NCBI RefSeq assembly: GCF_900476395.1
Contig: NZ_UIHB01000002.1
Span: 1-64,000, forward strand
DNA from: Xanthomonas euroxanthea
Lineage (GTDB): Bacteria; Pseudomonadota; Gammaproteobacteria; Xanthomonadales; Xanthomonadaceae
Length of the DNA stretch: 64,000 nucleotides
Direction of reading: 5' to 3'
How positions within the stretch are numbered: the stretch's first letter is position 1; every line of letters begins with the position of its first letter. This document shows, in pieces, positions 1 to 64,000 of this stretch. A program made the translations under genes and the position numbers. The notes below the pieces were generated by a model that saw nothing but the letters and a program-made list of their open reading frames with translations, was not told the DNA's origin and did not search any database.

Positions 1-325
1 CTGTTGCGTAAGTCGCCAACCTGTTGCGTAACACGCACAAGCGCGTGGTGTTGCGCGCTGGTTCAACGATTGAGTGGGCAGGTGCCCGATGGCCGCCGCA
101 TCGCGATCCGCAGCAGGGCGCTTGGCGCATGCAAGACGCACGGGGCTGCCCGAGGCCCGGAGCCGCGCTGCATGCATGGACGGACCGACCGACCTGCGGC
201 AGCGGCTGACAAAACATAGCGAGCCGTTGTCAGATGGTGCGGATGGCGCGGAGGAACCGACGTGATGCCGGTTCCGCGCACCGGCCGCGCCCGCCTGACG
301 GCGGCACGGTAGTGCTGCAGCGCTC
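1..325. other. Gene-free stretch at window edge
   Basis: No open frame here looks like a gene. The first 31 bases contain the 11-mer ctgttgcgtaa twice, at 1-11 and 21-31 (20-base period). The stretch lies downstream of the reductase gene that ends at 326; no terminator with a T-run is visible. The left-hand neighbour lies outside the window. Confidence 0.5.
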
Positions 326-1420
326 TTAGTCCGGCAGGGCGGGGTAGTCGATATAGCCCTTGGCACCGCCGCCGTACAGCGTGGCCTGGTCGACATCGGC
401 CAGCGGGGCGTTCTCGCGCAGGCGACGCACCAGGTCCGGGTTGGCGATGAAGGGCCGGCCGAAGGCGATCGCATCGGCGTAGCCGCTGTCGAGGGCTTTC
501 TCGGACAGTGCCTTGTCGTAGCTGTTGTTGGCGATCCAGGCGCCGTCGAACCTGGCGCGCAGCGCGGCGTAGTCGAAGGCGACGTTGTCGCGTGCACCGC
601 CGGTTGCGCCTTCGATCACGTGCACGAAGGCCAGCCCGCCGATCAGGTTGAGACGCTCCACCGCACGTTCGAACAAGGGCTGCGGATCGGAGTCGTGCAT
701 GCCGTATACCGGCGTGACCGGCGACAGCCGCACGCCGGTGCGCTCGGCACCGATCTCGTCGGCAATGGCCTGCATCACTTCGGTCAGCAGGCGGGTCCGG
801 TTTTCGATGTCGCCGCCGTACGCGTCGGTGCGCTGGTTGGAGCCGTCACGCAGGAACTGGTCGAGCAGGTAGCCGTTGGCCGCATGGACTTCCACGCCGT
901 CGAAGCCGGCGTCGATGGCATTGCGCGCGGCGATGCGATAGTCCTCGATCAAGGCGGGGATTTCGTCCAGCGCCAGCGCGCGCGGCTCGGAGACATCCTG
1001 GAAGCCATCCTTGGTGTAGGTCTTGCCCTCGGCGCGGATGGCGCTGGGCGCCACCGGCGATTCGCCTGGCGGCAGCACGCTGGTATGCGAGACGCGGCCC
1101 ACATGCCACAGCTGCAACACGATCTTGCCGCCACGACGATGCACTTCATCGGTGACCGCACGCCAGCCCTGGACCTGCGCGGCGGTGTGGATGCCGGGCG
1201 TATCCAGATAGCCCTGGCCCAGCGGGCTGATCTGCGTGCCTTCGGCCACGATCAATCCGGCACTGGCGCGTTGGCCGTAGTACTCGGCGGCGAGCGGCGA
1301 GGGCACCTGCCCGGCGACGGCGCGATTGCGCGTCAGCGGCGCCATGATCACGCGGTTGGCGAGATCCAGCGCGCCCAGGCGCACCGGTGAGAACAATGGG
1401 GATTCAGTGGATGTGGACAT
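326..1420 (-). CDS. Old Yellow Enzyme family alkene reductase (NemA-like)
   Basis: FMN-dependent NAD(P)H oxidoreductase that reduces activated C=C bonds and electrophiles (enones, maleimides, nitro compounds) in the cytosol. The 364-residue TIM barrel matches the family length. H179 and N182 in HAANGYLL are the substrate-binding pair and Y184 the proton donor. A YGGDIENR stretch follows, and the C-terminus YGGGAKGYIDYPAL closely resembles E. coli NemA. The ATG at 1420 is preferred over a TTG two codons upstream. It is divergent from the MFS exporter at 1667 with 246 bp between, so the two may form a detoxification pair. No TetR- or LysR-type regulator lies beside it. The physiological substrate is unknown. 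Confidence 0.92.
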   Translation of the reverse strand: MSTSTESPLFSPVRLGALDLANRVIMAPLTRNRAVAGQVPSPLAAEYYGQRASAGLIVAEGTQISPLGQGYLDTPGIHTAAQVQGWRAVTDEVHRRGGKIVLQLWHVGRVSHTSVLPPGESPVAPSAIRAEGKTYTKDGFQDVSEPRALALDEIPALIEDYRIAARNAIDAGFDGVEVHAANGYLLDQFLRDGSNQRTDAYGGDIENRTRLLTEVMQAIADEIGAERTGVRLSPVTPVYGMHDSDPQPLFERAVERLNLIGGLAFVHVIEGATGGARDNVAFDYAALRARFDGAWIANNSYDKALSEKALDSGYADAIAFGRPFIANPDLVRRLRENAPLADVDQATLYGGGAKGYIDYPALPD

Positions 1421-1666
1421 CAGCAACCAATTGGGTGTGGATCACGCGCCGTGCGCGACACCGCGCCGATCGCGAGTGCCCCCTAGCGATGGTGGCGGAC
1501 CAAAGCGGATTCGAGCGATAGCGATAGGACACAGCGTCTTTTGTCGCGACGGGATCGGCCAAGCTGTGATGTGCTGGGGCCTGGCGCTGAATCGCAGCAG
1601 GCGCCGCGCTTTCGTCGATTGCTGCGTTGCACAATAATAAGCCGCCCCGTCATCCTGGAGTCGGGC
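1421..1666. promoter_or_regulatory. Shared divergent promoter region of the reductase and MFS genes
   Basis: The two divergent coding starts face each other across 246 bp, so both promoters should lie here. I could not pick convincing -35/-10 boxes or a regulator palindrome by eye. Confidence 0.35.
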
Positions 1667-2875
1667 ATGTCCGATACCGATCTTTCAACGCCGCCTGTGT
1701 CCCGGCGCGATTACGTGCTGATCCTGTTTGCGTTGGCGATGGGTGGCTTTGCGATCGGCATCAGCGAATTTTCCACCATGGGGCTGATGACCCAGATCGC
1801 GCAGGGCCTGCAGATCAGCGAGCCGCAGGTCGGTCATGTGATCAGCGCCTATGCGCTGGGTGTGGTGGTCGGTGCGCCGTTGCTGGCGATTGTCGGCGCC
1901 CGCTGGCCGCGGCGCACCTTGTTGCTGCTGTTGATGGTGTTCTACGCGCTGGGCAATCTCGCCAGTGCGCTGGCGCCGAGCTACCACACGATGTTGCTGT
2001 GCCGGTTTATCGCCGGCTTGCCGCACGGCGCCTACTTCGGCGTTGCTTCATTGGTCGCCGCGTCGATCAGCCCGCCCAATCAGCGCGCCACTGCGGTGGG
2101 CCGGGTGTTGCTGGGCCTGAGCATCGCCTTGCTGGTGGGCAATCCGTTGGCGACCTGGCTGGGCCAGATCGTGAGCTGGCGTTGGGCCTACGCGGCGGTA
2201 TCGGTGCTTGCGTTGTGCACGGTCGCCGCAGTGGCATCACGCTTGCCGCCCGCGCCGGACGAGCCGCGCCAACAGCCGCTGCGCGAGCTGCGGGCCTTCA
2301 ACCAGCCGCAGGTGTGGCTGGCCCTGGCGATCGGCGCGGTGGGTTTTTCCGGCATGTTCTGCGTCTTCAGTTATCTGGCGCCCACCTTGACCGCAGTGAC
2401 CGGCGTGGCGCCGGCGCGGATTCCGCTGGCAATGGTGGCGTTCGGTGTCGGCGGCGTGCTCGGCAGCATCCTGGGCGGCTGGCTGTTCGATCGCATGCAG
2501 TTCCGTGCGGTACCGGTGTTGCTGGTGTGGTCGGTGGTGGTGATGTTGACCTTCCCGTTGGCCGCGCAGTCGGGCCTGTGGGTATTCGTGTCGATCGTGG
2601 CGGTCGGCACCATGGGTGCGCTGGCACCTGCACTGCAGACGCGGCTGATGGATGTGGCCGCAGAGGCGCAGACCCTGGCGGCGGCGTCCAACCATGCCGC
2701 GTTCAATACCGCCAATGCGCTGGGCCCATGGTTGGGTGGCATGGCGATCACGGCCGGGTGGGGCTGGACCTCGACCGGCTACGTGGGCGCGGCCACTGCG
2801 CTGGGCGGCTTGCTGGTGTATGCCCTGGCGGTCTGGCAGGAACGCCGGCAGCGGACGGCGCTGGCGAGCTGCTGA
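1667..2875 (+). CDS. MFS transporter, DHA1 drug/sugar efflux type
   Basis: Proton-driven inner-membrane exporter of 402 residues with about 12 hydrophobic segments. It resembles the AraJ/arabinose-efflux branch of the major facilitator superfamily: ISEFSTMGL in TM1 and an RWPRR loop after TM2. The ATG at 1667 (MSDTDLST) is chosen because the in-frame upstream extension has no features of a transporter N-terminus. Divergent from an Old Yellow Enzyme reductase, which suggests export of a toxic compound or its product, but the substrate cannot be read from sequence. Confidence 0.88.
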   Translation: MSDTDLSTPPVSRRDYVLILFALAMGGFAIGISEFSTMGLMTQIAQGLQISEPQVGHVISAYALGVVVGAPLLAIVGARWPRRTLLLLLMVFYALGNLASALAPSYHTMLLCRFIAGLPHGAYFGVASLVAASISPPNQRATAVGRVLLGLSIALLVGNPLATWLGQIVSWRWAYAAVSVLALCTVAAVASRLPPAPDEPRQQPLRELRAFNQPQVWLALAIGAVGFSGMFCVFSYLAPTLTAVTGVAPARIPLAMVAFGVGGVLGSILGGWLFDRMQFRAVPVLLVWSVVVMLTFPLAAQSGLWVFVSIVAVGTMGALAPALQTRLMDVAAEAQTLAAASNHAAFNTANALGPWLGGMAITAGWGWTSTGYVGAATALGGLLVYALAVWQERRQRTALASC

Positions 2876-3079
2876 AGCGCAGCGGCTTGGGCGCGGTGGC
2901 AGGCGGTTATCCGGCCTGCTCTGCCACATGCGGCCGTTGCCGTGATGAGTGGCAGCATGGATAGCGGTCGTACCCGTCGCGATGCAGTTGCACATCCAGG
3001 ATGCAGGGCTCCATCCACGGCCGACTCACGGCCCGACATCGAGACTGCATGCTTCATCGCGAGCGGACCGTACAGCGCC

Positions 3080-3250
3080 ATGACCGACTTCACCCCACCT
3101 CCATGGAAGCGCCCGAAACCCAAAGGTAGGTCGGCGTCCACGCCGCTGACCGCTGCCCAGAAAACCGCTGCCAGACAGCGTGCAGAGGAGGCTGGCCGGC
3201 CGTATCCCAATCTGGTCGACAACATGTGGGCGAGCCGGCAGCCGAAATAG
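3080..3250 (+). CDS. Small basic conserved hypothetical protein (56 aa)
   Basis: Short highly charged protein starting MTDFTPPPWKRPKPKG, with a Pro/Lys-rich N-terminus, a helical Ala/Arg/Glu middle and a YPNLVDNMW stretch near the end. No membrane segment or signal peptide. The codons favour G/C at third positions, which supports real coding. An upstream in-frame extension to 2942 is possible but low in complexity. I do not recognise a function. It stands alone between the MFS gene and the DUF2383 gene, all on the plus strand. Confidence 0.6.
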   Translation: MTDFTPPPWKRPKPKGRSASTPLTAAQKTAARQRAEEAGRPYPNLVDNMWASRQPK

Positions 3251-3380
3251 CTTGACCCGGTCTTGGCATCGATGAATCGCCATTCATTGCCTGCATGATC
3301 GCGTGAGGACAATCGCCACCGCACTCACATCTCGATTATGGGTGGCCCGCCAAGCTAAGGCCGTACACAACGCAATGCAT

Positions 3381-3400
3381 GCAATCAATCCATTGATTGC
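3381..3400. promoter_or_regulatory. 20-bp palindrome upstream of the DUF2383 gene
   Basis: gcaatcaat-cc-attgattgc is a perfect inverted repeat with 9-bp arms, centred about 85 bp upstream of the ATG at 3475. It could be an operator. A weaker atgaat/attcat pair lies about 100 bp further upstream. No binding protein can be assigned. Confidence 0.35.
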
Positions 3401-3474
3401 CTCATCCCCCGAAAGCCAGCGCAAGCGCCTTTTCGACTCGCGCAGCGCTGGCCCATCGTAACCAGGAGCGACAC

Positions 3475-3930
3475 ATGAGCATTCAGAGCAAGACCGAGCA
3501 CAGCCTCAACGACCTCATCGCCATTTCCCGCGACGGCAAGGACTTCTACGAAGAAGCTGCTGCCAAGGTGGGCGATGCGGAACTTGCAACGCTGTTCCGC
3601 CGCATCGCCGGCGTCAAGTCCGACATCGTCAGCAACCTGAGCAGCGTCGTCGCCTCGGTCGGTGGCAAGCCGGAAACCAGCGGCACCATGGTCGGCAGCA
3701 TGCAGCAGTTCTACGGCAAGGTGCGCGCAACCCTGGGCGACACCAAGTATGGCTATGTGGCCGAACTGGAAGAGTCCGAAGATCGTCTGCTGAAGGCATT
3801 CGATGAAACCATCGCCGATCAGGACACCCCGGCCGCCGCACGCGACGCCGCACTGCGTCTGCTGCCGGAAGTGCGCGCCTGTCATGACGTGATGCGTAAC
3901 CGCAAGCATGCGATGAAGAGCGCCGCATAA
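3475..3930 (+). CDS. PA2169/DUF2383 family four-helix-bundle protein
   Basis: 151-residue all-helical protein of the ferritin-like DUF2383 family. Members are often induced in stress or stationary phase; the biochemical role is not established. An N-terminal helix with KTEHSLNDLI and an acidic FYEEAA stretch begins the bundle, and Glu/Asp/His residues spaced along the helices could hold metal, though a full di-iron ligand set is not obvious. An AGGAG ribosome binding site at 3464-3468 fixes the ATG at 3475. A strong terminator follows, so the gene is probably monocistronic. A 20-bp palindrome upstream may regulate it. Confidence 0.85.
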   Translation: MSIQSKTEHSLNDLIAISRDGKDFYEEAAAKVGDAELATLFRRIAGVKSDIVSNLSSVVASVGGKPETSGTMVGSMQQFYGKVRATLGDTKYGYVAELEESEDRLLKAFDETIADQDTPAAARDAALRLLPEVRACHDVMRNRKHAMKSAA

Positions 3931-3992
3931 CCTGCGCGCGTGACCCAGGCGCATCCCTGTGATGCAGCTTGTGGAGTGAACCGATAAAGGCG

Positions 3993-4025
3993 GAAACGGG
4001 CAGCGCGAGCTGCCCGTTTCTTTTT
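3993..4025 (+). terminator. Rho-independent terminator after the DUF2383 gene
   Basis: Perfect 12-bp stem (gaaacgggcagc at 3993-4004 with its complement at 4009-4020), loop gcga, then five T's (eight in total with the stem end). It lies 63 bp beyond the stop at 3930. Confidence 0.9.
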
Positions 4026-4184
4026 GTGCCACGCGCAGCCAGTGACACGCAGTTCTTGTTCCACGCATTGCGCGCGTTCCACGTCGTGGCGTGGATGTTG
4101 AAGGCGTGTCACGCACGCAGTTGGTCTGCTAGTATCCGCCGCCCTTCTTCCGGCAGGTCCGCGTACGCGGTCGTGGAATCGCCC

Positions 4185-4787
4185 ATGAAACAGCAGTTCC
4201 TGTACCTGTCCTCGGCCGAGGCGCAGCTGTCGCTTGGCCTTGGCGAGGAGAAGACCACCGAGCGCCTGTTCTTCGCGGTGATGGCCGATGCATCGACTGC
4301 CCAGCGCGCAGCGGCGATTGCCGATGGGCTGCTGCATGGTGGCCAGGTCGATGGCAGGCCGCTGGCGCGCGAACGCTTGCATGTGACCCTGCATCATCTG
4401 GGTGATTACGCGGGCGGCTTGCCGCCGTCGTTGGTGAGCCGTGCCAGTCAGGCGGCCGAGCGCGTGGCAATGGACGCGTTCGCGGTGGAGTTCGATCGGG
4501 TGGGCACCTTCGGGGGACGACGTTCGCAGTTGCCGTGCGTGCTGCGTGGCGAAGACAAGGTGCGCGGGCTGTACGAACTGCAGGGCGCGTTGGGCCGGCA
4601 ACTGGCGCATGCGGGCATTGCCGGCGATGCGCAGTACACGCCGCATATGACGCTGCTGTATTGCAACCAGTCGTTGCCGCAACGGCGCTGCGAGGCGCTG
4701 GCGTGGACGGTGCGCGAGTTCGCGCTGGTGCGCAGCTTTCTGGGCCAGTCGCGTTACCAGCTCGAAGGGCAGTGGTCGCTGCGCTGA
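4185..4787 (+). CDS. 2'-5' RNA ligase / 2H phosphoesterase family protein
   Basis: 200-residue protein of the 2H superfamily (LigT/ThpR type), which ligates or opens 2'-5' or 2',3'-cyclic RNA phosphate bonds in the cytosol. Both catalytic HxTx motifs are present: HVTL at residues 66-69 and HMTL at 154-157. The N-terminal 24 residues precede the conserved LFFAV strand. The start at 4185 (MKQQFLYL) is preferred over an upstream in-frame extension that runs through the terminator. The HD-domain gene follows after 35 bp on the same strand. Physiological substrate unknown. Confidence 0.87.
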   Translation: MKQQFLYLSSAEAQLSLGLGEEKTTERLFFAVMADASTAQRAAAIADGLLHGGQVDGRPLARERLHVTLHHLGDYAGGLPPSLVSRASQAAERVAMDAFAVEFDRVGTFGGRRSQLPCVLRGEDKVRGLYELQGALGRQLAHAGIAGDAQYTPHMTLLYCNQSLPQRRCEALAWTVREFALVRSFLGQSRYQLEGQWSLR

Positions 4788-4822
4788 TGCGCGGGCAGGT
4801 GCGTCCGCGGTAGCCTGCGTGC

Positions 4823-5431
4823 ATGGACGCCACCACCACACCACTGCCATTGCAGCCGCAGCACCTGGCCGCGCTCGAACAGGCCTATGCCACGCCGCCG
4901 CGCGCCTATCACCACTTCGGTCATGTGCGCGCGCTGCTGCAGCATTACGCCGAGGTCGCCGCCGGGCCGGGCTGGCAGCAGCCGGTCGAAGTCTGGTTGG
5001 CGGTGCTGTTCCACGATGCGGTGTATCAACCCGGGCGCAGCGACAACGAGGCGGAGTCGGCCAGGTGGGCGGCGGACTGCATCCCGCGCTGGTGGCCGCA
5101 GGTGTCGGTGGATCTGCAGCGCGTGCAGCACCTGATCCTGCTGACCGCACGCCATGGGCAACTGCAGCCGTCGGATGTGGATGCCGAAGCGGCGTTGTTC
5201 ATGGATTGCGACATGGCGATCCTGGCCGCACCGGCGGCGGTGTTCGATGCCTACGACCAGGCCATTGCCGTCGAATACCGCGGGCATGTGCCCGGCCTGT
5301 TGTTCCGACTCAACCGCAGGCGGTTCCTGGCCGGCCTGCTGGAGCGTCCGCGCATCTTTCTGAGCGACGACTTCCATGCGCGCTACGACGCTGCGGCACG
5401 GGCCAATCTGCGGCGGCGGCTGGGGCGCTGA
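4823..5431 (+). CDS. HD-domain metal-dependent phosphohydrolase-like protein
   Basis: 202-residue predicted cytosolic hydrolase of the HD superfamily. YHHFGHV (H30, H31, H34), the HD pair at residues 64-65 in LFHDAVY, and a later MDCDMAIL acidic motif fit a metal site. The NEAESA segment after the HD pair is typical of this uncharacterised subfamily. It starts 35 bp after the 2H phosphoesterase gene, so co-transcription is likely and a nucleotide or RNA-end substrate is plausible, though this is inference. Confidence 0.8.
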   Translation: MDATTTPLPLQPQHLAALEQAYATPPRAYHHFGHVRALLQHYAEVAAGPGWQQPVEVWLAVLFHDAVYQPGRSDNEAESARWAADCIPRWWPQVSVDLQRVQHLILLTARHGQLQPSDVDAEAALFMDCDMAILAAPAAVFDAYDQAIAVEYRGHVPGLLFRLNRRRFLAGLLERPRIFLSDDFHARYDAAARANLRRRLGR

Positions 5432-5493
5432 CCCGGCACACGGGGCCAGGCGGTTCATCCGGGCGCGCTGGTGGCGCACGCTACAATGCGCGC

Positions 5494-5676
5494 ATGCACG
5501 ACCGCGCCGCTCCCGATCATGATCCACGCCCGCAGCCGCCCGAGCCGCCTGCACCCAACGAGTGCTGCGAGAGCGGTTGCCCGTTGTGCGTGCACGATCT
5601 GTACGCGGAGGAACTGGCGCGCTACCGGCAGGCATTGGCCGCCTGGGAAGCGCGGCAGCAGGCACATGCGCGATAA
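5494..5676 (+). CDS. Small Cys-rich oxidoreductase-like domain protein (60 aa)
   Basis: 60-residue protein with a Pro-rich N-terminus and the motif CCESGCPLCVHDLY (C24, C25, C29, C32). This matches the short 'oxidoreductase-like, N-terminal' domain found as a stand-alone protein in many proteobacteria and fused to oxidoreductases in eukaryotes. The four cysteines could bind zinc or an Fe-S cluster. It follows the HD gene by 62 bp on the same strand. The biochemical role is unknown. The ATG at 5494 is the only good in-frame start. Confidence 0.75.
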   Translation: MHDRAAPDHDPRPQPPEPPAPNECCESGCPLCVHDLYAEELARYRQALAAWEARQQAHAR

Positions 5677-5745
5677 GCGAAGCGCCGCGCTTCGCGTGGC
5701 CGCCCGGAGCGATTATCTTTGAACCACTCTTTCCGATGGTGCGAC

Positions 5746-7119
5746 ATGCGACGACTTGAGATGTGGAGCGCGCTCTGCGGCGCGGCGATGTTGACGCTAT
5801 CGGGCATGGCGGCTGCGCAGACGACGCAGCCAGTGAGCCACGGCCGCTTCGAGCAGGTGCCGGTGCTGATGCCCAAGGGCGAGCCGCAGCGCGTGGTGAT
5901 CTGGCTGACCGGCACCGGCAACAACGTCAAGCGGCAGACGCAGGCGGAAAGCCTGCGTGCCGATGGCGCGATGGTGGCGATGGTGGATACCGCGCATCTG
6001 TATGCGGTGCTGCGCAAGGCCGGCGGCACCTGCGCGTTCTCGGTCGGCGATGTGGAGAATTTCTCGCGCTACGTGCAGGCCTTCTACCACGTGCCCACCT
6101 ACCGCCTGCCGCTGCTGGTCGGCGACGGCGAGGGGGCCGCGCTGGCCTATGCGATCGGGGCGCAAGCCAAGCCGCATGTGCTGGCCGGCGTGCTGACCGA
6201 TGGGCTGTGCCCGGCCACGGTATCCGATCAGGCGATCTGCCAGCCGGGCGTGCGCCCGGGCAGCAACACGCTGCTGCCGGTGCCGCTGCAGATTCCCTGG
6301 GTGCTTGCCGGGAGCCAGGACAAGCGTTGCCCGGCCGCCGCCGAAGACAGCTTCCTCAAGCAGGTGCCGCAGGCACGCACTTTTACGCGTTCGGCGCGAG
6401 GCGACATCCTGCCGGGCCTGCGCGCTGCGGCACGCTCGCTGGGCGAGCAGAAGGGCGTGGCCTTGCCGCCACCGCCGGGCGGGCTGGAAGATCTGCCGGT
6501 GGTGGAAGTGCCGGCCAGGCCGGACGGCGACAGCGACGACGACACCTTCGTGATCTTCGTCTCCGGCGATGGCGGCTGGGCAGGCCTGGACGAAGAGGTG
6601 GCCGATGCACTGGCCGCGCAAGGCATCCCGGTGGTCGGCCTGGATTCGCTGCGTTACTTCTGGACCGAGCGTACACCGCAGGGCTTTGCGACCGACCTGG
6701 ATCGCATCGCGCGTTTCTATGCGCAGCGCTGGCAACGCAAGCGGGTGGTGCTGATCGGCTTCTCGCAGGGCGCGGACGTATTGCCGGCCGCGATCAACAC
6801 GCTGCCGGCGCAGACCAAGCAGAACCTGCGCATGACCGCGCTGTTGTCGGTAGGCAAGCTGGCCGATTACGAATTCCACGTCAGCAACTGGCTGGGTTCG
6901 GACGACGATGGCCTGCCGATTGCGCCGGAAGTGCAGCGACTGCCCGCCGGCACCACCGTCTGCATCTACGGCCAGGACGACCAGGATGCGCTCTGCCCGA
7001 GCCTGCCGCCACAGGCCGCCAAGCGGGTCGCGCTACCGGGCGATCACCACTTCAAGGGCGATTACGCGACCCTGGCCAAGGTGATCATGGAGCAGTTGCA
7101 CGCTCTGTCGAAGCCATAA
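5746..7119 (+). CDS. acvB: AcvB/VirJ family periplasmic lysyl-phosphatidylglycerol hydrolase
   Basis: 457-residue exported alpha/beta hydrolase of the AcvB/VirJ family. In Agrobacterium the homologue hydrolyses lysyl-phosphatidylglycerol in the periplasm and supports virulence. Residues 1-24 form a signal peptide ending near MAAAQ. The C-terminal VirJ domain carries SGDGGW (273-278) and the nucleophile elbow GFSQG with S340. The ATG at 5746 is chosen over a TTG at 5719 because it puts the signal peptide at the N-terminus. The gene faces mprF, which makes the presumed substrate, across a repeat-filled spacer. In Rhizobium the two genes form one operon; here they converge. Activity is inferred from family membership. 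Confidence 0.85.
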   Translation: MRRLEMWSALCGAAMLTLSGMAAAQTTQPVSHGRFEQVPVLMPKGEPQRVVIWLTGTGNNVKRQTQAESLRADGAMVAMVDTAHLYAVLRKAGGTCAFSVGDVENFSRYVQAFYHVPTYRLPLLVGDGEGAALAYAIGAQAKPHVLAGVLTDGLCPATVSDQAICQPGVRPGSNTLLPVPLQIPWVLAGSQDKRCPAAAEDSFLKQVPQARTFTRSARGDILPGLRAAARSLGEQKGVALPPPPGGLEDLPVVEVPARPDGDSDDDTFVIFVSGDGGWAGLDEEVADALAAQGIPVVGLDSLRYFWTERTPQGFATDLDRIARFYAQRWQRKRVVLIGFSQGADVLPAAINTLPAQTKQNLRMTALLSVGKLADYEFHVSNWLGSDDDGLPIAPEVQRLPAGTTVCIYGQDDQDALCPSLPPQAAKRVALPGDHHFKGDYATLAKVIMEQLHALSKP

Positions 7120-7226
7120 GCAAGCAGTGCATTTTTGCCCATGCGTCAGCCGACTTCCGGCAGACGCATGTCAACAACCTGGTCGTCGCCGTTCGGTTCG
7201 GCCGCCTGCAGCCCGGCGGGCGCTTG

Positions 7227-7580
7227 GCATTTTCTCCGCAACCGACAGCAACCGGTGGTGCTTGCGCGCGTGCCGGTGTGGGACCTTGAGCGGCATGGAC
7301 GCCGCGCCAGCGCCTACAAGGACGTACTTGCGGCGGGTCCCACGCCGGTACGCGTGCAAGCGCCCGCAGCAAACCGAAGCATTCGCATGAAGCGGACGGA
7401 TTTAGTGCGCAATTGATCGGTGTACGGAGTCGGCCGGTGGCGAGGCGCCGCATCCGGTGTCGGGACACGCCGCAAGTACGTCCCTGTAGGCTCGGTGGCG
7501 GCATCCATGCCGCCCCACGGTCCCGCCCCCGGACGCGACACCACGCTCCAAATATCGCTACCGCTGATTGGCAAGCAGTG
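7227..7580. repeat. Repeat unit 1 of a tandem duplication (473-475 bp offset)
   Basis: Unit 1 holds a large hairpin module: 24-bp arms at 7261-7284 and 7337-7360 with three mismatches. A second module at 7456-7545 is an inverted, diverged copy of the first (tgtcgggacacgccgcaagt and ggcggcatccatgccgcc). Small dyads such as gcggcatggacgccgc sit inside. It reappears as unit 2 at about 90% identity by eye. Likely a dispersed palindromic element; no transposase is present. Confidence 0.85.
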
Positions 7581-7699
7581 CTTTCAAGCAAGCGTGATGC
7601 CTGTGATTCCTGAGCCGACGTAATCAGTAAGCCACCTATCTGCTGTCTCTTCGCCAGGAACGCGGGCTCCGAAGGACGTATAGCTCATCAAGCCGTTCG

Positions 7700-8055
7700 C
7701 ATTTCGTTCCGCAACCGACAGCAACCGGAGGTGCTTGCGCGCGTGCCGGTGTGGGACCTTGAGCGGCATGGATGCCGCGCCAGAGCCTACACGGACGTAC
7801 TTGCGGCGTGTCCCACGCCGGTACGCGTGCAAGCGCCCGCAGCAGACCGAAGCATTCGCATGGAAACAACAGATGCGGTGCGCACGATTGATCGGTGTGC
7901 GGAGTCGGTCGGCAACGCGGTGCCGCATCCGGTGTCGGGACACGCCGTAGATCCGTCCCTTGAGGCTCGGTGGCGGCATCCATGCCGCCACACGGTCCCG
8001 CCCCCGGACGCGACACCACGCTCCCAATCTCGCTACCGCTCACCAACAAGCAATG
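7700..8055. repeat. Repeat unit 2 of the tandem duplication
   Basis: Copy of 7227-7580. Hairpin arms lie at 7734-7757 and 7810-7833, exactly 473 bp from those of unit 1. The second module begins with ggtgtcggga at 7931, 475 bp from its partner at 7456. The small offset drift and scattered substitutions show an old duplication rather than an assembly artefact. Confidence 0.85.
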
Positions 8056-8127
8056 CCATCAGGCACACGTGCAGGCGCCCGCCATAGATCGACGCATTCG
8101 CATGAAAACCGCAGGCCCTGTGTGGTG

Positions 8128-10692
8128 TTACTCCTGGCGGCCGGGATCCACCGAGATCAATCGGGTGACATCCAGCAATGCGGCCGGCAGATGCATGCCG
8201 CCCGGCGCGACCAGGTAGCGCGGGCGCCAGGTCGGGGCGAACTTCGATTTGAAGCGACGCAAGCCGCTGAAGCCATAGAAGCGCTCGCCGTGACGCGCGA
8301 CCAGGCTGGCGAAGCGATTCCAGCGGCCGGCCAGGCGATGCTCGGCCAGGCCCGACAGCGGCGCCATGCCCAACGAGAAGCGCGTATAGCCGTTGGCTTG
8401 CCCCCACAGGAACAGCTCGATGAACAGGAAATCCATCGTGCCCTTGGGCGCCTGCGCGCTGTGCCGCATCAGGTCCACCGACAGCTCGCCGCCGGCCGGC
8501 GCTTGCCACACGTTGGCGAAGGCCACGATCTGGCCTTCCGCCTCGGCCACCGCCACCGGGAAGCGGCGCAGATAGTCCGCATCGAAGCTGCCCAGCGAGA
8601 AGCCCTTCTCTTCGCCGGACTTTTCTTCCAGCCATTGTTCGGACACTTCGGACAGGCGCGGCAGTACCGCATCCACCTGTTCGGGCTGCAGCATGCGGAA
8701 GGTCAGGCCGCCGCGCTTGCCGCGGTTCCAGGCCTGGCGCAGATCGGCGCGGTCGCGGCCCTCGAGGGTGAAGCCTTCCAGCGGCACGATCGCCTCTTCG
8801 CCCAGCTTGACCAGGGTCAGGCCCATGTCCAGATAGGTCTGCCAGTATTTTTCGCCGACCTGGTAGAACACCGGGCGCAGGCCCATATGGTCGGCCTCTT
8901 CGCGGAAGCGCCAGATCAGTGCGCGTGCGACCTCGGGCGCGCCGACCGGGTCGCCCATCGAGATCAGCGAGCCACCGTAACGCTGCATCATCACAAACCC
9001 GCGGCCCTGCTCGTCGAGCAGGAAGGCCTTGTCGCCGGTCAGCGCCAGGCAGGCCTGGGTGTCGGTGCTGATGGCCAGGATCGGCGCCAGCGTCTGCAGG
9101 GTCTGCGCATCGGCGGACGGCATCGGGCGGCGGCCGCCACGCAGCAGGCGCGCCATGCCGAACACGATCACGCCCACGCACAGGATCAGCGCCGCGCGCA
9201 GCGCACGTGGCGCGTTGGCCGAGGTGGCGAATTCCCACCACAGGTCGTTGCTGTATTCGACGTGGCTGTAGACGAAGAACAGCAGCCAGAACGTGGCCAC
9301 CAGCACCAGGCCGAGGTTGCTCAGCCAGCGCCACGACCAGGCTTCGTCCAGCAGCGCGCCCTGGCGGTAAAACTCGCGGCGTGCCGCCCACAGCGCCACT
9401 GCGGCCAGTGCCGCCGACAACGACACCGAGATATGGCTGCCGCGCAACAGCGACAGCGGCGGCAGCAGGACGCACACGCCCAGTGCCAGCACCCAGGCCG
9501 CATGGCTGCGCCGTTGCAGGCCCTGGCCGATCAGCAGCAGCACCATGCCGCCCAGGCTGACCAGCAGATGCGAGGTCTCGATCAGCGGCAGCGGCGCCAC
9601 TTCCTGGCGCGCGCGCGGGGTGGGCAAGGTGCCGTCGATGACCAGCGCCGCACCCACCGCAAACACCGCCAACGCCAGGATCTGCGGCAACCACGGGCGC
9701 AAGGCCTTCCATACCGTGCGTGCGGTGCTGGCGCTGGCGCGCACCGGTGCGCCCAGGCCGGAGGCTGCCGCCATCGCCACCGAGATCAGCAGCGGCACGA
9801 TGTAGTAGGTAACCCGGTAGGCCAGCGCGGCGGCCAGCACCGCGGCGGGGGTGACATGCGGCAGCAGCTTGAGCAGGCTCCACTCGAACACGCCCAGGCC
9901 GGCCGGCACCGTGGAGATCAGCCCGGCGACCACCGCCACCAGCCAGATGCCGATAAACCCGAAGTAGCCGGTGCCCGGGTCCGGCGGCAGCAGCACGTAG
10001 AACGCGGCGGCCGCCAGGCCCAGCTCGACCACGCTCAGCGCGGTGACGCCGAGCACCGTGGTGCGGTCGGGCAACCAGAAGCGATGACGGCCAATCCCGA
10101 ATTCGCGGCCCTGCCTGCCAACCAGTCCCAGCATCGCAACGTAGCCCACCAGCAAGGCGATACCGGCGATGCGGATGCCTTCTGCGGTGATCGGCAGTGC
10201 ACGCGCAGCCGCTTCCGGTTCCAGCATCAGCGCCAGGCCAAGCAACACCCAGGCGCCGAAGACGAAGCCCAGTGTGCTCATCAGCACCACCTGGCCGATC
10301 TCGGCCAGGGTCAGCCCGACGCTGCCATAGCCGCGCAGGCGGACCGCGCCGCCGGTGAGTGCGGCAAACCCCAGTGTCTGCCCCACCGCGTGCGCCATGA
10401 AGGCGGTGATGCCCACGCGCGCCGGGTGCAGCCGCTTGCCGGTGCGCTTGAGCCCGACCCAGTCAAAGCCCACCAGACAGGCGTAGCTGCTCAAGCCCAG
10501 CAGCAAGGTGAGCGCGATCTGGCCGGTACCCAAGGCACGGAACGCCTGGCGGATCTGCCGATAGCCGTGGTCGGTGAATTGTCCCGACAGCGCATGCAGC
10601 GCCATGGCCAGGATCGCCAGGCTGATGATCACCGGCAAGGCGCGGCGCCAGCCGCTGGCCGGCGCTTGGGAAGACACGGAGGTATCCGTCAT
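8128..10692 (-). CDS. mprF: Bifunctional lysylphosphatidylglycerol flippase/synthetase MprF
   Basis: Inner-membrane enzyme that moves lysine from Lys-tRNA to phosphatidylglycerol and flips the product outward, lowering net negative charge and increasing resistance to cationic peptides. About 854 residues: an N-terminal flippase part with many membrane segments, a second membrane block, and a soluble C-terminal DUF2156 synthase domain (GxGDP-like ISMGDPVGAPE, then FSLGMAPLSG near the end). The ATG at 10692 (MTDTSVSS) is used; a start at 10731 would add 13 residues and neither has an obvious ribosome binding site. It converges with acvB. The donor amino acid could be lysine or alanine; sequence alone does not decide. 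Confidence 0.9.
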   Translation of the reverse strand: MTDTSVSSQAPASGWRRALPVIISLAILAMALHALSGQFTDHGYRQIRQAFRALGTGQIALTLLLGLSSYACLVGFDWVGLKRTGKRLHPARVGITAFMAHAVGQTLGFAALTGGAVRLRGYGSVGLTLAEIGQVVLMSTLGFVFGAWVLLGLALMLEPEAAARALPITAEGIRIAGIALLVGYVAMLGLVGRQGREFGIGRHRFWLPDRTTVLGVTALSVVELGLAAAAFYVLLPPDPGTGYFGFIGIWLVAVVAGLISTVPAGLGVFEWSLLKLLPHVTPAAVLAAALAYRVTYYIVPLLISVAMAAASGLGAPVRASASTARTVWKALRPWLPQILALAVFAVGAALVIDGTLPTPRARQEVAPLPLIETSHLLVSLGGMVLLLIGQGLQRRSHAAWVLALGVCVLLPPLSLLRGSHISVSLSAALAAVALWAARREFYRQGALLDEAWSWRWLSNLGLVLVATFWLLFFVYSHVEYSNDLWWEFATSANAPRALRAALILCVGVIVFGMARLLRGGRRPMPSADAQTLQTLAPILAISTDTQACLALTGDKAFLLDEQGRGFVMMQRYGGSLISMGDPVGAPEVARALIWRFREEADHMGLRPVFYQVGEKYWQTYLDMGLTLVKLGEEAIVPLEGFTLEGRDRADLRQAWNRGKRGGLTFRMLQPEQVDAVLPRLSEVSEQWLEEKSGEEKGFSLGSFDADYLRRFPVAVAEAEGQIVAFANVWQAPAGGELSVDLMRHSAQAPKGTMDFLFIELFLWGQANGYTRFSLGMAPLSGLAEHRLAGRWNRFASLVARHGERFYGFSGLRRFKSKFAPTWRPRYLVAPGGMHLPAALLDVTRLISVDPGRQE

Positions 10693-10953
10693 GAGGGAAA
10701 CGGGATCTGCTGGAGGGGAAGAAGGGCACATGCATGGTGCGTGCCGCGCGGGCGGTTGGTCTGCATGGGCCGGTCGGTGTCAAGGTACATGCAGGGTGAT
10801 CGCGTGGATGCCCAATGAGGTGAACGCAGGCTTCGGTCGTGCGGACAGGTGTCGGCTCGGGACGGCCGCGCGCATCATAGGGCATCGCCGCGACCACGTG
10901 CCGCAGGCGACCCACCTGGACACGATGACCGTTGCACCACAGACAGGCAATTG

Positions 10954-11661
10954 ATGGACGATCGACACCACACCGGCACCGCGATGCCGCCCGGGCCGTC
11001 GTGCCCGCCACGCTGGGCCGGGCAGGCCGGCGCAGTCGCCGCCTGCACGGGCATGGCCTTCATCGGATTGATTCTGCTGTTGCAATGGCTGCGTGGGGAT
11101 CTGGACTGGATCGACGCACAGCTCAGCGCCTATCTGCACGGCGACCACGGCCTGCTGTTACGCACGGCCTATTGCGTGCTGGCTGCCACGATGGCGTGGA
11201 TGGCGCCGGGCCTGCAGGCGGCACTTGCGCCGCCCGCGCGCAGCCGCACGGTGGTGGCGCTGTTCTGGAGCGCGGCGCTGGGCCTGAGCATGGTGTCGAT
11301 CGGCGATAGCTGGATGCCGGAGCTGGCGCCCGACGCGGCCATGCTGGTGCATCTGCTCTCGGCCGACATGACGTTTCTGTGCGTGATCGCGGCGGTGTTG
11401 CTGCAATCGTGGTATTTCCGCCGCGACCGGGTGTGGCGGGGCCGCTTCACCACTGCGTTTGGCCTGGGGCTGAGCGCATTTGCGGTGTTGCTGGTCCACG
11501 TCACGGTCAGCAGCGTGCCGCTGGGCATCAGCCAGAAGAGCGCCATCGTGCTGATCGTGGCCTGGATGGTGCGGGTGGGGGCGTGGTTGGCGCAGCACCC
11601 GCGCGCCGGGGCTGCACGTTTGCCGCATTCGCGGGACAATGCCCGGGTCAATCAACCGTAG
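10954..11661 (+). CDS. DUF998 family membrane protein
   Basis: 235-residue integral membrane protein with about six hydrophobic segments, starting after a polar N-terminus of about 25 residues (MDDRHHTG). The SIGDSWMPE stretch after TM3 and the HLLSADMTFL segment are typical of the DUF998 family, whose function is unknown. Start at the ATG at 10954; upstream in-frame sequence overlaps the mprF promoter side and looks non-coding. The next gene (RidA) starts 10 bp after its stop, so the two are probably co-transcribed. It is divergent from mprF. Confidence 0.72.
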   Translation: MDDRHHTGTAMPPGPSCPPRWAGQAGAVAACTGMAFIGLILLLQWLRGDLDWIDAQLSAYLHGDHGLLLRTAYCVLAATMAWMAPGLQAALAPPARSRTVVALFWSAALGLSMVSIGDSWMPELAPDAAMLVHLLSADMTFLCVIAAVLLQSWYFRRDRVWRGRFTTAFGLGLSAFAVLLVHVTVSSVPLGISQKSAIVLIVAWMVRVGAWLAQHPRAGAARLPHSRDNARVNQP

Positions 11662-11671
11662 GAAGTCTGAA

Positions 11672-12019
11672 ATGTTGCAGCGATTCGAAACGGGTCCGCG
11701 GATGTCGGAAATGACCGTCCATGGCGGCGTGTGCTATCTGGCCGGCCAGGTTGCCGAAGACACCAGCGAAGACATCACCGGGCAGACCCGCCAGGTGCTG
11801 GGCGAAATCGACAAGCTGCTCGCGCAGGCGGCCAGCGACAAGACCAAGATCCTGCGTGCGGAAATCTTCCTGGCCGACATCGCCGATTTCGACGGCATGA
11901 ACGCGGCCTGGGACGAATGGGTGCCGCACGGCTTTACCCCCGCGCGCGCCACGGTCGAAGCCAAGTTGGCGCGGCCGGAATGGAAGGTGGAAATCGTGAT
12001 CACCGCTGCGGCGAGCTGA
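11672..12019 (+). CDS. RidA family (YjgF/YER057c/UK114) protein
   Basis: 115-residue cytosolic protein of the RidA superfamily, whose archetype hydrolyses reactive enamine/imine intermediates released by PLP enzymes. Core signatures are present: the GQVAEDTSEDITGQT strand-helix, an internal KILRAEIFLADI strand, and a C-terminal PARATVEAKLA motif with the conserved Arg. An AGGAAG ribosome binding site at 11660-11665 fixes the ATG at 11672; it overlaps the upstream stop region. This is a divergent subfamily (no canonical 'PxP.A' N-terminus), so the substrate may differ from RidA. Confidence 0.85.
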   Translation: MLQRFETGPRMSEMTVHGGVCYLAGQVAEDTSEDITGQTRQVLGEIDKLLAQAASDKTKILRAEIFLADIADFDGMNAAWDEWVPHGFTPARATVEAKLARPEWKVEIVITAAAS

Positions 12020-12085
12020 CCGCAGGGCGGCGCGCGGTCGCGGGGCGATCGCGCGCGCCGATGGCATCGTCTGCGCATGCGTTGC

Positions 12086-12105
12086 GCATCGCATCGCATC
12101 GCATC
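12086..12105. repeat. Short tandem repeat (GCATC)x4
   Basis: Four perfect copies of gcatc lie in the 239-bp gap between the convergent RidA gene and the lipid operon. They are not inside a recognised gene, so copy-number change would have no coding effect. Confidence 0.8.
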
Positions 12106-12258
12106 GCAGCGTTGTCAGCAGACAGTGCAAACCCCGGACGGCGCGCTGGCATGGCCATGGTGCCAACCCGCCTGCCGGTGCGCCGGCAAGAACGGAAAGC
12201 CGGGATATTCGCGTTCACCCATGCGGGCCGCGATGGCGTCCCGGGCCGCGCGCGGTGA

Positions 12259-13329
12259 TCAGCGTTTGACGAAGCGATAGTGCGCCACACCCCACTCGCG
12301 ACCCTGGTCGTAACCGAACAATTCGGCGCAGGCCAGCCAGAACATCCGCCAGCGCTGCCACCAGCGCTGCGCATCCTCGCCATAGGTCTGCTTCAGCAGC
12401 GGCATGATCTGCGCGCGGTGGCGGTCCTGGTTCTCCAGCCAGGCGTTGGCGGTTTTTTCGTAATGCTCGCCCGACAGCACCCAGCGCTGTTCGATCACCA
12501 CGTCCTGCTGGAAATGCAGCAGGGTATCGGCCGCCGGCATCAGCCCGCCGGTGAAGAAATGCCGCCCCATCCAGTTGTCTTCGCCGGCCACCTCGAACGG
12601 GTAGGCCAGGTCGCGATGGCAGAAGATATGCACGAACAGCTTGCCGCCCGGCGCCAGCCAGCTGCCGACGCGCGCCAGCAGCTCGCGGTAATTGCGCATG
12701 TGCTCGAACATTTCCACCGACACCACGCGGTCGAAGTTGCCCGGCGGCAGCGCCAGCGCGTTGACGTCGGCGGTGATGACCTGCACGTTGCTCAATCCGC
12801 GCACCCGGCACTGCTCCAGAATGTGCGCGCGCTGCGGACGCGAGTTGGACACCGCGGTGATGGTGGCGCCGGGATAGCGCTCGGCCATCCACAAGGTCAG
12901 CGAGCCCCAGCCGCAGCCCAGCTCCAGGATGCGTTGGCCGTCGGCCAGTTCGGCGCGCTCACCGTACAGCGCCAGCATGCGTTCTTCGGCCGCATCCAGA
13001 TCCGGCGTGGTGGCGTCCCAGTAGCAGCTGCTGTACTTGAGCCGGCGGCCCAGGCACAGGGTGAAGAACTGCGGCGGCAACTCGTAGTGCTGGCGATTGG
13101 CCGCATCGGTTTCGATGGCGATCGCGCTCGCGCGCAGGCTGTCGATGAAGGCGCGCTGGCGCTCGCCGCTGGCATCGGCACCGCCGGTGCGCTCATCGCG
13201 CAGGCGCTGCGCGCACAAGCGGCGGATGCCGTAACGCAATGCGGCGTCGGGGAGCACGCCGGATTCGGCCAGCCGGGTCGCGACGGATTCTTCGGGCAGC
13301 GAGGAGGGCGGAACGGTAATGGTGGACAT
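12259..13329 (-). CDS. SAM-dependent methyltransferase, CFA synthase-like (second copy)
   Basis: 356-residue class I methyltransferase of the cyclopropane-fatty-acyl-phospholipid synthase superfamily. HYELPPQFF (81-89) and the SAM-binding ILELGCGWGS (134-143) mirror the CFA fold, but the N-terminal lipid-binding domain is much shorter than in true CFA synthase and the family's AHYDLGN becomes NRQHYELP. It is therefore a paralogue likely to methylate a different unsaturated lipid or a different position. Last gene of the seven-gene operon; it starts 17 bp after the DUF1295 gene. Exact reaction unknown. Confidence 0.85.
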   Translation of the reverse strand: MSTITVPPSSLPEESVATRLAESGVLPDAALRYGIRRLCAQRLRDERTGGADASGERQRAFIDSLRASAIAIETDAANRQHYELPPQFFTLCLGRRLKYSSCYWDATTPDLDAAEERMLALYGERAELADGQRILELGCGWGSLTLWMAERYPGATITAVSNSRPQRAHILEQCRVRGLSNVQVITADVNALALPPGNFDRVVSVEMFEHMRNYRELLARVGSWLAPGGKLFVHIFCHRDLAYPFEVAGEDNWMGRHFFTGGLMPAADTLLHFQQDVVIEQRWVLSGEHYEKTANAWLENQDRHRAQIMPLLKQTYGEDAQRWWQRWRMFWLACAELFGYDQGREWGVAHYRFVKR

Positions 13330-13346
13330 ACGACTCTCCAGGCGAC

Positions 13347-14129
13347 TCAGGACGAAGGGGGAAGCGGGAAAAACGCGCTGGTGCTGCGCTGGTACTGCGC
13401 ATAGTCCTCACCACGCGAGCGCAGCGCCTGCTGCTCGGTGTAGGGAATGCCGGTGAAGCGATACAGGAACACGAACATCACCACCGGCCCCAGCGCGGCC
13501 AGGGCAAGCGGCCATGGCCCGGCACCGACGGCCAGCGCCAGGTAAGCGAACCAGTGCACGAACTCGAAGAAGTAATTGGGATGCCGCGAATATCGCCACA
13601 AGCCGCTGCGGCAGGTGACGCCGCGATTGGCCGGGTTGGCCTTGTGCGCAGACAGTTGCCGGTCGGCCAGGGCTTCGCCACCGACCGCGATCAACCACAC
13701 CGCGATCGCCAGGGTGCTCCACGCGCTCCAGGCCGGATTCGGATTGCTGGCAGCGGCCAGAAACGGCACACAAAACAGCACCACCACGACCGCCTGCGCC
13801 AGAAAAAAGCCCAGGAACTTGCGTTGGTCGCCGTTCCAGTGCTCGCGCAGGGCACGATAACGGCCATCTTCATGCGGGTCGCCGAACACACGCACGCCCA
13901 GATGCAGCGCCAGGCGCGCGCCCCAGACACCGCCGAGCACGGCGACCAGCACGCGCGGCAGCAGCGCGCCATCGGACATCCACGCGCAATACGGCGCAGC
14001 CAGGGCCAGGCACGCGGACCACAGCACATCGACCGGGCCGGCATTGCCGCTGCGGCGTTGCCACAGCCAGCCGATCACCATCACCACGCTCGCAAACACG
14101 CCCACATGCAGCAGCGGCCAGGCATTCAT
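13347..14129 (-). CDS. DUF1295 membrane protein (steroid 5-alpha-reductase-like)
   Basis: 260-residue integral membrane protein with about seven hydrophobic segments. The C-terminal half has the isoprenylcysteine methyltransferase/steroid reductase-like signature YSRHPNYFFEFVHWFAYL, which in related enzymes contributes to NADPH or SAM binding. DUF1295 proteins regularly accompany CFA-type operons; a lipid double-bond reductase or methyltransferase role is plausible but unproven. Its ATG overlaps the stop of the DUF2878 gene by 4 bp (ATGA at 14126-14129), so translation is probably coupled. Confidence 0.82.
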   Translation of the reverse strand: MNAWPLLHVGVFASVVMVIGWLWQRRSGNAGPVDVLWSACLALAAPYCAWMSDGALLPRVLVAVLGGVWGARLALHLGVRVFGDPHEDGRYRALREHWNGDQRKFLGFFLAQAVVVVLFCVPFLAAASNPNPAWSAWSTLAIAVWLIAVGGEALADRQLSAHKANPANRGVTCRSGLWRYSRHPNYFFEFVHWFAYLALAVGAGPWPLALAALGPVVMFVFLYRFTGIPYTEQQALRSRGEDYAQYQRSTSAFFPLPPSS

Positions 14130-14671
14130 TGCAGTTCTCCCCTCGGATGGTCAGGCGATGGTCGCGCCAGGCGGCGTGCATACAGCGACAACACGCCGCA
14201 GGCCAGGCCCCAGCCGATGCCGACTGCGACCACCGCCTGCAGCTGTGGCGGCCGGAATTCCACCGCCTGCCAGCCGCGTTGTGCCAGCCAATACGAAAAC
14301 GGACCGAAAATCGCGCCCAGCAGCACCGCCAGCCATGGCCGCTGCATCACCGATGCCAGCGAATGGTTGAGCGTGAGCGCAAAGCCCAGCCACAACGCCA
14401 GGATCCAGGCCGGCGCCAGCAGGGTGCCCGGCCACGGCGCGGCGTAGCGCACCCAGCCGCCCGCCGCCAGCGTGGTATCCAGCAGCAGGCCCAGCGACAG
14501 CGCGGCGACCAGCAGCTGCGGATCGCCCGGCGCACGCCGCGACGGCCACAGCTGATACAGCGCAAACAACGCCAGCGCCAGCAGGGTAGGCCAGATACGC
14601 GCCTGCGCGGCCGCGCTGACGGCCACCAGCCATAGCACCTGCAGGCCCAGATAGTTGCCGAGCTGCTTCAT
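14126..14671 (-). CDS. DUF2878 membrane protein
   Basis: 181-residue hydrophobic protein with about five to six membrane segments, matching the DUF2878 family, which occurs almost only in CFA/DUF1365 operons. It starts MKQLGNYLGLQVLW and has a polar [10 protein letters not shown] loop after TM2. No catalytic motif is visible; a role as membrane partner of the lipid-modifying enzymes is inferred from context alone. It overlaps the CFA gene upstream and the DUF1295 gene downstream by 4 bp each. Confidence 0.8.
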   Translation of the reverse strand: MKQLGNYLGLQVLWLVAVSAAAQARIWPTLLALALFALYQLWPSRRAPGDPQLLVAALSLGLLLDTTLAAGGWVRYAAPWPGTLLAPAWILALWLGFALTLNHSLASVMQRPWLAVLLGAIFGPFSYWLAQRGWQAVEFRPPQLQAVVAVGIGWGLACGVLSLYARRLARPSPDHPRGELQ

Positions 14672-15963
14672 GCGTCAACGGGAAGGCCGGGCACGAACTG
14701 CGGCGGGCGCGCACCCGGCTTGCTCAGCCATAGATGCACATCGCCAATCGAGCGCTCCAGGAAACCAGCTTCGCAATAGGCCAGATAGAACTCCCACATG
14801 CGGATGAAGCGCTCGTCATAGCCGAGCGCGCGCACCTGCGGCAGCTGCGCCATGAAGCGCTGGCGCCAGGCGCGCAGCGTCAACGCATAGCTCGGCCCGA
14901 TGTCTTCCAGGTTGAACAGGCGCAGGTCGCTGGCGCGCGCGATCGCGCCGGTCATCGCCGCCACCGATGGAATGAAGCTGCCGGGGAAGATGTGCCGCTT
15001 GATGAAGTCCACCGAGCGCAAGGCCTGCGCATAGCGATGGTCTTCGATGGTGATGGCCTGGATCAGCGCCTGGCCGTCGTCGGCCAGCAGGCTGCCGACC
15101 TTGGCGAAATAGGTGTCCAGATACTGATGGCCGATGGCCTCGATCATCTCGATCGACACCACCCGATCATAGCGGCCGTCCAGATCGCGATAGTCGCGCA
15201 ACAACACCGTGACCCGGTCGCTCAGGCCGGCCGCGGCGATGCGCTGGGTGGCCAGTTCGAACTGCTCGCGCGAGATGGTGGTGGTGGTGACGCGGCAGCC
15301 GTGCGCGCGTGCGGCGTGCAGCGCGAAGCCGCCCCAGCCGGTGCCGATTTCCACCACGTGGTGCTGCGGGCCGAGCTGCAGTTTCTGGCAGATGCGTTCG
15401 AGCTTGCGCGTGGCTGCGCGCTCCAGGGCCGCCTCGCCCTGGGCTTCTTCGCCATCGACGAAGATCGCCGAGGAATACATCAGGTTCTCGTCGAGGAACA
15501 GGCGGAACAACGGGTTGCCCAGGTCGTAGTGCGCGGCGATGTTGCGCCGGCTGCCGCTGCGGGTATTGCGTGCGAACGCATGCAGGCTGCGCATCGCCCA
15601 GCCGCCCAGCCGCGCGGTGCCGGTTTCCATCGCATCCAGGCGGTCGCGATTGCGCAGCAGCAGGCGCATCAACGCGACCAGGTCGTCGCAGTGCCACTGC
15701 CCATCCATGTACGACTCGCCGGCACCGACGCTGCCGTTGAGCGCGGCCTGGCGATAGAAGCCGGGGTCGATGACACGCAACTGCACCTGCAGCGCATCGG
15801 CGCCACTGGCGTTGCCGAGGGTGGTGACGCCATCGGCTTCGTGCAGCTGCAATTGTCCATCGCGCAGCTCGCCGAGCGTGGCCAGCAGGCGCTTGCGCAA
15901 CAGGCGGTCCGTCCAGGAAGCCGCGCGCGGCGCAGCGGTGTCGGGCAGGGACGTGGCGTTCAT
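14668..15963 (-). CDS. cfa: Cyclopropane-fatty-acyl-phospholipid synthase
   Basis: 431-residue enzyme that transfers a methylene group from SAM to cis double bonds of phospholipid acyl chains. N-terminal lipid-binding domain to about residue 140, then AHYDLGN (144-150), LMYSSAIF (161-168), SAM-binding VVEIGTGWGG (203-212), and the SIEMIEAIG segment. Length and motifs match the CFA family. In operons of this type the homologue may instead act on the special lipids made by the neighbouring desaturase. The ATG at 15963 overlaps the DUF1365 stop by 4 bp. Confidence 0.92.
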   Translation of the reverse strand: MNATSLPDTAAPRAASWTDRLLRKRLLATLGELRDGQLQLHEADGVTTLGNASGADALQVQLRVIDPGFYRQAALNGSVGAGESYMDGQWHCDDLVALMRLLLRNRDRLDAMETGTARLGGWAMRSLHAFARNTRSGSRRNIAAHYDLGNPLFRLFLDENLMYSSAIFVDGEEAQGEAALERAATRKLERICQKLQLGPQHHVVEIGTGWGGFALHAARAHGCRVTTTTISREQFELATQRIAAAGLSDRVTVLLRDYRDLDGRYDRVVSIEMIEAIGHQYLDTYFAKVGSLLADDGQALIQAITIEDHRYAQALRSVDFIKRHIFPGSFIPSVAAMTGAIARASDLRLFNLEDIGPSYALTLRAWRQRFMAQLPQVRALGYDERFIRMWEFYLAYCEAGFLERSIGDVHLWLSKPGARPPQFVPGLPVDA

Positions 15964-16868
15964 CGGGGTTCTCGCACAGGCGGATGAGGGTGATCGTGGA
16001 CCGGGTTGCCGCGCAGCCACAGGCGCAGGGCCTGCCAGTGGATGGCCAGCACCACCTGCACGGTCATCAAGGGATAGGCCAGCAGCGTGCGCGCCAGGGT
16101 GCGCGCGTTGAGCGGCTGGCGCTGCAGGACCAGGGTGGCATCGAAGCGGCGTGCACCGCTGCCTGCGCCATCGGCCTCGGCCGCGGGGCTGCCGCCCGGC
16201 GCGTCGCCGCCAGGCGCATCCAGCACGTCCATATGCACGCGCAACTGCGCCTCGGGCACGCTGAAACGCCAGTCGTACTGGTGCTGCATGCCCATGAAGG
16301 GCGAGACGTGGAAGCGCTTGTCGAAGCGCCAGGCATGCACCTGGCGATGCGTGCGCGCCTGCGCGACCGGCAGCACGTAGGTGTGGCGCTGCTGCCACGG
16401 CGTATTGGTGATTTCCGCCACGACCCAGCGCAGGCCCCCGTGGCGATCGAAGCAGTAGTAGAAGCTGACCGGATTGAACACATGGCCGAAGTAGCGCAGA
16501 TGCGTGAGCAGGCGGATCGCGCCGTCGGGGCGCTCGCCGGTCTGGGCCTGCACGCAGTCGCGCACTGCCTGGTCCAGCGGAATGTCCGGGTCACCGAGAT
16601 AATCGCTGCGCCGGAACTGCGCCAGATTGGCGCGCCCCACCGACCATAGCCAGCGCCGCGCAAACACCACATCGAGCTCGGACAGATCCAGGTACATCAG
16701 GAACAGCCGGTAGCGAAACGCCAGCGGCCTGGGCGCAAACCGGCGGTGCCGCACCCAACCGGTATAGATCGCGCTGCGCATCGCGCCCAGCCCACTGACG
16801 GCACCGCTGTCCTCGCCCGGAGGCAGCGGTATCGCATCGGGGCTGGCGTCGCGCAGCAGCTGCATCAC
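15960..16868 (-). CDS. DUF1365 family protein
   Basis: 302-residue soluble protein of the DUF1365 family, a constant partner of CFA synthases and FAD oxidoreductases in proteobacteria; function unknown. Conserved motifs visible are RHRRFAPRPLAFRYRLF, the LTHLRYFGHVFNPVSFYYC block, and HVSPFMGMQ. A GTG at 16868 overlaps the upstream stop (GTGA) and is immediately followed by an ATG at 16865; either may initiate. A low-complexity Gly/Ala insert (residues about 220-240) is lineage-specific. The YCFD segment could be enzymatic, but no reaction is known. Confidence 0.86.
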   Translation of the reverse strand: MMQLLRDASPDAIPLPPGEDSGAVSGLGAMRSAIYTGWVRHRRFAPRPLAFRYRLFLMYLDLSELDVVFARRWLWSVGRANLAQFRRSDYLGDPDIPLDQAVRDCVQAQTGERPDGAIRLLTHLRYFGHVFNPVSFYYCFDRHGGLRWVVAEITNTPWQQRHTYVLPVAQARTHRQVHAWRFDKRFHVSPFMGMQHQYDWRFSVPEAQLRVHMDVLDAPGGDAPGGSPAAEADGAGSGARRFDATLVLQRQPLNARTLARTLLAYPLMTVQVVLAIHWQALRLWLRGNPVHDHPHPPVREPR

Positions 16869-18115
16869 CAGTCCACTCCCAGGCCATGGGCCACATCGAC
16901 GCCGCTGCGCAGGCCGTCTTCATGGAAGCCGAAGCCCCAGGCCGCGCCGGCAAACCAGGTGTGCTGCACGCCCTGGATCTCGGCCTTGCGCGTCTGCGCG
17001 GCGAGGGCGGCCGCGTTCTGCACCGGGTGGCGGTAGCGCATGCGCCGCAGCACCTTGTCCGGGGCGATGTCGTGGTTGCGATTGAGGCTGACGATGAACG
17101 GCTGTGGCGCGTTGAGCGACTGCAGGGCGTTCATCCAGTAACTCACCGTGCACGGCGCCTGCGGGTCGGCCGGCACATGCGCATTCCACGCCGCCCAGGC
17201 GCGGCGATCGCGTGGCAGCACGCTGGCGTCGGTGTGCAGGACGGTGTCGTTGTCCTGGTAGGTGATGCCGCCCAGGACCTGCCGCTCGGCTGCGGTGGCG
17301 TCGCTGAGCAAGGCCAGCGCGTCGTCGGCATGGCAGGCGAGCACCACGTTGTCGAAGTGCTCTTCGCCACGCAGGGAACTGAGCACCACACCGTTGGGCG
17401 CGCGGCGGATCGCATGCACCGGCGTGGACAGGCGCTCGAGCACCTGCCAGCGCCGGCGCAGCGCACGCACGTAGCTGCTGGATCCACCACGCACCACCTG
17501 CCACTGCGGACGCCCGCTGAGCTGCAGCATGTGGTGGTTGGCCATGAAGCCGATCAGCTGGCCCATCGGGAATTCGAGGATGCGCTGCGAGGGCGATGAC
17601 CACAGTGCCGAGGCCATCGGCACCAGATGCTGGTCGCGAAACGCCGCCGAATACCCATGCCGCTGCAGATACGCGCCCAGCGTGCTGAAGCGCTCCTGGC
17701 TGTGCAGCACCGCCGGCGCCTGCCGATAGAAGCGACGCAGGTCGGCCAGCATGCCCCAGAAGCGCGGGCTGAGCAGATTGCTGCGCTGGCAGAACAGCCC
17801 GCCCAGGCTGCCGGCGTTGTATTCGAGCCCGCTGCGCGCGTCGTGCACCGAGAAGCTCATCGTGGTCGGCTGCGCGGCCACGTCCAGCTCGGCGAACATG
17901 CGCGTGAGCAGCGGATAGTGCTGCGGGTTGAACACGATGAAGCCGCTGTCCACCGCATAGCGTTGGCCGTCCAGCTGGATGTCGTGGGTGTGCGTATGTC
18001 CACCCAGATAATCGGCGGCCTCGAACAAGGTGACCTCGTAGCGGCGCGACAGCAGCCACGCCGCGCCGAGGCCGGCGATCCCGCTGCCGACCACGGCAAT
18101 CCTGCCCTCGCTCAT
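16865..18115 (-). CDS. FAD-dependent oxidoreductase of the CFA operon (amine oxidase fold)
   Basis: 416-residue flavoprotein. The dinucleotide-binding GSGIAG begins at residue 10, followed by the second-half [14 protein letters not shown] typical of NAD(P)-binding Rossmann/amine-oxidase proteins found next to DUF1365 and CFA. It probably oxidises or isomerises a lipid double bond; relatives take part in unusual fatty acid pathways. Its ATG overlaps the desaturase stop by 4 bp (18112-18115) and its stop overlaps the DUF1365 GTG. The specific substrate is inference. Confidence 0.85.
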
Positions 18116-19110
18116 CGGCTCACCCGCTCGGCACGTTGCGTGAGCGATGTCGGCATCGGCTTGAGGTCCCAGACCAGGCCCACCCACGACATCGCGGTGA
18201 GCCCGTACCAGGTGAGGTCGTACTCCCACCAGCGCAGGCCCTGGCGTGCGGAGCCGGGAAAGAAGTGGTGATTGTTGTGCCAGCCTTCGCCAAAGGTGAG
18301 CAGCGCCAGCAGCCAGTTGTTGCGGCTGTCGTCGCGGGTGTCGAAACGCCGGCTGCCGAAGCGATGCGCCAGCGAATTGATGGTGAAGGTGGCATGGAAC
18401 AAAGCCACGGTGGAGATCACAAAGCCCCACACCAGCAGTTGCGCGCCGTTGGTCTGCAACGCGGGCGCGGCAACCGCCAGCCAGTCGCCGAGCAGGTATA
18501 GCCCGGTTGCCAGCAACACCGGCATCACGATGTCGAAGCGGTCCAGAAAACGCAGCTCGGCAAAGCGGCGCAGGTCCGGGATGACCTCCCAGTCGGTGCG
18601 GAAGTTGCGCGGGGTCAGGAACCAGCCGGTATGGCTCCACCAGAAGCCGTGCTGCGCCGGCGAATGCGGATCGCGGCCGGTGTCGGTGTGGCGGTGATGA
18701 TTGCGATGATGCGCGGCCCACCACAGCGGCCCGCGCTGCACGCAGGTGGCGCCGATGGCCGCGAACACGAACTGCAGCACGCGCGAGGTCTTGAACGCGC
18801 GGTGCGAGAAGTAGCGGTGGTAGAACCCGGTCAGCGCAAACATGCGCAGCGCGTACAACGCCACCGCCATGCCGACCGCGAACCAGGACGCACCGACCCA
18901 CAGGACCGCCAGGCAGGCCAGGTGCAGCGCGATGAAGGGCAGGGCACGCAGCCAGTCGATACGGTCTGCGCGTGCTTCGTCCAGCGGTTCGTCGGTTTGC
19001 GAATCCACCCAACGACGCAGGCTGCCGGTACGCGCTGCGATCCACCCACGTCGGCGGGTGTCGGCAGGCTGCGGCGGCGCGGCATGTGGGTCAAAGCCAG
19101 TACTCGGCAC
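18112..19110 (-). CDS. Membrane fatty acid desaturase (acyl-CoA/acyl-lipid type)
   Basis: 332-residue di-iron desaturase that introduces a double bond in a fatty acyl chain using O2. All three histidine boxes are present: HRYFSH (98-103), HHRNHHRH (134-141) and HNNHH (278-282), with membrane segments between. No in-frame ATG lies upstream of box one except deep in TM1, so the start is the GTG at 19110, which has a GGAG about 8 bp ahead. First gene of the lipid operon, thus the desaturation likely prepares substrate for the two methyltransferases. Confidence 0.9.
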
Positions 19111-19139
19111 GCGTGGTTCTCCGTGTGTAGTGGTGACCC

Positions 19140-19160
19140 TTTACGGACGCTGCCGGTAAA
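19140..19160. promoter_or_regulatory. Imperfect palindrome in the desaturase leader
   Basis: tttacggacgctgccggtaaa has matching TTTAC ends and lies about 30 bp upstream of the GTG start. The minus-strand 9-mer CAGCGTCCG inside it also occurs upstream of the ECF sigma gene (20785-20793). It could be part of a promoter or operator, but the match is short for GC-rich DNA. Confidence 0.25.
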
Positions 19161-19283
19161 CAGATGCACCAGCGCGTTCGATCGTCGCATGCGCGCGCGC
19201 GCTTGGCGTGCCGGTGCGAACGAATCGCGCAATTGCGCACACATTGAACCGCGCCAGCCAGGGGTGACGCAGATGAGGCTGTT

Positions 19284-19332
19284 GCGCGCCTGACGCCGCC
19301 TGCAACGTGGTCGCAGGCGGCGTCAGGCGCGC
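19284..19332 (-). terminator. Perfect 20-bp hairpin between anti-sigma gene and lipid operon
   Basis: Arms at 19284-19303 and 19313-19332 are perfect complements with a 9-base loop. The hairpin begins 4 bases past the anti-sigma stop codon. No T-run follows on the minus strand, so it may end or attenuate transcription, or protect the mRNA 3' end, rather than be a classic terminator. Confidence 0.6.
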
Positions 19333-19336
19333 CGGA

Positions 19337-20179
19337 TCAGGGCGCCATTGCCAGCGTGCTGATGCCGCCCTTGGCCACCACGGTACCGGTGGCGACGCCG
19401 CCCGGTGCACCGCCCGGCGGCTCCAGCGTCACTGCCAGGATGGCCTCGTTGCTGAGCATGGGCATCAACTGGTCGGGAATCTGCGCGCGGCGTGCACGCT
19501 GGTCGTCGAAGGTGCCCATCGAATGCGCCTTGCCGTCCGGCGTGATCAGCCACAGCTCGGGTACCTTGTCGGCGGTGGCGGTGCGATCCAGCGGCGTCAC
19601 CGTGATGGTGTGCTTGTCGGCATCCATCAACGCGACATAGCCGGGGCGGCCGTCTTCGGTGGCCAGCGTGGAGGTCATCGCAATGCCGGTCGCCGGCGCG
19701 GTGGTGGCCGCCGGCGGCGTGACCGGTGTCTGTACCACCGGGCCGGTGCCCTGCGGCGGCGATACCGGTGCCGGTGGCGTGCGCAGGTTCAACAATGCCA
19801 GCAGGCACACGGCCGCGGTGGCCAGGCCGCCGGCGCTTGCCCAGCGCCAGAACCGCACACTGTTCCACACCGCTGTCGTTGGCGCGCCTGCCGGCGGCGC
19901 TGTCGACGGCGCGGGGGGCACTGCGTGCAGTGGCGTGTCGAAGCCGAGGGTGTGGCGGATGCGTGCCCAGACCTGGCCGGGCGGCGTTACGGCGGCGATC
20001 TCGTCCAGCAACGGCGCCAGATGTTCCTGCCACTGCGTCACTGCCTGCGCAAACTGGCCGTCGGTGGCGACGCGTTGTTCGGCAGCCAGGCGCTCGTCGG
20101 CGCTCAACAGGCCCAGCACGTATTCGCCGGCAAGCACCTCGCGCGGCGGTTCCTGGTCGATGGGAAAGGGCGTGCTCAT
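19337..20179 (-). CDS. Anti-sigma factor, RskA type, single-pass membrane protein
   Basis: 280-residue regulator that should hold the adjacent ECF sigma factor at the membrane. The N-terminal cytosolic part (AGEYVLGLLSADERLAAEQR...) is the usual anti-sigma/zinc-finger-like helix bundle but lacks the HXXXCXXC zinc motif. A membrane segment follows at about residues 110-130 (WRWASAGGLATAAVCLLALL), then a Pro/Ala-rich linker and a C-terminal RskA periplasmic domain. The ATG at 20179 overlaps the sigma stop (ATGA); MSGTM at 20191 is an alternative. It is followed by a strong hairpin before the lipid operon. Confidence 0.87.
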   Translation of the reverse strand: MSTPFPIDQEPPREVLAGEYVLGLLSADERLAAEQRVATDGQFAQAVTQWQEHLAPLLDEIAAVTPPGQVWARIRHTLGFDTPLHAVPPAPSTAPPAGAPTTAVWNSVRFWRWASAGGLATAAVCLLALLNLRTPPAPVSPPQGTGPVVQTPVTPPAATTAPATGIAMTSTLATEDGRPGYVALMDADKHTITVTPLDRTATADKVPELWLITPDGKAHSMGTFDDQRARRAQIPDQLMPMLSNEAILAVTLEPPGGAPGGVATGTVVAKGGISTLAMAP

Positions 20180-20739
20180 CGTTCCAGACATGCCTTGAGT
20201 TTGGCCAGGCCGCGGCGGATCCAGCTCTTGACCGTGCCGATCGGGGTGTCGGTGCGTGCGGCGAGTTCTTCGTAGGTGATGCCGTCGAAGAACGCGGTGC
20301 GGATCAATTCGCTGCGCGGCGGTTCCAGCTCCGCCAGGCAGTGGTCGATGCGTCGGCGCGTGCTGGCGCGCTCGGTGCGCTCCAGCGGCGAGGCATCGCT
20401 GGCGCGCAATTCGCCGGCATCGTCCAGCGCCACGTTGCGGCGTTGCGGGGCATTGGCGCGCAGATGGTCGATGGCCTTGTTGCGCGCGATCATCGCCAGC
20501 CAGGTGAGCCCGCGTGCACGGGTGGGATCGAACTGCCCGGCCTTGTGCCAGATCAGCGTGAACACGTCCTGCAGCACCTCTTCGGCTTCGGCACGGTGCG
20601 GGATCATGCGCAGGCACACCCCGAAGAGTTTGGGCGAGGTCTGCCGGTACAGCGCTTCGAAGGCATGCCGGTCGCCACCCGCGGTCGCGGTCAGCAGTCG
20701 TCCGGTTTCATCGTCGTCGTGGCCAGGGATGGCACTCAT
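20176..20739 (-). CDS. ECF RNA polymerase sigma factor (SigK/RpoE-like)
   Basis: 187-residue extracytoplasmic-function sigma factor. Region 2 covers residues about 20-90 (FEALYRQTSPKLF, AEEVLQDVF, RARGLTWLAMIARN) and region 4 about 130-185 (ELIRTAFFDGITYEELA, then PIGTVKSWIRRG helix-turn-helix). Its 4-bp overlap with the anti-sigma gene shows a cognate pair. Sigma/anti-sigma pairs beside CFA-DUF1365 operons respond to singlet oxygen or lipid oxidation in other proteobacteria; the signal here is inferred only. Start at the ATG at 20739. Confidence 0.92.
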   Translation of the reverse strand: MSAIPGHDDDETGRLLTATAGGDRHAFEALYRQTSPKLFGVCLRMIPHRAEAEEVLQDVFTLIWHKAGQFDPTRARGLTWLAMIARNKAIDHLRANAPQRRNVALDDAGELRASDASPLERTERASTRRRIDHCLAELEPPRSELIRTAFFDGITYEELAARTDTPIGTVKSWIRRGLAKLKACLER

Positions 20740-20797
20740 GCGGTCGGGCGTTTTTTGAGGTGGGGGCGATGCTACCGGACTGGGCGGACGCTGTCCT

Positions 20798-21169
20798 TCA
20801 CTTGCGCTGCTGAAACCACAGCAGGACGGCAGCGAGCAGCAACAGGATCTCGACGCCGGCCAATGCCACCGTGGGCGCGGAGACCGGCCACAGGCGCGCC
20901 AGGGAGACGCTGCGGAACAGCACGATCGGCACGTAGAACGCGAGTGCGACCAGCAGGCCGGTGCGCGGTTGATCGATCCACGCGAAGTAGCCGAACAGGA
21001 ACGCCATGCCCAGCTGCAGGCCGCCATAGATGACCAGGTATTCCGATTGCCCGGCCGGCGAGAGCTGGGTGTAGCCCACGGCATTGGCGGTCTTGGCCGG
21101 CGAGAGCGTGCACCAGATCGCCAGCACGACGTAGAGCACTGCGTTGATCCAGAGGTAGGCCTTGGCCAT
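20798..21169 (-). CDS. Small membrane protein, DUF4345-like
   Basis: 123-residue protein with four hydrophobic segments (LWINAVLYVVLAIWCTL, EYLVIYGGLQLGMAFLFGYF, LLVALAFYVPIVLFRSV, VALAGVEILLLLAAVLLWF), resembling DUF4345 proteins. Function unknown. It ends 58 bp before the sigma gene on the same strand, so it may share a transcript with it or be a target of the sigma factor. The ATG at 21169 is chosen because upstream in-frame codons do not look coding. Confidence 0.75.
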   Translation of the reverse strand: MAKAYLWINAVLYVVLAIWCTLSPAKTANAVGYTQLSPAGQSEYLVIYGGLQLGMAFLFGYFAWIDQPRTGLLVALAFYVPIVLFRSVSLARLWPVSAPTVALAGVEILLLLAAVLLWFQQRK

Positions 21170-21254
21170 GGCGATGGTCCTGTATGGGGAAGAGGTGACC
21201 GGGCCGTTGTACGCAACCGCGCGTGGTCGAACGTGAAGATGGCGCGGACCTGGG

Positions 21255-22043
21255 TCACGGGGCGCTGCAGCTGTTGACCAGCGGCTGCTCGCGCGCCTGG
21301 CGCAGCGCATCGGCGCTGACCGCACGCGCAGCGGTGTCCGGAAAAACGATGCGCACATGCGGATAGCGGCCGCGCTCGTCGCGCAGATTGCCCACGCCGC
21401 GGAATTGCAGCAGACGTTTGTCGGCGATCGAATAACGCACTTCGAGCGCGGGCACTGCCGCGCCGTACCACGCATCCAGGCTCAGGCGAAAACGGCGCTG
21501 GCCGCCGGTATCGTCGATGCGCTCGACACGGAATGCCAGCTGGCGTTGCAGGCTTGGCAGCACGAAGTCCACGCGCTGCGGCGTGCCGGCAAGCGCCTCC
21601 CAGTGGCTGCGCAGGTATGCATCGAAGCCGGCATCGATCACGCGCGGGCCGTCGTCGGCCGGCAGTGGCGTGCGTTGCTCGGCCTTGCCGGGTTCCTGCT
21701 GGAACATCTCGCGCACGCCGTCGCGCTGACGCACGCCCTGGCGATAGCCGTCGCGGCCGTCGATCAGGCTGAAGTCGGGCGAACTGCCGCCGCCATCGAC
21801 CTGCTTGCGCGCAAACGGGCGTCCGTCCGCGCAGCGATACAGCACGACGCGCCCGCCATCGTCGAGCAACCAGTGCGACTCGCGATAGCGCAGCGCACCG
21901 CTGTCGCCATCGAAGGCATCGCCATCCACACGGGTGACCGCCGCCGCACTCAGCGGCAAGCCGCCCAGCACCAGCAGCAGCAACGGCGGAACCGGCCGGC
22001 ATACGCTGGCGAGCGCGGCAAGGGCAGCGGCGAGTGGACGCAT
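21255..22043 (-). CDS. Exported hypothetical protein (262 aa)
   Basis: Secreted or periplasmic protein: a signal peptide with a long hydrophobic core ends near residue 35 (LPLSAAA), followed by a soluble domain rich in Asp and Arg with no Cys until two near residues 70 and 259. The pattern (REMFQQEPGKA, VDFVLPSLQRQLAFRVERI, ALEVRYSIADKRLLQFRGVGNLRDE) suggests a beta-rich fold; I do not recognise the family. It lies 85 bp upstream of the DUF4345-like gene on the same strand and may belong to the sigma-factor locus. Confidence 0.72.
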   Translation of the reverse strand: MRPLAAALAALASVCRPVPPLLLLVLGGLPLSAAAVTRVDGDAFDGDSGALRYRESHWLLDDGGRVVLYRCADGRPFARKQVDGGGSSPDFSLIDGRDGYRQGVRQRDGVREMFQQEPGKAEQRTPLPADDGPRVIDAGFDAYLRSHWEALAGTPQRVDFVLPSLQRQLAFRVERIDDTGGQRRFRLSLDAWYGAAVPALEVRYSIADKRLLQFRGVGNLRDERGRYPHVRIVFPDTAARAVSADALRQAREQPLVNSCSAP

Positions 22044-22422
22044 CGGCGGATTCCTCGATGGGAGTGCCTACCAATACGAGCGCATCCGCAGTGCGGATGC
22101 GCCGGATGCGTCAGGACGTTCCTGACGCGGTGTCGTACCTGGAGGCCAGTGCCACGTGTTTGGGGCGTTGGGCGCTGCCCGGAGCGCAGGTGCGTGCATG
22201 GGATTGCCGGTGCCGCGCCGGCCGCGAGCGAGCGGCCAGGGCGAGGGCGCAGCCGGGTGCGGAAGCCGGGGCGTGGACACAAGTCTGCCGGCTCAGGGGG
22301 CCGGCCGCGAGCATGCACGCGTCGTGCAGGCACGGATGGCGTGCAGACATCGCGGTGCAGGTGGCACCTCCCGTTCCGGGCGTGGCGCGCCTGGCACCTG
22401 CGCCACGCGTCCGGCCAGCGGT
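22044..22422. other. 379-bp intergenic region with two hairpins
   Basis: No gene is evident between the ferredoxin stop and the exported protein start. Two adjacent inverted repeats lie here: cgcatccgc/gcggatgcg (22081-22101, 3-base loop) and gcgtcagga/tcctgacgc (22108-22128, 3-base loop). They sit 38-85 bp upstream of the minus-strand ATG at 22043 and could be operators or RNA hairpins in the 5' leader. Confidence 0.5.
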
Positions 22423-22854
22423 CTAGCCGCTTGCGCGCAGCACGATGCAATCCACCGGGCAGGCCGGCAGGCATAGCGCGCACCCGGTGCACAGCGGCGC
22501 GATCACCGTATGCATGTGCTTGGCGCCGCCGACGATCGCATCCACCGGGCAGGCCTGGATGCACTTGGTGCAGCCGATGCAGTCGGCTTCGACGATCCAC
22601 GCCACCTGCGCCGGTGTCTGCAGGCCGCGCGTGCGGTCGTAAGGGCGCGCGGGCACCTGCAGGACATGCGCCAGCGCACGCGCACCCGCATCGCCGCCGG
22701 GCGGGCAATGATCGACATCCGCTTTGCCGTCTGCCATCGCTTGCGCATACGGGCGACAGCCGTCGTAACCGCACTGGCCGCACTGGGTCTGCGGCAGCAG
22801 GCGGTCGAGGCGGTCGACCAGGTCGGGCGATGCGGCGGGCGTTGCGGTGTGCAT
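22423..22854 (-). CDS. rnfB: RnfB-like ferredoxin with three Fe-S cluster motifs
   Basis: 143-residue electron carrier. A C25-X2-C28-X4-C33...C50 motif matches the Fe-S domain of RnfB, and two ferredoxin CX2CX2CX3CP sets follow at C92-C102 and C122-C132. Unlike RnfB of full Rnf complexes it has no N-terminal membrane helix, and no other rnf genes lie nearby, so it probably works as a soluble ferredoxin. The ATG at 22854 is one base from the HAD gene stop (22856), which suggests co-transcription. Confidence 0.85.
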
Positions 22855-22855
22855 G

Positions 22856-23446
22856 TCAGTGCAGCAGCTTGCCGCGATACCAGCGCTGCTGTGCCAGCGC
22901 CAGCATCGGCTTGTTTTCACGGCTGTCGCCGTAGGCATGCACGCATTCGTATTGCGACAGGTCATAGCGCAGGCGGATCTGCGCGGCCTTGCGTGGGCCG
23001 CAATCGCCTTCCGCATAGCGCCCGCTCAGCACGCCGGCGTGGTGTTCCAGCTTGTTGCAGATCAACGACAGGTCATGCTGCGCGCACCACGGCTGCAGGT
23101 ACAGGTCCAGCGAGGCCGACACCAGCACCACTTCATGCCCCTGTGCCTGATGCCAGTCGATGCGCTGAATCACCTCGGCGCGCAGCACGCCCGGCAATGC
23201 AGTGCGCGCGAAATCGGCGCCGTGCGCGGCCACCTCGTCCAGCCGGCGATCACTGAACACGATGCGGGTGACCCGCGCGCGCAGCGCCGCAGCCGACACC
23301 ATGCCCAACCGGTACCCCAGCACCCATGGGCCGACCTGCCACTTCGCCGTCGCCAGCTGCGCGGGCGTGGCCACCTTGCGCAGGAAGCGCGCATAGCTGT
23401 CGCAGGTGGTGATGGTGTGGTCGAAGTCGAACAGGGCCAGGTGCAT
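22856..23446 (-). CDS. HAD-IB family phosphatase
   Basis: 196-residue hydrolase with the HAD catalytic motif DFDHTIT (nucleophile D7, acid/base D9), motif II serine in [10 protein letters not shown], and motif [12 protein letters not shown]. The helical cap between residues 15 and 85 resembles phosphoserine phosphatase-like HAD-IB enzymes; substrate unknown. Start at the ATG at 23446; the upstream in-frame extension is repeat DNA. It immediately precedes the ferredoxin gene on the same strand. Confidence 0.85.
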
Positions 23447-23453
23447 GAGGGGC

Positions 23454-23633
23454 GGGGATTGGGCAGTCGGGAGTGGGGATTGGTTAACGGCGCGGCGTCT
23501 GCTTTCCCTTCTCCCACAGGGAGAAGGTGCCCCGCAGGGGCGGATGAGGGGACGGGCCAGGCACTGGTGTGAGGTCTCCCTCAACAACCAGCTCTGGCTT
23601 CTACGATTCCCGACTCCCGATTCCCCAATCCCG
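23454..23633. repeat. Inverted GGGAATC-type repeat pair with embedded hairpin element
   Basis: G-rich block 23454-23483 and C-rich block 23605-23633 are imperfect complements. Between them at 23506-23551 lies a second element, ccttctccc-acagg-gagaagg-tgcccc-gcaggggc, which recurs inverted at 44507-44550. It fills the gap between metG and the HAD gene. Confidence 0.75.
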
Positions 23634-23635
23634 CT

Positions 23636-25720
23636 TCACCGAACAGGCATGCCCGGCTGCGCACCAGCATCGGCGTCCAGCAGTGCCAGCGCGCCGCCGT
23701 CGAAGCCGGCCGACAGGATCATGCCTTCGCTGATGCCGAAGCGCATCTTGCGTGGAGCCAGGTTGGCGATGAACACCACGCTGCGGCCGACCAGCGTTTC
23801 CGGTTCGCCATAGCTGGCGCGGATGCCCGAGAAGATCTGGCGCTTGCCCAGCTCGCCGGCATCCAGCTCGAAGCGCAGCAGCTTGTCCGAGCCTTCCACA
23901 AATTCGCACACCAGCACCTTGCCGATGCGCAGGTCGAGCTTGGCGAAGTCGTCGATGCCGATGAGGCTGGGAGTGGCGGCTGGGGACTGGGGAGTCGCAA
24001 CGGCCGCCGGCTTGGTCTCGGCCTTGGCCGGTGCGGGCTTGGTGGTCGCAGCGGGTGCCGCAGGTGCGGCCATGGTGTCTTTTGAAGCGTCGGTCATGGC
24101 GTCGATCAGTGTGGGGTCAATACGGGTGAACAGGGCGGTGTAGGGCTGGATCACGTGCGCGGTCAGCGGGCGCGCGACGTCGTCCCAGCTGGTCATCGGT
24201 GCCGACAGGAAGGCTTCGGCCTCGGCACAGGTGCGCGGCAGGATCGGCTTGAGTGCGGCCACCAGGATCCGGAACAGGTTCAGGCCCTGCGTGCACACCG
24301 ATTGCAGTTGCGCATCGGCACCGTCCTGCTTGGCGATCACCCACGGCTTGGTGTCGTCGATGTACTTGTTGGCCTCGTCGGCCAGCGCCATGGTCTGGCG
24401 GATCGCGCTGGCCGCATCGTTGCGCTCGTAGGCCTCGCGGATCGGCGCCAGTGCGGCGACGAAGCGGTCGTACTGCGCCGGGTCGGGCAGGGCGTCGGCC
24501 AGCTTGCCGTCGAAGCGCTTGCCGATGAAGCCGGCGCAGCGGCTGGCCAGGTTGACGAACTTGCCGACCAGATCCGCATTCACCCGCGCGATGAAATCGC
24601 CCAGGTTCAGGTCCAGGTCGTCCACGCCGCCGGAGGACTTGGCCGCGAAGTAGTAGCGCAGCGCCTCCGGTTCCAGGCCCACGTCCAGGAAGGTCCGCGC
24701 CATCACGAAGGTGCCGCGCGACTTGGACATCTTGGCGCCGTCCACGGTGAGGTAGCCGTTGACGTGCAGCCGGGTCGGCGCGCGATGGCCGGTGCCGTGC
24801 AGCACCGCCGGCCAGAACAGGCCGTGGAAGTTGACGATGTCCTTGCCGATGAAGTGATGCAGCTCGGTCTGCGTGCCGGCGACCAGATGCGCCTGGAAAT
24901 CCTCGCCCATCTGCGCGCACAGGGTCTTGAAGCTGCACAGGTAGCCGATCGGCGCGTCCAGCCACACGTAGAAATACTTGCCCGGCTGGCCGGGAATCTG
25001 GAAGCCGAAATACGGCGCATCGCGCGAGATGTCCCAGGCGCGCAGGCCGCCTTCGGTGTCCAGCCATTCCTTGAGCTTGGCCTTGACGCCGGGCAGTGCT
25101 ACATCGCCGGCCAGCCACTCACGCAAGAAACCGTCGAAATGGCCCACTTCGAAGAAGAAATGCTCCGAGTCGCGCAACTCCGGTGTGGCACCGGAGATCA
25201 CCGACCTGGGCTCCTTCAGCTCGGTCGGCGCGTAGGTGGCGCCGCAGACCTCGCAGTTGTCGCCGTATTGATCGGCGCTGCCGCAATTGGGGCAGATGCC
25301 CTTGATGTAGCGATCCGGCAGGAACATGCCCTTGGCCGGGTCGTAGAACTGCGCCACCGAGCGGCGGCTGATGTGACCGGCGGCCTCCAGCCTGGTGTAG
25401 AAGGCCTCGGTGAGTTCGCGATTGACCGGCGAATTGGTCGAATCGTAATGATCGAAGGTCACCCCGAACGCGGCAAAGTCGCGCTCATGGCTGGCCTGGA
25501 TGCTGGCGATGAAGGCCTCCGGGGTGACCCCGGACTTTTCGGCGGCGAGCATGATCGGCGTGCCATGGGTGTCGTCGGCGCAGACGAACCAGGTCTTGTC
25601 GCCGCGCAGGCGGCGCGCGCGCACCCAGATGTCGGCCTGGATGTAGCCGACCAGATGGCCAAGATGCAGCGGGCCGTTGGCATAGGGCAGGGCGGTGGTG
25701 ACGAGTGCGGTGCGGGTCAT
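23636..25720 (-). CDS. metG: Methionyl-tRNA synthetase
   Basis: 694-residue class I synthetase that charges tRNA-Met in the cytosol. ATP-binding HLGH lies in LPYANGPLHLGHLVG near the N-terminus, the zinc knuckle is CPNCGSADQYGDNCEVC, and the KMSKS loop appears as KMSKSRGTF. The C-terminal 110 residues form the EMAP/tRNA-binding dimerisation domain (FAKLDLRIGKVL), joined by an Ala/Pro/Lys-rich linker. Full length for the dimeric type. Monocistronic: no gene within 200 bp upstream on its strand. Essential gene. Confidence 0.98.
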   Translation of the reverse strand: MTRTALVTTALPYANGPLHLGHLVGYIQADIWVRARRLRGDKTWFVCADDTHGTPIMLAAEKSGVTPEAFIASIQASHERDFAAFGVTFDHYDSTNSPVNRELTEAFYTRLEAAGHISRRSVAQFYDPAKGMFLPDRYIKGICPNCGSADQYGDNCEVCGATYAPTELKEPRSVISGATPELRDSEHFFFEVGHFDGFLREWLAGDVALPGVKAKLKEWLDTEGGLRAWDISRDAPYFGFQIPGQPGKYFYVWLDAPIGYLCSFKTLCAQMGEDFQAHLVAGTQTELHHFIGKDIVNFHGLFWPAVLHGTGHRAPTRLHVNGYLTVDGAKMSKSRGTFVMARTFLDVGLEPEALRYYFAAKSSGGVDDLDLNLGDFIARVNADLVGKFVNLASRCAGFIGKRFDGKLADALPDPAQYDRFVAALAPIREAYERNDAASAIRQTMALADEANKYIDDTKPWVIAKQDGADAQLQSVCTQGLNLFRILVAALKPILPRTCAEAEAFLSAPMTSWDDVARPLTAHVIQPYTALFTRIDPTLIDAMTDASKDTMAAPAAPAATTKPAPAKAETKPAAVATPQSPAATPSLIGIDDFAKLDLRIGKVLVCEFVEGSDKLLRFELDAGELGKRQIFSGIRASYGEPETLVGRSVVFIANLAPRKMRFGISEGMILSAGFDGGALALLDADAGAQPGMPVR

Positions 25721-25760
25721 GGCAGGCGTAATGCGGGGGACAGCCGATTATCGCATTAGT

Positions 25761-25990
25761 CGGGAATGGTGGCGGGAATCGGGAATCGGGAATCGGTCAA
25801 AGCAGGACTAGGCGACCGTATTGTTGAGGCGCGCAGGCACTTGGCGGGCCCTGGAGCGCTATGGATCGACGATGGTCGCCTGCCAGGACTCGCTGCAAAG
25901 CTACGCGCAGATGGACACGCACAAAAAAGGCGCCCTCGCGGGCGCCTGCTTTTACGATTCCCGATTCCCGATTCCCGGCTCCCCAATCCC
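25761..25990. repeat. Inverted GGGAATC-type repeat pair upstream of metG
   Basis: Left block 25761-25796 carries three perfect gggaatc copies in a row; right block 25956-25990 carries the complementary gattccc copies. The right block touches the DUF2147 stop at 25993. Together they could form a long stem of about 25-30 bp. Confidence 0.8.
25923..25950 (-). terminator. Terminator downstream of the DUF2147 gene
   Basis: Stem aggcgccc/gggcgcct (25928-25935 and 25940-25947), loop tcgc, with a run of six A's on the left (T-run for the minus strand) and four T's on the right, so it can work in both directions. It ends minus-strand transcription 43 bp beyond the DUF2147 stop. Confidence 0.85.
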
Positions 25991-25992
25991 AG

Positions 25993-26442
25993 CTATTCAC
26001 GAATCCAGGTCTGGGTGCGGCCCAATGCCTCAACGCCCACATAGCCGCGCATCTGCAGCTTCTTGCCGCCGTCGGTCAGGGTGACCTTGGCCTTGTAGGT
26101 CTTGCCCTTGGCCGGGTCGAGCACCGAGCCGCCGCTCCACACCGCGGTACCGTCGGGCTTGAGGCCCCACAGGATGGTCATGCCCTTGATCGGCTTGCCC
26201 TTCTGGTTGCCATCGCACTTGTCGCAGGTCGGGTTGGGCCCATGGTTGGACTGCAGGATGTCGACCACCTTGCCGCTCAGCGTACCGTTGCCGAGCTGCT
26301 CGATCTGCACCACCGACTTGGGCTTGCCGGTTTCGTCGTCGATGGTTTTCCAGCGGCCCACCGGCGAATCGGCGGCCTGGGCCAGCAGCGAGGCGGCGGC
26401 CAGCGGCAGGGCCAGCATCAGGGTCTTGAAGGTCTTGCGCAT
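25993..26442 (-). CDS. DUF2147 family exported protein
   Basis: 149-residue periplasmic protein with a signal peptide cleaved after LLAQA (residue 23). The mature part begins DSPVGRWKTIDDETGKPKS, the lipocalin-like DUF2147 start, and contains a CDKCDG pair that may form a disulfide, then YVGVEALGRTQTW at the end. The family is a small beta-barrel of unknown function. It stands alone between repeat-flanked spacers with its own terminator. Confidence 0.88.
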   Translation of the reverse strand: MRKTFKTLMLALPLAAASLLAQAADSPVGRWKTIDDETGKPKSVVQIEQLGNGTLSGKVVDILQSNHGPNPTCDKCDGNQKGKPIKGMTILWGLKPDGTAVWSGGSVLDPAKGKTYKAKVTLTDGGKKLQMRGYVGVEALGRTQTWIRE

Positions 26443-26704
26443 GTGTCCCCTCCCAGGGATTGCTGTGGCCGCCGTCGGCGGCCTGACCGGAATGTATACC
26501 GTGGAGTATGGTGGGGGAAAGGCGCGCTGCGGAATGCGTTCATGCCACGCGCGCCCGGTGCCGTTGCCGGTCCAGGTCCGCTGACGGGGCCGGGTATGTC
26601 TCATGTCAGCGGTCATGGCGCTGTTCGGCTCGCTTGCGCTGCCGGCTGTGTGTCCCGCATGCCCTCGCCGATCACCGATCAGCAGCCAGGGCAGCAACCA
26701 CCCG

Positions 26705-29700
26705 CTATTGCAGTGTCACCTGCTTGCGGTTGTCCGCCGGCACGCGATCGATCAGCTTGTTGTCCGGATCGAAGCCGGCCTCCATCGGCAGGCGGTCGAC
26801 GGTCATGCTGAAACTGGGCGCGGCGCTGGTGACATGCTGCCGTTGCAAGGCCAGTACCGGCGCCTGTGCGTTCTTGCCGGCCGGAGCGCCATAGATCGCC
26901 ACCTCGATCCAGTCGTCCAGCGGCACCGCATGCTCCTTGCCCGTGCCGTCGGCCTGCAACTTGGCCGCCTGCGTTTGCACGGTCACCTCGAAACGGCCAT
27001 CGGGGCGCTTGCGCGCCTGCGCGCTGACCACGCGGTTGTCGTAGAAGGTGATCTTCTCGAACAGGTCGGTGATCAGTTCTTGCTGGTCCGGGCGTGCCTG
27101 GGCCCGAATGGCCTGCAGCAACTCGGCCGAGGTGGTGTAGGGCGGCTGCTGGAATGCCTTGGCCGCCAGGAAGCGCTGCAATGCACGATTGAGCGCCTGC
27201 TCGCCGAGCTCCTCGCGCAGCCGGTAGAACGCCAGCGAGCCCTTGCGGTAGTGGATGTATTGCTGGTCTTCCACGCGATACAGCGGCAACTCCTCGATGG
27301 TTTCGCCACCACGGCCTTCCAGATAGCGATCCAGTTCGTAGCGGAGGAAGCGGCGCATATGGGCGCGTCCGTACTCGCGCTCCATCACCATCAACGCCGA
27401 ATACTGCGCCAGCGATTCGGACAGCAAGGTGGCGCCCTGCACGTTCGCCCCGATCACCTGATGCGCCCACCATTGGTGCGCCACTTCGTGCGCGGTGACA
27501 TAGAACACGTAGTCGATGTCGTCTTTGTCGCGCAGGTCGGCGATGAAGCCGATCGACTCGGAATAGGGGATGGTATTGGCGAATGACTGCGCAAAGCGCG
27601 CGTAGCCGGGGAACTCGATGATGCGCACCTGACGATGCTGATACGGGCTGAAGTTGGCTTCGTAATAGGTCAGCGACTTCTGCACGCTTTCGATCATGCG
27701 CTGCACGTTGTACGGGTGCTTGGGGTCGTAATAGACCTCGATCGGGATGTTCTTGTAACGCGCCTTGCGCACTTGCCAACGTGCCGACAGGTAGGCGTAG
27801 AAATTGAGCATCGGCCGGTCCATCACGTAGCGGAAGCAGCGCCTGCCATCGCGTTGGAATTCCTGTTGCAGATAGCCCGGTGCCAGGGCGATCTGATCCG
27901 GCGCGGTGCAGACGGTGCTGGCAAAGTCGAGCCAGTCGGCATCGTCGCTGACGTAGGTGTTGGCGCGCGCGGCCTGGTCCTCGAGCTTGGGCATACGCGT
28001 GGGTTCGCCCAGGCCGCGCTTGCGGCGGTCGTTGCGGTCGCTGATCTCGGTCCGGGTGTTGTAGCCGAACCAGGGCAGCAAGGTGTTGTTGAAAAAGCTG
28101 CCATTGGCGACCAGTTCGGTCTGTGCCTGCTCGGCGGTGAGGCCATGTGGATGCTGGTCCACGTGGAAACGGAATACGCGCTCTTCGCCGGGTTGCAGCG
28201 GCCGCTGTAGTCGATAGATGCGGTAGCCGGCCGGCACGTCGTGCAGGGTCAGCGTTTGCCCGCCCAGGTCCACCTTTACCAAGCTGCGGTCCCCCGTGCG
28301 GCCCTGCATGCCGATGTGCACCTCGCTGATCGGCGTGGGGTGGGTGTTGCGCACCGTCCAGGTGGCATCGATGACCACCGACTGGGTTTCCGGATGCAGG
28401 TCGACATGGTTGTCGACGGCGATGATGCGCGGCTGCGGCAGATCCTTGTACTTGCGGTAATCGCGCTCGTAGCGCGCCTGCAGGTCCAGCCGCTGTTCCG
28501 GCGACAGGAAGCTGTTGTAGACGTTGGTGTTCCAGTACAGCCAGCCGCCGACCGCCACGAAGCCGAGCAGGGTGACCGCCAGGGCCGCACCGGTCGGGCT
28601 GCGCAGGCGCTGCAGCGCTTGCCGCACACGCTGGCGCAGGCCATGGCCCACGCCACGTGGCCAGAACGCCGAAGACAGCAACAGCAGGGCCAGCAGGAAC
28701 ACGCCCCAATAGCCCTGGAACCACAACTGGCCGGGCAGGAAGTGCCCGTAGCCGTTCATGTCCGAATAGGGCGCATTGGGCCAGCCGCCGAAGGTGTAGA
28801 GGTTCTGGGTGTAGTCGAGCATCGACAGCGCCGATTGCCCGATCAGCACCAGCATCAGCAACGCATAGCCGACGAACTTGTTGTTGCTCAGCACCTGCAG
28901 CGCCAGCGCCATGCCGCCCATCAGCACATACAGTACCGAGCCCAGCGCCAGCGTCTTGAGATACAGCAGCGGCTCGATGCTGGTGTAGCCGTGGCCCAGC
29001 TGCAGCGCGATCGCGGTCGCCGCACCGGCGGCCTGGAAGCTGGCGATCACCGCCAGCAAGGCGACGAACTTGCCGAGCAGCGGCACCCAATCGGGGACCG
29101 GCATCGCGTCGGTGATGCCGTCGATGCGGTTGCTGCGCTCCTTCCACACCAGCTCGCCGGCATAGAACAGCACCACGATGATCAGCAGAAAGCTGTAGCT
29201 GTTCTGCAGCGCCTGCAGCATCAAGGAGGTGACCGGCAGCACGGCGGTACCGTAAAGGCGCGCAGTGAACAGTGCGGTCGGAATGAAATTGGCCAGGCCC
29301 AGCATCAGCAGCACCACGAACGGCGCACTGCGCAGCACGCCCAGCGTGTCGAAGCGGATCTGGCGCAGCAGTTGCCGCCATGCAGTGGCCGCGCCGAAGC
29401 GCGGGGTGACCGTCAGGCGTGTCGTGCTGACGCGCGCGCTGGCGGGAGGTGCATCAGCAGGCGCAACCGACGCCGCACCACGGCGCCGCCGCGTCCCGCT
29501 GCGCTCGGTACGGAACAGCGCGAACGTGGCGGCAAACAACACACCGCTCATGCCCAGCCACAGCGCCCGATTGGCGAGCAGGTAACCGGGCAACGGCGGC
29601 AGCTGGTGGTTGCGCTGCTCCACCGACCAGTAGCGCAATGTCTGCGACAGGGCGCGAATGCCGAGCGGGTCGGACAGCGTGGCGATCCATACATTTTCCA

Positions 29701-30295
29701 GGTCGGCCATCAGCGCGCGGCTCACGCCATACAGCACGAAGAACACGATCACGCCGATATAGACCCACAGGATGCTGCGCGTGGTCACCGCCAGCACCGA
29801 CAGCAGCGCGGTGGTGAACAGCAGGTTGGGCAGCACCAGCACCAGCAGCGACCACAGATAGGGCAGTACGGCGACCGGCCCGAGCCGGGCCTGATCGATC
29901 CACGGCATGAACTGGGCGGCGAACATGCCCAGCGCGATCACCACATACATCAGCATGCCGGCAATCAGCGCCGCGCCGATGCGGCCGAGCAGATAGTCGC
30001 GTCGCCTTACCGGCGTGGAAAACACCAGCTCGGCGGTGCCCAGGTCGAAGTCGCGCAGCAAGGCATTGCTGACGAACAGGGTGGTCACCAGCAGGCCGAG
30101 CAGGCTGAAAAGCCCGAGCAGTGTGGCGATCACCGTAGGCGCATTGCGCAGCACGTTGCCGATGCCACCGCCGATCTGCACCGCATCGCTGGACAGCGCG
30201 GCAAACGCAAGCAGCGCGTACAGCGCGGCCAGCAGCCACAGCAGGGGCGAGCGCAGTTGTTCGCGCAGCTCGAAGCGCAGGAACGCCATGATCAT
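26705..30295 (-). CDS. ABC-2 permease fused to an M1-type metallopeptidase
   Basis: 1,196-residue membrane protein. The first part (to about residue 570) holds two ABC-2 permease-like blocks with many membrane segments; a last membrane helix near 590 leads into a periplasmic M1 aminopeptidase-like domain. Zinc ligands HEVAH at 936-940 and a distal Glu near 960 (SESLAQ) are present, but the GxMEN substrate motif is absent, as is usual in this subfamily. Start at the ATG at 30295 or 30289. It lies 12 bp after the ATPase gene. It is likely an exporter with a peptide-processing or peptide-binding outer domain; substrate unknown. Confidence 0.88.
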   Translation of the reverse strand: MIMAFLRFELREQLRSPLLWLLAALYALLAFAALSSDAVQIGGGIGNVLRNAPTVIATLLGLFSLLGLLVTTLFVSNALLRDFDLGTAELVFSTPVRRRDYLLGRIGAALIAGMLMYVVIALGMFAAQFMPWIDQARLGPVAVLPYLWSLLVLVLPNLLFTTALLSVLAVTTRSILWVYIGVIVFFVLYGVSRALMADLENVWIATLSDPLGIRALSQTLRYWSVEQRNHQLPPLPGYLLANRALWLGMSGVLFAATFALFRTERSGTRRRRGAASVAPADAPPASARVSTTRLTVTPRFGAATAWRQLLRQIRFDTLGVLRSAPFVVLLMLGLANFIPTALFTARLYGTAVLPVTSLMLQALQNSYSFLLIIVVLFYAGELVWKERSNRIDGITDAMPVPDWVPLLGKFVALLAVIASFQAAGAATAIALQLGHGYTSIEPLLYLKTLALGSVLYVLMGGMALALQVLSNNKFVGYALLMLVLIGQSALSMLDYTQNLYTFGGWPNAPYSDMNGYGHFLPGQLWFQGYWGVFLLALLLLSSAFWPRGVGHGLRQRVRQALQRLRSPTGAALAVTLLGFVAVGGWLYWNTNVYNSFLSPEQRLDLQARYERDYRKYKDLPQPRIIAVDNHVDLHPETQSVVIDATWTVRNTHPTPISEVHIGMQGRTGDRSLVKVDLGGQTLTLHDVPAGYRIYRLQRPLQPGEERVFRFHVDQHPHGLTAEQAQTELVANGSFFNNTLLPWFGYNTRTEISDRNDRRKRGLGEPTRMPKLEDQAARANTYVSDDADWLDFASTVCTAPDQIALAPGYLQQEFQRDGRRCFRYVMDRPMLNFYAYLSARWQVRKARYKNIPIEVYYDPKHPYNVQRMIESVQKSLTYYEANFSPYQHRQVRIIEFPGYARFAQSFANTIPYSESIGFIADLRDKDDIDYVFYVTAHEVAHQWWAHQVIGANVQGATLLSESLAQYSALMVMEREYGRAHMRRFLRYELDRYLEGRGGETIEELPLYRVEDQQYIHYRKGSLAFYRLREELGEQALNRALQRFLAAKAFQQPPYTTSAELLQAIRAQARPDQQELITDLFEKITFYDNRVVSAQARKRPDGRFEVTVQTQAAKLQADGTGKEHAVPLDDWIEVAIYGAPAGKNAQAPVLALQRQHVTSAAPSFSMTVDRLPMEAGFDPDNKLIDRVPADNRKQVTLQ

Positions 30296-30307
30296 CGCCG
30301 CGCTCCG

Positions 30308-31201
30308 TCAGGCGGCCAGCGCTTGCGTGCGCAGGCGTTGGAAATAGACGTCCTCCAGATCGGGAGCGACCTGTTCGAAACCCGGCTCCGGGCAATCGGT
30401 ACTGAACACGTGAATCACCGGGTGGCCGGCAATCAGGCGCGTGGACAGCACGGTGAAGCGTGCCTCGTAATCGGGCAATGCCTGCTTGCTGACCTGTTTG
30501 CGCCAGACCTGCTGCTGCAACATGTCGATCGCATCGGCGGGCCGCCCGGTCAGCAGCACCTGGCCCTTGTTCATGATGGCCATCGTCGGGCACAGGTCGG
30601 TGACATCTTCGACGATGTGGGTGGACAGGATCACCACGACGTTTTCGCCGATTTCGGCCAGCAGATTGAGAAAGCGATTGCGCTCTTCCGGATCCAGCCC
30701 GGCGGTGGGCTCGTCGACGATGACCAGCTGCGGGTTGCCCAGCAGCGCCTGCGCGATGCCGAAGCGCTGGCGCATGCCGCCGGAATAGGTGCCGAGCTTG
30801 CGCTTGCGCGCATCCCACAGATTGACCTGCTGCAACAGCCGCTCGACCACCTCCTTGCGTTGGCCGCGATCGGTGAGCCCCTTGAGCACGGCGAAGTGAT
30901 CGAGCATGTCCAGCGCGCTCACCTTCGGGTATACGCCGAAATCCTGTGGCAGGTAGCCCAGCCGGCGCCGCAACGCGTCCTTGTCGGTGAGCACGTCGAT
31001 GCTGCTGCCATCGGCGCCGGTCAGGCTGACGCTGCCCGAATCGGGCTCCTGCAGCGTGGCCAGCGTGCGCATCAGCGACGACTTGCCGGCGCCGTTTGGC
31101 CCCAGCAGTCCGAACATGCCGCGAGGGATGTCGAGCGTGACGCCTTGCAGCGCATGCACGCCATTGGCGTAGGTCTTGGACAGCGCGCGGATCTGCAGCA
31201 T
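30308..31201 (-). CDS. ABC transporter ATP-binding protein
   Basis: 297-residue ATPase subunit. Walker A GPNGAGKS (34-41), ABC signature YSGGMRQR, Walker B LVIVDEPTAGLD and switch His in LSTHIVED are all intact. It is of the single-domain ABC-2 export type (CcmA-like). The downstream permease-peptidase starts 12 bp after its stop, so the two form one transporter operon. Substrate unknown; antibiotic- or peptide-export systems share this architecture. Confidence 0.95.
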   Translation of the reverse strand: MLQIRALSKTYANGVHALQGVTLDIPRGMFGLLGPNGAGKSSLMRTLATLQEPDSGSVSLTGADGSSIDVLTDKDALRRRLGYLPQDFGVYPKVSALDMLDHFAVLKGLTDRGQRKEVVERLLQQVNLWDARKRKLGTYSGGMRQRFGIAQALLGNPQLVIVDEPTAGLDPEERNRFLNLLAEIGENVVVILSTHIVEDVTDLCPTMAIMNKGQVLLTGRPADAIDMLQQQVWRKQVSKQALPDYEARFTVLSTRLIAGHPVIHVFSTDCPEPGFEQVAPDLEDVYFQRLRTQALAA

Positions 31202-31344
31202 GGACGGTTCCTGTGTCCTGGGGTGGTTGGATCTTCACGACGTTGCGGTATCGCCGCATCCGCCGGAAGTCACAGCGACGATCGACTACGCCTGTTCGAC
31301 GTGCCCGTGCGGCGGATGTGACCGGACCCTGCTGTCCGCGGCGC

Positions 31345-31734
31345 TCAACCGACCTCGTACAGCTCCAGAGGCAAGTCATCCGGGTCGGCGAAGAAGGTGA
31401 AGCGGCGGCCGGTGTATTCGTCGATGCGGATGTCCTCGGTGCTGACCTCGTGCGCAGCGAGATGCGCCACGGCCGCGTCCAGATCCTCGACGCGGAAGGC
31501 GAGATGGCGCAGGCCGCGAGCTTCCGGGCGGCTGGGGCGCAGCGGTGCGTCGGGAAACGAAAACAGCTCGATCTGGCCGCCATCGGGCAGCGCCAGGTCC
31601 AGCTTCCAGGAATCGCGCGCCTGCCGGTAATGCTCATCGAGCACCCGCAGGCCCAGGATGTCGCAGTAGAACCGCTTGGAGACCGCGTAGTCGCCGGCGA
31701 TGATCGCCACGTGGTGGATGCCGGAAAGCTTCAT
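31345..31734 (-). CDS. VOC family protein (glyoxalase/bleomycin-resistance-like)
   Basis: 129-residue single-domain VOC protein: two beta-alpha-beta-beta-beta modules, HHVAIIAGDY at the N-terminus and LRHLAFRVEDLD in the middle. Metal ligands likely include H7 or H8, E55-like IELF, H75-like LRHLAF and E126-like PLELYEV. It resembles the GloA2/SMU1112c branch, often tied to lactoylglutathione or aromatic substrates. The ATG at 31734 is chosen; upstream in-frame sequence is not protein-like. Divergent from mmuP. Confidence 0.86.
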   Translation of the reverse strand: MKLSGIHHVAIIAGDYAVSKRFYCDILGLRVLDEHYRQARDSWKLDLALPDGGQIELFSFPDAPLRPSRPEARGLRHLAFRVEDLDAAVAHLAAHEVSTEDIRIDEYTGRRFTFFADPDDLPLELYEVG

Positions 31735-32113
31735 GCGGCGCCTCGCACGCGTTGCGGGCGCTGGCGCTGCTGCGGGGCCGGCACGGATGCGCGAGGCGCG
31801 GCGACAGCGCTCGGGGCTGCGAGACGTGCCGGCAGCCGGGATGCGCTCCAGCGCTGCGTCTGCGCCGCCGTGCGTGTGTGCAGATGGTATGGCATGGCAA
31901 CAGTCCGGATGAGCAGTCGCGAGGATACCCCCGGTAGCGCCAGGGCGTGTCGTGCCGGCCGGGCCGAGCGCGAAGCGTACGTGGGCCGATCGTGGGCGCG
32001 ACATGCCGCATGGCATCCCGCAATACCTGGTTGCGCGTCACGCCTGGCCACTGCATGGCTGTGCTCGCCTGCGCGCGCATGGCAGGATGCGCTGCCACCG
32101 ATCAGACACGCCG
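31735..32113. other. 379-bp divergent intergenic region before mmuP
   Basis: Contains the promoters of the VOC gene (minus) and mmuP (plus). I saw no gene, no convincing riboswitch fold (checked for SAM and SAH type conserved cores by eye) and no terminator. Confidence 0.5.
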
Positions 32114-33511
32114 ATGCCCGAGCCGTCGTCCAATGCCGCACCGCAATTCCAGCGCAGCATGCAGGTGCGCCATCTGGTGATGCTCTCGCTGGGCGGGGTC
32201 ATCGGCACCGGGTTGTTCTTCAATACCGGCTACATCATCGCCAGCACCGGCGCGTTGGGCACGGTGATCGCGTATCTGATCGGCGCGCTGGTGGTGTACC
32301 TGGTGATGCAATGCCTGGGCGAACTGGCGGTGGCGATGCCGCAGACCGGCGCCTTTCATGTGTATGCCGCGCGGTATCTCGGCCCGGCCACGGGGTACGT
32401 GGTGGCGTGGCTGTACTGGCTGACATGGACGGTGGCATTGGGCTCGAGCCTGACCGCGGCGGCGTTCTGCATGCAGTACTGGTTCCCGCACACACCGGCA
32501 TGGCCGTGGTGCCTATTGTTCTGCGCGCTGATCTTCGCCCTGAACACGGTGTCGGCGCGCTGGTTTGCCGAAGGCGAATTCTGGTTCTCGCTGATCAAGG
32601 TGATCACGATCGTGCTGTTCATCGTGCTCGGTGGCGCGGCGGTGATCGGCGTGCTGCCGTTGGCCGATGGGTCGCCGGCGCCGGGATTGCGCCACCTGCG
32701 CGCCGACGGCTGGTTTGCGCAAGGCACGCTGCCGATCCTGATGACGATGGTGGCGGTGAACTTTGCCTTTTCCGGCACCGAGTTGATCGGCGTGGCTGCG
32801 GGCGAAACCGCGCAGCCGGCGCGCGCGATTCCGCTGGCGATCCGCACCACGCTGGTACGGCTGGTGGTGTTGTTCGTCGGCACCGTACTGGTGCTTGCCG
32901 CGTTGCTGCCGGCCGAGCAGGCGGCAGTGGACACCAGCCCGTTCGTGCGCGCGTTCGAGTTGCTGGGCATCCCGTATGCGGCCGATGTGTTGAATGCGGT
33001 GATCCTGACCGCGATCCTGTCGGCGGCCAATTCCGGCCTGTATGCGGCCGCGCGCATGCTGTGGTCGCTGGCCAACGAGGGCACGCTGCCGGCGCGGCTC
33101 GCAGGCCTGACCCGTCGCGGCATCCCGTTGCCGGCCTTGATACTGAGCATGTTGGGCGGCCTGTTGGCGCTGCTCACCGGCGTCTATGCGGCCGATACCG
33201 TGTTCGTGGCGATTTCGGCGGTGTCCGGTTTTGCGGTGGTGGTGGTGTGGCTGAGCATCTGCGCCTCGCATTACGTCTTTCGACGCCAGTTGCTGCGCGA
33301 CGGCATCGCGCCGGAGAGCCTGGCCTACCGCGCGCCGTGGTATCCGTGGACGCCGCTGCTGGGGTTTGCGCTCTGCCTGCTGGCCTGCATCGGCCTGGCC
33401 TTCGATCCGCAGCAGCGCATTGCGCTGTGGTGCGGCATCCCGTTCGTGGCGCTGTGCTACGGCGCCCATGCACTCACCCAATGGCTTGCCAGCAGGAGGC
33501 CACACCCATGA
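32114..33511 (+). CDS. mmuP: S-methylmethionine/amino acid permease (APC family)
   Basis: 465-residue inner-membrane transporter with about 12 hydrophobic segments of the amino acid-polyamine-organocation type. The start fits [21 protein letters not shown] followed by [14 protein letters not shown], the conserved TM1 substrate-binding GxG. Its stop overlaps the mmuM start in ATGA at 33508-33511, and mmuM uses S-methylmethionine as methyl donor, so this is the matching importer (as in E. coli YkfD/MmuP). S-methylmethionine is abundant in plants, a fitting niche for a plant-associated bacterium. Confidence 0.88.
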
Positions 33512-34470
33512 CGATTCTTCCCCGCCAGCCGCGCGCCGGGGCGCCTTTCAGCCAGGCGCTGCAGCACGACGGCTACGTGCTGCTCGACGGTGCACTTGCC
33601 ACCGAACTGGAACAACGCGGCTGCGATCTCAACGATGCGCTGTGGTCGGCGCGCGTGCTGATGGAACAGCCGGAGCTGATCTACCAGGTGCATCGCGACT
33701 ATTTCGCTGCCGGCGCGCAGTGCGCCATCACCGCCAGCTACCAGGCCACGCCGCTGGGCTTTGCCGCGCGCGGGCTGGACCTGGCGCAGTCGCAGGCGCT
33801 GATCGCACGCAGCGTGGCCCTGGCTGCACAGGCGCGCGCCGATCATCTGCAGGCGCAACCGCAGGATGCGCCGTTATGGGTGGCCGGGTCGGTCGGGCCG
33901 TATGGCGCGTACCTGGCCGATGGCTCGGAATACCGCGGCGATTACGCGCTGCCGCTGGCGCAACTGATGGACTTCCATCGCCCGCGCATTGCCGCGCTGG
34001 CCGCAGCTGGCGTGGATGTGCTGGCCTGCGAGACGCTGCCGTCGGCCAGCGAGATCGTCGCGCTGCGGCTGCTGCTGGAGGAATTCCCGCAGCTGCCTGC
34101 GTGGTTCTCGTTCACCTTGCGTGATGCGGCGCATTTGAGCGATGGCACGCCGCTGGCGCAGGTCGTGCCGGCGCTGGATGCCTGCGTGCAGGTGATCGCG
34201 GTGGGCATCAACTGCATTGCGCTGGAAGACGTCACCGCCGCGCTGCAAAGCCTGTCCGCGCTGACCACGCTGCCGCTGGTGGTGTATCCAAATTCAGGCG
34301 AACACTACGACGCCAGCGACAAGCGCTGGCACGCCGGCGCCGCGCAGGCGTGCACCCTGGCCGATCAGCATGCGCAGTGGCTGGCCGCAGGTGCGCGGTT
34401 GATCGGCGGCTGCTGCCGCACCACGCCGCGCGACATCGCCGCGCTGGCGGCCGCACGCGTGGCGGGTTGA
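33508..34470 (+). CDS. mmuM: Homocysteine S-methyltransferase
   Basis: 320-residue zinc enzyme that forms methionine from homocysteine using S-methylmethionine or SAM. Zinc-binding Cys are in GINCIA and the C-terminal GGCCRTTP, and DGALATELE opens the barrel. An AGGAGG ribosome binding site at 33494-33499 lies just upstream of the ATG at 33508, within the end of mmuP, so translation is coupled. Length and motifs agree with E. coli MmuM (YagD). Confidence 0.93.
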
Positions 34471-34657
34471 AACGCAGCCGGTAGAGCAGCGGCGTTGATC
34501 GCAGGGCAGGGCCTCGGACGAGCCTGTCAGTCGCGTGTGTGCCACTGGCAGACGCGTCAGGTCGCCTGCGCTTCGGGCCACGCCCACAGGTGACGCGCCT
34601 GGTCCGGAGCGCGCTACCTGCGGTTGCTTGACGACCGTGATGCCACGCCAGCTCGCC

Positions 34658-36598
34658 TCATCCCTTCTGCGTGGCGATCCAGCGCTGGATCTTCTCCTGC
34701 AGGATATCCAGCGGCACCGAGCCGTCCTTGAGCACCTCGGTGTGGAAGGCGCGCACATCGAAGCGTGGGCCCAGTTCGCGTTGCGCCTGTTCGCGCAACT
34801 GCGCGATCTTCATCTCGCCGACCTTGTACGCCAGCGCCTGGCCGGGAATGGCCATGTAGCGGTCCACCTCGGCCTCGGCATCGGTGCGGGTCATGGCCGA
34901 GTTGTTGAGCATGTAGTCGATCGCCTGCGTGCGGGTCCAGCCCTTGCTGTGCAGGCCGGTGTCGGTGACCAGGCGGATCGAGCGCCACAGCGCGTTCTGC
35001 AGATAGCCGTAGTAGTTGTACGGGTCCTGATACAGGCCCAGTTCGCGGCCCAGCGATTCGGCGTACAGCCCCCAGCCCTCGATGTAGGCGGTCTCGCCAC
35101 CCAGGCGGCGGAACTTGGGCAGGTCGGTCAGCTGCTGCTGCAGCCCGAGCTGGAAGTGGTGGCCGGGGATGGCCTCGTGCAGATACAGGCTTTCGGTTTC
35201 CCAGGTCCTGCGCGCGTCCAGGTCGGAGGTGTTGACGTAGAACACCCCCGGCGTGCTGCCGTCGCCGCTGGGGCGCATGTACGAGCCGCTGGCGGCCGAC
35301 TGCGCACGCTGCGGTTCCACCACGCGCACTTCCAGCGCCGGCATGCCCTGGACATTGAACAGGCGCGGCACCGCCGCTTGCACGCGTCCCTGCAGGCCAC
35401 GGTAATAGCCCAGCAATTCGGTCTCGTTGCGGAACGCGAAGCGCCTGTCGGTCTGCATGAACTTGTAGAACTTGGGCAGGTTGCCGCGGAACCGGACCTG
35501 CTTGGCCAGCGCGGCGATCTCGCCCTGCAGCCGCGCCACCTCGTCCAGCCCGGTCTGGTGGATTTGCTCCGGGGTCAGGTCGGAGGTGGTGCTCTGGCGC
35601 ACGTCGTAGGCGTACCAGGCCGCGCCATTGGGCAGCGCGGTCAGGCCGTCGGTGTCACGGCAGGCGGGCAGGTACTCGGTGGCGATGAAGCCGCGTAGCG
35701 CCCGGTACGCCGGCATGATCCGCACTTCGATCAGGCGCTTGTATTCGGCGGTGATGCGCTGCTTGTCGGCCTCGGGCATGTCTGCCGGCAGGTTGCGCAC
35801 CGGGCCCCAGAACAGGCTGTCTTCGGCATTGCGCGCGATGATCGCATCCAGCTGCGGCAGCACCTTCTGCATCAGGACCTTCGGCTGCACCACGCCGGCC
35901 TGCATGCCGGCCCGCATGTTGGTGATGGCCTGGTCGAACAGGTCCGGGATGCCCACCGCACGCCGCGACCAGTTGTCGTAGTCCTTGACGGTCTTGAACG
36001 GCTGCGCGCCGGTGCCCGAGCCCAGCACCACCGCGATGCTGGCGATGTTGTAGAACTGGTTGATCGGCAGCATCCAGCTGGGGAACTGCTCGGCCGCCAG
36101 TGCGCTGCGCGCATCGCGCACGAAGATCTGGTAGCTGAGCAGGTCCTGCCCGCTCAGGCCGTCCGGCCCCAGCGCCTCGGCCTTGCCCAGCCACAGCACG
36201 GTGAAGTCGTGCGACTGCTGCCGGAACGCCGGCGACAGGAAGTTGGGCAGCTGGTCGTTGTAGCGGGTCTCGCCCTGGAAGGTGGCCTGCAGCGGGTTGA
36301 GCTTGAGCGAGGCATCCCAGTACTGGTCGTAGAGCAGGTTGAGTTGCTGCGCCTTGGTCAGCACCACCGGGGCGGCCACCGCACGTGGCCTGGGCCTGGC
36401 GGCCTTGCCACCCTTGGCGGTCTTCGAGGCCTTGGCTGCCGGCTTGGTGGCCTTCTTGCCCTTGCTCGCCTTCGCGCGCGTTTGCGTGGTCTGTGCCTTG
36501 GCGGTCTTCTTCTTGGCCGCATCGGCGGGCGCTGCCACTGACAGGCTCAGTACGGCGGCCAGGGCCAGGGACAGCAGGCGGGAAAAGCTGAGGGGCAT
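34658..36598 (-). CDS. DUF885 family exported protein with Lys-rich N-terminal tail
   Basis: 646-residue predicted zinc metallohydrolase (peptidase-like). Signal peptide of about 26 residues (LSLSVAAPADA), then about 50 residues very rich in Lys, Ala and Thr (repeated KA/KK steps, histone-H1-like), then the DUF885 domain with the HEAIPGHH zinc motif at 474-481 and an E-rich QxxEGWGLYAE stretch. The ATG at 36598 (MPLSFSRL) fits the signal peptide best; 36616 would be an alternative. Single gene with no close neighbour on its strand. Substrate unknown. Confidence 0.84.
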   Translation of the reverse strand: MPLSFSRLLSLALAAVLSLSVAAPADAAKKKTAKAQTTQTRAKASKGKKATKPAAKASKTAKGGKAARPRPRAVAAPVVLTKAQQLNLLYDQYWDASLKLNPLQATFQGETRYNDQLPNFLSPAFRQQSHDFTVLWLGKAEALGPDGLSGQDLLSYQIFVRDARSALAAEQFPSWMLPINQFYNIASIAVVLGSGTGAQPFKTVKDYDNWSRRAVGIPDLFDQAITNMRAGMQAGVVQPKVLMQKVLPQLDAIIARNAEDSLFWGPVRNLPADMPEADKQRITAEYKRLIEVRIMPAYRALRGFIATEYLPACRDTDGLTALPNGAAWYAYDVRQSTTSDLTPEQIHQTGLDEVARLQGEIAALAKQVRFRGNLPKFYKFMQTDRRFAFRNETELLGYYRGLQGRVQAAVPRLFNVQGMPALEVRVVEPQRAQSAASGSYMRPSGDGSTPGVFYVNTSDLDARRTWETESLYLHEAIPGHHFQLGLQQQLTDLPKFRRLGGETAYIEGWGLYAESLGRELGLYQDPYNYYGYLQNALWRSIRLVTDTGLHSKGWTRTQAIDYMLNNSAMTRTDAEAEVDRYMAIPGQALAYKVGEMKIAQLREQAQRELGPRFDVRAFHTEVLKDGSVPLDILQEKIQRWIATQKG

Positions 36599-36749
36599 TA
36601 CCGGCTCCGGGAACAAGCGAGCGGGGAGCTTGCCCGATCCGCACCGTTCCGGCCACCCATCGGGCGCACGGGGCGCGCCTGGAATTCATGAAGCCCGCTG
36701 CGCATGCCTGCGGCGCGCAGGCATGCTGCAGTGCGATAGGCTTGCGCTC

Positions 36750-37622
36750 ATGCCAAGCGATGAATCGACATGCGGGACCCAGGTGCCCGTGCAGGGTGGG
36801 CAGGGTTTCTGGCGCGATCCGGCGTTGCCCTTTGTCGAACTGCGCCAGGTGATCAACAGCCGCAGCCTGTGTTATGCCGCGCATACGCACGAGCAATGGT
36901 CGGTGGGCGCGGTCGACCGCGGGCTTGCGCGCTATCGCAATGGACGCGTGAGGGCGCAGGTGTGCGCGCGGTCGCTGACCCTGATCAACCCGGGCGAGGT
37001 GCATGCCTGCAATCCGGATCAGCAGCAGGACTGGTCGTTCCGCATGCTGTATCTGGACGTGGCGTGGCTGCGCGAACAACAGCGCGCACTCGGCCTGGCC
37101 ACCAATGCCGATGTGCACCTGCTGGCGGCGCCGCTGTGCCAGACCCCGGCAGCCTATGCCGCCTTCGACCGCATGCATGCCGTATTGACCGATGGCAATG
37201 CCGACGCGCTTGCACGCGAGAGTGCATTGATCGCGTTCGTGGCGCGGCTGCATCTGCATGTGGAGCCGATGAGTCGCGCGCTTGCGGTCGATACCGGGCC
37301 GATGCGACGGGTGGCCGAGTATCTGCAGACCCATCACGCGCGTGCGGTATCGCTGCGCGAACTGTGCACGCTGGCCGGGATGCCGGCGCCGCGGCTGATT
37401 CGCGGCTTTCGCCAGGCCCACGGGATGACCCCGCATGCGTATCTGCTGGACTGCCGTTTCCAGCGTGCACGCGAGGCCTTGCGGCGTGGCGGAGAGATCG
37501 CCGAAGTCGCCTATGCGCATGGCTACGCCGATCAGGCGCATCTGCAGCGCAGCTTCAAACGCGTCTGGGCGGTGACACCGGGGCGTTATCGCAATGCGGT
37601 CCCTAGTTCCATCAGCAGATAG
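36750..37622 (+). CDS. AraC family transcriptional regulator
   Basis: 290-residue regulator: N-terminal cupin-type sensing domain (AAHTHEQWSVGAVDRG, TLINPGEVHACNP) and a C-terminal pair of helix-turn-helix motifs (LRELCTLAGMPAPRLIRGFRQAHGMTPHAYLLDCR, IAEVAYAHGYADQAHLQRSFKRVWAVTPGRYR). It overlaps the end of the convergent LysE-type exporter gene by 37 bp and probably controls it, a frequent pairing in which the effector is the exported amino acid or a related metabolite. Confidence 0.92.
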   Translation: MPSDESTCGTQVPVQGGQGFWRDPALPFVELRQVINSRSLCYAAHTHEQWSVGAVDRGLARYRNGRVRAQVCARSLTLINPGEVHACNPDQQQDWSFRMLYLDVAWLREQQRALGLATNADVHLLAAPLCQTPAAYAAFDRMHAVLTDGNADALARESALIAFVARLHLHVEPMSRALAVDTGPMRRVAEYLQTHHARAVSLRELCTLAGMPAPRLIRGFRQAHGMTPHAYLLDCRFQRAREALRRGGEIAEVAYAHGYADQAHLQRSFKRVWAVTPGRYRNAVPSSISR

Positions 37623-38188
37623 ACCGCGCTCAGTACAAGCAGTGCGGCCAACACCCGGTTCAAGCGCCGTAGCTGTTTGGGCACCTGCACATGCCGCCGC
37701 AGCGCTGCGCCGGCCAGCAACCAGCACGCCAGCGAGGGGTAGCAGACCAGTGCATACACCGCCGCAAAGCCCGCCAGCTGCGTGGTGCCTGCCGTTGCAT
37801 ACAGCGCAACGCCGGAGGTCGCCGCCAACCAGGCCTTGGGGTTGAGCCACTGCATCGCCGCACCGGTCCAGAACGAGGCGGCCGGGCGCGGCCTGGCCGT
37901 TTCGATGACGCCATCGTCGCGCAGCAGGCGCCAGGCCATGTAGAGCAGGAACCCCACCCCTGCCAGATGCAAGGCACGGCCGAGCAGCGGCCAGCGCAGC
38001 AACACCTGCTGCAGTCCCAGGCCCACCAACAGCAGCAGCGCGACGAAGCCGACGGTGGCGCCGATCACGTGGCCATGCCCGGCACGCGCGCCGGCACTGG
38101 CGCCGGTGCTCAGGGCGACCAGGTTGACCGGGCCGGGCGAAATCGAGCACACCAGCGCAAAGCTGGCCATTGCGACAAGATGGTCCAT
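37586..38188 (-). CDS. LysE family amino acid exporter
   Basis: 200-residue inner-membrane exporter with about six hydrophobic segments and the family's N-terminal SPGPVNLVAL motif. Likely exports an amino acid or homoserine lactone-like compound in exchange for protons. The ATG at 38188 (MDHLVAMASFAL) is chosen; the 3' end overlaps the convergent AraC gene by 37 bp, so their transcripts form a short antisense pair. Confidence 0.9.
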   Translation of the reverse strand: MDHLVAMASFALVCSISPGPVNLVALSTGASAGARAGHGHVIGATVGFVALLLLVGLGLQQVLLRWPLLGRALHLAGVGFLLYMAWRLLRDDGVIETARPRPAASFWTGAAMQWLNPKAWLAATSGVALYATAGTTQLAGFAAVYALVCYPSLACWLLAGAALRRHVQVPKQLRRLNRVLAALLVLSAVYLLMELGTALR

Positions 38189-38407
38189 GGCGCGGAATCC
38201 GTAGCGGGGCGCACCAGCATGGCTGGCGACCGCAGCCGCGGATTGAACAAAATTTCGATGGGCGGTCGTTGCAGCCGTCGCATGATCGGCAAGCGCAGCG
38301 AACGGGCGGCAGGCGGGCTGCGCGCAAGACCGATGTGACGGTTCGATGCCGCCGCCCGGGCGCCGGTGGTTGCCCTGCAGCGATGCGGCCGGCAGGCTTC
38401 CGCGTTG

Positions 38408-39184
38408 TCAGCCGGAGGCGGCTTCTTCGCGTAGCTGCTCGGCGCGCTCGGCGCCCAGGTATGCGCCGATGGCGCGGCGCGCCAGATACAGCAGCGGGAT
38501 CAGTGCGATCGCAAAGCCCATCTTGTACACGTAGTTGAGCGTGCTCACCGCCAGAAACTGGTCGATGGACCAGTGCTGCGGTCCGAGCACGAAGGCGATG
38601 TAGATCACCACGAAGCTGTCCACCAATTGCGACACCGCCGTGGAGCCGGTGGCACGCAGCCACACGTGCTTTTCGCCGGTGGCGCGGCGGATGCGATGGA
38701 ATACCGACACGTCGATCAACTGGCCGAACAGGAACGCCACCAGCGAGCCGCCGATCGTCCACAGGCCCTGGCCGAACACCGCTGCAAAGGCCGCCTGGTA
38801 GTCGGGCACGCCCTGGCCCTGCGCCGCCGTGACCCACCAGGCTGCCGGCGCCAATGCGATCGCGGCAAACGCGAACACGAAGCCGTAGCCGATCAGCACC
38901 ACCGCCACCCACGAGATGAAACGCACCCCGCGGCTGCCGAAGAACTCGTTGATGGTGTCGGTCATGATGAACACCACCGGCCACAACAAGGTGCCGGCGG
39001 TGAAGCTGAGCGAGCCGGTCTGGCCGAACAGGTTCCAGTTCAACGGCGCGATGCCGAGGGTGTCTTCCAGCGCGAAGATCTTGACGCCGATGAACTCGGC
39101 CAATGCCGCGTTGACGCAAAAGAACGCGGCCAGCGCAATGAACAGGCGGACCGCACGATCGTCGAGGGTACGCGGCCGTGTCAT
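38408..39184 (-). CDS. yhhQ: Queuosine precursor transporter (VUT/YhhQ family)
   Basis: 258-residue integral membrane protein that imports queuine or preQ0/preQ1 for tRNA modification. The signatures NAALAEFIGVKIF, TDTINEFFG and GQLIDVSVFHRIRR are typical of the VUT family. Six to seven membrane segments. The 3-bp gap to DUF502 (whose stop is at 39189) suggests co-transcription, DUF502 first. The C-terminus ends EEAASG, acidic and cytosolic. Confidence 0.92.
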   Translation of the reverse strand: MTRPRTLDDRAVRLFIALAAFFCVNAALAEFIGVKIFALEDTLGIAPLNWNLFGQTGSLSFTAGTLLWPVVFIMTDTINEFFGSRGVRFISWVAVVLIGYGFVFAFAAIALAPAAWWVTAAQGQGVPDYQAAFAAVFGQGLWTIGGSLVAFLFGQLIDVSVFHRIRRATGEKHVWLRATGSTAVSQLVDSFVVIYIAFVLGPQHWSIDQFLAVSTLNYVYKMGFAIALIPLLYLARRAIGAYLGAERAEQLREEAASG

Positions 39185-39188
39185 TGCG

Positions 39189-39863
39189 TCAGCGATCCGC
39201 CGTGCGGGTGAAGGGAACCGAGTCGGGCGCCACTGCGCCGCCGGAGATGATGAAGCTCATGGCCTGATCCACGCTCCAGTCGGTGGGCGTGAGCAGCTCC
39301 ACCGGCACGATCTCCAGATAGCCGGAGGTCGGGTTGGGCGTGGTCGGCACATACACCGCCGCCAGCTCGCGGCCGGTGCCCTGTTCCTTGATCACCCGCG
39401 TGACCAGGCCGATCGACTTCATGTCGCGATGCGGGAAGTCGATCAGCACCACGCGTTGGGTGCTGCCGGGCTGGGTCTGCAGGATGTCGAGCAATTTGCG
39501 CGCGCTGTCGTAGACCACGCTGGCCAGCGGGATGCGCCGCATGATCGCCTCGAACCAGCGCAGCAGGCGCTGGCCGATCACGCGCCGGCTCAGGATGCCG
39601 ACGAACAGGATCACGCCCACGGTGGCGATCAGCGCGATGGTGTTCTGCACCCACAGCGCCTTGATCCAGCCCAGATAATCGGGGAACGAGGCGGCGATGC
39701 GTTCGGACAGCGGCACCACCCACGGGCTGCTGATGCCCGACAACAGCGAGAAGACGAACTTCACCACCACCCAGGTCAACCAGACCGGCAGCAGGGTGAG
39801 CAAGCCGGTCAGGAAGACCCGTTGCAGGGAAGGGCGGGAATGCGGGGTGAGAGATTCGGACAT
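39189..39863 (-). CDS. DUF502 family membrane protein
   Basis: 224-residue protein with two N-terminal membrane helices (FLTGLLTLLPVWLTWVVVKFVF, IALIATVGVILFVGILS) and a soluble C-terminal domain containing VVLIDFPHRDMKSIGLVTR and VPTTPNPTSGYLEIVP. The family occurs across bacteria and plants (COV proteins), is membrane-linked, and has no known biochemical role. It precedes yhhQ by 4 bp on the same strand. Confidence 0.88.
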   Translation of the reverse strand: MSESLTPHSRPSLQRVFLTGLLTLLPVWLTWVVVKFVFSLLSGISSPWVVPLSERIAASFPDYLGWIKALWVQNTIALIATVGVILFVGILSRRVIGQRLLRWFEAIMRRIPLASVVYDSARKLLDILQTQPGSTQRVVLIDFPHRDMKSIGLVTRVIKEQGTGRELAAVYVPTTPNPTSGYLEIVPVELLTPTDWSVDQAMSFIISGGAVAPDSVPFTRTADR

Positions 39864-40381
39864 GCGCGCATTGTAGGCATTCGGTCGTGCCCGGTGCAGG
39901 TGAGGCGGGGATTTGGGATTGGGCATTGGGGATTCGTAAAAGATGCACTGCTGCGTGCTGAAAGGTCGCCCTCAGGCAGTGACACTTCGCGTGCGCAAGG
40001 CGGTAGCAGGTCGCTTCCTCATCCCGCCGGAGAGAAGGGACTCACGGCACTGGAGGCGCGTATGACAGCCGCGACCGCCTGGGCGACTGGGCTGATGCTG
40101 CTGCGCTCAAGCCAAACATGGCTTTCGGTTGGGGGGCGGTGGTGTGGTGTCTCGGCAAGGCGGGGGCGCGGTTGTCCGTCGAACGCAATCGGTCGTACAA
40201 GTAGGCGAAGGCCTCGCTCGCCAGATGCCTGCAGCCTGCGAAAAACGCGTGGTCATCAGACAGGCCAAGGCTTAGAAACCAACATGCCGCGCCCTTGCGG
40301 GACGCGGCATGTGATCGAGTACGCGTTAAAACAGAACGCTCGCACATCGAGTCAGCAGATTGCAGTGCCGGCAAACGGCGT
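39864..40381. other. 518-bp intergenic region with two repeat remnants
   Basis: A G-rich GGGGATTGG-type repeat block lies at 39907-39935, and a degenerate copy of the ccttctccc hairpin element lies at 40017-40040. No frame looks coding: those through here are low-complexity and lack a start with a ribosome binding site. A hairpin at 40285-40312 is treated separately. Confidence 0.6.
40285..40312 (-). terminator. Hairpin downstream of the alginate-export-type porin
   Basis: catgccgcgccc pairs with gggacgcggcatg (one bulged base) around a short ttgc loop. On the minus strand it is followed by ttggtttc, a weak T-rich tail. Distance to the porin stop at 40382 is 70 bp, so it probably ends that transcript. 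Confidence 0.55.
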
Positions 40382-41950
40382 TCAGAACCGGAAGTTCAAC
40401 CAGCCCATGACGAAGGTCGAATCGCCGTAGCCGGCTTTTTCGAGCGCGGGCCCTGCCATCAGGTGTTCGGCGCGGAAGGTCACCGACCAGTTCGGGTCGA
40501 TGTTCCAGGTGGCGTTGATGCGCGGCATGGTGCCGATGCGGCGCTCGCCGGTGTTCTGCGTGCGTGCGTAGGCGCGTGCCTGGTTGTTGTAGATCGCATC
40601 GCTGGTGGTCTGGCGCCACAGGGTTTCCCATTCCAGGTTCACCGTGAGCTTGGATGTGGGCGAGAAGGTGAACGTGGGCGCGGCGGTGACCAGGTTGACC
40701 GGGCCGAAGAACGTCGCCCAGCTGAAGTAGATCGTATTGCCGTACAGGAAGTTGTTGTTGCGCAGCGTGCCGGTGCCGGAGGTGCCGCCGCCACCGGAGG
40801 CGATTTCGCTATGGAAGCCCAGGCGCGGCTTCCAGCCGTTGTCGCTCAGCGTCCACGCATTGGAGGTGCTGGCCATGTAGGCACGCAGGTCGCGCCCGCC
40901 GTAGCTGCCGCGCTGCACGGTCACGAACGAGTCGGTGCGCAGCTTGCCCACATTGCCCCACAGGCGCAGCCCGTAGTAGTTGCGGTTTTCTTCGGCGGTC
41001 TGCCGGCCCCAGACCTGGTTGTCGTTGCGGAACTGATAGAAGAACGGCTCCAGATACATCGGCTTGGCGGTCGGCATGCGCCAGCCGCCGACCACGCCGC
41101 GGAAGTGCCGCGAGCGGTCGATGCGATCATCGCCCAGTCCCTCGGTGCCATCCAGGTTGAAGTTGAAATCGAACAGGTCCACGCGGGTCTTTTCGCCGAT
41201 CGCCCAGGCGCGCACACCGTTGAAGGTCACGAAGATGTCGGTGTTGTCGCGCAAGGCCATCAGCGTGGTGGGGCCATCGACAAACACCTGGCGGCCCACG
41301 CGCAGGCCGAGGTCGGCATCATTGACGCGTCCTTTCACATCGAAAAACACCTGCTGCAGGATCGCGTTGTTTTCCTGCGTACCGGTCTTGGCGCCCTCGT
41401 TGCGTCCATCCAGGCTGCCGTGCGCCAGTTCCGTGTACAGACGGAAGTGCTCGCCAATATGGAAGTCGGCACCGAAGAACGCGCGCAACAGGTACTGCTG
41501 CTGCGAGTGGCTGCCGGGAATCAGACCGGGATTGGTGATGGTATTGCTGCGCACGCGCAGTTCGTTGCTGAGCGAGACATACACATCGCCCGATTCATTG
41601 AACGGAATGTACTTGAGCGGATCGAACGGGCTCTTGCGCTTGGATGGATCCTTCAGATACGACCAGTCCTCGGCCCAACGCACCTGCCACATGTTGCCGC
41701 CCTGCTTGGCTCCCCAGCCCTGCGCTTCGAGCGGATACCCCTTGGCGGGCGCGGGCGCCGCAGGAGCGGCGGGCGCGGCGGGCGCGGCCTTCGCCGGTTC
41801 CGGCTGGGTCTGCTCGGCATTGACCGGCGCGGTCTGCGCCTGCGCAAACCCCAGTGCCGGCAGTGACAACCCGATCGCCAAGCACAGGCACCGGGTGGCG
41901 CCAAAGGAAGTTTCAGCCATGGCCGGCTGTGCCAAGCGTGCTAGTCGCAT
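40382..41950 (-). CDS. Alginate export family outer-membrane protein
   Basis: 522-residue beta-barrel porin of the AlgE/alginate-export family. A signal peptide (core LCLAIGLSLPALGFAQA) is followed by a Pro/Ala-rich linker, about residues 40-70, then antiparallel beta-strands and a C-terminal Phe (GWLNFRF) typical of outer-membrane proteins. Start: the ATG at 41950 has AGGG 8 bp ahead; 41920 lacks one. No alginate synthesis genes lie nearby, so the substrate is probably another polysaccharide or anion. It stands alone on its strand. Confidence 0.87.
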   Translation of the reverse strand: MRLARLAQPAMAETSFGATRCLCLAIGLSLPALGFAQAQTAPVNAEQTQPEPAKAAPAAPAAPAAPAPAKGYPLEAQGWGAKQGGNMWQVRWAEDWSYLKDPSKRKSPFDPLKYIPFNESGDVYVSLSNELRVRSNTITNPGLIPGSHSQQQYLLRAFFGADFHIGEHFRLYTELAHGSLDGRNEGAKTGTQENNAILQQVFFDVKGRVNDADLGLRVGRQVFVDGPTTLMALRDNTDIFVTFNGVRAWAIGEKTRVDLFDFNFNLDGTEGLGDDRIDRSRHFRGVVGGWRMPTAKPMYLEPFFYQFRNDNQVWGRQTAEENRNYYGLRLWGNVGKLRTDSFVTVQRGSYGGRDLRAYMASTSNAWTLSDNGWKPRLGFHSEIASGGGGTSGTGTLRNNNFLYGNTIYFSWATFFGPVNLVTAAPTFTFSPTSKLTVNLEWETLWRQTTSDAIYNNQARAYARTQNTGERRIGTMPRINATWNIDPNWSVTFRAEHLMAGPALEKAGYGDSTFVMGWLNFRF

Positions 41951-42283
41951 CGTGTCGCCCTATCGAAAAAGTGAGTCGTCTGAGCAAGTGGTATCGGCCC
42001 AGTGGGCAATGACTGTAGTGGAGCGCTGCCGCAAAGGGAGTAACCCAATGGTTCTAAGCACATGAGCGGGGATTGGGGAGTCGGGATTGGGGATTCGCAA
42101 AAGCGGGCCTGCAAATAACGCGCCAGGTCTTCTTCAGTTCGCTTGAGTCGGTTTAAGGAAATTCTCGGTTGCTTGCCTTTGCAAATCCCCAATCCCGATT
42201 TTCCTATCCCGGCCCGTGACTACCGACATATTCGCTATTCCTAACTCGCAATAGCATTGCCTTCGACCTGGTGGAGCTGGCCG
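41951..42283. other. 333-bp intergenic region with an inverted repeat pair
   Basis: It separates the porin and the PadR regulator, which are divergent, so their promoters lie here. The inverted GGGGATTGG/CCAATCCCC pair (42068-42096 and 42184-42211) occupies the middle. I see no gene. Confidence 0.55.
42068..42211. repeat. Inverted GGGAATC-type repeat pair
   Basis: Left block 42068-42096 (ggggattggggagtcgggat...) and right block 42184-42211 (aatccccaatcccgatt...) are imperfect complements separated by 87 bp. Confidence 0.75.
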
Positions 42284-42643
42284 ATGAGCGAATCCGATGC
42301 CTGCCTGCGGACATTCCAGAAGGAGCTGAGTGCCGGCACGGTGTCGCTGGCCTTGCTGGCAGTGCTGGCGCAGGCCGATGCGCCGCTGTACGGCTATCTG
42401 ATCGCCAAGCGGCTGGAGCGGCTGGGCGGCGTGCTCAGCGGCAAGCAGAGCGCGCTGTATCCGGTGCTGCGCAATCTGGACGGCGCAGGGCTGCCGCACA
42501 GCCATGTCGAGCCCTCCGCGTCCGGGCCGCCGCGGCGCTACTACCGCATCGCCCAAACCGGGCGTGATTGCCTGCGCGACTGGAGCGCCGCCTGGCGCGC
42601 CCCCCGCGATTCGGTTGACGCAGTGCTGGAGGGGACCCACTGA
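42284..42643 (+). CDS. PadR family transcriptional regulator
   Basis: 119-residue winged-helix repressor: the SLALLAVLAQADAPLYGYLIAKRL helix-turn-helix and a GKQSALYPVLRNLDGAGLPHSHV wing, then RYYRIAQTGRDCLRDW. PadR family members respond to phenolics, drugs or membrane stress. The stop overlaps the next ATG in TGATGA at 42641-42646, as in PadR-membrane protein operons, but that frame ends after 12 codons; the partner seems lost. A bidirectional terminator follows at 42852-42896. Confidence 0.82.
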   Translation: MSESDACLRTFQKELSAGTVSLALLAVLAQADAPLYGYLIAKRLERLGGVLSGKQSALYPVLRNLDGAGLPHSHVEPSASGPPRRYYRIAQTGRDCLRDWSAAWRAPRDSVDAVLEGTH

Positions 42644-42851
42644 TGACAGGCACGTCCGTTGCCGGCCACCATTCCCGGTGACCTTGTGCAAGTGCGCCAG
42701 CCCTGGCCTGCGCGGACCCGGCGACGCTCCAGGATGCGCTCCACGATGCCGAACCGGGAAGGGTTCATGGCACTCCTGCGGGCGGTGAGGGCGGTGAGGG
42801 CACCGCGCACGCGACCAGTCCTCTGGGTTGGCGCGAACCAGGCATCTGCGC

Positions 42852-42896
42852 ATAAAAAAAACGCCCCTCGATCGGTCTCGATCGAGGGGCGTTTTT
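42852..42896. terminator. Bidirectional terminator between padR and phaZ
   Basis: 14-bp perfect stem (acgcccctcgatcg at 42859-42872 with its complement at 42877-42890), loop gtct, flanked by eight A's on one side and six T's on the other. It can end both the plus-strand PadR transcript and the minus-strand phaZ transcript, 10 bp beyond the phaZ stop. Confidence 0.92.
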
Positions 42897-42905
42897 TGTT
42901 GCAGG

Positions 42906-44213
42906 TCAAGCGCGTTTGCCGCGCTTGCGGATCGGGGTGACGGTGGCCGGATCGCGGCTGCCCACCGGGTCGGCATCGTAGCGAGCGATGAATTCGCGCA
43001 CCTGCGGGTACACCACTTCGCGCCAGCGGCGGCCGCTGAAGATACCGTAGTGGCCGGCACCTTCCACCACCAGATGGCGGCGATGCGCCGCGTCGATCCC
43101 GGTGCACAGATCGTGCACCGCTTCGGTCTGGCCGAGGCCGGCGATATCGTCCAGTTCGCCTTCGATGCTGAGCAGCGCGGTGTTGCGGATCGCCGAGGGC
43201 TTGACCAGCTGGCCATCCACTTTCCACTTGCCCTGCGGCAGCAGGAAGTCCTGGAACACCACGCGAATGGTGTCCAGGTAATACTCGGCCGGCATGTCGA
43301 GCACGGCGTTGTATTCGTCGTAGAACTGCCGGTGCGCCTGCGCGTCCTGCAGATCGCCCTTGACCAGGTCGGTGTAGAAATCCCAGTGCGACATCACGTG
43401 CCGATTGGGGTTCATCGACAGGAAGCCGGCGTGCTGCAGGAAGCCCGGATACACCTGCCGGCCATGGCCCGGATACGGGAACGGCACGGTGTGGATCAGG
43501 TTGTTCTGGAACCACTCGATGCCGTTCTCGGTAGCCAGGTTGTTGACCTGGGTCGGGCTGCGGCGCGCATCGATCGGCCCGCCCATCATCACCAGCGAGC
43601 GCGGCGTGGGCTCATCGTTGGTGGCCATCAGCGACACCGCCGCAAGCACCGGCACGGTGGGCTGGCACACGCTCACCACGTGCAGGCGCTCGGCGCCGAT
43701 GTGACGGATGAACTCCTGGATGTAGTTGATGTAGTCCTCGAGCCGGAAGGCACCGGCTTCCAGCGGCACCATGCGCGCGTCCACCCAGTCGGTCACGTAG
43801 ACCTTGTGGTTGCGCAGCAGCGTGCGCACGGTGTCGCGCAGCAGGGTGGCGTGGTGGCCGGACAACGGCGCCACCACCAGCACGGCCGGCTGTTGCTTCA
43901 TCGTGCCGATCAACTCGACATGGTCGCTGAAACGCTTGAAGCGCAGCAGGCGGCAGAACGGCTTGCTCAGCACTTCACGTTCGATGATCGGCAGCGAGTG
44001 GCCGTCGACCTCGACATCGTCCAGCGCCCAGGCCGGCTTTTCGTACTCCTTGCCCAGTCGATGGAACAGCTCATTGCTGGCCGCCATGCGTTCGGCGCCC
44101 GGGAGCGAGGCCCACAGACTGTCGGGGTCGGAAAACATCTTGGCGTTCGCCTGGGCCTGGTGCACCCAAGGCGCTAGCAGATTGCGGGTCAGCTCGTGCA
44201 ATTGATAAAGCAT
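42906..44213 (-). CDS. phaZ: Intracellular polyhydroxyalkanoate depolymerase
   Basis: 435-residue cytosolic enzyme that breaks stored polyhydroxybutyrate granules. Strong similarity by eye to Ralstonia eutropha PhaZ1: MLYQLHEL start, PLSGHHATLLRDTVRTLL, YVTDWVDARMVPLE, HVVSVCQPTVPVLAA. With this start the nucleophile Cys is residue 183, the same number as in R. eutropha (triad Cys183-Asp355-His388); the C-terminal His lies in GAGHYGIFSGRRW. An in-frame ATG at 44222 (MGG) has a weak AAGAG upstream and is the alternative. The basic tail is RKRGKRA. No phaC synthase gene is next to it. Confidence 0.93.
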   Translation of the reverse strand: MLYQLHELTRNLLAPWVHQAQANAKMFSDPDSLWASLPGAERMAASNELFHRLGKEYEKPAWALDDVEVDGHSLPIIEREVLSKPFCRLLRFKRFSDHVELIGTMKQQPAVLVVAPLSGHHATLLRDTVRTLLRNHKVYVTDWVDARMVPLEAGAFRLEDYINYIQEFIRHIGAERLHVVSVCQPTVPVLAAVSLMATNDEPTPRSLVMMGGPIDARRSPTQVNNLATENGIEWFQNNLIHTVPFPYPGHGRQVYPGFLQHAGFLSMNPNRHVMSHWDFYTDLVKGDLQDAQAHRQFYDEYNAVLDMPAEYYLDTIRVVFQDFLLPQGKWKVDGQLVKPSAIRNTALLSIEGELDDIAGLGQTEAVHDLCTGIDAAHRRHLVVEGAGHYGIFSGRRWREVVYPQVREFIARYDADPVGSRDPATVTPIRKRGKRA

Positions 44214-44222
44214 TCCACCCAT

Positions 44223-44636
44223 CCGTGCGGCTCTTTGCTGCCGCGCAGCATACCCCCTTTGGCGCATTTGCACCTTAATGGGGCTGCGGACGGTAGAGGC
44301 TGTCATCCAAGCTGTGGCAGGCGCGAGCGCCCTGATTTGCCGCGATTTTACGTTGCCGCCATCGGAGATACGTCGGACGACGGCGCCGCGCTGGAAGTGC
44401 GCGTTCTCGCAGAGCCGTGCGGACTGCCTGGCAGGCTCCTCTGCCTGCGGGGAGGGGCGAGGGGGGAGGCCCACACGCACTCAACTTCCACCAGGCTTCG
44501 TGCGTACCCTCATCTGCCCCTGCGGGGCACCTTCTCCCGGCGGGAGAAGGAAGTAAGGCCGCTTTCTTGGTGGCGGGAGGGCGCGCGGCGAAGCCACTCG
44601 CCTCGCCATGTGTGCCTCAGCCGGCCAACGTCCTGC
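44223..44636. other. 414-bp intergenic region with a dispersed hairpin element
   Basis: Contains the ccctcatctgcccc...gggagaagg element at 44507-44550, an inverted copy of the one at 23506-23551. Upstream of phaZ on its strand, its promoter should be here. Translated frames are low-complexity; I find no gene. Confidence 0.6.
44507..44550. repeat. Dispersed hairpin element, second copy
   Basis: accctcatctgcccctgcgg...cccggcgggagaagg matches the reverse complement of 23506-23551 at about 40 of 45 positions. It contains two nested stems (gcccc/ggggc and ccttctccc/gggagaagg). Confidence 0.75.
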
Positions 44637-45239
44637 TCAGCCGCGCTCCAACGCAGACGCCTCATCGGCCAATTGCGGCGACAACCAGCAGTGCGAACCG
44701 AGTGCAGCAAACCCCACGCCGGCGAAGCGGCGCCGATACCAGCGCGCCGGCCGCGCCTGAAAACCCTCGTGGTCGCCCTCGAAGGCGTCTTCTTCGGCAA
44801 ATGTCTCCAGAAACGCCACGCCCGCGCACATCTCGGCCAGCCCCGGCAGCCCCTGGTTGAACTCGCGGGTGGGCACGTAATGCAGCACGTCCGAGCAGAT
44901 CAGCAGATCCACCGGCGCGCAGGGGCGCAGCCAGGCGAAATCGCCGAAGCGGGCAGGATGGATCTGCCGGCTGCGCCCGTAACGCTGTACCGCATAGGCG
45001 CTGCTGTCGAAGCCCAGATAGCTCAGCCTGGGGCGCAAGGCCAACAATGGCGCGCGCCAGGCCGCCTCGCCACAACCGATATCCAGCACGCTGCGGATCG
45101 GGCGCTCCAGGTAGTACTCGGCCTGGCTCACCGCCAGTGCGACCTTGCGTCGCAGGCGCGCAGGGTCGGCCAGCCCCGCATCCCTGTACCAGCGGCGGAA
45201 ATAGTGGGCGTCGTACTGCTTGTCGTCGGGTTCGGACAT
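44637..45239 (-). CDS. Class I SAM-dependent methyltransferase
   Basis: 200-residue methyltransferase: motif I VLDIGCGEAAWRAPL (residues about 52-66), then YLGFDSSAYAVQRYG, and DLLICSDVLHYV. A short variant resembling DREV/SpeE-type methyltransferases but not assignable. The ATG at 45239 (MSEPDDKQYDAHY) is preferred; in-frame ATGs at 45260 and 45287 would add 7 or 16 basic residues. It lies upstream of phaZ on the same strand with a 423-bp gap. It is divergent from the hemJ-like gene, whose start is 75 bp away. Confidence 0.82.
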   Translation of the reverse strand: MSEPDDKQYDAHYFRRWYRDAGLADPARLRRKVALAVSQAEYYLERPIRSVLDIGCGEAAWRAPLLALRPRLSYLGFDSSAYAVQRYGRSRQIHPARFGDFAWLRPCAPVDLLICSDVLHYVPTREFNQGLPGLAEMCAGVAFLETFAEEDAFEGDHEGFQARPARWYRRRFAGVGFAALGSHCWLSPQLADEASALERG

Positions 45240-45313
45240 GGACTTCAGGTGCTTTCGCATGAGCGGATGGGTGAAAATGCGGGCCATCCTACGCCAGCCA
45301 GCGAAGCCAGCAC

Positions 45314-45760
45314 ATGACCCTGTACCTGTGGATCAAGACCTTCCATCTGTTGTTCGTCACTGCGTGGATGGCGGCGGTGTTCTACCTACCACGCATCCTG
45401 GTCAATATCGCCGAAGCCGGTGCCGAGCCTGCGGTACGCACACGCCTGGTGCTGATGGGGCGCCGCCTCTACAGATTCGGCCACAGCATGCTGGGCCTGG
45501 CGCTGCTGCTGGGCGCGGTGCTGTGGCAGGGCTATCGGGTGATTCCGGATTTTCCGACGATGGTGGCCGGTGGCTGGCTGCACGCAAAACTGTTTGCGGT
45601 GGCCTTGATCCTGGCGCATTACATCGTGGCCGGGCGCTGGTTGAAGGGCGTGGATCAGGGCCGCAGCCTGCCCAGCGGTCGCGCGCTGCGGCTGTTCAAT
45701 GAAGTGCCGGTGGTGTTGCTGGTCGCGGTCATCTGGCTGGTGCTGGCCAAGCCGTTCTGA
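45314..45760 (+). CDS. hemJ: HemJ-like protoporphyrinogen oxidase (UPF0093/CopD-type)
   Basis: 148-residue integral membrane protein with about four helices. H11 in LWIKTFHLLFV and the H90/K92/H102 set (WLHAKLFAV..HY) match the conserved His/Lys of HemJ, which oxidises protoporphyrinogen IX in heme synthesis. The family merges with CopD copper-resistance proteins, so a copper function cannot be excluded, but the short single-domain length favours HemJ. Start ATG 45314. Confidence 0.78.
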   Translation: MTLYLWIKTFHLLFVTAWMAAVFYLPRILVNIAEAGAEPAVRTRLVLMGRRLYRFGHSMLGLALLLGAVLWQGYRVIPDFPTMVAGGWLHAKLFAVALILAHYIVAGRWLKGVDQGRSLPSGRALRLFNEVPVVLLVAVIWLVLAKPF

Positions 45761-46156
45761 GCGTTGTTGAAGTACAGGCAGCGCGTGCGTTTGCCTGACG
45801 CAGTCGATGCGCCGCCGACGATGGTGATGCGACCCCGCGGGGTGCAGGCCGGCACCGCGCGCCGATGGAGGACATCACCTGGGCGCGCAGTGGCCGACAC
45901 GCATGGGAGACAAGCCGGGATCCGGCGACGTCTGCGGCCGCACACCTGGATCAACACCGCCAGGAACGCGAACGCGATCAGGATGAAGATCCAGTACAGC
46001 GCCCGCCTGCTGAGTACGACAAGCGCGCAGCAGGCGGCCTGCAACACCGGTGACAGGAGAGGCAGGGCTTATTGAGACCAGGTCCTTCCTCGATGACCAA
46101 TCGTCTTGCTGGCTGGCGATGGTGCACGCAGCACCATCGCCTCGACGTATCGCCGA
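45761..46156. other. 396-bp region with a possible gene remnant
   Basis: No complete gene is obvious. On the minus strand, about 45930-46010 reads LYWIFILIAFAFLAVLIQVCGRRRRR, a membrane helix with a basic flank and strongly G/C-third-position codons like real genes here. It could be the remnant or N-terminus of a small membrane protein, as the frame continues into low-complexity sequence. Confidence 0.35.
46115..46141 (-). terminator. Hairpin downstream of accA
   Basis: Perfect 11-bp stem (ggcgatggtgc/gcaccatcgcc) with loop acgca. Lies 16 bp past the accA stop on the minus strand. There is no T-run, so factor-independent termination is uncertain. Confidence 0.45.
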
Positions 46157-47116
46157 TCAGTTGCCTTCGTAGGCACCGTAGCTGCGCAGGCGCTCGTAAC
46201 GACGCTGCAGCAGGCCTTCGACCGGCAGCTTTTCCAGCGCTTCCAGCTCATTGAGCAACACGGCCTTGAGGCGCTTGCCCATCTGTTCGGGATTGCGATG
46301 CGCGCCGCCGGTGGGTTCGCGGATCACCTTGTCGACCAGGCCCAGGCCCTTCAGGCGCTTGGCGGTCAGGCCGAGCTGCTCGGCGGCGTCCTTGGCCTTG
46401 GCCGCGTCCTTCCACAGGATCGAAGCGCAGCCTTCGGGCGAGATCACCGAATAGGTGCCGTATTCCAGCATCAAGGTGCGGTCGCCCACGCCGATCGCCA
46501 GCGCGCCGCCGGAGCCGCCTTCGCCGATCACGGTGCAGATCACCGGCACTTTCAGTTCGGCCATCTCCAGCAGGTTGCGCGCGATCGCTTCGGACTGGCC
46601 GCGTTCCTCGGCACCGATACCGGGGTAGGCGCCCGGGGTGTCGATGAAGGTCAGCAGCGGCAGGCGGAAACGCTCGGCCAGCTTCATCAGGCGCAGCGCC
46701 TTGCGGTAGCCCTCCGGACGCGGCATGCCGAAGTTGCGGGCGACCTTGCTCTTGGTGTCGCGGCCCTTCTGGTGACCGATGATCACCACCGCGCGGCCAT
46801 CGATGCGGCCCAGGCCCCCGACGATCGCCTTGTCGTCGGCATAGGCGCGGTCGCCGGCCAGTTCCTGGAATTCGTCGCAGATGGTGTTGATGTAGTCCAG
46901 CGTGTACGGGCGCTGCGGATGGCGCGCCAGCTGCGAGACCTGCCAGGCCGACAGGTCGCGGAAGATCTGTGCGGTACGCACGCGCAGCTTGTCGCGCAGC
47001 GCACGCACCTCGGTGTCCACGTTGACTGCAGGACCGGTACTGGCCTTGCGCAGTTCCTGGATCTTTGCTTCCAGATCGGCGATGGGTTGCTCGAAGTCGA
47101 GGTAGTTAGGATTCAT
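46157..47116 (-). CDS. accA: Acetyl-CoA carboxylase carboxyltransferase subunit alpha
   Basis: 319-residue subunit that with AccD transfers CO2 from biotin to acetyl-CoA, the committed step of fatty acid synthesis. Typical motifs: [11 protein letters not shown] start, [56 protein letters not shown], and [15 protein letters not shown]. Standard length. It follows dnaE by 156 bp containing a repeat. Essential gene. Confidence 0.98.
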
Positions 47117-47187
47117 GCAGTGGTGTCGTCGACGTAAGGCGGGGAGTGTAGCCGAATGCGTCCGATGAACCCGTACGGTGGGGTTAG

Positions 47188-47272
47188 GAGAATCGGGAAT
47201 CGGGAATGGGGAATCAAAGCAGGGCGGATGGCGGCCTCGCTTTTGCGATTCCCCATTCCCGACTCCCCATCC
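47188..47272. repeat. Inverted GGGAATC-type repeat pair between dnaE and accA
   Basis: Left 47188-47215 (gagaatcgggaatcgggaat...) and right 47247-47272 (gattccccattcccgactcc...) are near-perfect complements separated by 31 bp. The right block stops at the dnaE stop codon (47273). Confidence 0.85.
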
Positions 47273-50200
47273 TCAAGCCCACGGAGGGCTGTACTTGATC
47301 TTCAAGGTCCGCACTGCGGGGTCGGCACGCAGGTTGTCCATCAGCTGCTGGTCGATCCGCACCGAGTGGCTGCCGTTGAGGTCGAGCATGCCGGCCACGC
47401 CACCGGTCGGGGCGCGCAGCAGCAGGTCCAGGCGCAGGGGGGTCTTGCCGGGGCGGTGCTTGGCCAGCAGCGCGTCGATGCGCTTCCAGGCCTGTTTCTC
47501 GCGCAGGTCCAGGCGCAGCGACAGGCGTTGTGCGTGGTCGGCGCAGATCTGCTCGTAGTCCCAGCATTGGCGGATGCGCAGGCTGTAGCCGCCGTTGAAT
47601 TCGTCCTCGCGCAGGCCGCCCTTGACGATCAGGATGCGGTCGCGGGTGAGCAGATGCCCGAACTCGGCCATCGCATCGGAGAACGCGCTGCATTCGACCC
47701 GGCCACGGCCGTCTTCGAGCTGCACGAACACCTGGCTGTCGCCCTTGCGCCGCACGCCGATCACCTGGCCGGCCAGGATCGCGCTGACTTCCGGGCGCCA
47801 GGCGCGTTTTTCGCCATCGCCACCGCCGCCACCGCCGCGTTGTTGCGAGGCGAGGATCTTCTCCAGCGCGCCCAGGTCGCAGCCGACCAGCTCGCGTACT
47901 TCGTCGCGGTGCGGGTCGAACGGGTGACCGCTGAGATAGAAGCCCAGCGTTTCGCGCTCGCCGGTGAGCAACTGGCCCAGCGGCCATTCCTTGCTTTCGG
48001 GCAGGTCCAGACGCAGCGCCGGTGCGCTCGGGTCCGGCCCGCCGAACAGCGAGTTCTGGCCCGAGGCGCGTTCGCGCGCCAACTGCTCGGTGGCCTTGAC
48101 CACTTCCGGCAGCTGCAGCATCAGCGAGGCGCGGTTCTTGCCCAGCCCGTCCATCGCGCCGGCGTTGATCATCGCTTCCAGCGTGCGCCGGTTGAGCTTG
48201 GCGGTGCCCACGCGCGTGCAGAAATCCAGCAAGGTGGTGTAGGGGCCGCCGCGCTGGCGTTCTTCGACGATCGCCTCGCAGGCGCCCTGGCCGACACCCT
48301 TGATCGCGCCCAGGCCGTACTGGATGGTGTCCGGGCTGGCGGCCTCGAACATGTAGGCCGACTCGTTGACGCGCGGTGGCTTGACGGTCAGGCCAAGATT
48401 GCGCACCTCGTCGAGAAAGCCCACCACCTTGTCGGTGTTGTCCATGTCCGAGGACAGCGTCGCGGCCATGAATTCGGCCGGGTAATGCCGTTTCAGCCAG
48501 GCGGTCTGGTAGCTGACCAGCGCGTAGGCGGCGGCGTGCGACTTGTTGAAGCCGTAGCCGGCGAACTTCTCCATCAGGTCGAAGATTTCGTCGGCCTTGG
48601 CCGCGCTCACTCCGCCCTTGGCCGCGCCTTCGCGGAAGATCTCGCGGTGCTTGGCCATTTCGGCCGGCACCTTCTTGCCCATCGCGCGGCGCAGCAGGTC
48701 GGCGCCGCCCAGCGAATAATCGCCGACGATCTGCGCCATCTGCATCACCTGCTCCTGGTACACCATGATGCCGTAGGTGTCCTTGAGGATGACTTCGGTG
48801 CGCGGATCCGGGTAGACGATCTCCTGCTGGCCGTGCTTGCGCGCGTTGAAGTCCGGGATCAGGTCCATCGGGCCGGGGCGGTACAGCGACACCAGCGCGA
48901 TCAGGTCTTCGAAACGGTCCGGGCGCGCGTCCTTGAGCAGGCGGCGCATGCCCGAGGATTCGAACTGGAACACCGCGCCGGTATTGCCCGAGGCGAATAC
49001 GCCCTTGTAGGTGGGGGCATCGTCGAGCGGAATGGCGCTGATGTCGACCGGGTCGATGCCGGCGCGTGCGTGGCGCACGTTGATCGCCTTGACCGCCCAA
49101 TCGATGATGGTCAGCGTGCGCAGGCCGAGGAAGTCGAACTTGACCAGGCCGACCGCTTCGACGTCGTCCTTGTCGAACTGGGTGACCTGGTTCTTGCCGC
49201 GTCCGTCTTGGTCGTGTTCGGCGAACAGCGGGCAGAACTCGGAGAGCGGCTCGGGCGCGATCACCACGCCGCCGGCGTGCTTGCCGGCGTTGCGGGTGAG
49301 GTCCTCGAGCTGACGGGCCAGATCCATCAGGTCGCGTACGTCGTCCTCGACCTGGTAGCGCTGGATCAGGTCCGGCGAGGCCATCTCCGAGTCCTTGCCT
49401 TCGCCCATCGCATCCTTGAGCGTGATGCCCAGGATGTTGGGGATCAGCTTGGCGACGCTGTCAACCAGACCGTAGCTGAAGCCGAGCACGCGCCCGGCGT
49501 CGCGCACCACCGCCTTGGCCGCCATGGTGCCGTAGGTGATGATCTGGCTGACCCGGTCGCGGCCGTACTTGCGCGCCACGTAGTCGATCACCTCGTCGCG
49601 GCGATCCATGCAGAAGTCGATGTCGAAGTCGGGCATCGACACGCGTTCCGGGTTGAGGAAGCGCTCGAACAGCAGGTTGTACGGCAGCGGATCCAGATCG
49701 GTGATCTGCAGCGCCCAGGCCACCAGCGAGCCGGCACCGGAACCGCGGCCCGGGCCGATCGGAATGCCCTGGTTCTTGCCCCACTGGATGAAGTCGGCCA
49801 CGATCAGGAAGTAGCCGGGAAAGCCCATCTTGATGATGGTGTCCAGCTCGAATTCCAGCCGGTCGACATAGTCCTGGCGGGTCTTGCCGGGCGCGATCGG
49901 GTTCTTTTCCAGGCGTGCGGCCAGGCCCGCGCGCGACTGGCTGCGGATCCAGCTGTCCAGCGTCTCGTCTTCCGGCACCGGGTAGGCGGGCAGGAAGTAG
50001 GTACCCAGGCGCATCTCGATGTTGCAGCGCTGTGCCAGCGCCAGCGTGTTGTCGATCGCGTCGGGCACGTCGGCGAACAGCGCGGCCATTTCGTCGCCGG
50101 ACTTCAGGTATTGCTGGTCGCTGTAGTCGCGCGGACGTTTGGGATCGTCGAGCACGCGGCCGGAGGAAATGCACACCCGCGCCTCGTGGGCATTGAAGTC

Positions 50201-50860
50201 GCTGGCGTACAGGAAGCGCACATCGTTGCTGGCCACCACCGGCAGGCCGCGCACACCGGCCGCATGCAGCGCGAACTGGTTGAAGCGTTCCTCGCCCTCG
50301 CGCCCGGTGCGGGTCAGTTCCAGGTGCAGGCCATCGCCGAACACGCGCTGCCAGTCGGCCAGTTGCTGCTCGGCCAGGTCGGCGCGGCCCTCGCCGAACA
50401 GGCGCCCGGCCAGGCTGTCACGCCCGGCCAGGGCGAACAGGTTGGCGTGGCCGCTCTGCAGCCACTCCGGGTGGATCGCCACGCCGCCTTCGGGGCGGTG
50501 GCCTTCCATCCAGGCGCGGGTCAGCAGGCGCGACAGGCTCAGGTAGCCTTCGCGGTCCCGGCACAGCAGGGTCATGCGCCAGGGCGTCATGTCCGGGGTG
50601 GCGATCATCACGTCGGCGCCGGCGATCGGCTTGATGCCCACGCCTTCGGCGGCCTTGTAGAACTTGACCAGCGCGAACAGGTTGTTGAGGTCGGTGACCG
50701 CCAGCGCGGGCATGTCGAGTTCGACCGCGCGGCTCAGCAGGTTGGCCTGCTTGGCCTTTTTCGGGTCAGCCTGATCCGGTTTCTCGGGCACACGGATGGT
50801 GGAATCCGCCAGCGAGAACTCGGTGTGGACGTGCAGATGGACGAAGCGGGAAGTGGACAT
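47273..50860 (-). CDS. dnaE: DNA polymerase III subunit alpha
   Basis: 1,195-residue replicative polymerase. PHP domain from residue 1 ([16 protein letters not shown]), palm with the catalytic acidic motif [13 protein letters not shown], the polymerase fingers ([40 protein letters not shown] as [13 protein letters not shown]), then HhH and OB domains. The ATG at 50860 ([14 protein letters not shown]) matches the family start; the longer in-frame frame adds non-conserved sequence. An 8-residue Gly-rich insert ([13 protein letters not shown]) lies near residue 1,010. Usual neighbour order rnhB-dnaE-accA. Confidence 0.98.
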   Translation of the reverse strand: [1195 protein letters not shown]

Positions 50861-51148
50861 GCGAGACCGGAATAATGCGTGGTCAGGGTAGCGAGCGTGG
50901 TCGGGTCGAACAAGGCTTGACAGCGCCGGCGCAGGGCCGCGGCCAGCTGCCACGGGGGCTGGGCGGTGCGGCCGATTCAGGCTTTGGCTAGCTGCGCGCA
51001 GCGCGACGGTGGCGATTGCGCGGATCGGCAGGCGTGCGGGGCTGCGTGTGCGGGACGCGACGCTCCAGACCATGGCCGCAGCGGCGGCATGCACGCCAAG
51101 CGAAGGAGGACGCCATTACCGTTTCAGGTTCGCCCGGAGGGCGGTCGA

Positions 51149-51874
51149 TCAGTCGGCCAGCAGCAGGTCATCGGCCGGGGCCGCGCAGGGCACGTCCCAC
51201 GGCGACTGCGTCGCCTCGATGCCCAACGCACGCCGCACCGGGGCGAAGCTGCGGCGGTGCTGCGGGCAGGGTCCGTGGCTGCGCAGCGCGGCCAGATGCA
51301 CCGGCGTGGCGTAGCCCTTGTGCTGGTCGAAGCGGTATTCCGGATGCTGGGCGTGCAGGGCGTGCATCAGGCGGTCGCGGGTGACCTTGGCCACGATCGA
51401 GGCGGCCATGATGGCGCGATCGAGCGCATCGCCGCCGATCAAGGCCTCGGCCGGGCAGGGCAGGCCCTTGGGCACCCGGTTGCCGTCGATGCGCGCAAAC
51501 CCGGCCACATGCGCCACGCCCTCCACCGCACGCCGCATGCCCAGCATGGTCGCCTGGTAGATGTTGATGCGGTCGATCTCCTCGCTGTCGATCAGCACCA
51601 CCGACCACGCCAGCGCCCGCTCGACGATGCGCGCATACAACTGCTCGCGCCGCTGCGCGCTCAGCTGCTTGGAATCGTCCAGCCCGTTGATGCGCGGCTT
51701 GCTCGGGTCGAACACCACCGCCGCCACCGCCACCGGCCCGGCAAGCGGGCCGCGGCCCGCTTCGTCGACACCGGCAATCAAACGCGAATCGGGAATCGGG
51801 ACTGGGGAATCGTGAAAAAGCGCGTCCTGCGCCGTCGGAACGAGAACGGCACCGTGGGAAGTTAAGCGCTTCAC
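51149..51874 (-). CDS. rnhB: Ribonuclease HII with repeat-derived N-terminal extension
   Basis: 241-residue enzyme that removes ribonucleotides from DNA-RNA hybrids. Core starts at [18 protein letters not shown] with the DEDD acids (D36-like, E37-like) and DSKQLS. The GTG at 51874 is the start: it overlaps the lpxB stop (GTGA) and an AGGAG lies 7 bases upstream on the minus strand. Residues 1-30 precede the conserved core, and 22-30 (DSPVPIPDS) are translated from the dispersed GGGAATC repeat at 51786-51812. Confidence 0.93.
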
Positions 51875-51918
51875 GACCCGGCTCCTGCCGATTCCCGGCT
51901 CCCGATTCCCGATTCCGG
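51786..51918. repeat. Inverted GGGAATC-type repeat pair spanning the lpxB/rnhB junction
   Basis: The C-rich block 51890-51918 encodes the last residues of LpxB ([10 protein letters not shown]) and the G-rich block 51786-51812 encodes part of the RnhB N-terminus. Together they are an inverted pair separated by 77 bp, including the overlapping stop/start codons. Confidence 0.85.
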
Positions 51919-53190
51919 CTGCATCAGCAGCCCAGCCACCGCATCGGCCGCGCGTGCCGATGCGTCGCGGCGCAGTTCGGCGTGCAGGGCGAGGTAGCGC
52001 GGTTGCAGGGCGGCGACCTTTTCCGGGTGCTTGAACCAGTCCAGCAGGGCCACGCACAGCCGTTCCGGGGTGCAGTCGTCCTGCATCAGCTCGGGGGCGA
52101 GATCGTCGTTGGCCAGGATGTTGGGTAGCGCGTAGCGGTTGACCTTGAGCAGGCCCAGCGTCTTGACGATACGGTAGGTGAGCGGGGCGACCTTGTAGCC
52201 GACCACCATCGGGCGCTTGACCAGCATCGCCTCCAGCGTCGCGGTGCCCGACGCCAGCAGCACCACATCGGCGGCCAGCATCGCGGTGCGCGCCTGGCCA
52301 TCGAGCAGGTGCGAACGCAGCACCGGGAGCGACGACCGCGATAATTGTTCGGCCAGCAGCTGCTTGCAGCCGGGGTTGGCCGCGGGCACCAGCACGTGCA
52401 GGTTGGGCAGGTGCTCGGACACCAGCCAGGCGGCCTGGAAGAAGGTATCGCCGAGCTTGCTGATTTCACCATGCCGGCTGCCGGGCAACACCGCCAGCAC
52501 GGTGCTGGACGCGGACAGGCCCAGCTTGGCGCGTGCGGCTGCGCGATCGGCCTGGTAGGCGATGTCGTCGGCCATCGGGTGGCCGACAAAGCGCGCATCG
52601 ATGCCGTGCCTGGCATAGATCGGCGGCTCCATCGGAAACAGGCACAGCACCAGGTCGGCGCTGGCGCCGATCTTTTCCGCACGCTTCTCGCGCCAGGCCC
52701 AGACCGACGGGCTGACGTAATGCACGGTGCGCACGCCGCGCTGCTTGAGCCAGCGCTCGACCGATAGATTGAAATCGGGTGCGTCGATGCCGATGAACAC
52801 GTCCGGCTTCCACGCCAGCACCCGCTCGCGGAAGGCGCGGCGCAGCTTCAACAGCCGCGGCAGATGCTGCAGCACTTCGGTCAGCCCCATCACCGCCAGT
52901 TCGCTGGCATCGAACCAGGTCTGGCAGCCGGCACCACGCATTGCATCGCCACCGATGCCGACGAATTCAGCACCCGGATAGCGGCGCCGCAGCTGTTCGA
53001 TCAGGCCCGCACCCAGGATGTCGCCGGAGGCTTCGCCGGCGATCAGCGCGATGCGCGGGGCGCGCGTTTGCGCGCTGGGAATCGGGAGTGGGGAATGGGG
53101 AATCGGAAGTGCTGACGATGGGCCGGCGGCAGGCGCGTCTGCATGCGCGCCTGCATCGATTCCCGATTCCCGATTCCCGATTCCCGTCAT
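51871..53190 (-). CDS. lpxB: Lipid-A-disaccharide synthase with repeat-derived ends
   Basis: 439-residue glycosyltransferase (GT19) that joins UDP-2,3-diacylglucosamine and lipid X to form the lipid A disaccharide. Core motifs: [19 protein letters not shown] near residue 46, [23 protein letters not shown]. The ATG at 53190 overlaps the lpxA stop (ATGA). Residues 1-11 ([11 protein letters not shown]), 29-38 ([10 protein letters not shown]) and the last 15 are read from GGGAATC-type repeat blocks, so both termini are extended relative to E. coli LpxB, while the catalytic core is normal. Confidence 0.96.
53077..53187. repeat. Inverted GGGAATC-type repeat pair at the lpxA/lpxB junction
   Basis: Blocks 53077-53106 and 53158-53187 are complementary and lie inside the lpxB coding sequence. 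The right block carries four gattccc copies and ends next to the start codon of lpxB. Confidence 0.88.
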
Positions 53191-53978
53191 CGCAACAACG
53201 GCCTTTCCGCCGCCTCGATGAACTCGAGTAGCCCGCGCACGTCTTCGCTGCTCTTGGCCTGTTCGGCCAGTTGCAGCTTGGCTTCGGCCAGCGGCAGGCC
53301 GGCGACGTATAGCGTGCGGTAGGCGCGCTTGATCGCAGTGATGCGCTCGGCATCGAAGCCGCGCCGCTTGAGCCCTTCGCTGTTGATGCCGCGCGGGCGG
53401 CCCAGCGATTCGCTGCCGACCATGGTGAACGGCGGCACGTCGCCGTTGGTCAGCGCGCCCATGCCCAGGAAGGCGTGCGCGCCGATCCGGCAGAACTGAT
53501 GCGCGCCGGCAAAGCCGCTGATGATCACGTAGTCGCCCACGGTGACATGGCCGGCCAGTGTGGTGTTGTTGGAGAACACGCAGTGGTTGCCGACATGGCA
53601 GTCGTGCGCCACGTGGGTGTAGGCCAGCATCCAGTTGTCGTCGCCGACCACGGTGATGCCGCCACCGCCGCCAGTGCCGCGATTGATGGTGACGAATTCG
53701 CGGATCACGTTGCCGTCGCCGATCACCAGCTCGGTGCGCTCGCCGGCGTACTTCTTGTCCTGCGGTTCGCCGCCGATCGCGGCGTGGCCGATGAAGCGGT
53801 TGTTGCGGCCGATCCGGGTCGGGCCGTGGATCGAGCAATGCGGCCCCACCTCGGTGCCCGCATCGATCTGCACATCGGCGCCGATCAGCGAAAACGCACC
53901 CACGCGCACATCGCTGGCCAGTTGCGCCGACGGATCGATGACGGCGGTGGGATGAATCAAGGGTGCTTGATCACGCAT
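53187..53978 (-). CDS. lpxA: UDP-N-acetylglucosamine acyltransferase
   Basis: 263-residue enzyme for the first step of lipid A synthesis, adding 3-hydroxyacyl from ACP to UDP-GlcNAc. Left-handed beta-helix of hexapeptide repeats ([26 protein letters not shown]) and the catalytic His region [13 protein letters not shown]. Trimeric family; length matches E. coli (262). Starts 21 bp after fabZ; stop overlaps the lpxB start. Confidence 0.97.
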
Positions 53979-53999
53979 CGTGTCTCACCTCCAAAACGG

Positions 54000-54461
54000 T
54001 TATTCCTTGGCGCCGGCGCACATGACTTCGGCACTGGCCACGACTTCGCCGTTGACCTTGGCCTCGCCGTAATAGCATCCCATGTTGCGGATCAGGCGCT
54101 TCATCTGCACTTCCAGCATCAGCACGTCGCCCGGCACCACCTGCTTGTTGAAGCGGGCGTTGTCGACCTTGACCATGTAGAACAGCTTGGACAGCGCGTC
54201 GCGTCCCAGACCGAGCTGGGTCATCACGCCGCCGGCCTGCGCCAGTGCCTCGATGATCAGCACGCCGGGCATCACCGGGCGGGTGGGGAAATGGCCCTGA
54301 AAAAATGGCTCGTTGATGCTGACGTTCTTCTGCCCGACGATGCGCTTGGCATCCAGGTCGAGCTCGATGACCCGGTCGATCAGCAGGAACGGATAGCGGT
54401 GCGGGATCAGCGTCTGGATCTGGTTGACGTCGATCGGCAGCTCGTAAGTGGGGTGACTCAT
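54000..54461 (-). CDS. fabZ: 3-hydroxyacyl-ACP dehydratase FabZ
   Basis: 153-residue hot-dog-fold dehydratase of fatty acid elongation. Substrate motif HRYPFLLIDRV (residues 21-31) and the catalytic GHFPTRPVMPGVLIIEALAQ with H and E. Full length. The ATG at 54461 overlaps the lpxD stop (ATGA at 54458-54461). Its position inside the lpx operon lets the cell balance fatty acids and lipid A. Confidence 0.97.
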   Translation of the reverse strand: MSHPTYELPIDVNQIQTLIPHRYPFLLIDRVIELDLDAKRIVGQKNVSINEPFFQGHFPTRPVMPGVLIIEALAQAGGVMTQLGLGRDALSKLFYMVKVDNARFNKQVVPGDVLMLEVQMKRLIRNMGCYYGEAKVNGEVVASAEVMCAGAKE

Positions 54462-55471
54462 TCTTTCTCCTTGCCCACAGCCAGGATGCGCCTTGCCAGC
54501 ACATCGAGTTGTTTGAAGCGCGCGGCATTCTTGCGCCACGTGCGATTGTCGGTGAGAGGGGTGCCGGACGAATACTCGCCCGGCTCATGGATGGAATTGC
54601 GCACTACCGACTTGCCGGTGATCACCACCTTGTCGCAGATCTCCAGATGCCCGACCACGCCGACATGCCCGCCGAGCAGGCAGTAACGACCGATCTTGGC
54701 GCTGCCGGCGATCCCGGTACAGCCGGCGATGGCGCTATGCGCGCCGATGTGGCAGTTGTGCGCGATCTGCACCAGGTTATCCACGCGCACGTCTTCTTCC
54801 AGCACGGTGTCTTCCAGTGCGCCGCGGTCGATGCAGGTGTTGGCGCCGATCTCGCAGTCGTCGCCGATCACCACGCCGCCCAGTTGCGGGACCTTGATCC
54901 AGTGCCCGGCATCCATCGCCAGGCCGAAGCCGTCGGCACCGATCACCGCACCTGGATGGATACGCACGCGCTTGCCCAGGCGCACCCGGGTGACAAGGGT
55001 GACGCGGGCGAGCAGCTCGCTGCCGTCCTCGACCACGCAGTCTTCGCCGATGATGCTGCCGGTGCCGATCACGCAGCCATCGCCCACGCGGCTGCGCGCA
55101 CCGATGCTGACGAACGGGCCGACGTGGGCGTTCGGCGAAACCTGTGCGCTGGGATCGATCACCGCGGAAGGGTGGATCCCCGGTTCGCGCACCGGCGCCA
55201 CATCGAACAAGGCCGCGATCTTGGCAAAGGCGGTATAGGGATCCTTGGCGACCAGCGCGGTGCCGCGTGCATCCGCCGCATCGTCGGCGCGCAGGACCAC
55301 CACGGCCGCCTGGCTCTGGCCCAGTTGCGGCCGGTAGCGCGGATTGGACAAAAAGCTCAGTTGCCCGGCGCCGGCATGCGCCAGGGTGGCGACGCCACTG
55401 ACTTCTACGGCGCCATCGCCAACGACGGTCAACCCAAATTGTTCGGCAATTGCACTGGCGGTCAAGCGCAT
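54458..55471 (-). CDS. lpxD: UDP-3-O-acylglucosamine N-acyltransferase
   Basis: 337-residue acyltransferase, third step of lipid A synthesis. N-terminal uridine-binding domain (LTASAIAEQFGLTVVGDGAVEVSGVATL), then hexapeptide repeats ([20 protein letters not shown], catalytic His in VRVDNLVQIAHNCHIG), and a C-terminal helix. Length close to the E. coli 341. Head of the lipid A operon here; its promoter is in 55472-55599 with the divergent small peptide gene on the other strand. Confidence 0.97.
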   Translation of the reverse strand: MRLTASAIAEQFGLTVVGDGAVEVSGVATLAHAGAGQLSFLSNPRYRPQLGQSQAAVVVLRADDAADARGTALVAKDPYTAFAKIAALFDVAPVREPGIHPSAVIDPSAQVSPNAHVGPFVSIGARSRVGDGCVIGTGSIIGEDCVVEDGSELLARVTLVTRVRLGKRVRIHPGAVIGADGFGLAMDAGHWIKVPQLGGVVIGDDCEIGANTCIDRGALEDTVLEEDVRVDNLVQIAHNCHIGAHSAIAGCTGIAGSAKIGRYCLLGGHVGVVGHLEICDKVVITGKSVVRNSIHEPGEYSSGTPLTDNRTWRKNAARFKQLDVLARRILAVGKEKE

Positions 55472-55599
55472 CGGGGTGAACCTCTTGTAAATGTGGGAGC
55501 GCCGCTTTAACGGGGAAAAAACACCATTAAACAGTTCCCAACAAAGCCTGCGTATCTAGGGTCCTGTCGCAATCAAGCGGCGAATCCAGGAGCAAGCAT

Positions 55600-55794
55600 A
55601 TGAAAACCGTTCTTTCCATCCTTGGTGGTCTGGTCATGATGGGCGCGGTCGCGAGTGCATCGGCCCAATCCTTCGATATCGAGCAGGGCAAGGCGATCGG
55701 TGAGCAGCAGCTGCAGTGTCTCAGCCTGCCTGCCGGCGACATCGCCAGCTGCCTGTCCAACACCGTATCCACCTGGTTCGACAGCTGGTTCTGA
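55600..55794 (+). CDS. Small exported peptide (64 aa) in place of skp
   Basis: 64-residue secreted protein: signal peptide MKTVLSILGGLVMMGAVASASA cleaved near residue 22, then a mature 42-residue region with QLQCLSLPAGDIASCLSN, two cysteines (Cys 40 and 51) likely to form a disulfide, and an amphipathic end TVSTWFDSWF. AGGAG at 55588-55592 is correctly placed 7 bases ahead of the ATG, and a strong terminator follows, so this is a real gene. Function unknown; the site normally holds skp in E. coli. Divergent from lpxD. Confidence 0.82.
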   Translation: MKTVLSILGGLVMMGAVASASAQSFDIEQGKAIGEQQLQCLSLPAGDIASCLSNTVSTWFDSWF

Positions 55795-55822
55795 CCGGCC
55801 GACACTCCACCTGCGATACACG

Positions 55823-55851
55823 GGCGGCCCGCACGCGCGGGCCGCCTTTTT
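55823..55851 (+). terminator. Terminator after the small exported peptide gene
   Basis: Perfect 10-bp GC stem (ggcggcccgc/gcgggccgcc at 55823-55832 and 55837-55846) with loop acgc and five T's. It is 29 bp past the stop at 55794, and 15 bp from the end of bamA on the opposite strand. Confidence 0.92.
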
Positions 55852-55865
55852 GTTGCCGTTGGCTG

Positions 55866-58232
55866 TTAGAACTGGCCGCCGAAGGTGAACTGCAGACGTT
55901 CGATCTCGTCGTTGTCTTCCTTCTTCAGCGGGAACGCGTAGCTGATCGAGATGGGGCCGACCGGTGCGCGCCACAACAGCGCCACGCCGGTGGACGCACG
56001 CAGCTCGTTGGCCTTGAAGTTGTCCACGCCGTCGTAGACGTTACCGAAGTCGAAGAACGCCGATACGCGTGCCGACGGGCTGTCGAACAGCTTCGGGAAA
56101 TACATTTCCACCGAACCGACGGTCTTGAACGAACCACCCAGCGGCTGGCCGCGCGAATAGTTCACCGTCCGTTCCGAACGCGGACCCAGCGTGTTGTCCT
56201 CGAAGCCGCGTACCGAATTGGTACCGCCGGCGTAGAAGTTCTCGTAGAACGGCAGGCCGGTGGCGGTGATGGTGCGCGACACGCCATTGGCGTCGGTCAC
56301 CACGCGCGTGCTGTCATTGCCGTAGCTGTCGCCATAGCCCAGCTCGAAGCGGGTGTTCAACACGATCGCCGGGATGATCGGCCAGTAATTGGAAATCTGA
56401 TAGTTGAGCTTGTAGTACTCGACCGTGGAGCCGGGCAGGGTGGTCTCCAGGCCGACACGCTGGTACATGCCGCGGGTCGGCATGAAGAAGTCGTTGCGGG
56501 TGTCGCGCGCCCAACCCAGCTCGGTGCGCCAGGCATGGAAGGTGCGCGTGCCGACCGCATCGATGTAGTCGATGATCGCCTGCGGGGTCTGGCCCTGGAA
56601 CGTGTTGATCTGGTTGCTGTCGATGCCGACCATCGCCGAGACGGTGTCGTTCTCGGTGATCGGCACGCCGAACACCACCTGCGCCGAGCCATTCTTGCTG
56701 TTGTACTGCGCGGTGTTGAAGTCCGAGTAGTCCAGCGAGCGCCACGACAGGTTGTAGCCCAGCGACACGCCGTCGTCGGTAAAGAACGGGTTGGTATAGG
56801 AAAACGCGTAGCGCTGCTGGTAGCTGCTGCGCGAGGCTTCCACCGCCACCCGGTTGCCGCCGCCCAGGAAGTTGTTCTGCGACAACTGCACCGAGGTGGT
56901 CACACCGAAGCTCTGCGAATAACCCAGGCCGAACACGAAGCTGCCGGAGGTGGTTTCCTTGACGTTGTAGACCACGTCGACCTGGTCGTTGCTGCCCGGC
57001 ACCGCCGGCGTTTCCACGTCCACGCTCTCGAAGTAGCCCAGGCGCTGCAGACGGATCTTGGAACGGTCGATCGCCGCCTGCGAGTACCAGGTATTTTCGA
57101 ACTGGCGCATTTCGCGGCGCAACACCTCATCGGAGGTGCGGCTATTGCCCTTGTACAGGATGCGGCGCACGGTCACGCGCGGGCCCGGCACCACCTGCAG
57201 GTTCACCGCAACGGTGCGGTCCTCGCGGTTGGGGGTCGGGATCGGGTTGACCTTGGCGAACGCGTAACCGACGTTGCTCAGCGTGTTGGTGATCGCATCG
57301 GAGGTGTACTCCAGCAGCGCACGCGAGAAGATGTCGCCGGCCTTGGGGATGACCAGACGCTCGATGTCGGCCTGCGGCAGCACGGTGTCGCCGGTGACCT
57401 TGATCTCGGAAATCTTGTACTGCTCGCCCTCGGTGACGCCGGCGCTGACGAACATGTCGCGCTTGTCGGGGCTGATCGACACCTGGGTGGAGTCGATGCT
57501 GAAGTCCACGTAGCCGCGGTCCAGGTACCAGGAGTTGAGCTTCTCCAGGTCGCCGGACATCTTTTCCTTGGAGTACTGGTCGTCGCGGCGGTACCACGAG
57601 GCCCAGTTGTGCTCCTTGGACTCCCAGTTCTCCAGGATGTCCTCGTTGGCAAACTTCTCGGTGCCGATCAGGTTGACGTGGCGGATCTTGGCCGCCTTGC
57701 CTTCCTTGATCGCGATCGCCACATCCACGCGGTTACGGTCCAGCGGGCTCACCGTCGGGGTGATCTCGACGTTGTACTTGCCGCGGTTGTTGTACTGGCG
57801 GGTCAGTTCCTGGGTCACGCGGTCCAGGCTCAGGCGATCGAAGGTGCCGCCTTCGGTCAGGCCGATGTCGCCCAGGCCCTTGAGCAGCTCCTCGGACTTG
57901 ATGTCCTTGTTGCCGGTCACGGTGAGCTTGTTGATCGCCGGACGCTCCTTCACGGTGATCACCAGGATGTTGCCCTGGCGATCCAGCTGCACGTCCTCGA
58001 AGAAGCCGGTGCGGTACAGCGCACGGATCGAGTCGGCGACCTTGGCATCGTCCACGGTGTCACCGCGGTTCACCGGCAGATAGGTGAACACGGTGCCGGA
58101 GGCGATGCGCTGCAGGCCGTCGACGCGGATGTCGCTGGCAACGAACGGCTCTGCGGCCAGGGCAACGACTGGCAGGCTGAGGCCGGCGGCAAGAGCGAGG
58201 GCAAGCAGGCGGCGAGTGGGAAGACGCGTCAT
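55866..58232 (-). CDS. bamA: Outer membrane protein assembly factor BamA
   Basis: 788-residue central component of the BAM complex that folds beta-barrel proteins into the outer membrane. Signal peptide (LLALALAAGLSLPVVALA), five POTRA repeats to about residue 430 (ASDIRVDGLQRI start), then a 16-strand barrel with the YTNPFF and VRGFEDNTLGPRS motifs and C-terminal FTFGGQF. The ATG at 58232 (MTRLPTRRLL) is used because it gives a proper signal peptide; in-frame ATGs upstream would extend beyond it. It starts 83 bp after rseP. Confidence 0.98.
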   Translation of the reverse strand: MTRLPTRRLLALALAAGLSLPVVALAAEPFVASDIRVDGLQRIASGTVFTYLPVNRGDTVDDAKVADSIRALYRTGFFEDVQLDRQGNILVITVKERPAINKLTVTGNKDIKSEELLKGLGDIGLTEGGTFDRLSLDRVTQELTRQYNNRGKYNVEITPTVSPLDRNRVDVAIAIKEGKAAKIRHVNLIGTEKFANEDILENWESKEHNWASWYRRDDQYSKEKMSGDLEKLNSWYLDRGYVDFSIDSTQVSISPDKRDMFVSAGVTEGEQYKISEIKVTGDTVLPQADIERLVIPKAGDIFSRALLEYTSDAITNTLSNVGYAFAKVNPIPTPNREDRTVAVNLQVVPGPRVTVRRILYKGNSRTSDEVLRREMRQFENTWYSQAAIDRSKIRLQRLGYFESVDVETPAVPGSNDQVDVVYNVKETTSGSFVFGLGYSQSFGVTTSVQLSQNNFLGGGNRVAVEASRSSYQQRYAFSYTNPFFTDDGVSLGYNLSWRSLDYSDFNTAQYNSKNGSAQVVFGVPITENDTVSAMVGIDSNQINTFQGQTPQAIIDYIDAVGTRTFHAWRTELGWARDTRNDFFMPTRGMYQRVGLETTLPGSTVEYYKLNYQISNYWPIIPAIVLNTRFELGYGDSYGNDSTRVVTDANGVSRTITATGLPFYENFYAGGTNSVRGFEDNTLGPRSERTVNYSRGQPLGGSFKTVGSVEMYFPKLFDSPSARVSAFFDFGNVYDGVDNFKANELRASTGVALLWRAPVGPISISYAFPLKKEDNDEIERLQFTFGGQF

Positions 58233-58315
58233 GTCACATCCGGTTGGAGTCGATTTCGGGTGTTGCTGGATGCCGACGTATGACGACGACAACAGGCGGA
58301 AAGAGTGGAGCAGCT

Positions 58316-59662
58316 TCATCGTGGAACCAGGCCGAGGATGTCGTTGTAGAACGCCAGTCCCATCAGCCCGGCCAGGACCGCCAGGCCGACATATTGCCCG
58401 GCAATCATGGCCCGTTCGCTGATCGGGCTGCCCTTGACCAACTCGATAAGGTAATACAGCAGATGCCCACCGTCCAAGATCGGGATCGGCATCAGGTTGA
58501 TGATCGCCAGGCTGAGCGACAGCAATCCGAGGAAATACAGGAACCAGTCGAGCCCGCGTTCGGCCGAGGCGTTGGCCGCGCGCGCGATCGTGACCGGCCC
58601 GGAGATGTTCTTGACCGAGGCCTGGCCGGTCAGCATGCGCTTCATCATGCCCAGCGAATCGGCGGTCATCCGGCCGGTTTCACGGATCGCCGCCGGCACC
58701 GCGGCGAACACGCCGTACTGCTGGCGGCTGTCGTAGGCCGGCGCCTGCGCTGCCGCAAATCCCACGCCCAGCAGCCACTGGCCCTGCGGCGACCGGCGCG
58801 GGGCGATTTCCAGCGCCAGCCGGTCTTCGCCGCGCGCGACCTCGATCATGCCGGTACCGCCTTGCGCGCCCAGTGCCTGCAGCTGGGCAGGAATCTCGTC
58901 GGCTGAGCGAATCGGCTGGCCGTCGATGGCGACAATGCGGTCGCCCGGCTGCAGCAGCCCCTGCGCCGCGGAGCCGGCGACCACCTGGCCCACCACCGGC
59001 GGCTGCAGCATGAACTGCCAGCCGATGCCGGCCAGCGAGGCCACGCGGCGCTCGTCAAAGCCGGCCGGCAGCTGCGACAGCCGCAGCGTGTGCTCGCGGT
59101 TGCCGGCGCCGTCGGTGGCGGTCAGTACGTGGATATCGCGCTTGTCCATCGCCGCGGTGGTGAGCTGCATGCTGGCATCGCTCCAACTGCTGACATCGCG
59201 TCCATCGATGCGCACGATGCGCTCGCCCGGGGTCAGGCCGGCTTCGGCGGCCAGGCCATCGGCACGGCCGACGGTGGCCGAGTAATCCTGTTTGCCGACC
59301 ACGAACATCGCCCACAGCATCGCCATGCACAGCAGCAGGTTGGCGATCGGGCCGGCGGCTACGATGGCGATGCGCTGCCACACGGTCTTGCGATTGAAGG
59401 CCTGGTCCTGCTCGGCCGGATGCACGTCGCCTTCGCGCTCGTCGAGCATCCTGACGTAGCCGCCCAGCGGGATGGCCGCCACCACGAACTCGGTGCCGTG
59501 ACGGTCGCGCCGCATCCACAACGGTTTGCCGAAGCCCACCGAAAAGCGCAGCACCTTGACGCCGCAGCGGCGCGCGACCCAGAAGTGGCCGAATTCGTGG
59601 AAGGTCACCAACACGCCCAGGCTGACGATCATCCACCAGACCGAACCGATGAAATCACCCAT
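58316..59662 (-). CDS. rseP: Site-2 zinc metalloprotease RseP
   Basis: 448-residue intramembrane protease for regulated intramembrane proteolysis of the anti-sigma-E factor. Zinc motif HEFGH near residue 22 in TM1, two PDZ domains (VGRADGLAAEAGLTPGERIV, GQVVAGSAAQGLLQPGDRIV), and a late TM with LDGGHLLYYL. Typical order dxr-rseP-bamA; its start is 26 bp after dxr. Confidence 0.97.
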   Translation of the reverse strand: MGDFIGSVWWMIVSLGVLVTFHEFGHFWVARRCGVKVLRFSVGFGKPLWMRRDRHGTEFVVAAIPLGGYVRMLDEREGDVHPAEQDQAFNRKTVWQRIAIVAAGPIANLLLCMAMLWAMFVVGKQDYSATVGRADGLAAEAGLTPGERIVRIDGRDVSSWSDASMQLTTAAMDKRDIHVLTATDGAGNREHTLRLSQLPAGFDERRVASLAGIGWQFMLQPPVVGQVVAGSAAQGLLQPGDRIVAIDGQPIRSADEIPAQLQALGAQGGTGMIEVARGEDRLALEIAPRRSPQGQWLLGVGFAAAQAPAYDSRQQYGVFAAVPAAIRETGRMTADSLGMMKRMLTGQASVKNISGPVTIARAANASAERGLDWFLYFLGLLSLSLAIINLMPIPILDGGHLLYYLIELVKGSPISERAMIAGQYVGLAVLAGLMGLAFYNDILGLVPR

Positions 59663-59688
59663 GGATGCAACTCGTCTGCGTAAATCGA

Positions 59689-60879
59689 TCAGGCATGAAG
59701 GCGGTGATGGGCGAGGGCGCGTTCGGTGATCTGCCGCGCTTGCGCATCGGCAGAAAGCAGGGTGTCGAGGGAGTCGGCATTGTGCCGTGGGAGCGTTGTC
59801 AGTGTGTGTTCGACCAACGCGGGAATCGCTAGGAAACCCACCTGGCCCTGAAGAAACGCTGAAACAGCCACTTCATTGGCCGCGTTCAGGACCGCAGGCG
59901 CGGTTCCACCGGCCTCCAGCGCCTCCCAGGCCAGGCGCAGGCATGGGAATGCGGCGGTGTCCGGCGCCTCGAAATCCAGCCGCCCCTGGGTCAGCAGGTC
60001 CAGCCCGGCAACCCCGGACTCGACCCGCTCCGGCCACGCCAGGCCGACCGCCAGCGTGGTGCGCATGTCCGGCAGGCCGAGCTGGGCCAGGGTGGAACCG
60101 TCGACGAATTCCACCAGCGAGTGCACCAGACTCTGCGGGTGCACCAGCACATCGATCTGCGCACCGGGCAGGCCGAACAGGTGATGCGCTTCGATCACTT
60201 CCAGGCCCTTGTTCATCAGCGTCGCCGAATCCACCGAGATCTTCGGCCCCATCGACCATTTGGGATGGGCGACCGCCTGCGCGGGGGTGACAGCGCTCAG
60301 CGCGGCGCGGTCCCAGCCGCGGAACGGCCCGCCGGACGCGGTCAGGATCACCCGGCGCACGCCGCGACTGGCGTCGCAGGAGCGCAGGCACTGGAAGATC
60401 GCGCTGTGTTCGCTGTCGATCGGGATGATCTCGGCGCCGGCCGCCGCCGCGGTGCGGGTCAGCAGCTCGCCGGCCAGTACCAGCGATTCCTTGTTGGCCA
60501 GCAGCAGGCGCTTGCCGGCGCGGGCTGCGGCAAGCGTGGAGGGCAGGCCGGCCGCTCCCACGATCGCCGCGACGACGGTGTCGCAGGCATCGCTGGCAGC
60601 CAGCGCGTCCAGGGCGTCGGAGCCGGCGTGCGCCTGGGTGGCCAATTCGGCCGCGCGCAGACCGTCGCGCAGTGCCGGATACAGGGATGGGTCGGCGATC
60701 ACCGCATGCGCAGGGCGATGGGTGACGCAGAGCGCCAGCAGCTCGTCGACCTTGCTGCCGGCCGACAGCACGCTGGCGCGCAGCCGCTGCGGATGACGGG
60801 CGATCACATCCAGTGCCGACGCACCGATCGAGCCGGTAGCGCCGAACACGGCGACCTGACGGAGAGGGGAGCCAGCCAT
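59689..60879 (-). CDS. dxr: 1-deoxy-D-xylulose-5-phosphate reductoisomerase
   Basis: 396-residue NADPH enzyme that makes 2-C-methyl-D-erythritol 4-phosphate, the committed step of the MEP isoprenoid pathway. NADPH motif [14 protein letters not shown] (residues about 14-27) and the metal/substrate acidic set [47 protein letters not shown]. Starts 2 bp after cdsA. Supplies isoprenyl units also needed by uppS upstream. Confidence 0.97.
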
Positions 60880-60881
60880 GC

Positions 60882-61709
60882 CTAGAATCCGAGAATTTCC
60901 TTGCCGAGTGCGAACACCGGCAGGGCGGCGAGCACGCCGTCGATACGATCCAGCACGCCGCCATGGCCCGGAATCACCGCACCCGAGTCCTTGGCGCCGG
61001 CGTGGCGCTTGAGCAGGCTCTCGAACAGATCGCCCAGCACCGAGGCCAGCACCGCCACCGCCGAGACCAGCACCAGCTGCGGCACATGCGCCAGGGTCAG
61101 CCCGGCCAGCCAGCCGAATGCGCAGGCGACCACGATGCCGGCGACCATGCCGCCGAGCAGGCCTTCGATGGTCTTGTTGGGGCTGACCCGCGGCGCCAGC
61201 TTGTGCTTGCCGAACGCGCGGCCGGCGAAATAGGCGCCCGAATCGGCCGCCCACACCATGGTCAGCGCGGTCAGCAGCCACAGGTTGCCCTTGTCCGGGT
61301 TGGCGTGCAGCAGCACCAGCGCAGCCCAGGCCGGCAGGACCGCCAGGGTGCCGGCGGCGAGCTTGAGCGCGCGCGCCTGGCCGTTGCCGTGATCGGCACC
61401 GAAGGTGAAAAAGCGCAGCCATAGCAGCGCCAGCAGCCACCAGACCACCCCCACCAGGGCGGCGATCTGGAACAGCACCATGGAGCCGGCCGAGGCCCAC
61501 ACCATCAGCACCATCAGCAGCAGATTGAGCATCAGCAGCACGGTGCGCGGCAGGCTGTCGTCGATGCCGGAGAGCTTGAGCCACTCCCACAGACCGGTCA
61601 GGAACAGGATCGCCGCCAGCGCCGCCAGCCATTGCGTGGGCAGCAGCACGATCGCGCAGATGGCGAGCGGCGCCATGATCAGCGCGGCAATCACGCGGGT
61701 CTTGGTCAT
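60882..61709 (-). CDS. cdsA: Phosphatidate cytidylyltransferase
   Basis: 275-residue membrane enzyme that makes CDP-diacylglycerol for all phospholipids. About eight membrane segments and the C-terminal CDS signature [28 protein letters not shown] with the metal-binding Asp. Start ATG 61709 overlaps the uppS stop (ATGA). Confidence 0.96.
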
Positions 61710-62482
61710 GCGGAGGAGCTCTCCGTCGCCTTGTCGGCGATCTGGGCGCTGGTCAGGCCGAAGCGACGTTCGCGCCCGGCATAGTCATCCAGTGCCTGCT
61801 GCAGTACGCCGGCATCGAACTCCGGCCACAGGGTTTCGGTGAACCACAGTTCGGTATAAGCCAGCTGCCACAGCAGGAAATTGCTGATGCGGGTGTCGCC
61901 GCCGGTGCGGATGAACAGGTCCGGCGCCGGCAGGTCGGCCAGCGCGACGCGGCTGGCCAGCAGCGCTTCGTCGATCTGCTGCGGTTGCAGGCGACCGGCC
62001 GCCACTTCTTCGGCCAGGGCCCGCGCGGCCAGCGCAATGTCCTGGCGGCCGCCATAGCTGGCGGCAATGCTCAGCACCAGGCGCGAATTGGCCGCGGTGA
62101 TGCGTTCGGCACCGGCCATGCGCTCGCGCAGCGGCGCCGCGAAGCGGCCGCGATCGCCGATGAAGCGCACTTGCACGCCGCGGCGCTGCAGCTCGTCGAC
62201 CTCGCGGTCGAGTGCATGCAGGAACAGTTTCATCAGCGCATCGACTTCCTCCTGCGGGCGCCCCCAGTTTTCACTGGAAAACGCGAACAGGGTGAGCGCC
62301 GAGACGCCTTTTTCCAGGCAGAAGTCGATGGTGCGGTTGACCGCGCGCGCGCCGGCGCGATGACCGATCATGCGCGGACGCCGCCGACGCTGCGCCCAAC
62401 GCCCATTGCCATCCATGATGATGGCAATGTGGCGCGGCACGGCGGCAGCGGAAGGTGCTGGATGCATGGCAGGCGATGCCAC
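61706..62482 (-). CDS. uppS: Undecaprenyl diphosphate synthase
   Basis: 258-residue cis-prenyltransferase making the C55 lipid carrier for peptidoglycan and LPS. Catalytic [13 protein letters not shown] (Asp, Asn, Arg for Mg and diphosphate) and [12 protein letters not shown]. The GTG at 62482 lies 2 bp after the frr stop and is likely the start; the ATG at 62467 (MHPAPSAA) is an alternative. Overlaps cdsA by 4 bp. Confidence 0.95.
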
Positions 62483-62484
62483 GA

Positions 62485-63042
62485 TCAGACCGTCATCAGT
62501 TCCTGTTCCTTGGCCTTGACGACCTCATCCACATCCTTGATGGCCTTGTCGGTCAGCTTCTGGATGTCGTCCTCGGCGCTGCGCGCCTCGTCTTCGGTGA
62601 CCGCCTTGTCCTTGAGCAGATCCTTGACCTGCTGGTTGGCATCGCGACGGATGTTGCGGATGGCCACCTTGCTGTCCTCGCCCTCGCCATGCACGGACTT
62701 GCTGAGCTCCTTGCGGCGCTCCTCGGTCAGCGGCGGCAGGTTCAGACGGATCACGGTGCCGACCACGGTCGGGGTCAGGCCCAGATCCGAGGCATAGATC
62801 GCCTTCTCGACGTCCTTGATCATGCCCTTGTCGAACAGGCTGATGACCAGCGAGCGGCCTTCGGAGACGCTGATGCTGGCAACCTGGTTGAGGGGGGTGT
62901 CGGTGCCGTAGGCCTTGACCTTGATGCCGTCCAGCAGCGCCGGAGAGGCGCGGCCGGTGCGCACCGTGGTCAGGGAATGGCGCAGAGCATCGATGCTCTT
63001 GGTCATGCGCGTCTGCGCGTCTTGTTTGATCTGGTTGAGCAT
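62485..63042 (-). CDS. frr: Ribosome recycling factor
   Basis: 185-residue factor that with EF-G splits post-termination ribosomes. Classic start [19 protein letters not shown] and [19 protein letters not shown]; the helical-bundle C-terminus contains [28 protein letters not shown]. Exact family length. Downstream of pyrH by 193 bp that hold a repeat, and upstream of uppS by 2 bp. Confidence 0.98.
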
Positions 63043-63203
63043 CGCCGGAATCCGTGTGGAGCTGAATCCGGAGATTATAGCCGGGACTGAGGTTTCACGA
63101 CTCGCGGGTCGTCAGGACCCGCGCAGCCGGTTCACTTGCCGGCACTTCACGCCCGGCGCCGCCATCGTGAGCTATCAGCGCAGCCCGGGCGCCGCGCCTT
63201 TGC

Positions 63204-63232
63204 GATTCCCCAATCCCGACTCCCGATTCCCA
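63204..63232. repeat. Single GATTCCC repeat block after pyrH
   Basis: gattccccaatcccgactcc... is one arm of the GGGAATC repeat family; no clear complementary arm is found in the pyrH-frr gap. It lies 4 bp after the pyrH stop at 63236 on the minus strand. Confidence 0.75.
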
Positions 63233-63235
63233 GCC

Positions 63236-63958
63236 TCAGCTGCGGCCCTGCACCAGCGTGCCGATCTGCTCGCCGTGCAGGATGCGCAGCAGCACGCCGG
63301 GCTCGCTCATGCCGAAGATGCGCAGCGGCAGGTCGCTGTCGCGCGCCAGTGCGAAGGCGGCGGTGTCCATCACTTCCAGGCCCTGCAGGATGACCTGGTC
63401 GTAGGTCAGGCTGTCGTAACGCACCGCATCGGTGTGCTTCTTCGGGTCCTTGTCGTAGACGCCGTCGACCTTGGTTGCCTTGAGTAGCAGGTCGGCACCG
63501 ATCTCGATCGCGCGCAGCGCCGCGCCCGAGTCGGTGGTGAAGAACGGATTGCCGGTGCCGGCGGCGAAGATCGCGATGCGGCCCTTTTCCAGGTGGCGGA
63601 TCGCGCGACGGCGGATGAAGTCCTCGCAGACATCGTTGATCTTGATCGCGCTCATCACGCGCACCTTGGCGCCGAGCTTCTCCAGCGCATCCTGCATCGC
63701 CAGCGCGTTGATCACGGTGGCCAGCATGCCCATGTGGTCGCCGGTGACGCGGTCCATGCCGCTGGCGGCCAGGCCGGCGCCGCGGAAGATGTTGCCGCCG
63801 CCGATCACAAGGGCGACCTGCGCGCCGGCCTGCTGGGCTTCGATCACTTCATGGGCGAGGCGGTTGATGACCTTGGGATCGATGCCGTAATCCCCGTCTC
63901 CCATCAGCGCCTCCCCGGAAAGTTTGAGAAGAATGCGGCGATAGGCAAGTTCGGACAT
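63236..63958 (-). CDS. pyrH: Uridylate kinase
   Basis: 240-residue UMP kinase of the amino-acid kinase fold, pyrimidine nucleotide pathway. N-terminal [13 protein letters not shown] with the P-loop-like lysine, [12 protein letters not shown], and [16 protein letters not shown] near the UTP-binding site. The ATG at 63958 (MSELAYRR) fits the family start; an ORF extension to 63988 adds ten residues. GAGG lies upstream of the ATG on its strand. Frr and later genes probably share its transcript. Confidence 0.97.
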
Positions 63959-64000
63959 GGGGGAAACCTCGGTGTGGGGGATCGGCAAACGCCGGCAAGT

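Follow-up and report, generated by a model that had tools for sequence, protein, structure and literature searches.

A predicted furan fatty acid operon beside a SigK-RskA-like regulator pair in Xanthomonas euroxanthea

Gene content of the locus

The window is a 64,000-nucleotide stretch of the Xanthomonas euroxanthea genome (G000 among the genomes sampled). Between positions 12259 and 20739, for which ORF coordinates were checked, a sigma factor gene, an anti-sigma gene and seven lipid genes all lie on the minus strand. The transcription units reach past these limits, as two further small genes and a promoter copy are found 5' of the sigma gene. The features, in the direction of transcription, are as follows.

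22075..22101, minus strand: predicted promoter 5' of the sigma unit (autoregulation), motif CGCATCC-N16-CGTA
21255..22043, minus strand: secreted or anchored protein opening the sigma unit, with one N-terminal hydrophobic segment
20798..21169, minus strand: DUF4345 small membrane protein (PF14248, 28.0 bits against a cut-off of 26.5)
20176..20739, minus strand: SigK-like ECF sigma factor (Sigma70_r2/r4; NF009186, 411 bits)
19337..20179, minus strand: RskA-type anti-sigma (RskA_C, PF10099, 73.6 bits)
about 19284..19332, minus strand: long, perfectly paired hairpin separating the sigma unit from the lipid operon, with a terminator-like stem and no clear U tract
19142..19168, minus strand: predicted sigma promoter of the lipid operon, motif TGCATCT-N16-CGTA
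18112..19110, minus strand: membrane fatty acid desaturase of acyl-CoA type, GTG start (FA_desaturase, PF00487)
16865..18115, minus strand: UfaD homologue, FAD-dependent methylated-fatty-acid desaturase (Pfam Amino_oxidase; role per PMC7380195)
15960..16868, minus strand: UfaO homologue, O2-dependent furan-forming step (DUF1365, PF07103; role per PMC7380195)
14668..15963, minus strand: UfaM homologue, CFA-family fatty acyl methyltransferase (CMAS, PF02353, 254 bits)
14126..14671, minus strand: DUF2878 membrane protein (PF11086)
13347..14129, minus strand: DUF1295 membrane protein (PF06966)
12259..13329, minus strand: FufM orthologue, predicted furan-ring methyltransferase yielding dimethyl furan fatty acid (Pfam CMAS)

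A preliminary description of this DNA had labeled the nine genes from the sigma factor onward, and each label was backed by the Pfam family given above. Its account of the junctions also held: the sigma and anti-sigma genes (20176-20739 and 19337-20179) overlap by ATGA, the hairpin is followed by the GTG-start desaturase gene, and 4-bp overlaps link six of the lipid genes. There are five such overlaps (ATGA, GTGA, ATGA, ATGA and ATGA), and the seventh gene begins 17 bp further on. The hairpin has a folding energy of -57.2 kcal/mol (z -7.4), which none of 200 shuffled sequences equaled. The protein opening the sigma unit had no Pfam or NCBIfam match; it may correspond to DUF6134.

UfaD was found in 109 of the 198 sampled genomes of the host family, 60 of which were fetched besides the window's own. 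The class counts below cover 61 loci, namely the window, 59 fetched host-family loci and an Acinetobacter plasmid locus (L006), and leave out L073, which has UfaD only. The DUF4345 gene stands 5' of the sigma gene in 17 of the 61 loci, including the window. Among the 60 host-family operon loci, DUF2878 had no match in 10 and DUF1295 none in three.

The lipid operon and the furan fatty acid pathway

The UfaD, UfaO and UfaM homologues are contiguous in the window, as are RPA2569-2571 of Rhodopseudomonas palustris, which are reported to be necessary and sufficient there for monomethyl furan fatty acid (FuFA) (PMC7380195). Rhodopseudomonas and rhizobial copies served for the comparison in place of the R. 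sphaeroides proteins. The order UfaD-UfaO-UfaM recurs in rhizobial loci L010 and L012, and the window UfaM shares 39% identity with its counterpart in three genomes of the Rhodopseudomonas genus. UfaO reaches no more than 29-39% identity to the rhizobial and Rhodopseudomonas-family copies compared, which counts against the furan reading.

Alternatively, the end products could be cyclopropane fatty acids or ones with simple methyl branches, not furan ones; UfaM would then be a normal CFA synthase, and the DUF proteins would have their role elsewhere. UfaM does belong to the CMAS family and aligns with the solved CFA synthase 6bqc over most of its length, and the authors working on a similar Stenotrophomonas maltophilia cluster named both of its enzymes CFA synthases (PMC11832516). 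However, UfaM adjoins homologues of UfaD and UfaO, which in R. sphaeroides and R. palustris reportedly take the methylated chain as their substrate (PMC7380195), and a FufM orthologue is present, whose studied counterpart is described as methylating monomethyl FuFA and not detectably 18:1. In the alignment, the window UfaM has 'yssa' and 'liqai' where 6bqc has 'ysca' and 'llhti', stretches that we presume to have catalytic meaning. We therefore consider this alternative unlikely.

The second methyltransferase is predicted from its sequence to be the orthologue of R. palustris RPA0924 (FufM). As a stand-in for RPA0924, we used a Rhodopseudomonas protein picked by its map position, its neighbour and its being a CMAS protein with a weaker UfaM match. 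The window protein is about 50% identical to this protein and scores far higher against it than against UfaM. In a single-contig genome of the Rhodopseudomonas genus (G606), the map positions, 1.036 Mb for the orthologue and 2.878 Mb for UfaM, give a ratio of 0.360 that matches the gene-number ratio (924/2569 = 0.360). A DUF1295 gene lies directly 5' of fufM in all 11 loci titled Rhodopseudomonas and in 63 of 80 loci overall, as it does in the window.

The best solved relatives of this methyltransferase are plant enzymes of the CNMT type, the closest chain being coclaurine N-methyltransferase 6gkv. In view of these nearest chains and the orthology pointing to FufM, we reject a second CFA synthase. 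The enzyme might then be an N-methyltransferase acting on an amine or aminolipid rather than FufM, since coclaurine, pavine and tetrahydroprotoberberine N-methyltransferases are its closest solved structures (E values down to 3e-71). Yet plants have a FufM-like protein as well, At4g33110, with 38% identity to FufM (PMC10940516), and the identity to the protein at the RPA0924 map position also speaks for FufM. So does linkage to ufa genes in 59 of 59 fetched host-family operon loci, as well as in the inspected loci from Acinetobacter, Burkholderiaceae and rhizobial plasmids, an argument qualified by the 80 compared loci, where the orthologue stands apart from UfaD and UfaO. An N-methyltransferase thus appears very unlikely, and the presence of a FufM orthologue accounts for the two methyltransferases of the operon.

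Gene content and homology make the known FuFA pathway the best reading of the operon: ufaD-ufaO-ufaM plus the putative fufM orthologue, with desaturase, DUF2878 and DUF1295 genes added. All four enzymes of R. sphaeroides and R. palustris (PMC7380195) have homologues here, and DUF1295 lies close 5' of the FufM orthologue. The window differs in carrying the four genes in one operon, along with the membrane desaturase and DUF2878, whereas fufM (RPA0924) lies away from RPA2569-2571 in R. palustris (PMC7380195). The desaturase, whose closest solved chain is acyl-CoA desaturase 1 (4ymk, E 1.5e-26), would supply or place a double bond that UfaM would then methylate; UfaD would form the methylated diene, UfaO would close the furan ring with O2 and FufM would add the second ring methyl. 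The products would be mono- and dimethyl FuFAs on membrane phospholipids, acting as scavengers. The enzyme steps are taken from other bacteria; what this organism makes, and what the desaturase, DUF2878 and DUF1295 do in it, we infer.

The sigma factor pair and its predicted promoters

Judged by its sequence features, the window pair is SigK-RskA-like and not RpoE-ChrR. The closest solved chains to the sigma factor are SigK 4nqw and RpoE 2q1z, and its C134 and C184 align with the redox cysteines of SigK 4nqw (C133/C183), a pair found in 32 of 32 RskA-class sigmas and in none of 18 of the ChrR class. Hydropathy predicts a single transmembrane span in the anti-sigma (residues 114-132). The zinc motif HxxxCxxC, found in 18/18 ChrR proteins, is absent from all 32 RskA-type anti-sigmas, including that of the window, and G000 has no ChrR (TIGR02451) match, which rules out a ChrR-type anti-sigma. 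With RskA_C present and the zinc motif absent, the RskA-type label given earlier is upheld. We file the pair as SigK-RskA-like only, because the window anti-sigma lacks an RskA_N (PF22618) match, which a Tsukamurella anti-sigma has; the window sigma scores 142 bits on the NCBIfam SigK model (below the cut-off of 226) and the anti-sigma 87.5 bits on NF052375 (below 100). The ufa genes stand behind the shared predicted promoter, as expected for targets of RpoE-ChrR; the window system would work like RpoE-ChrR and is not a member of it.

The predicted motif precedes both the lipid operon and the neighbouring sigma unit, and a like site lies 5' of the sigma unit in 14 of 14 loci from two genera (L014-L027; g1 and g7). 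Around the desaturase start (-160 to +60), TGCATCY-N16-CGTA was found in 30/30 RskA-type loci, 13/14 ChrR-type loci and 3/17 without an adjacent sigma, compared with six hits among 12,200 mononucleotide shuffles. Because these loci were also the source of the motif, the 30/30 figure is no independent test of it. Since the spacing was fixed at 16, three loci with a spacing of 17 (L064, L067 and L068) were scored as lacking it. Allowing spacings of 15-17 still left 11 of the 17 loci that have no neighbouring sigma gene without a motif near the desaturase gene, which shows that the operon also occurs free of this control. A same-strand site was present 5' of the sigma gene within 500 bp in 11 of 14 ChrR-type loci and within 2.1 kb in 27 of 30 RskA-type loci, only five of which have it within 500 bp; in the window and 21 other RskA-type loci it is more than 500 bp away, which counts against the reading preferred below. 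A relaxed pattern was weakly enriched in the window's own genome (14 sites versus 8 for reversed-pattern controls).

The sigma pair could be a chance neighbour, the operon promoter being read by another ECF sigma encoded elsewhere. The hairpin does separate the two units, and in three loci (L035, L047 and L049) that carry both motif and operon, the only sigma pair is encoded in trans. The pattern also lies 5' of RskA-type sigma genes in three of four sampled genomes without a UfaD match (L206, L207 and L209; not L208), so such sigmas have other uses. Nevertheless, the sigma units bear the same promoter as the operon, an NF009186 match over the cut-off adjoins the operon in all 16 genomes having one, and UfaD accompanies an over-cut-off ChrR in 28/28 genomes, adjoining it in 23. 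G000 itself has no ChrR match, and in S. maltophilia the ChrR-partner sigma was found experimentally to control the same cluster (PMC11832516). We regard a chance neighbour as highly improbable.

In the reading we prefer, the SigK-type sigma would be held at the membrane by the RskA-type anti-sigma until released by oxidative or envelope stress, and would transcribe its own unit and the seven-gene lipid operon from TGCATCY-N16-CGTA promoters, leading to mono- and dimethyl FuFAs on membrane phospholipids. We consider this explanation likely: its computed support is gene content, orthology, the shared promoter and regulator exchange between relatives; the stimulus and control of the operon by this sigma we infer.

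Related systems and regulator exchange

The cluster closest in layout is smlt2375-smlt2367 of S. maltophilia (PMC11832516), which has the same order of desaturase, FAD oxidoreductase, cytosolic hypothetical protein, CFA synthase, two inner-membrane hypothetical proteins and second CFA synthase, with a lipocalin behind. In the consulted portion of that paper the hypothetical proteins carry no DUF names, and the match accordingly rests on gene order and protein location. Its regulator is a divergently placed RpoEc-ChrR, unlike the SigK-RskA-like pair of the window. Without ChrR, the cluster rises 165-313 fold (7 rows; RNA-seq done once), and it falls back without the sigma (PMC11832516). The system is reported to affect superoxide tolerance and to leave singlet-oxygen and H2O2 tolerance unaffected, and neither menadione nor ceftazidime induced it (PMC11832516); these results weigh against the stress reading preferred here. 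The FuFA pathway is not recognised in that paper, where the word 'furan' is absent.

Mycobacterial SigK-RskA (PMC7509140, PMC9861118, PMC5547695) shares with the window an RskA_C membrane anti-sigma and both SigK redox cysteines. Unlike that system, the window has a sigma under the SigK cut-off, an anti-sigma without RskA_N and an operon to which desaturase, DUF2878 and FufM are added. We take M. tuberculosis Rv0449c-Rv0444c to be FAD, DUF1365, ufaA1, DUF1295, sigK and rskA; autoregulation there is reported from the Rv0449c promoter. A fasciclin gene is among the predicted targets of the window sigma, as MPT70/MPT83 are among the SigK targets in mycobacteria; these two are presumably fasciclin proteins. 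A Tsukamurella tyrosinosolvens plasmid locus (L230) carries FAD-DUF1365-CFA-lipocalin-sigK-RskA in one direction, a run without desaturase, DUF2878, DUF1295 or second methyltransferase, and its upstream sequence is CCATCC...CCGAAT as opposed to TGCATCC...CGTA. At the rpoE-chrR locus of R. capsulatus, a SigK-RskA-like pair replaces RpoE-ChrR, and singlet oxygen raises the transcripts; homologues of RSP_1087-1091 are not listed in the consulted portion of that paper (PMC7074977).

A lipid-modification operon kin to Rhodobacter furan genes and an RskA-type anti-sigma, as seen in the preliminary description, stand, and the operon has a predicted promoter in common with the sigma unit; the grounds for novelty given in that description do not stand. 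Two methyltransferases are expected with FufM, R. palustris having UfaM and FufM (PMC7380195), and the order from desaturase to second methyltransferase was published for smlt2374-2368 under RpoE-ChrR (PMC11832516). An RskA-type pair is likewise not new, as SigK-RskA adjoins FAD-DUF1365-CFA in Tsukamurella and a like pair occurs in R. capsulatus (PMC7074977).

Among the 60 host-family loci, including the window, the operon lies beside an RskA-type pair in 30, a ChrR-type pair in 14 and neither in 16. L066, whose ChrR pair sits at the opposite end, was scored as ChrR-type, and G176 as RskA-type by its sigma match alone. The operon tree, from which L019 was left out because its extracted desaturase has 13 aa, needs at least five RskA/ChrR switches. 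The parts are known, given SigK-RskA beside ufa genes on the Tsukamurella plasmid; what is new is that a zinc sensor of the cytosol and a sensor in the membrane have been swapped repeatedly with promoter and operon kept. In the open-licence literature, consulted in part, we recognised no account of furan fatty acids in Xanthomonas, nor of host-family operons of this type governed by an RskA-type pair. If our reading is right, the S. maltophilia cluster, published without an assigned chemistry, gains a function, and furan fatty acids are to be expected in roughly half of the host-family genomes sampled (those 109 with UfaD). These genera would then form a natural rewiring experiment, with different sigma/anti-sigma pairs acting on a single kind of promoter and operon. 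The reading would also have a bearing on the SigK-RskA signal, because the exchange partner RpoE-ChrR has studied inducers.

For a view of the wider regulon, 20 further pattern sites were picked by eye, eight of the 12 other sites in G000 and four each of 20 in G064, 18 in G140 and 13 in G134. Eight of the 20 precede genes for MsrP (four of four genomes), fasciclin (G000, G140) or lipocalin (G000, G064), the families being scanned on the G000 copies and judged by likeness elsewhere. Of the remaining 12, 10 lie inside open frames of at least 150 aa and look chance-like, a weak test since the DNA is GC-rich and several of the eight also lie inside frames. We predict from these sites that the regulon includes msrP, fasciclin and lipocalin genes. 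We also lean, somewhat less firmly than on the operon itself, towards a host-family FuFA regulon that has repeatedly swapped the cytosolic zinc anti-sigma ChrR and its sigma for a membrane RskA and a redox-cysteine sigma. Its DNA target would be constant, and only the sensed compartment and chemistry would shift between cytoplasm and envelope. The envelope version in the window's lineage would run dimethyl FuFA synthesis together with envelope repair by MsrP, fasciclin and lipocalin.

Organization and distribution of the lipid operon

The coordinates and gene order given in the preliminary description were borne out for all nine genes, which lie on the - strand. The locus comprises the following features:

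20176-20739, - strand: sigma factor
19337-20179, - strand: RskA-type anti-sigma
19284-19332: hairpin between the two units, perfect and very stable, without a clear U tract
12259-19110, - strand: lipid operon
8128-10731: large membrane protein near the operon, by eye MprF-like (lysyl-phosphatidylglycerol synthesis; lipid-modifying)

The sigma and anti-sigma genes share an ATGA overlap, and the strong hairpin separates this pair from the lipid genes. These encode, in order, a desaturase, an FAD oxidoreductase, a DUF1365 protein, a CFA-type methyltransferase, DUF2878 and DUF1295 proteins and a second methyltransferase. The first six are linked via five 4-bp overlaps, with 17 bp before the last gene.

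A homologue of the FAD oxidoreductase UfaD was present in 109 of 198 genomes of the family, and 60 of these loci were retrieved. The order desaturase-UfaD-UfaO-UfaM-second methyltransferase was conserved in 59, while locus L073 had UfaD alone. Among these 59 and the window, DUF2878 was undetected in 10 and DUF1295 in 3. A lipocalin gene often lay downstream of the operon in the retrieved loci. Related clusters were found on plasmids of Acinetobacter, Burkholderia, Cupriavidus, Rhizobium and Mesorhizobium, and of Caballeronia by homology alone. The Acinetobacter plasmid locus (L006, pig manure) carries desaturase-ufaDOM-DUF1295-fufM with a photolyase nearby; this stretch has no sigma factor, and a histidine kinase and a response regulator adjoin the cluster. 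On a Streptomyces plasmid, an FAD-DUF1365-CFA-DUF1295 run (L231:5742-11563) sits next to a MerR-family regulator, which may represent a further regulatory solution.

A predicted dimethyl-furan pathway

The window's homologue of UfaD is the FAD oxidoreductase, that of UfaO the DUF1365 protein and that of UfaM the CFA-type methyltransferase. The Ufa enzymes of R. sphaeroides and R. palustris are reported to act on vaccenate-bearing phospholipids, giving first a methylated alkene, then a methylated diene and finally, in a step that uses O2, a furan (PMC7380195). The window desaturase resembles acyl-CoA desaturase 1 and would supply the double bond.

The same source describes FufM (RPA0924) as a methyltransferase active on the monomethyl furan acid, with no detectable activity on 18:1; its identity to R. 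sphaeroides UfaM is given as 26%, against 38% for RPA3082 (PMC7380195). An outward search with the second methyltransferase gave 419 pattern matches and 376 relatives; among the best 80, a DUF1295 gene lay directly upstream in 63, including 11/11 Rhodopseudomonas loci, as it does in the window. The single-contig Rhodopseudomonas genome G606 had 9 CMAS matches, the strongest two being UfaM (2.878 Mb, adjoining a UfaO gene) and an orthologue of the window's second methyltransferase (1.036 Mb), with approximately 50% identity to it. Their position ratio (orthologue/UfaM) was 0.360, equal to 924/2569, and a fragmentary CMAS gene lay at 3.404 Mb, where RPA3082 is expected near 3.45. When R. palustris XCP proteins were aligned to UfaM, the other full CMAS protein reached 31.5% over 384 positions and the orthologue 28.2% over only 216, which reproduces the published ranking, though with less difference between the two. 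The nearest solved structures were plant coclaurine-type N-methyltransferases, in agreement with the reported match of plant At4g33110 to FufM at 38% (PMC10940516). Judged by map position, the DUF1295 neighbour and the ranking against UfaM, the second methyltransferase is predicted to be FufM. Both methyltransferases would then be required for making dimethyl furan fatty acids.

Regulator pairs and a shared promoter motif

The window anti-sigma has an RskA_C domain and one hydrophobic span. The ChrR-type motif HxxxCxxC was absent from 32/32 RskA-type anti-sigmas, the window's among them, and present in 18/18 ChrR proteins. Both SigK redox cysteines occur in the window sigma and in 32/32 RskA-class sigmas, but in 0/18 of the ChrR class; a similar contrast is described between ECF18/19 and other groups (PMC7509140). 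The two classes were separated in the sigma tree with SH-aLRT support of 99 and 91, the tree being built by a quick method and containing some long branches. The window sigma is about equally near solved SigK and solved RpoE. Since it falls below the NCBIfam SigK cut-off and the anti-sigma has no PF22618 match, we term the pair SigK-RskA-like. Such a pair is reported in R. capsulatus where R. sphaeroides has RpoE-ChrR, and is raised by singlet oxygen (PMC7074977); a Tsukamurella plasmid carries an FAD-DUF1365-CFA-lipocalin-sigK-RskA run. A third sigma clade (L190-L199, 10 rows, 99 SH-aLRT) is located apart from the operon in its genomes, with a weak ChrR-like match behind the sigma in 8/10 and motif-like sequence inside most of these sigma genes.

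Across 61 loci (the window, 59 family loci and Acinetobacter L006), the operon partner was an RskA-type pair in 30, a ChrR-type pair in 14 and neither in 17. When the ChrR/RskA label was mapped on a tree built by a quick method from four operon proteins (60 rows), at least 5 changes were required, or 9 with three states; strongly supported branches alone required at least 3 for ChrR. Co-occurrence agrees with regulator exchange: ChrR exceeded its cut-off in 28 genomes, all with UfaD (adjoining in 23), and all 16 genomes with an over-cut-off match to the sigma model NF009186 had it beside the operon. Both pair types occur together in genomes G019 and G178, and also in G176 as judged by its sigma hit. 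Transfer of whole clusters could also produce this pattern, and the operon tree fits it and replacement in place alike.

TGCATCY-N16-CGTA occurred near the desaturase start in 30/30 RskA-type loci, 13/14 ChrR-type loci and 3/17 without an adjacent sigma, counts that are descriptive rather than an independent test because the motif was derived from these loci. Two of the three positive loci without an adjacent sigma have an RskA-type pair in another place, preceded by a similar site; the third has a ChrR pair elsewhere, with no such site upstream. Mononucleotide-shuffled upstream regions gave 6 matches in 12,200. Better support comes from recurrence at three units of Burkholderia L007 and, on the same strand, upstream of sigma: 27/30 RskA-type within 2.1 kb (5 within 500 bp; two genes intervene in the window) and 11/14 ChrR-type within 500 bp. 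Mesorhizobium L012 has TGATCC-N16-CGTA between ufaD and its RpoE; the V. cholerae RpoE site is given as TGATC-N18-CGTAT (PMC5241685). By eye, another element (approximately TTCAC, then ATCACCG) lies just upstream of the operon at loci without an adjacent sigma (L038, L045, L051, L065, L069, L071, also L064 and L068), perhaps reflecting a different regulator in early-branching family members.

Known systems and candidate regulon

In S. maltophilia, the reported cluster order is desaturase, FAD oxidoreductase, hypothetical, CFA, two inner-membrane proteins, CFA and lipocalin; chrR deletion raised it 165-313 fold (seven rows; RNA-seq done once, with qRT-PCR checks), and it went back down when sigma was also deleted (PMC11832516). 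According to that study, the system influences how well cells tolerate menadione and how susceptible they are to beta-lactams; tolerance of singlet oxygen and H2O2 was unaffected, and neither menadione nor ceftazidime acted as an inducer. The word 'furan' is absent from the study's text (PMC11832516). The preliminary reading, a stress-inducible pathway to an unusual membrane fatty acid, possibly new in Xanthomonas, is supported in part. The pathway enzymes, the gene cluster and both types of regulator were already known. Our search of open-licence literature found neither the operon described as a full dimethyl-furan set nor repeated sigma/anti-sigma exchange on a constant promoter.

GCATCY-N16-CGTA gave 14 matches in the window's genome against 8 for the reversed control, so that single sites carry little weight; three relatives gave 22 vs 4, 20 vs 3 and 15 vs 3. 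Sites repeated across relatives mean more, and these lie upstream of msrP (4/4 genomes), a fasciclin gene (two) and lipocalin (two). Independent support for these targets comes from three sources. In Mesorhizobium, with ChrR, msrP-msrQ, fasciclin and lipocalin genes adjoin the ufa genes. The fasciclin proteins MPT70/MPT83 are described as being under SigK control. In R. sphaeroides, singlet oxygen is reported to raise a fasciclin gene (PMC7074977).
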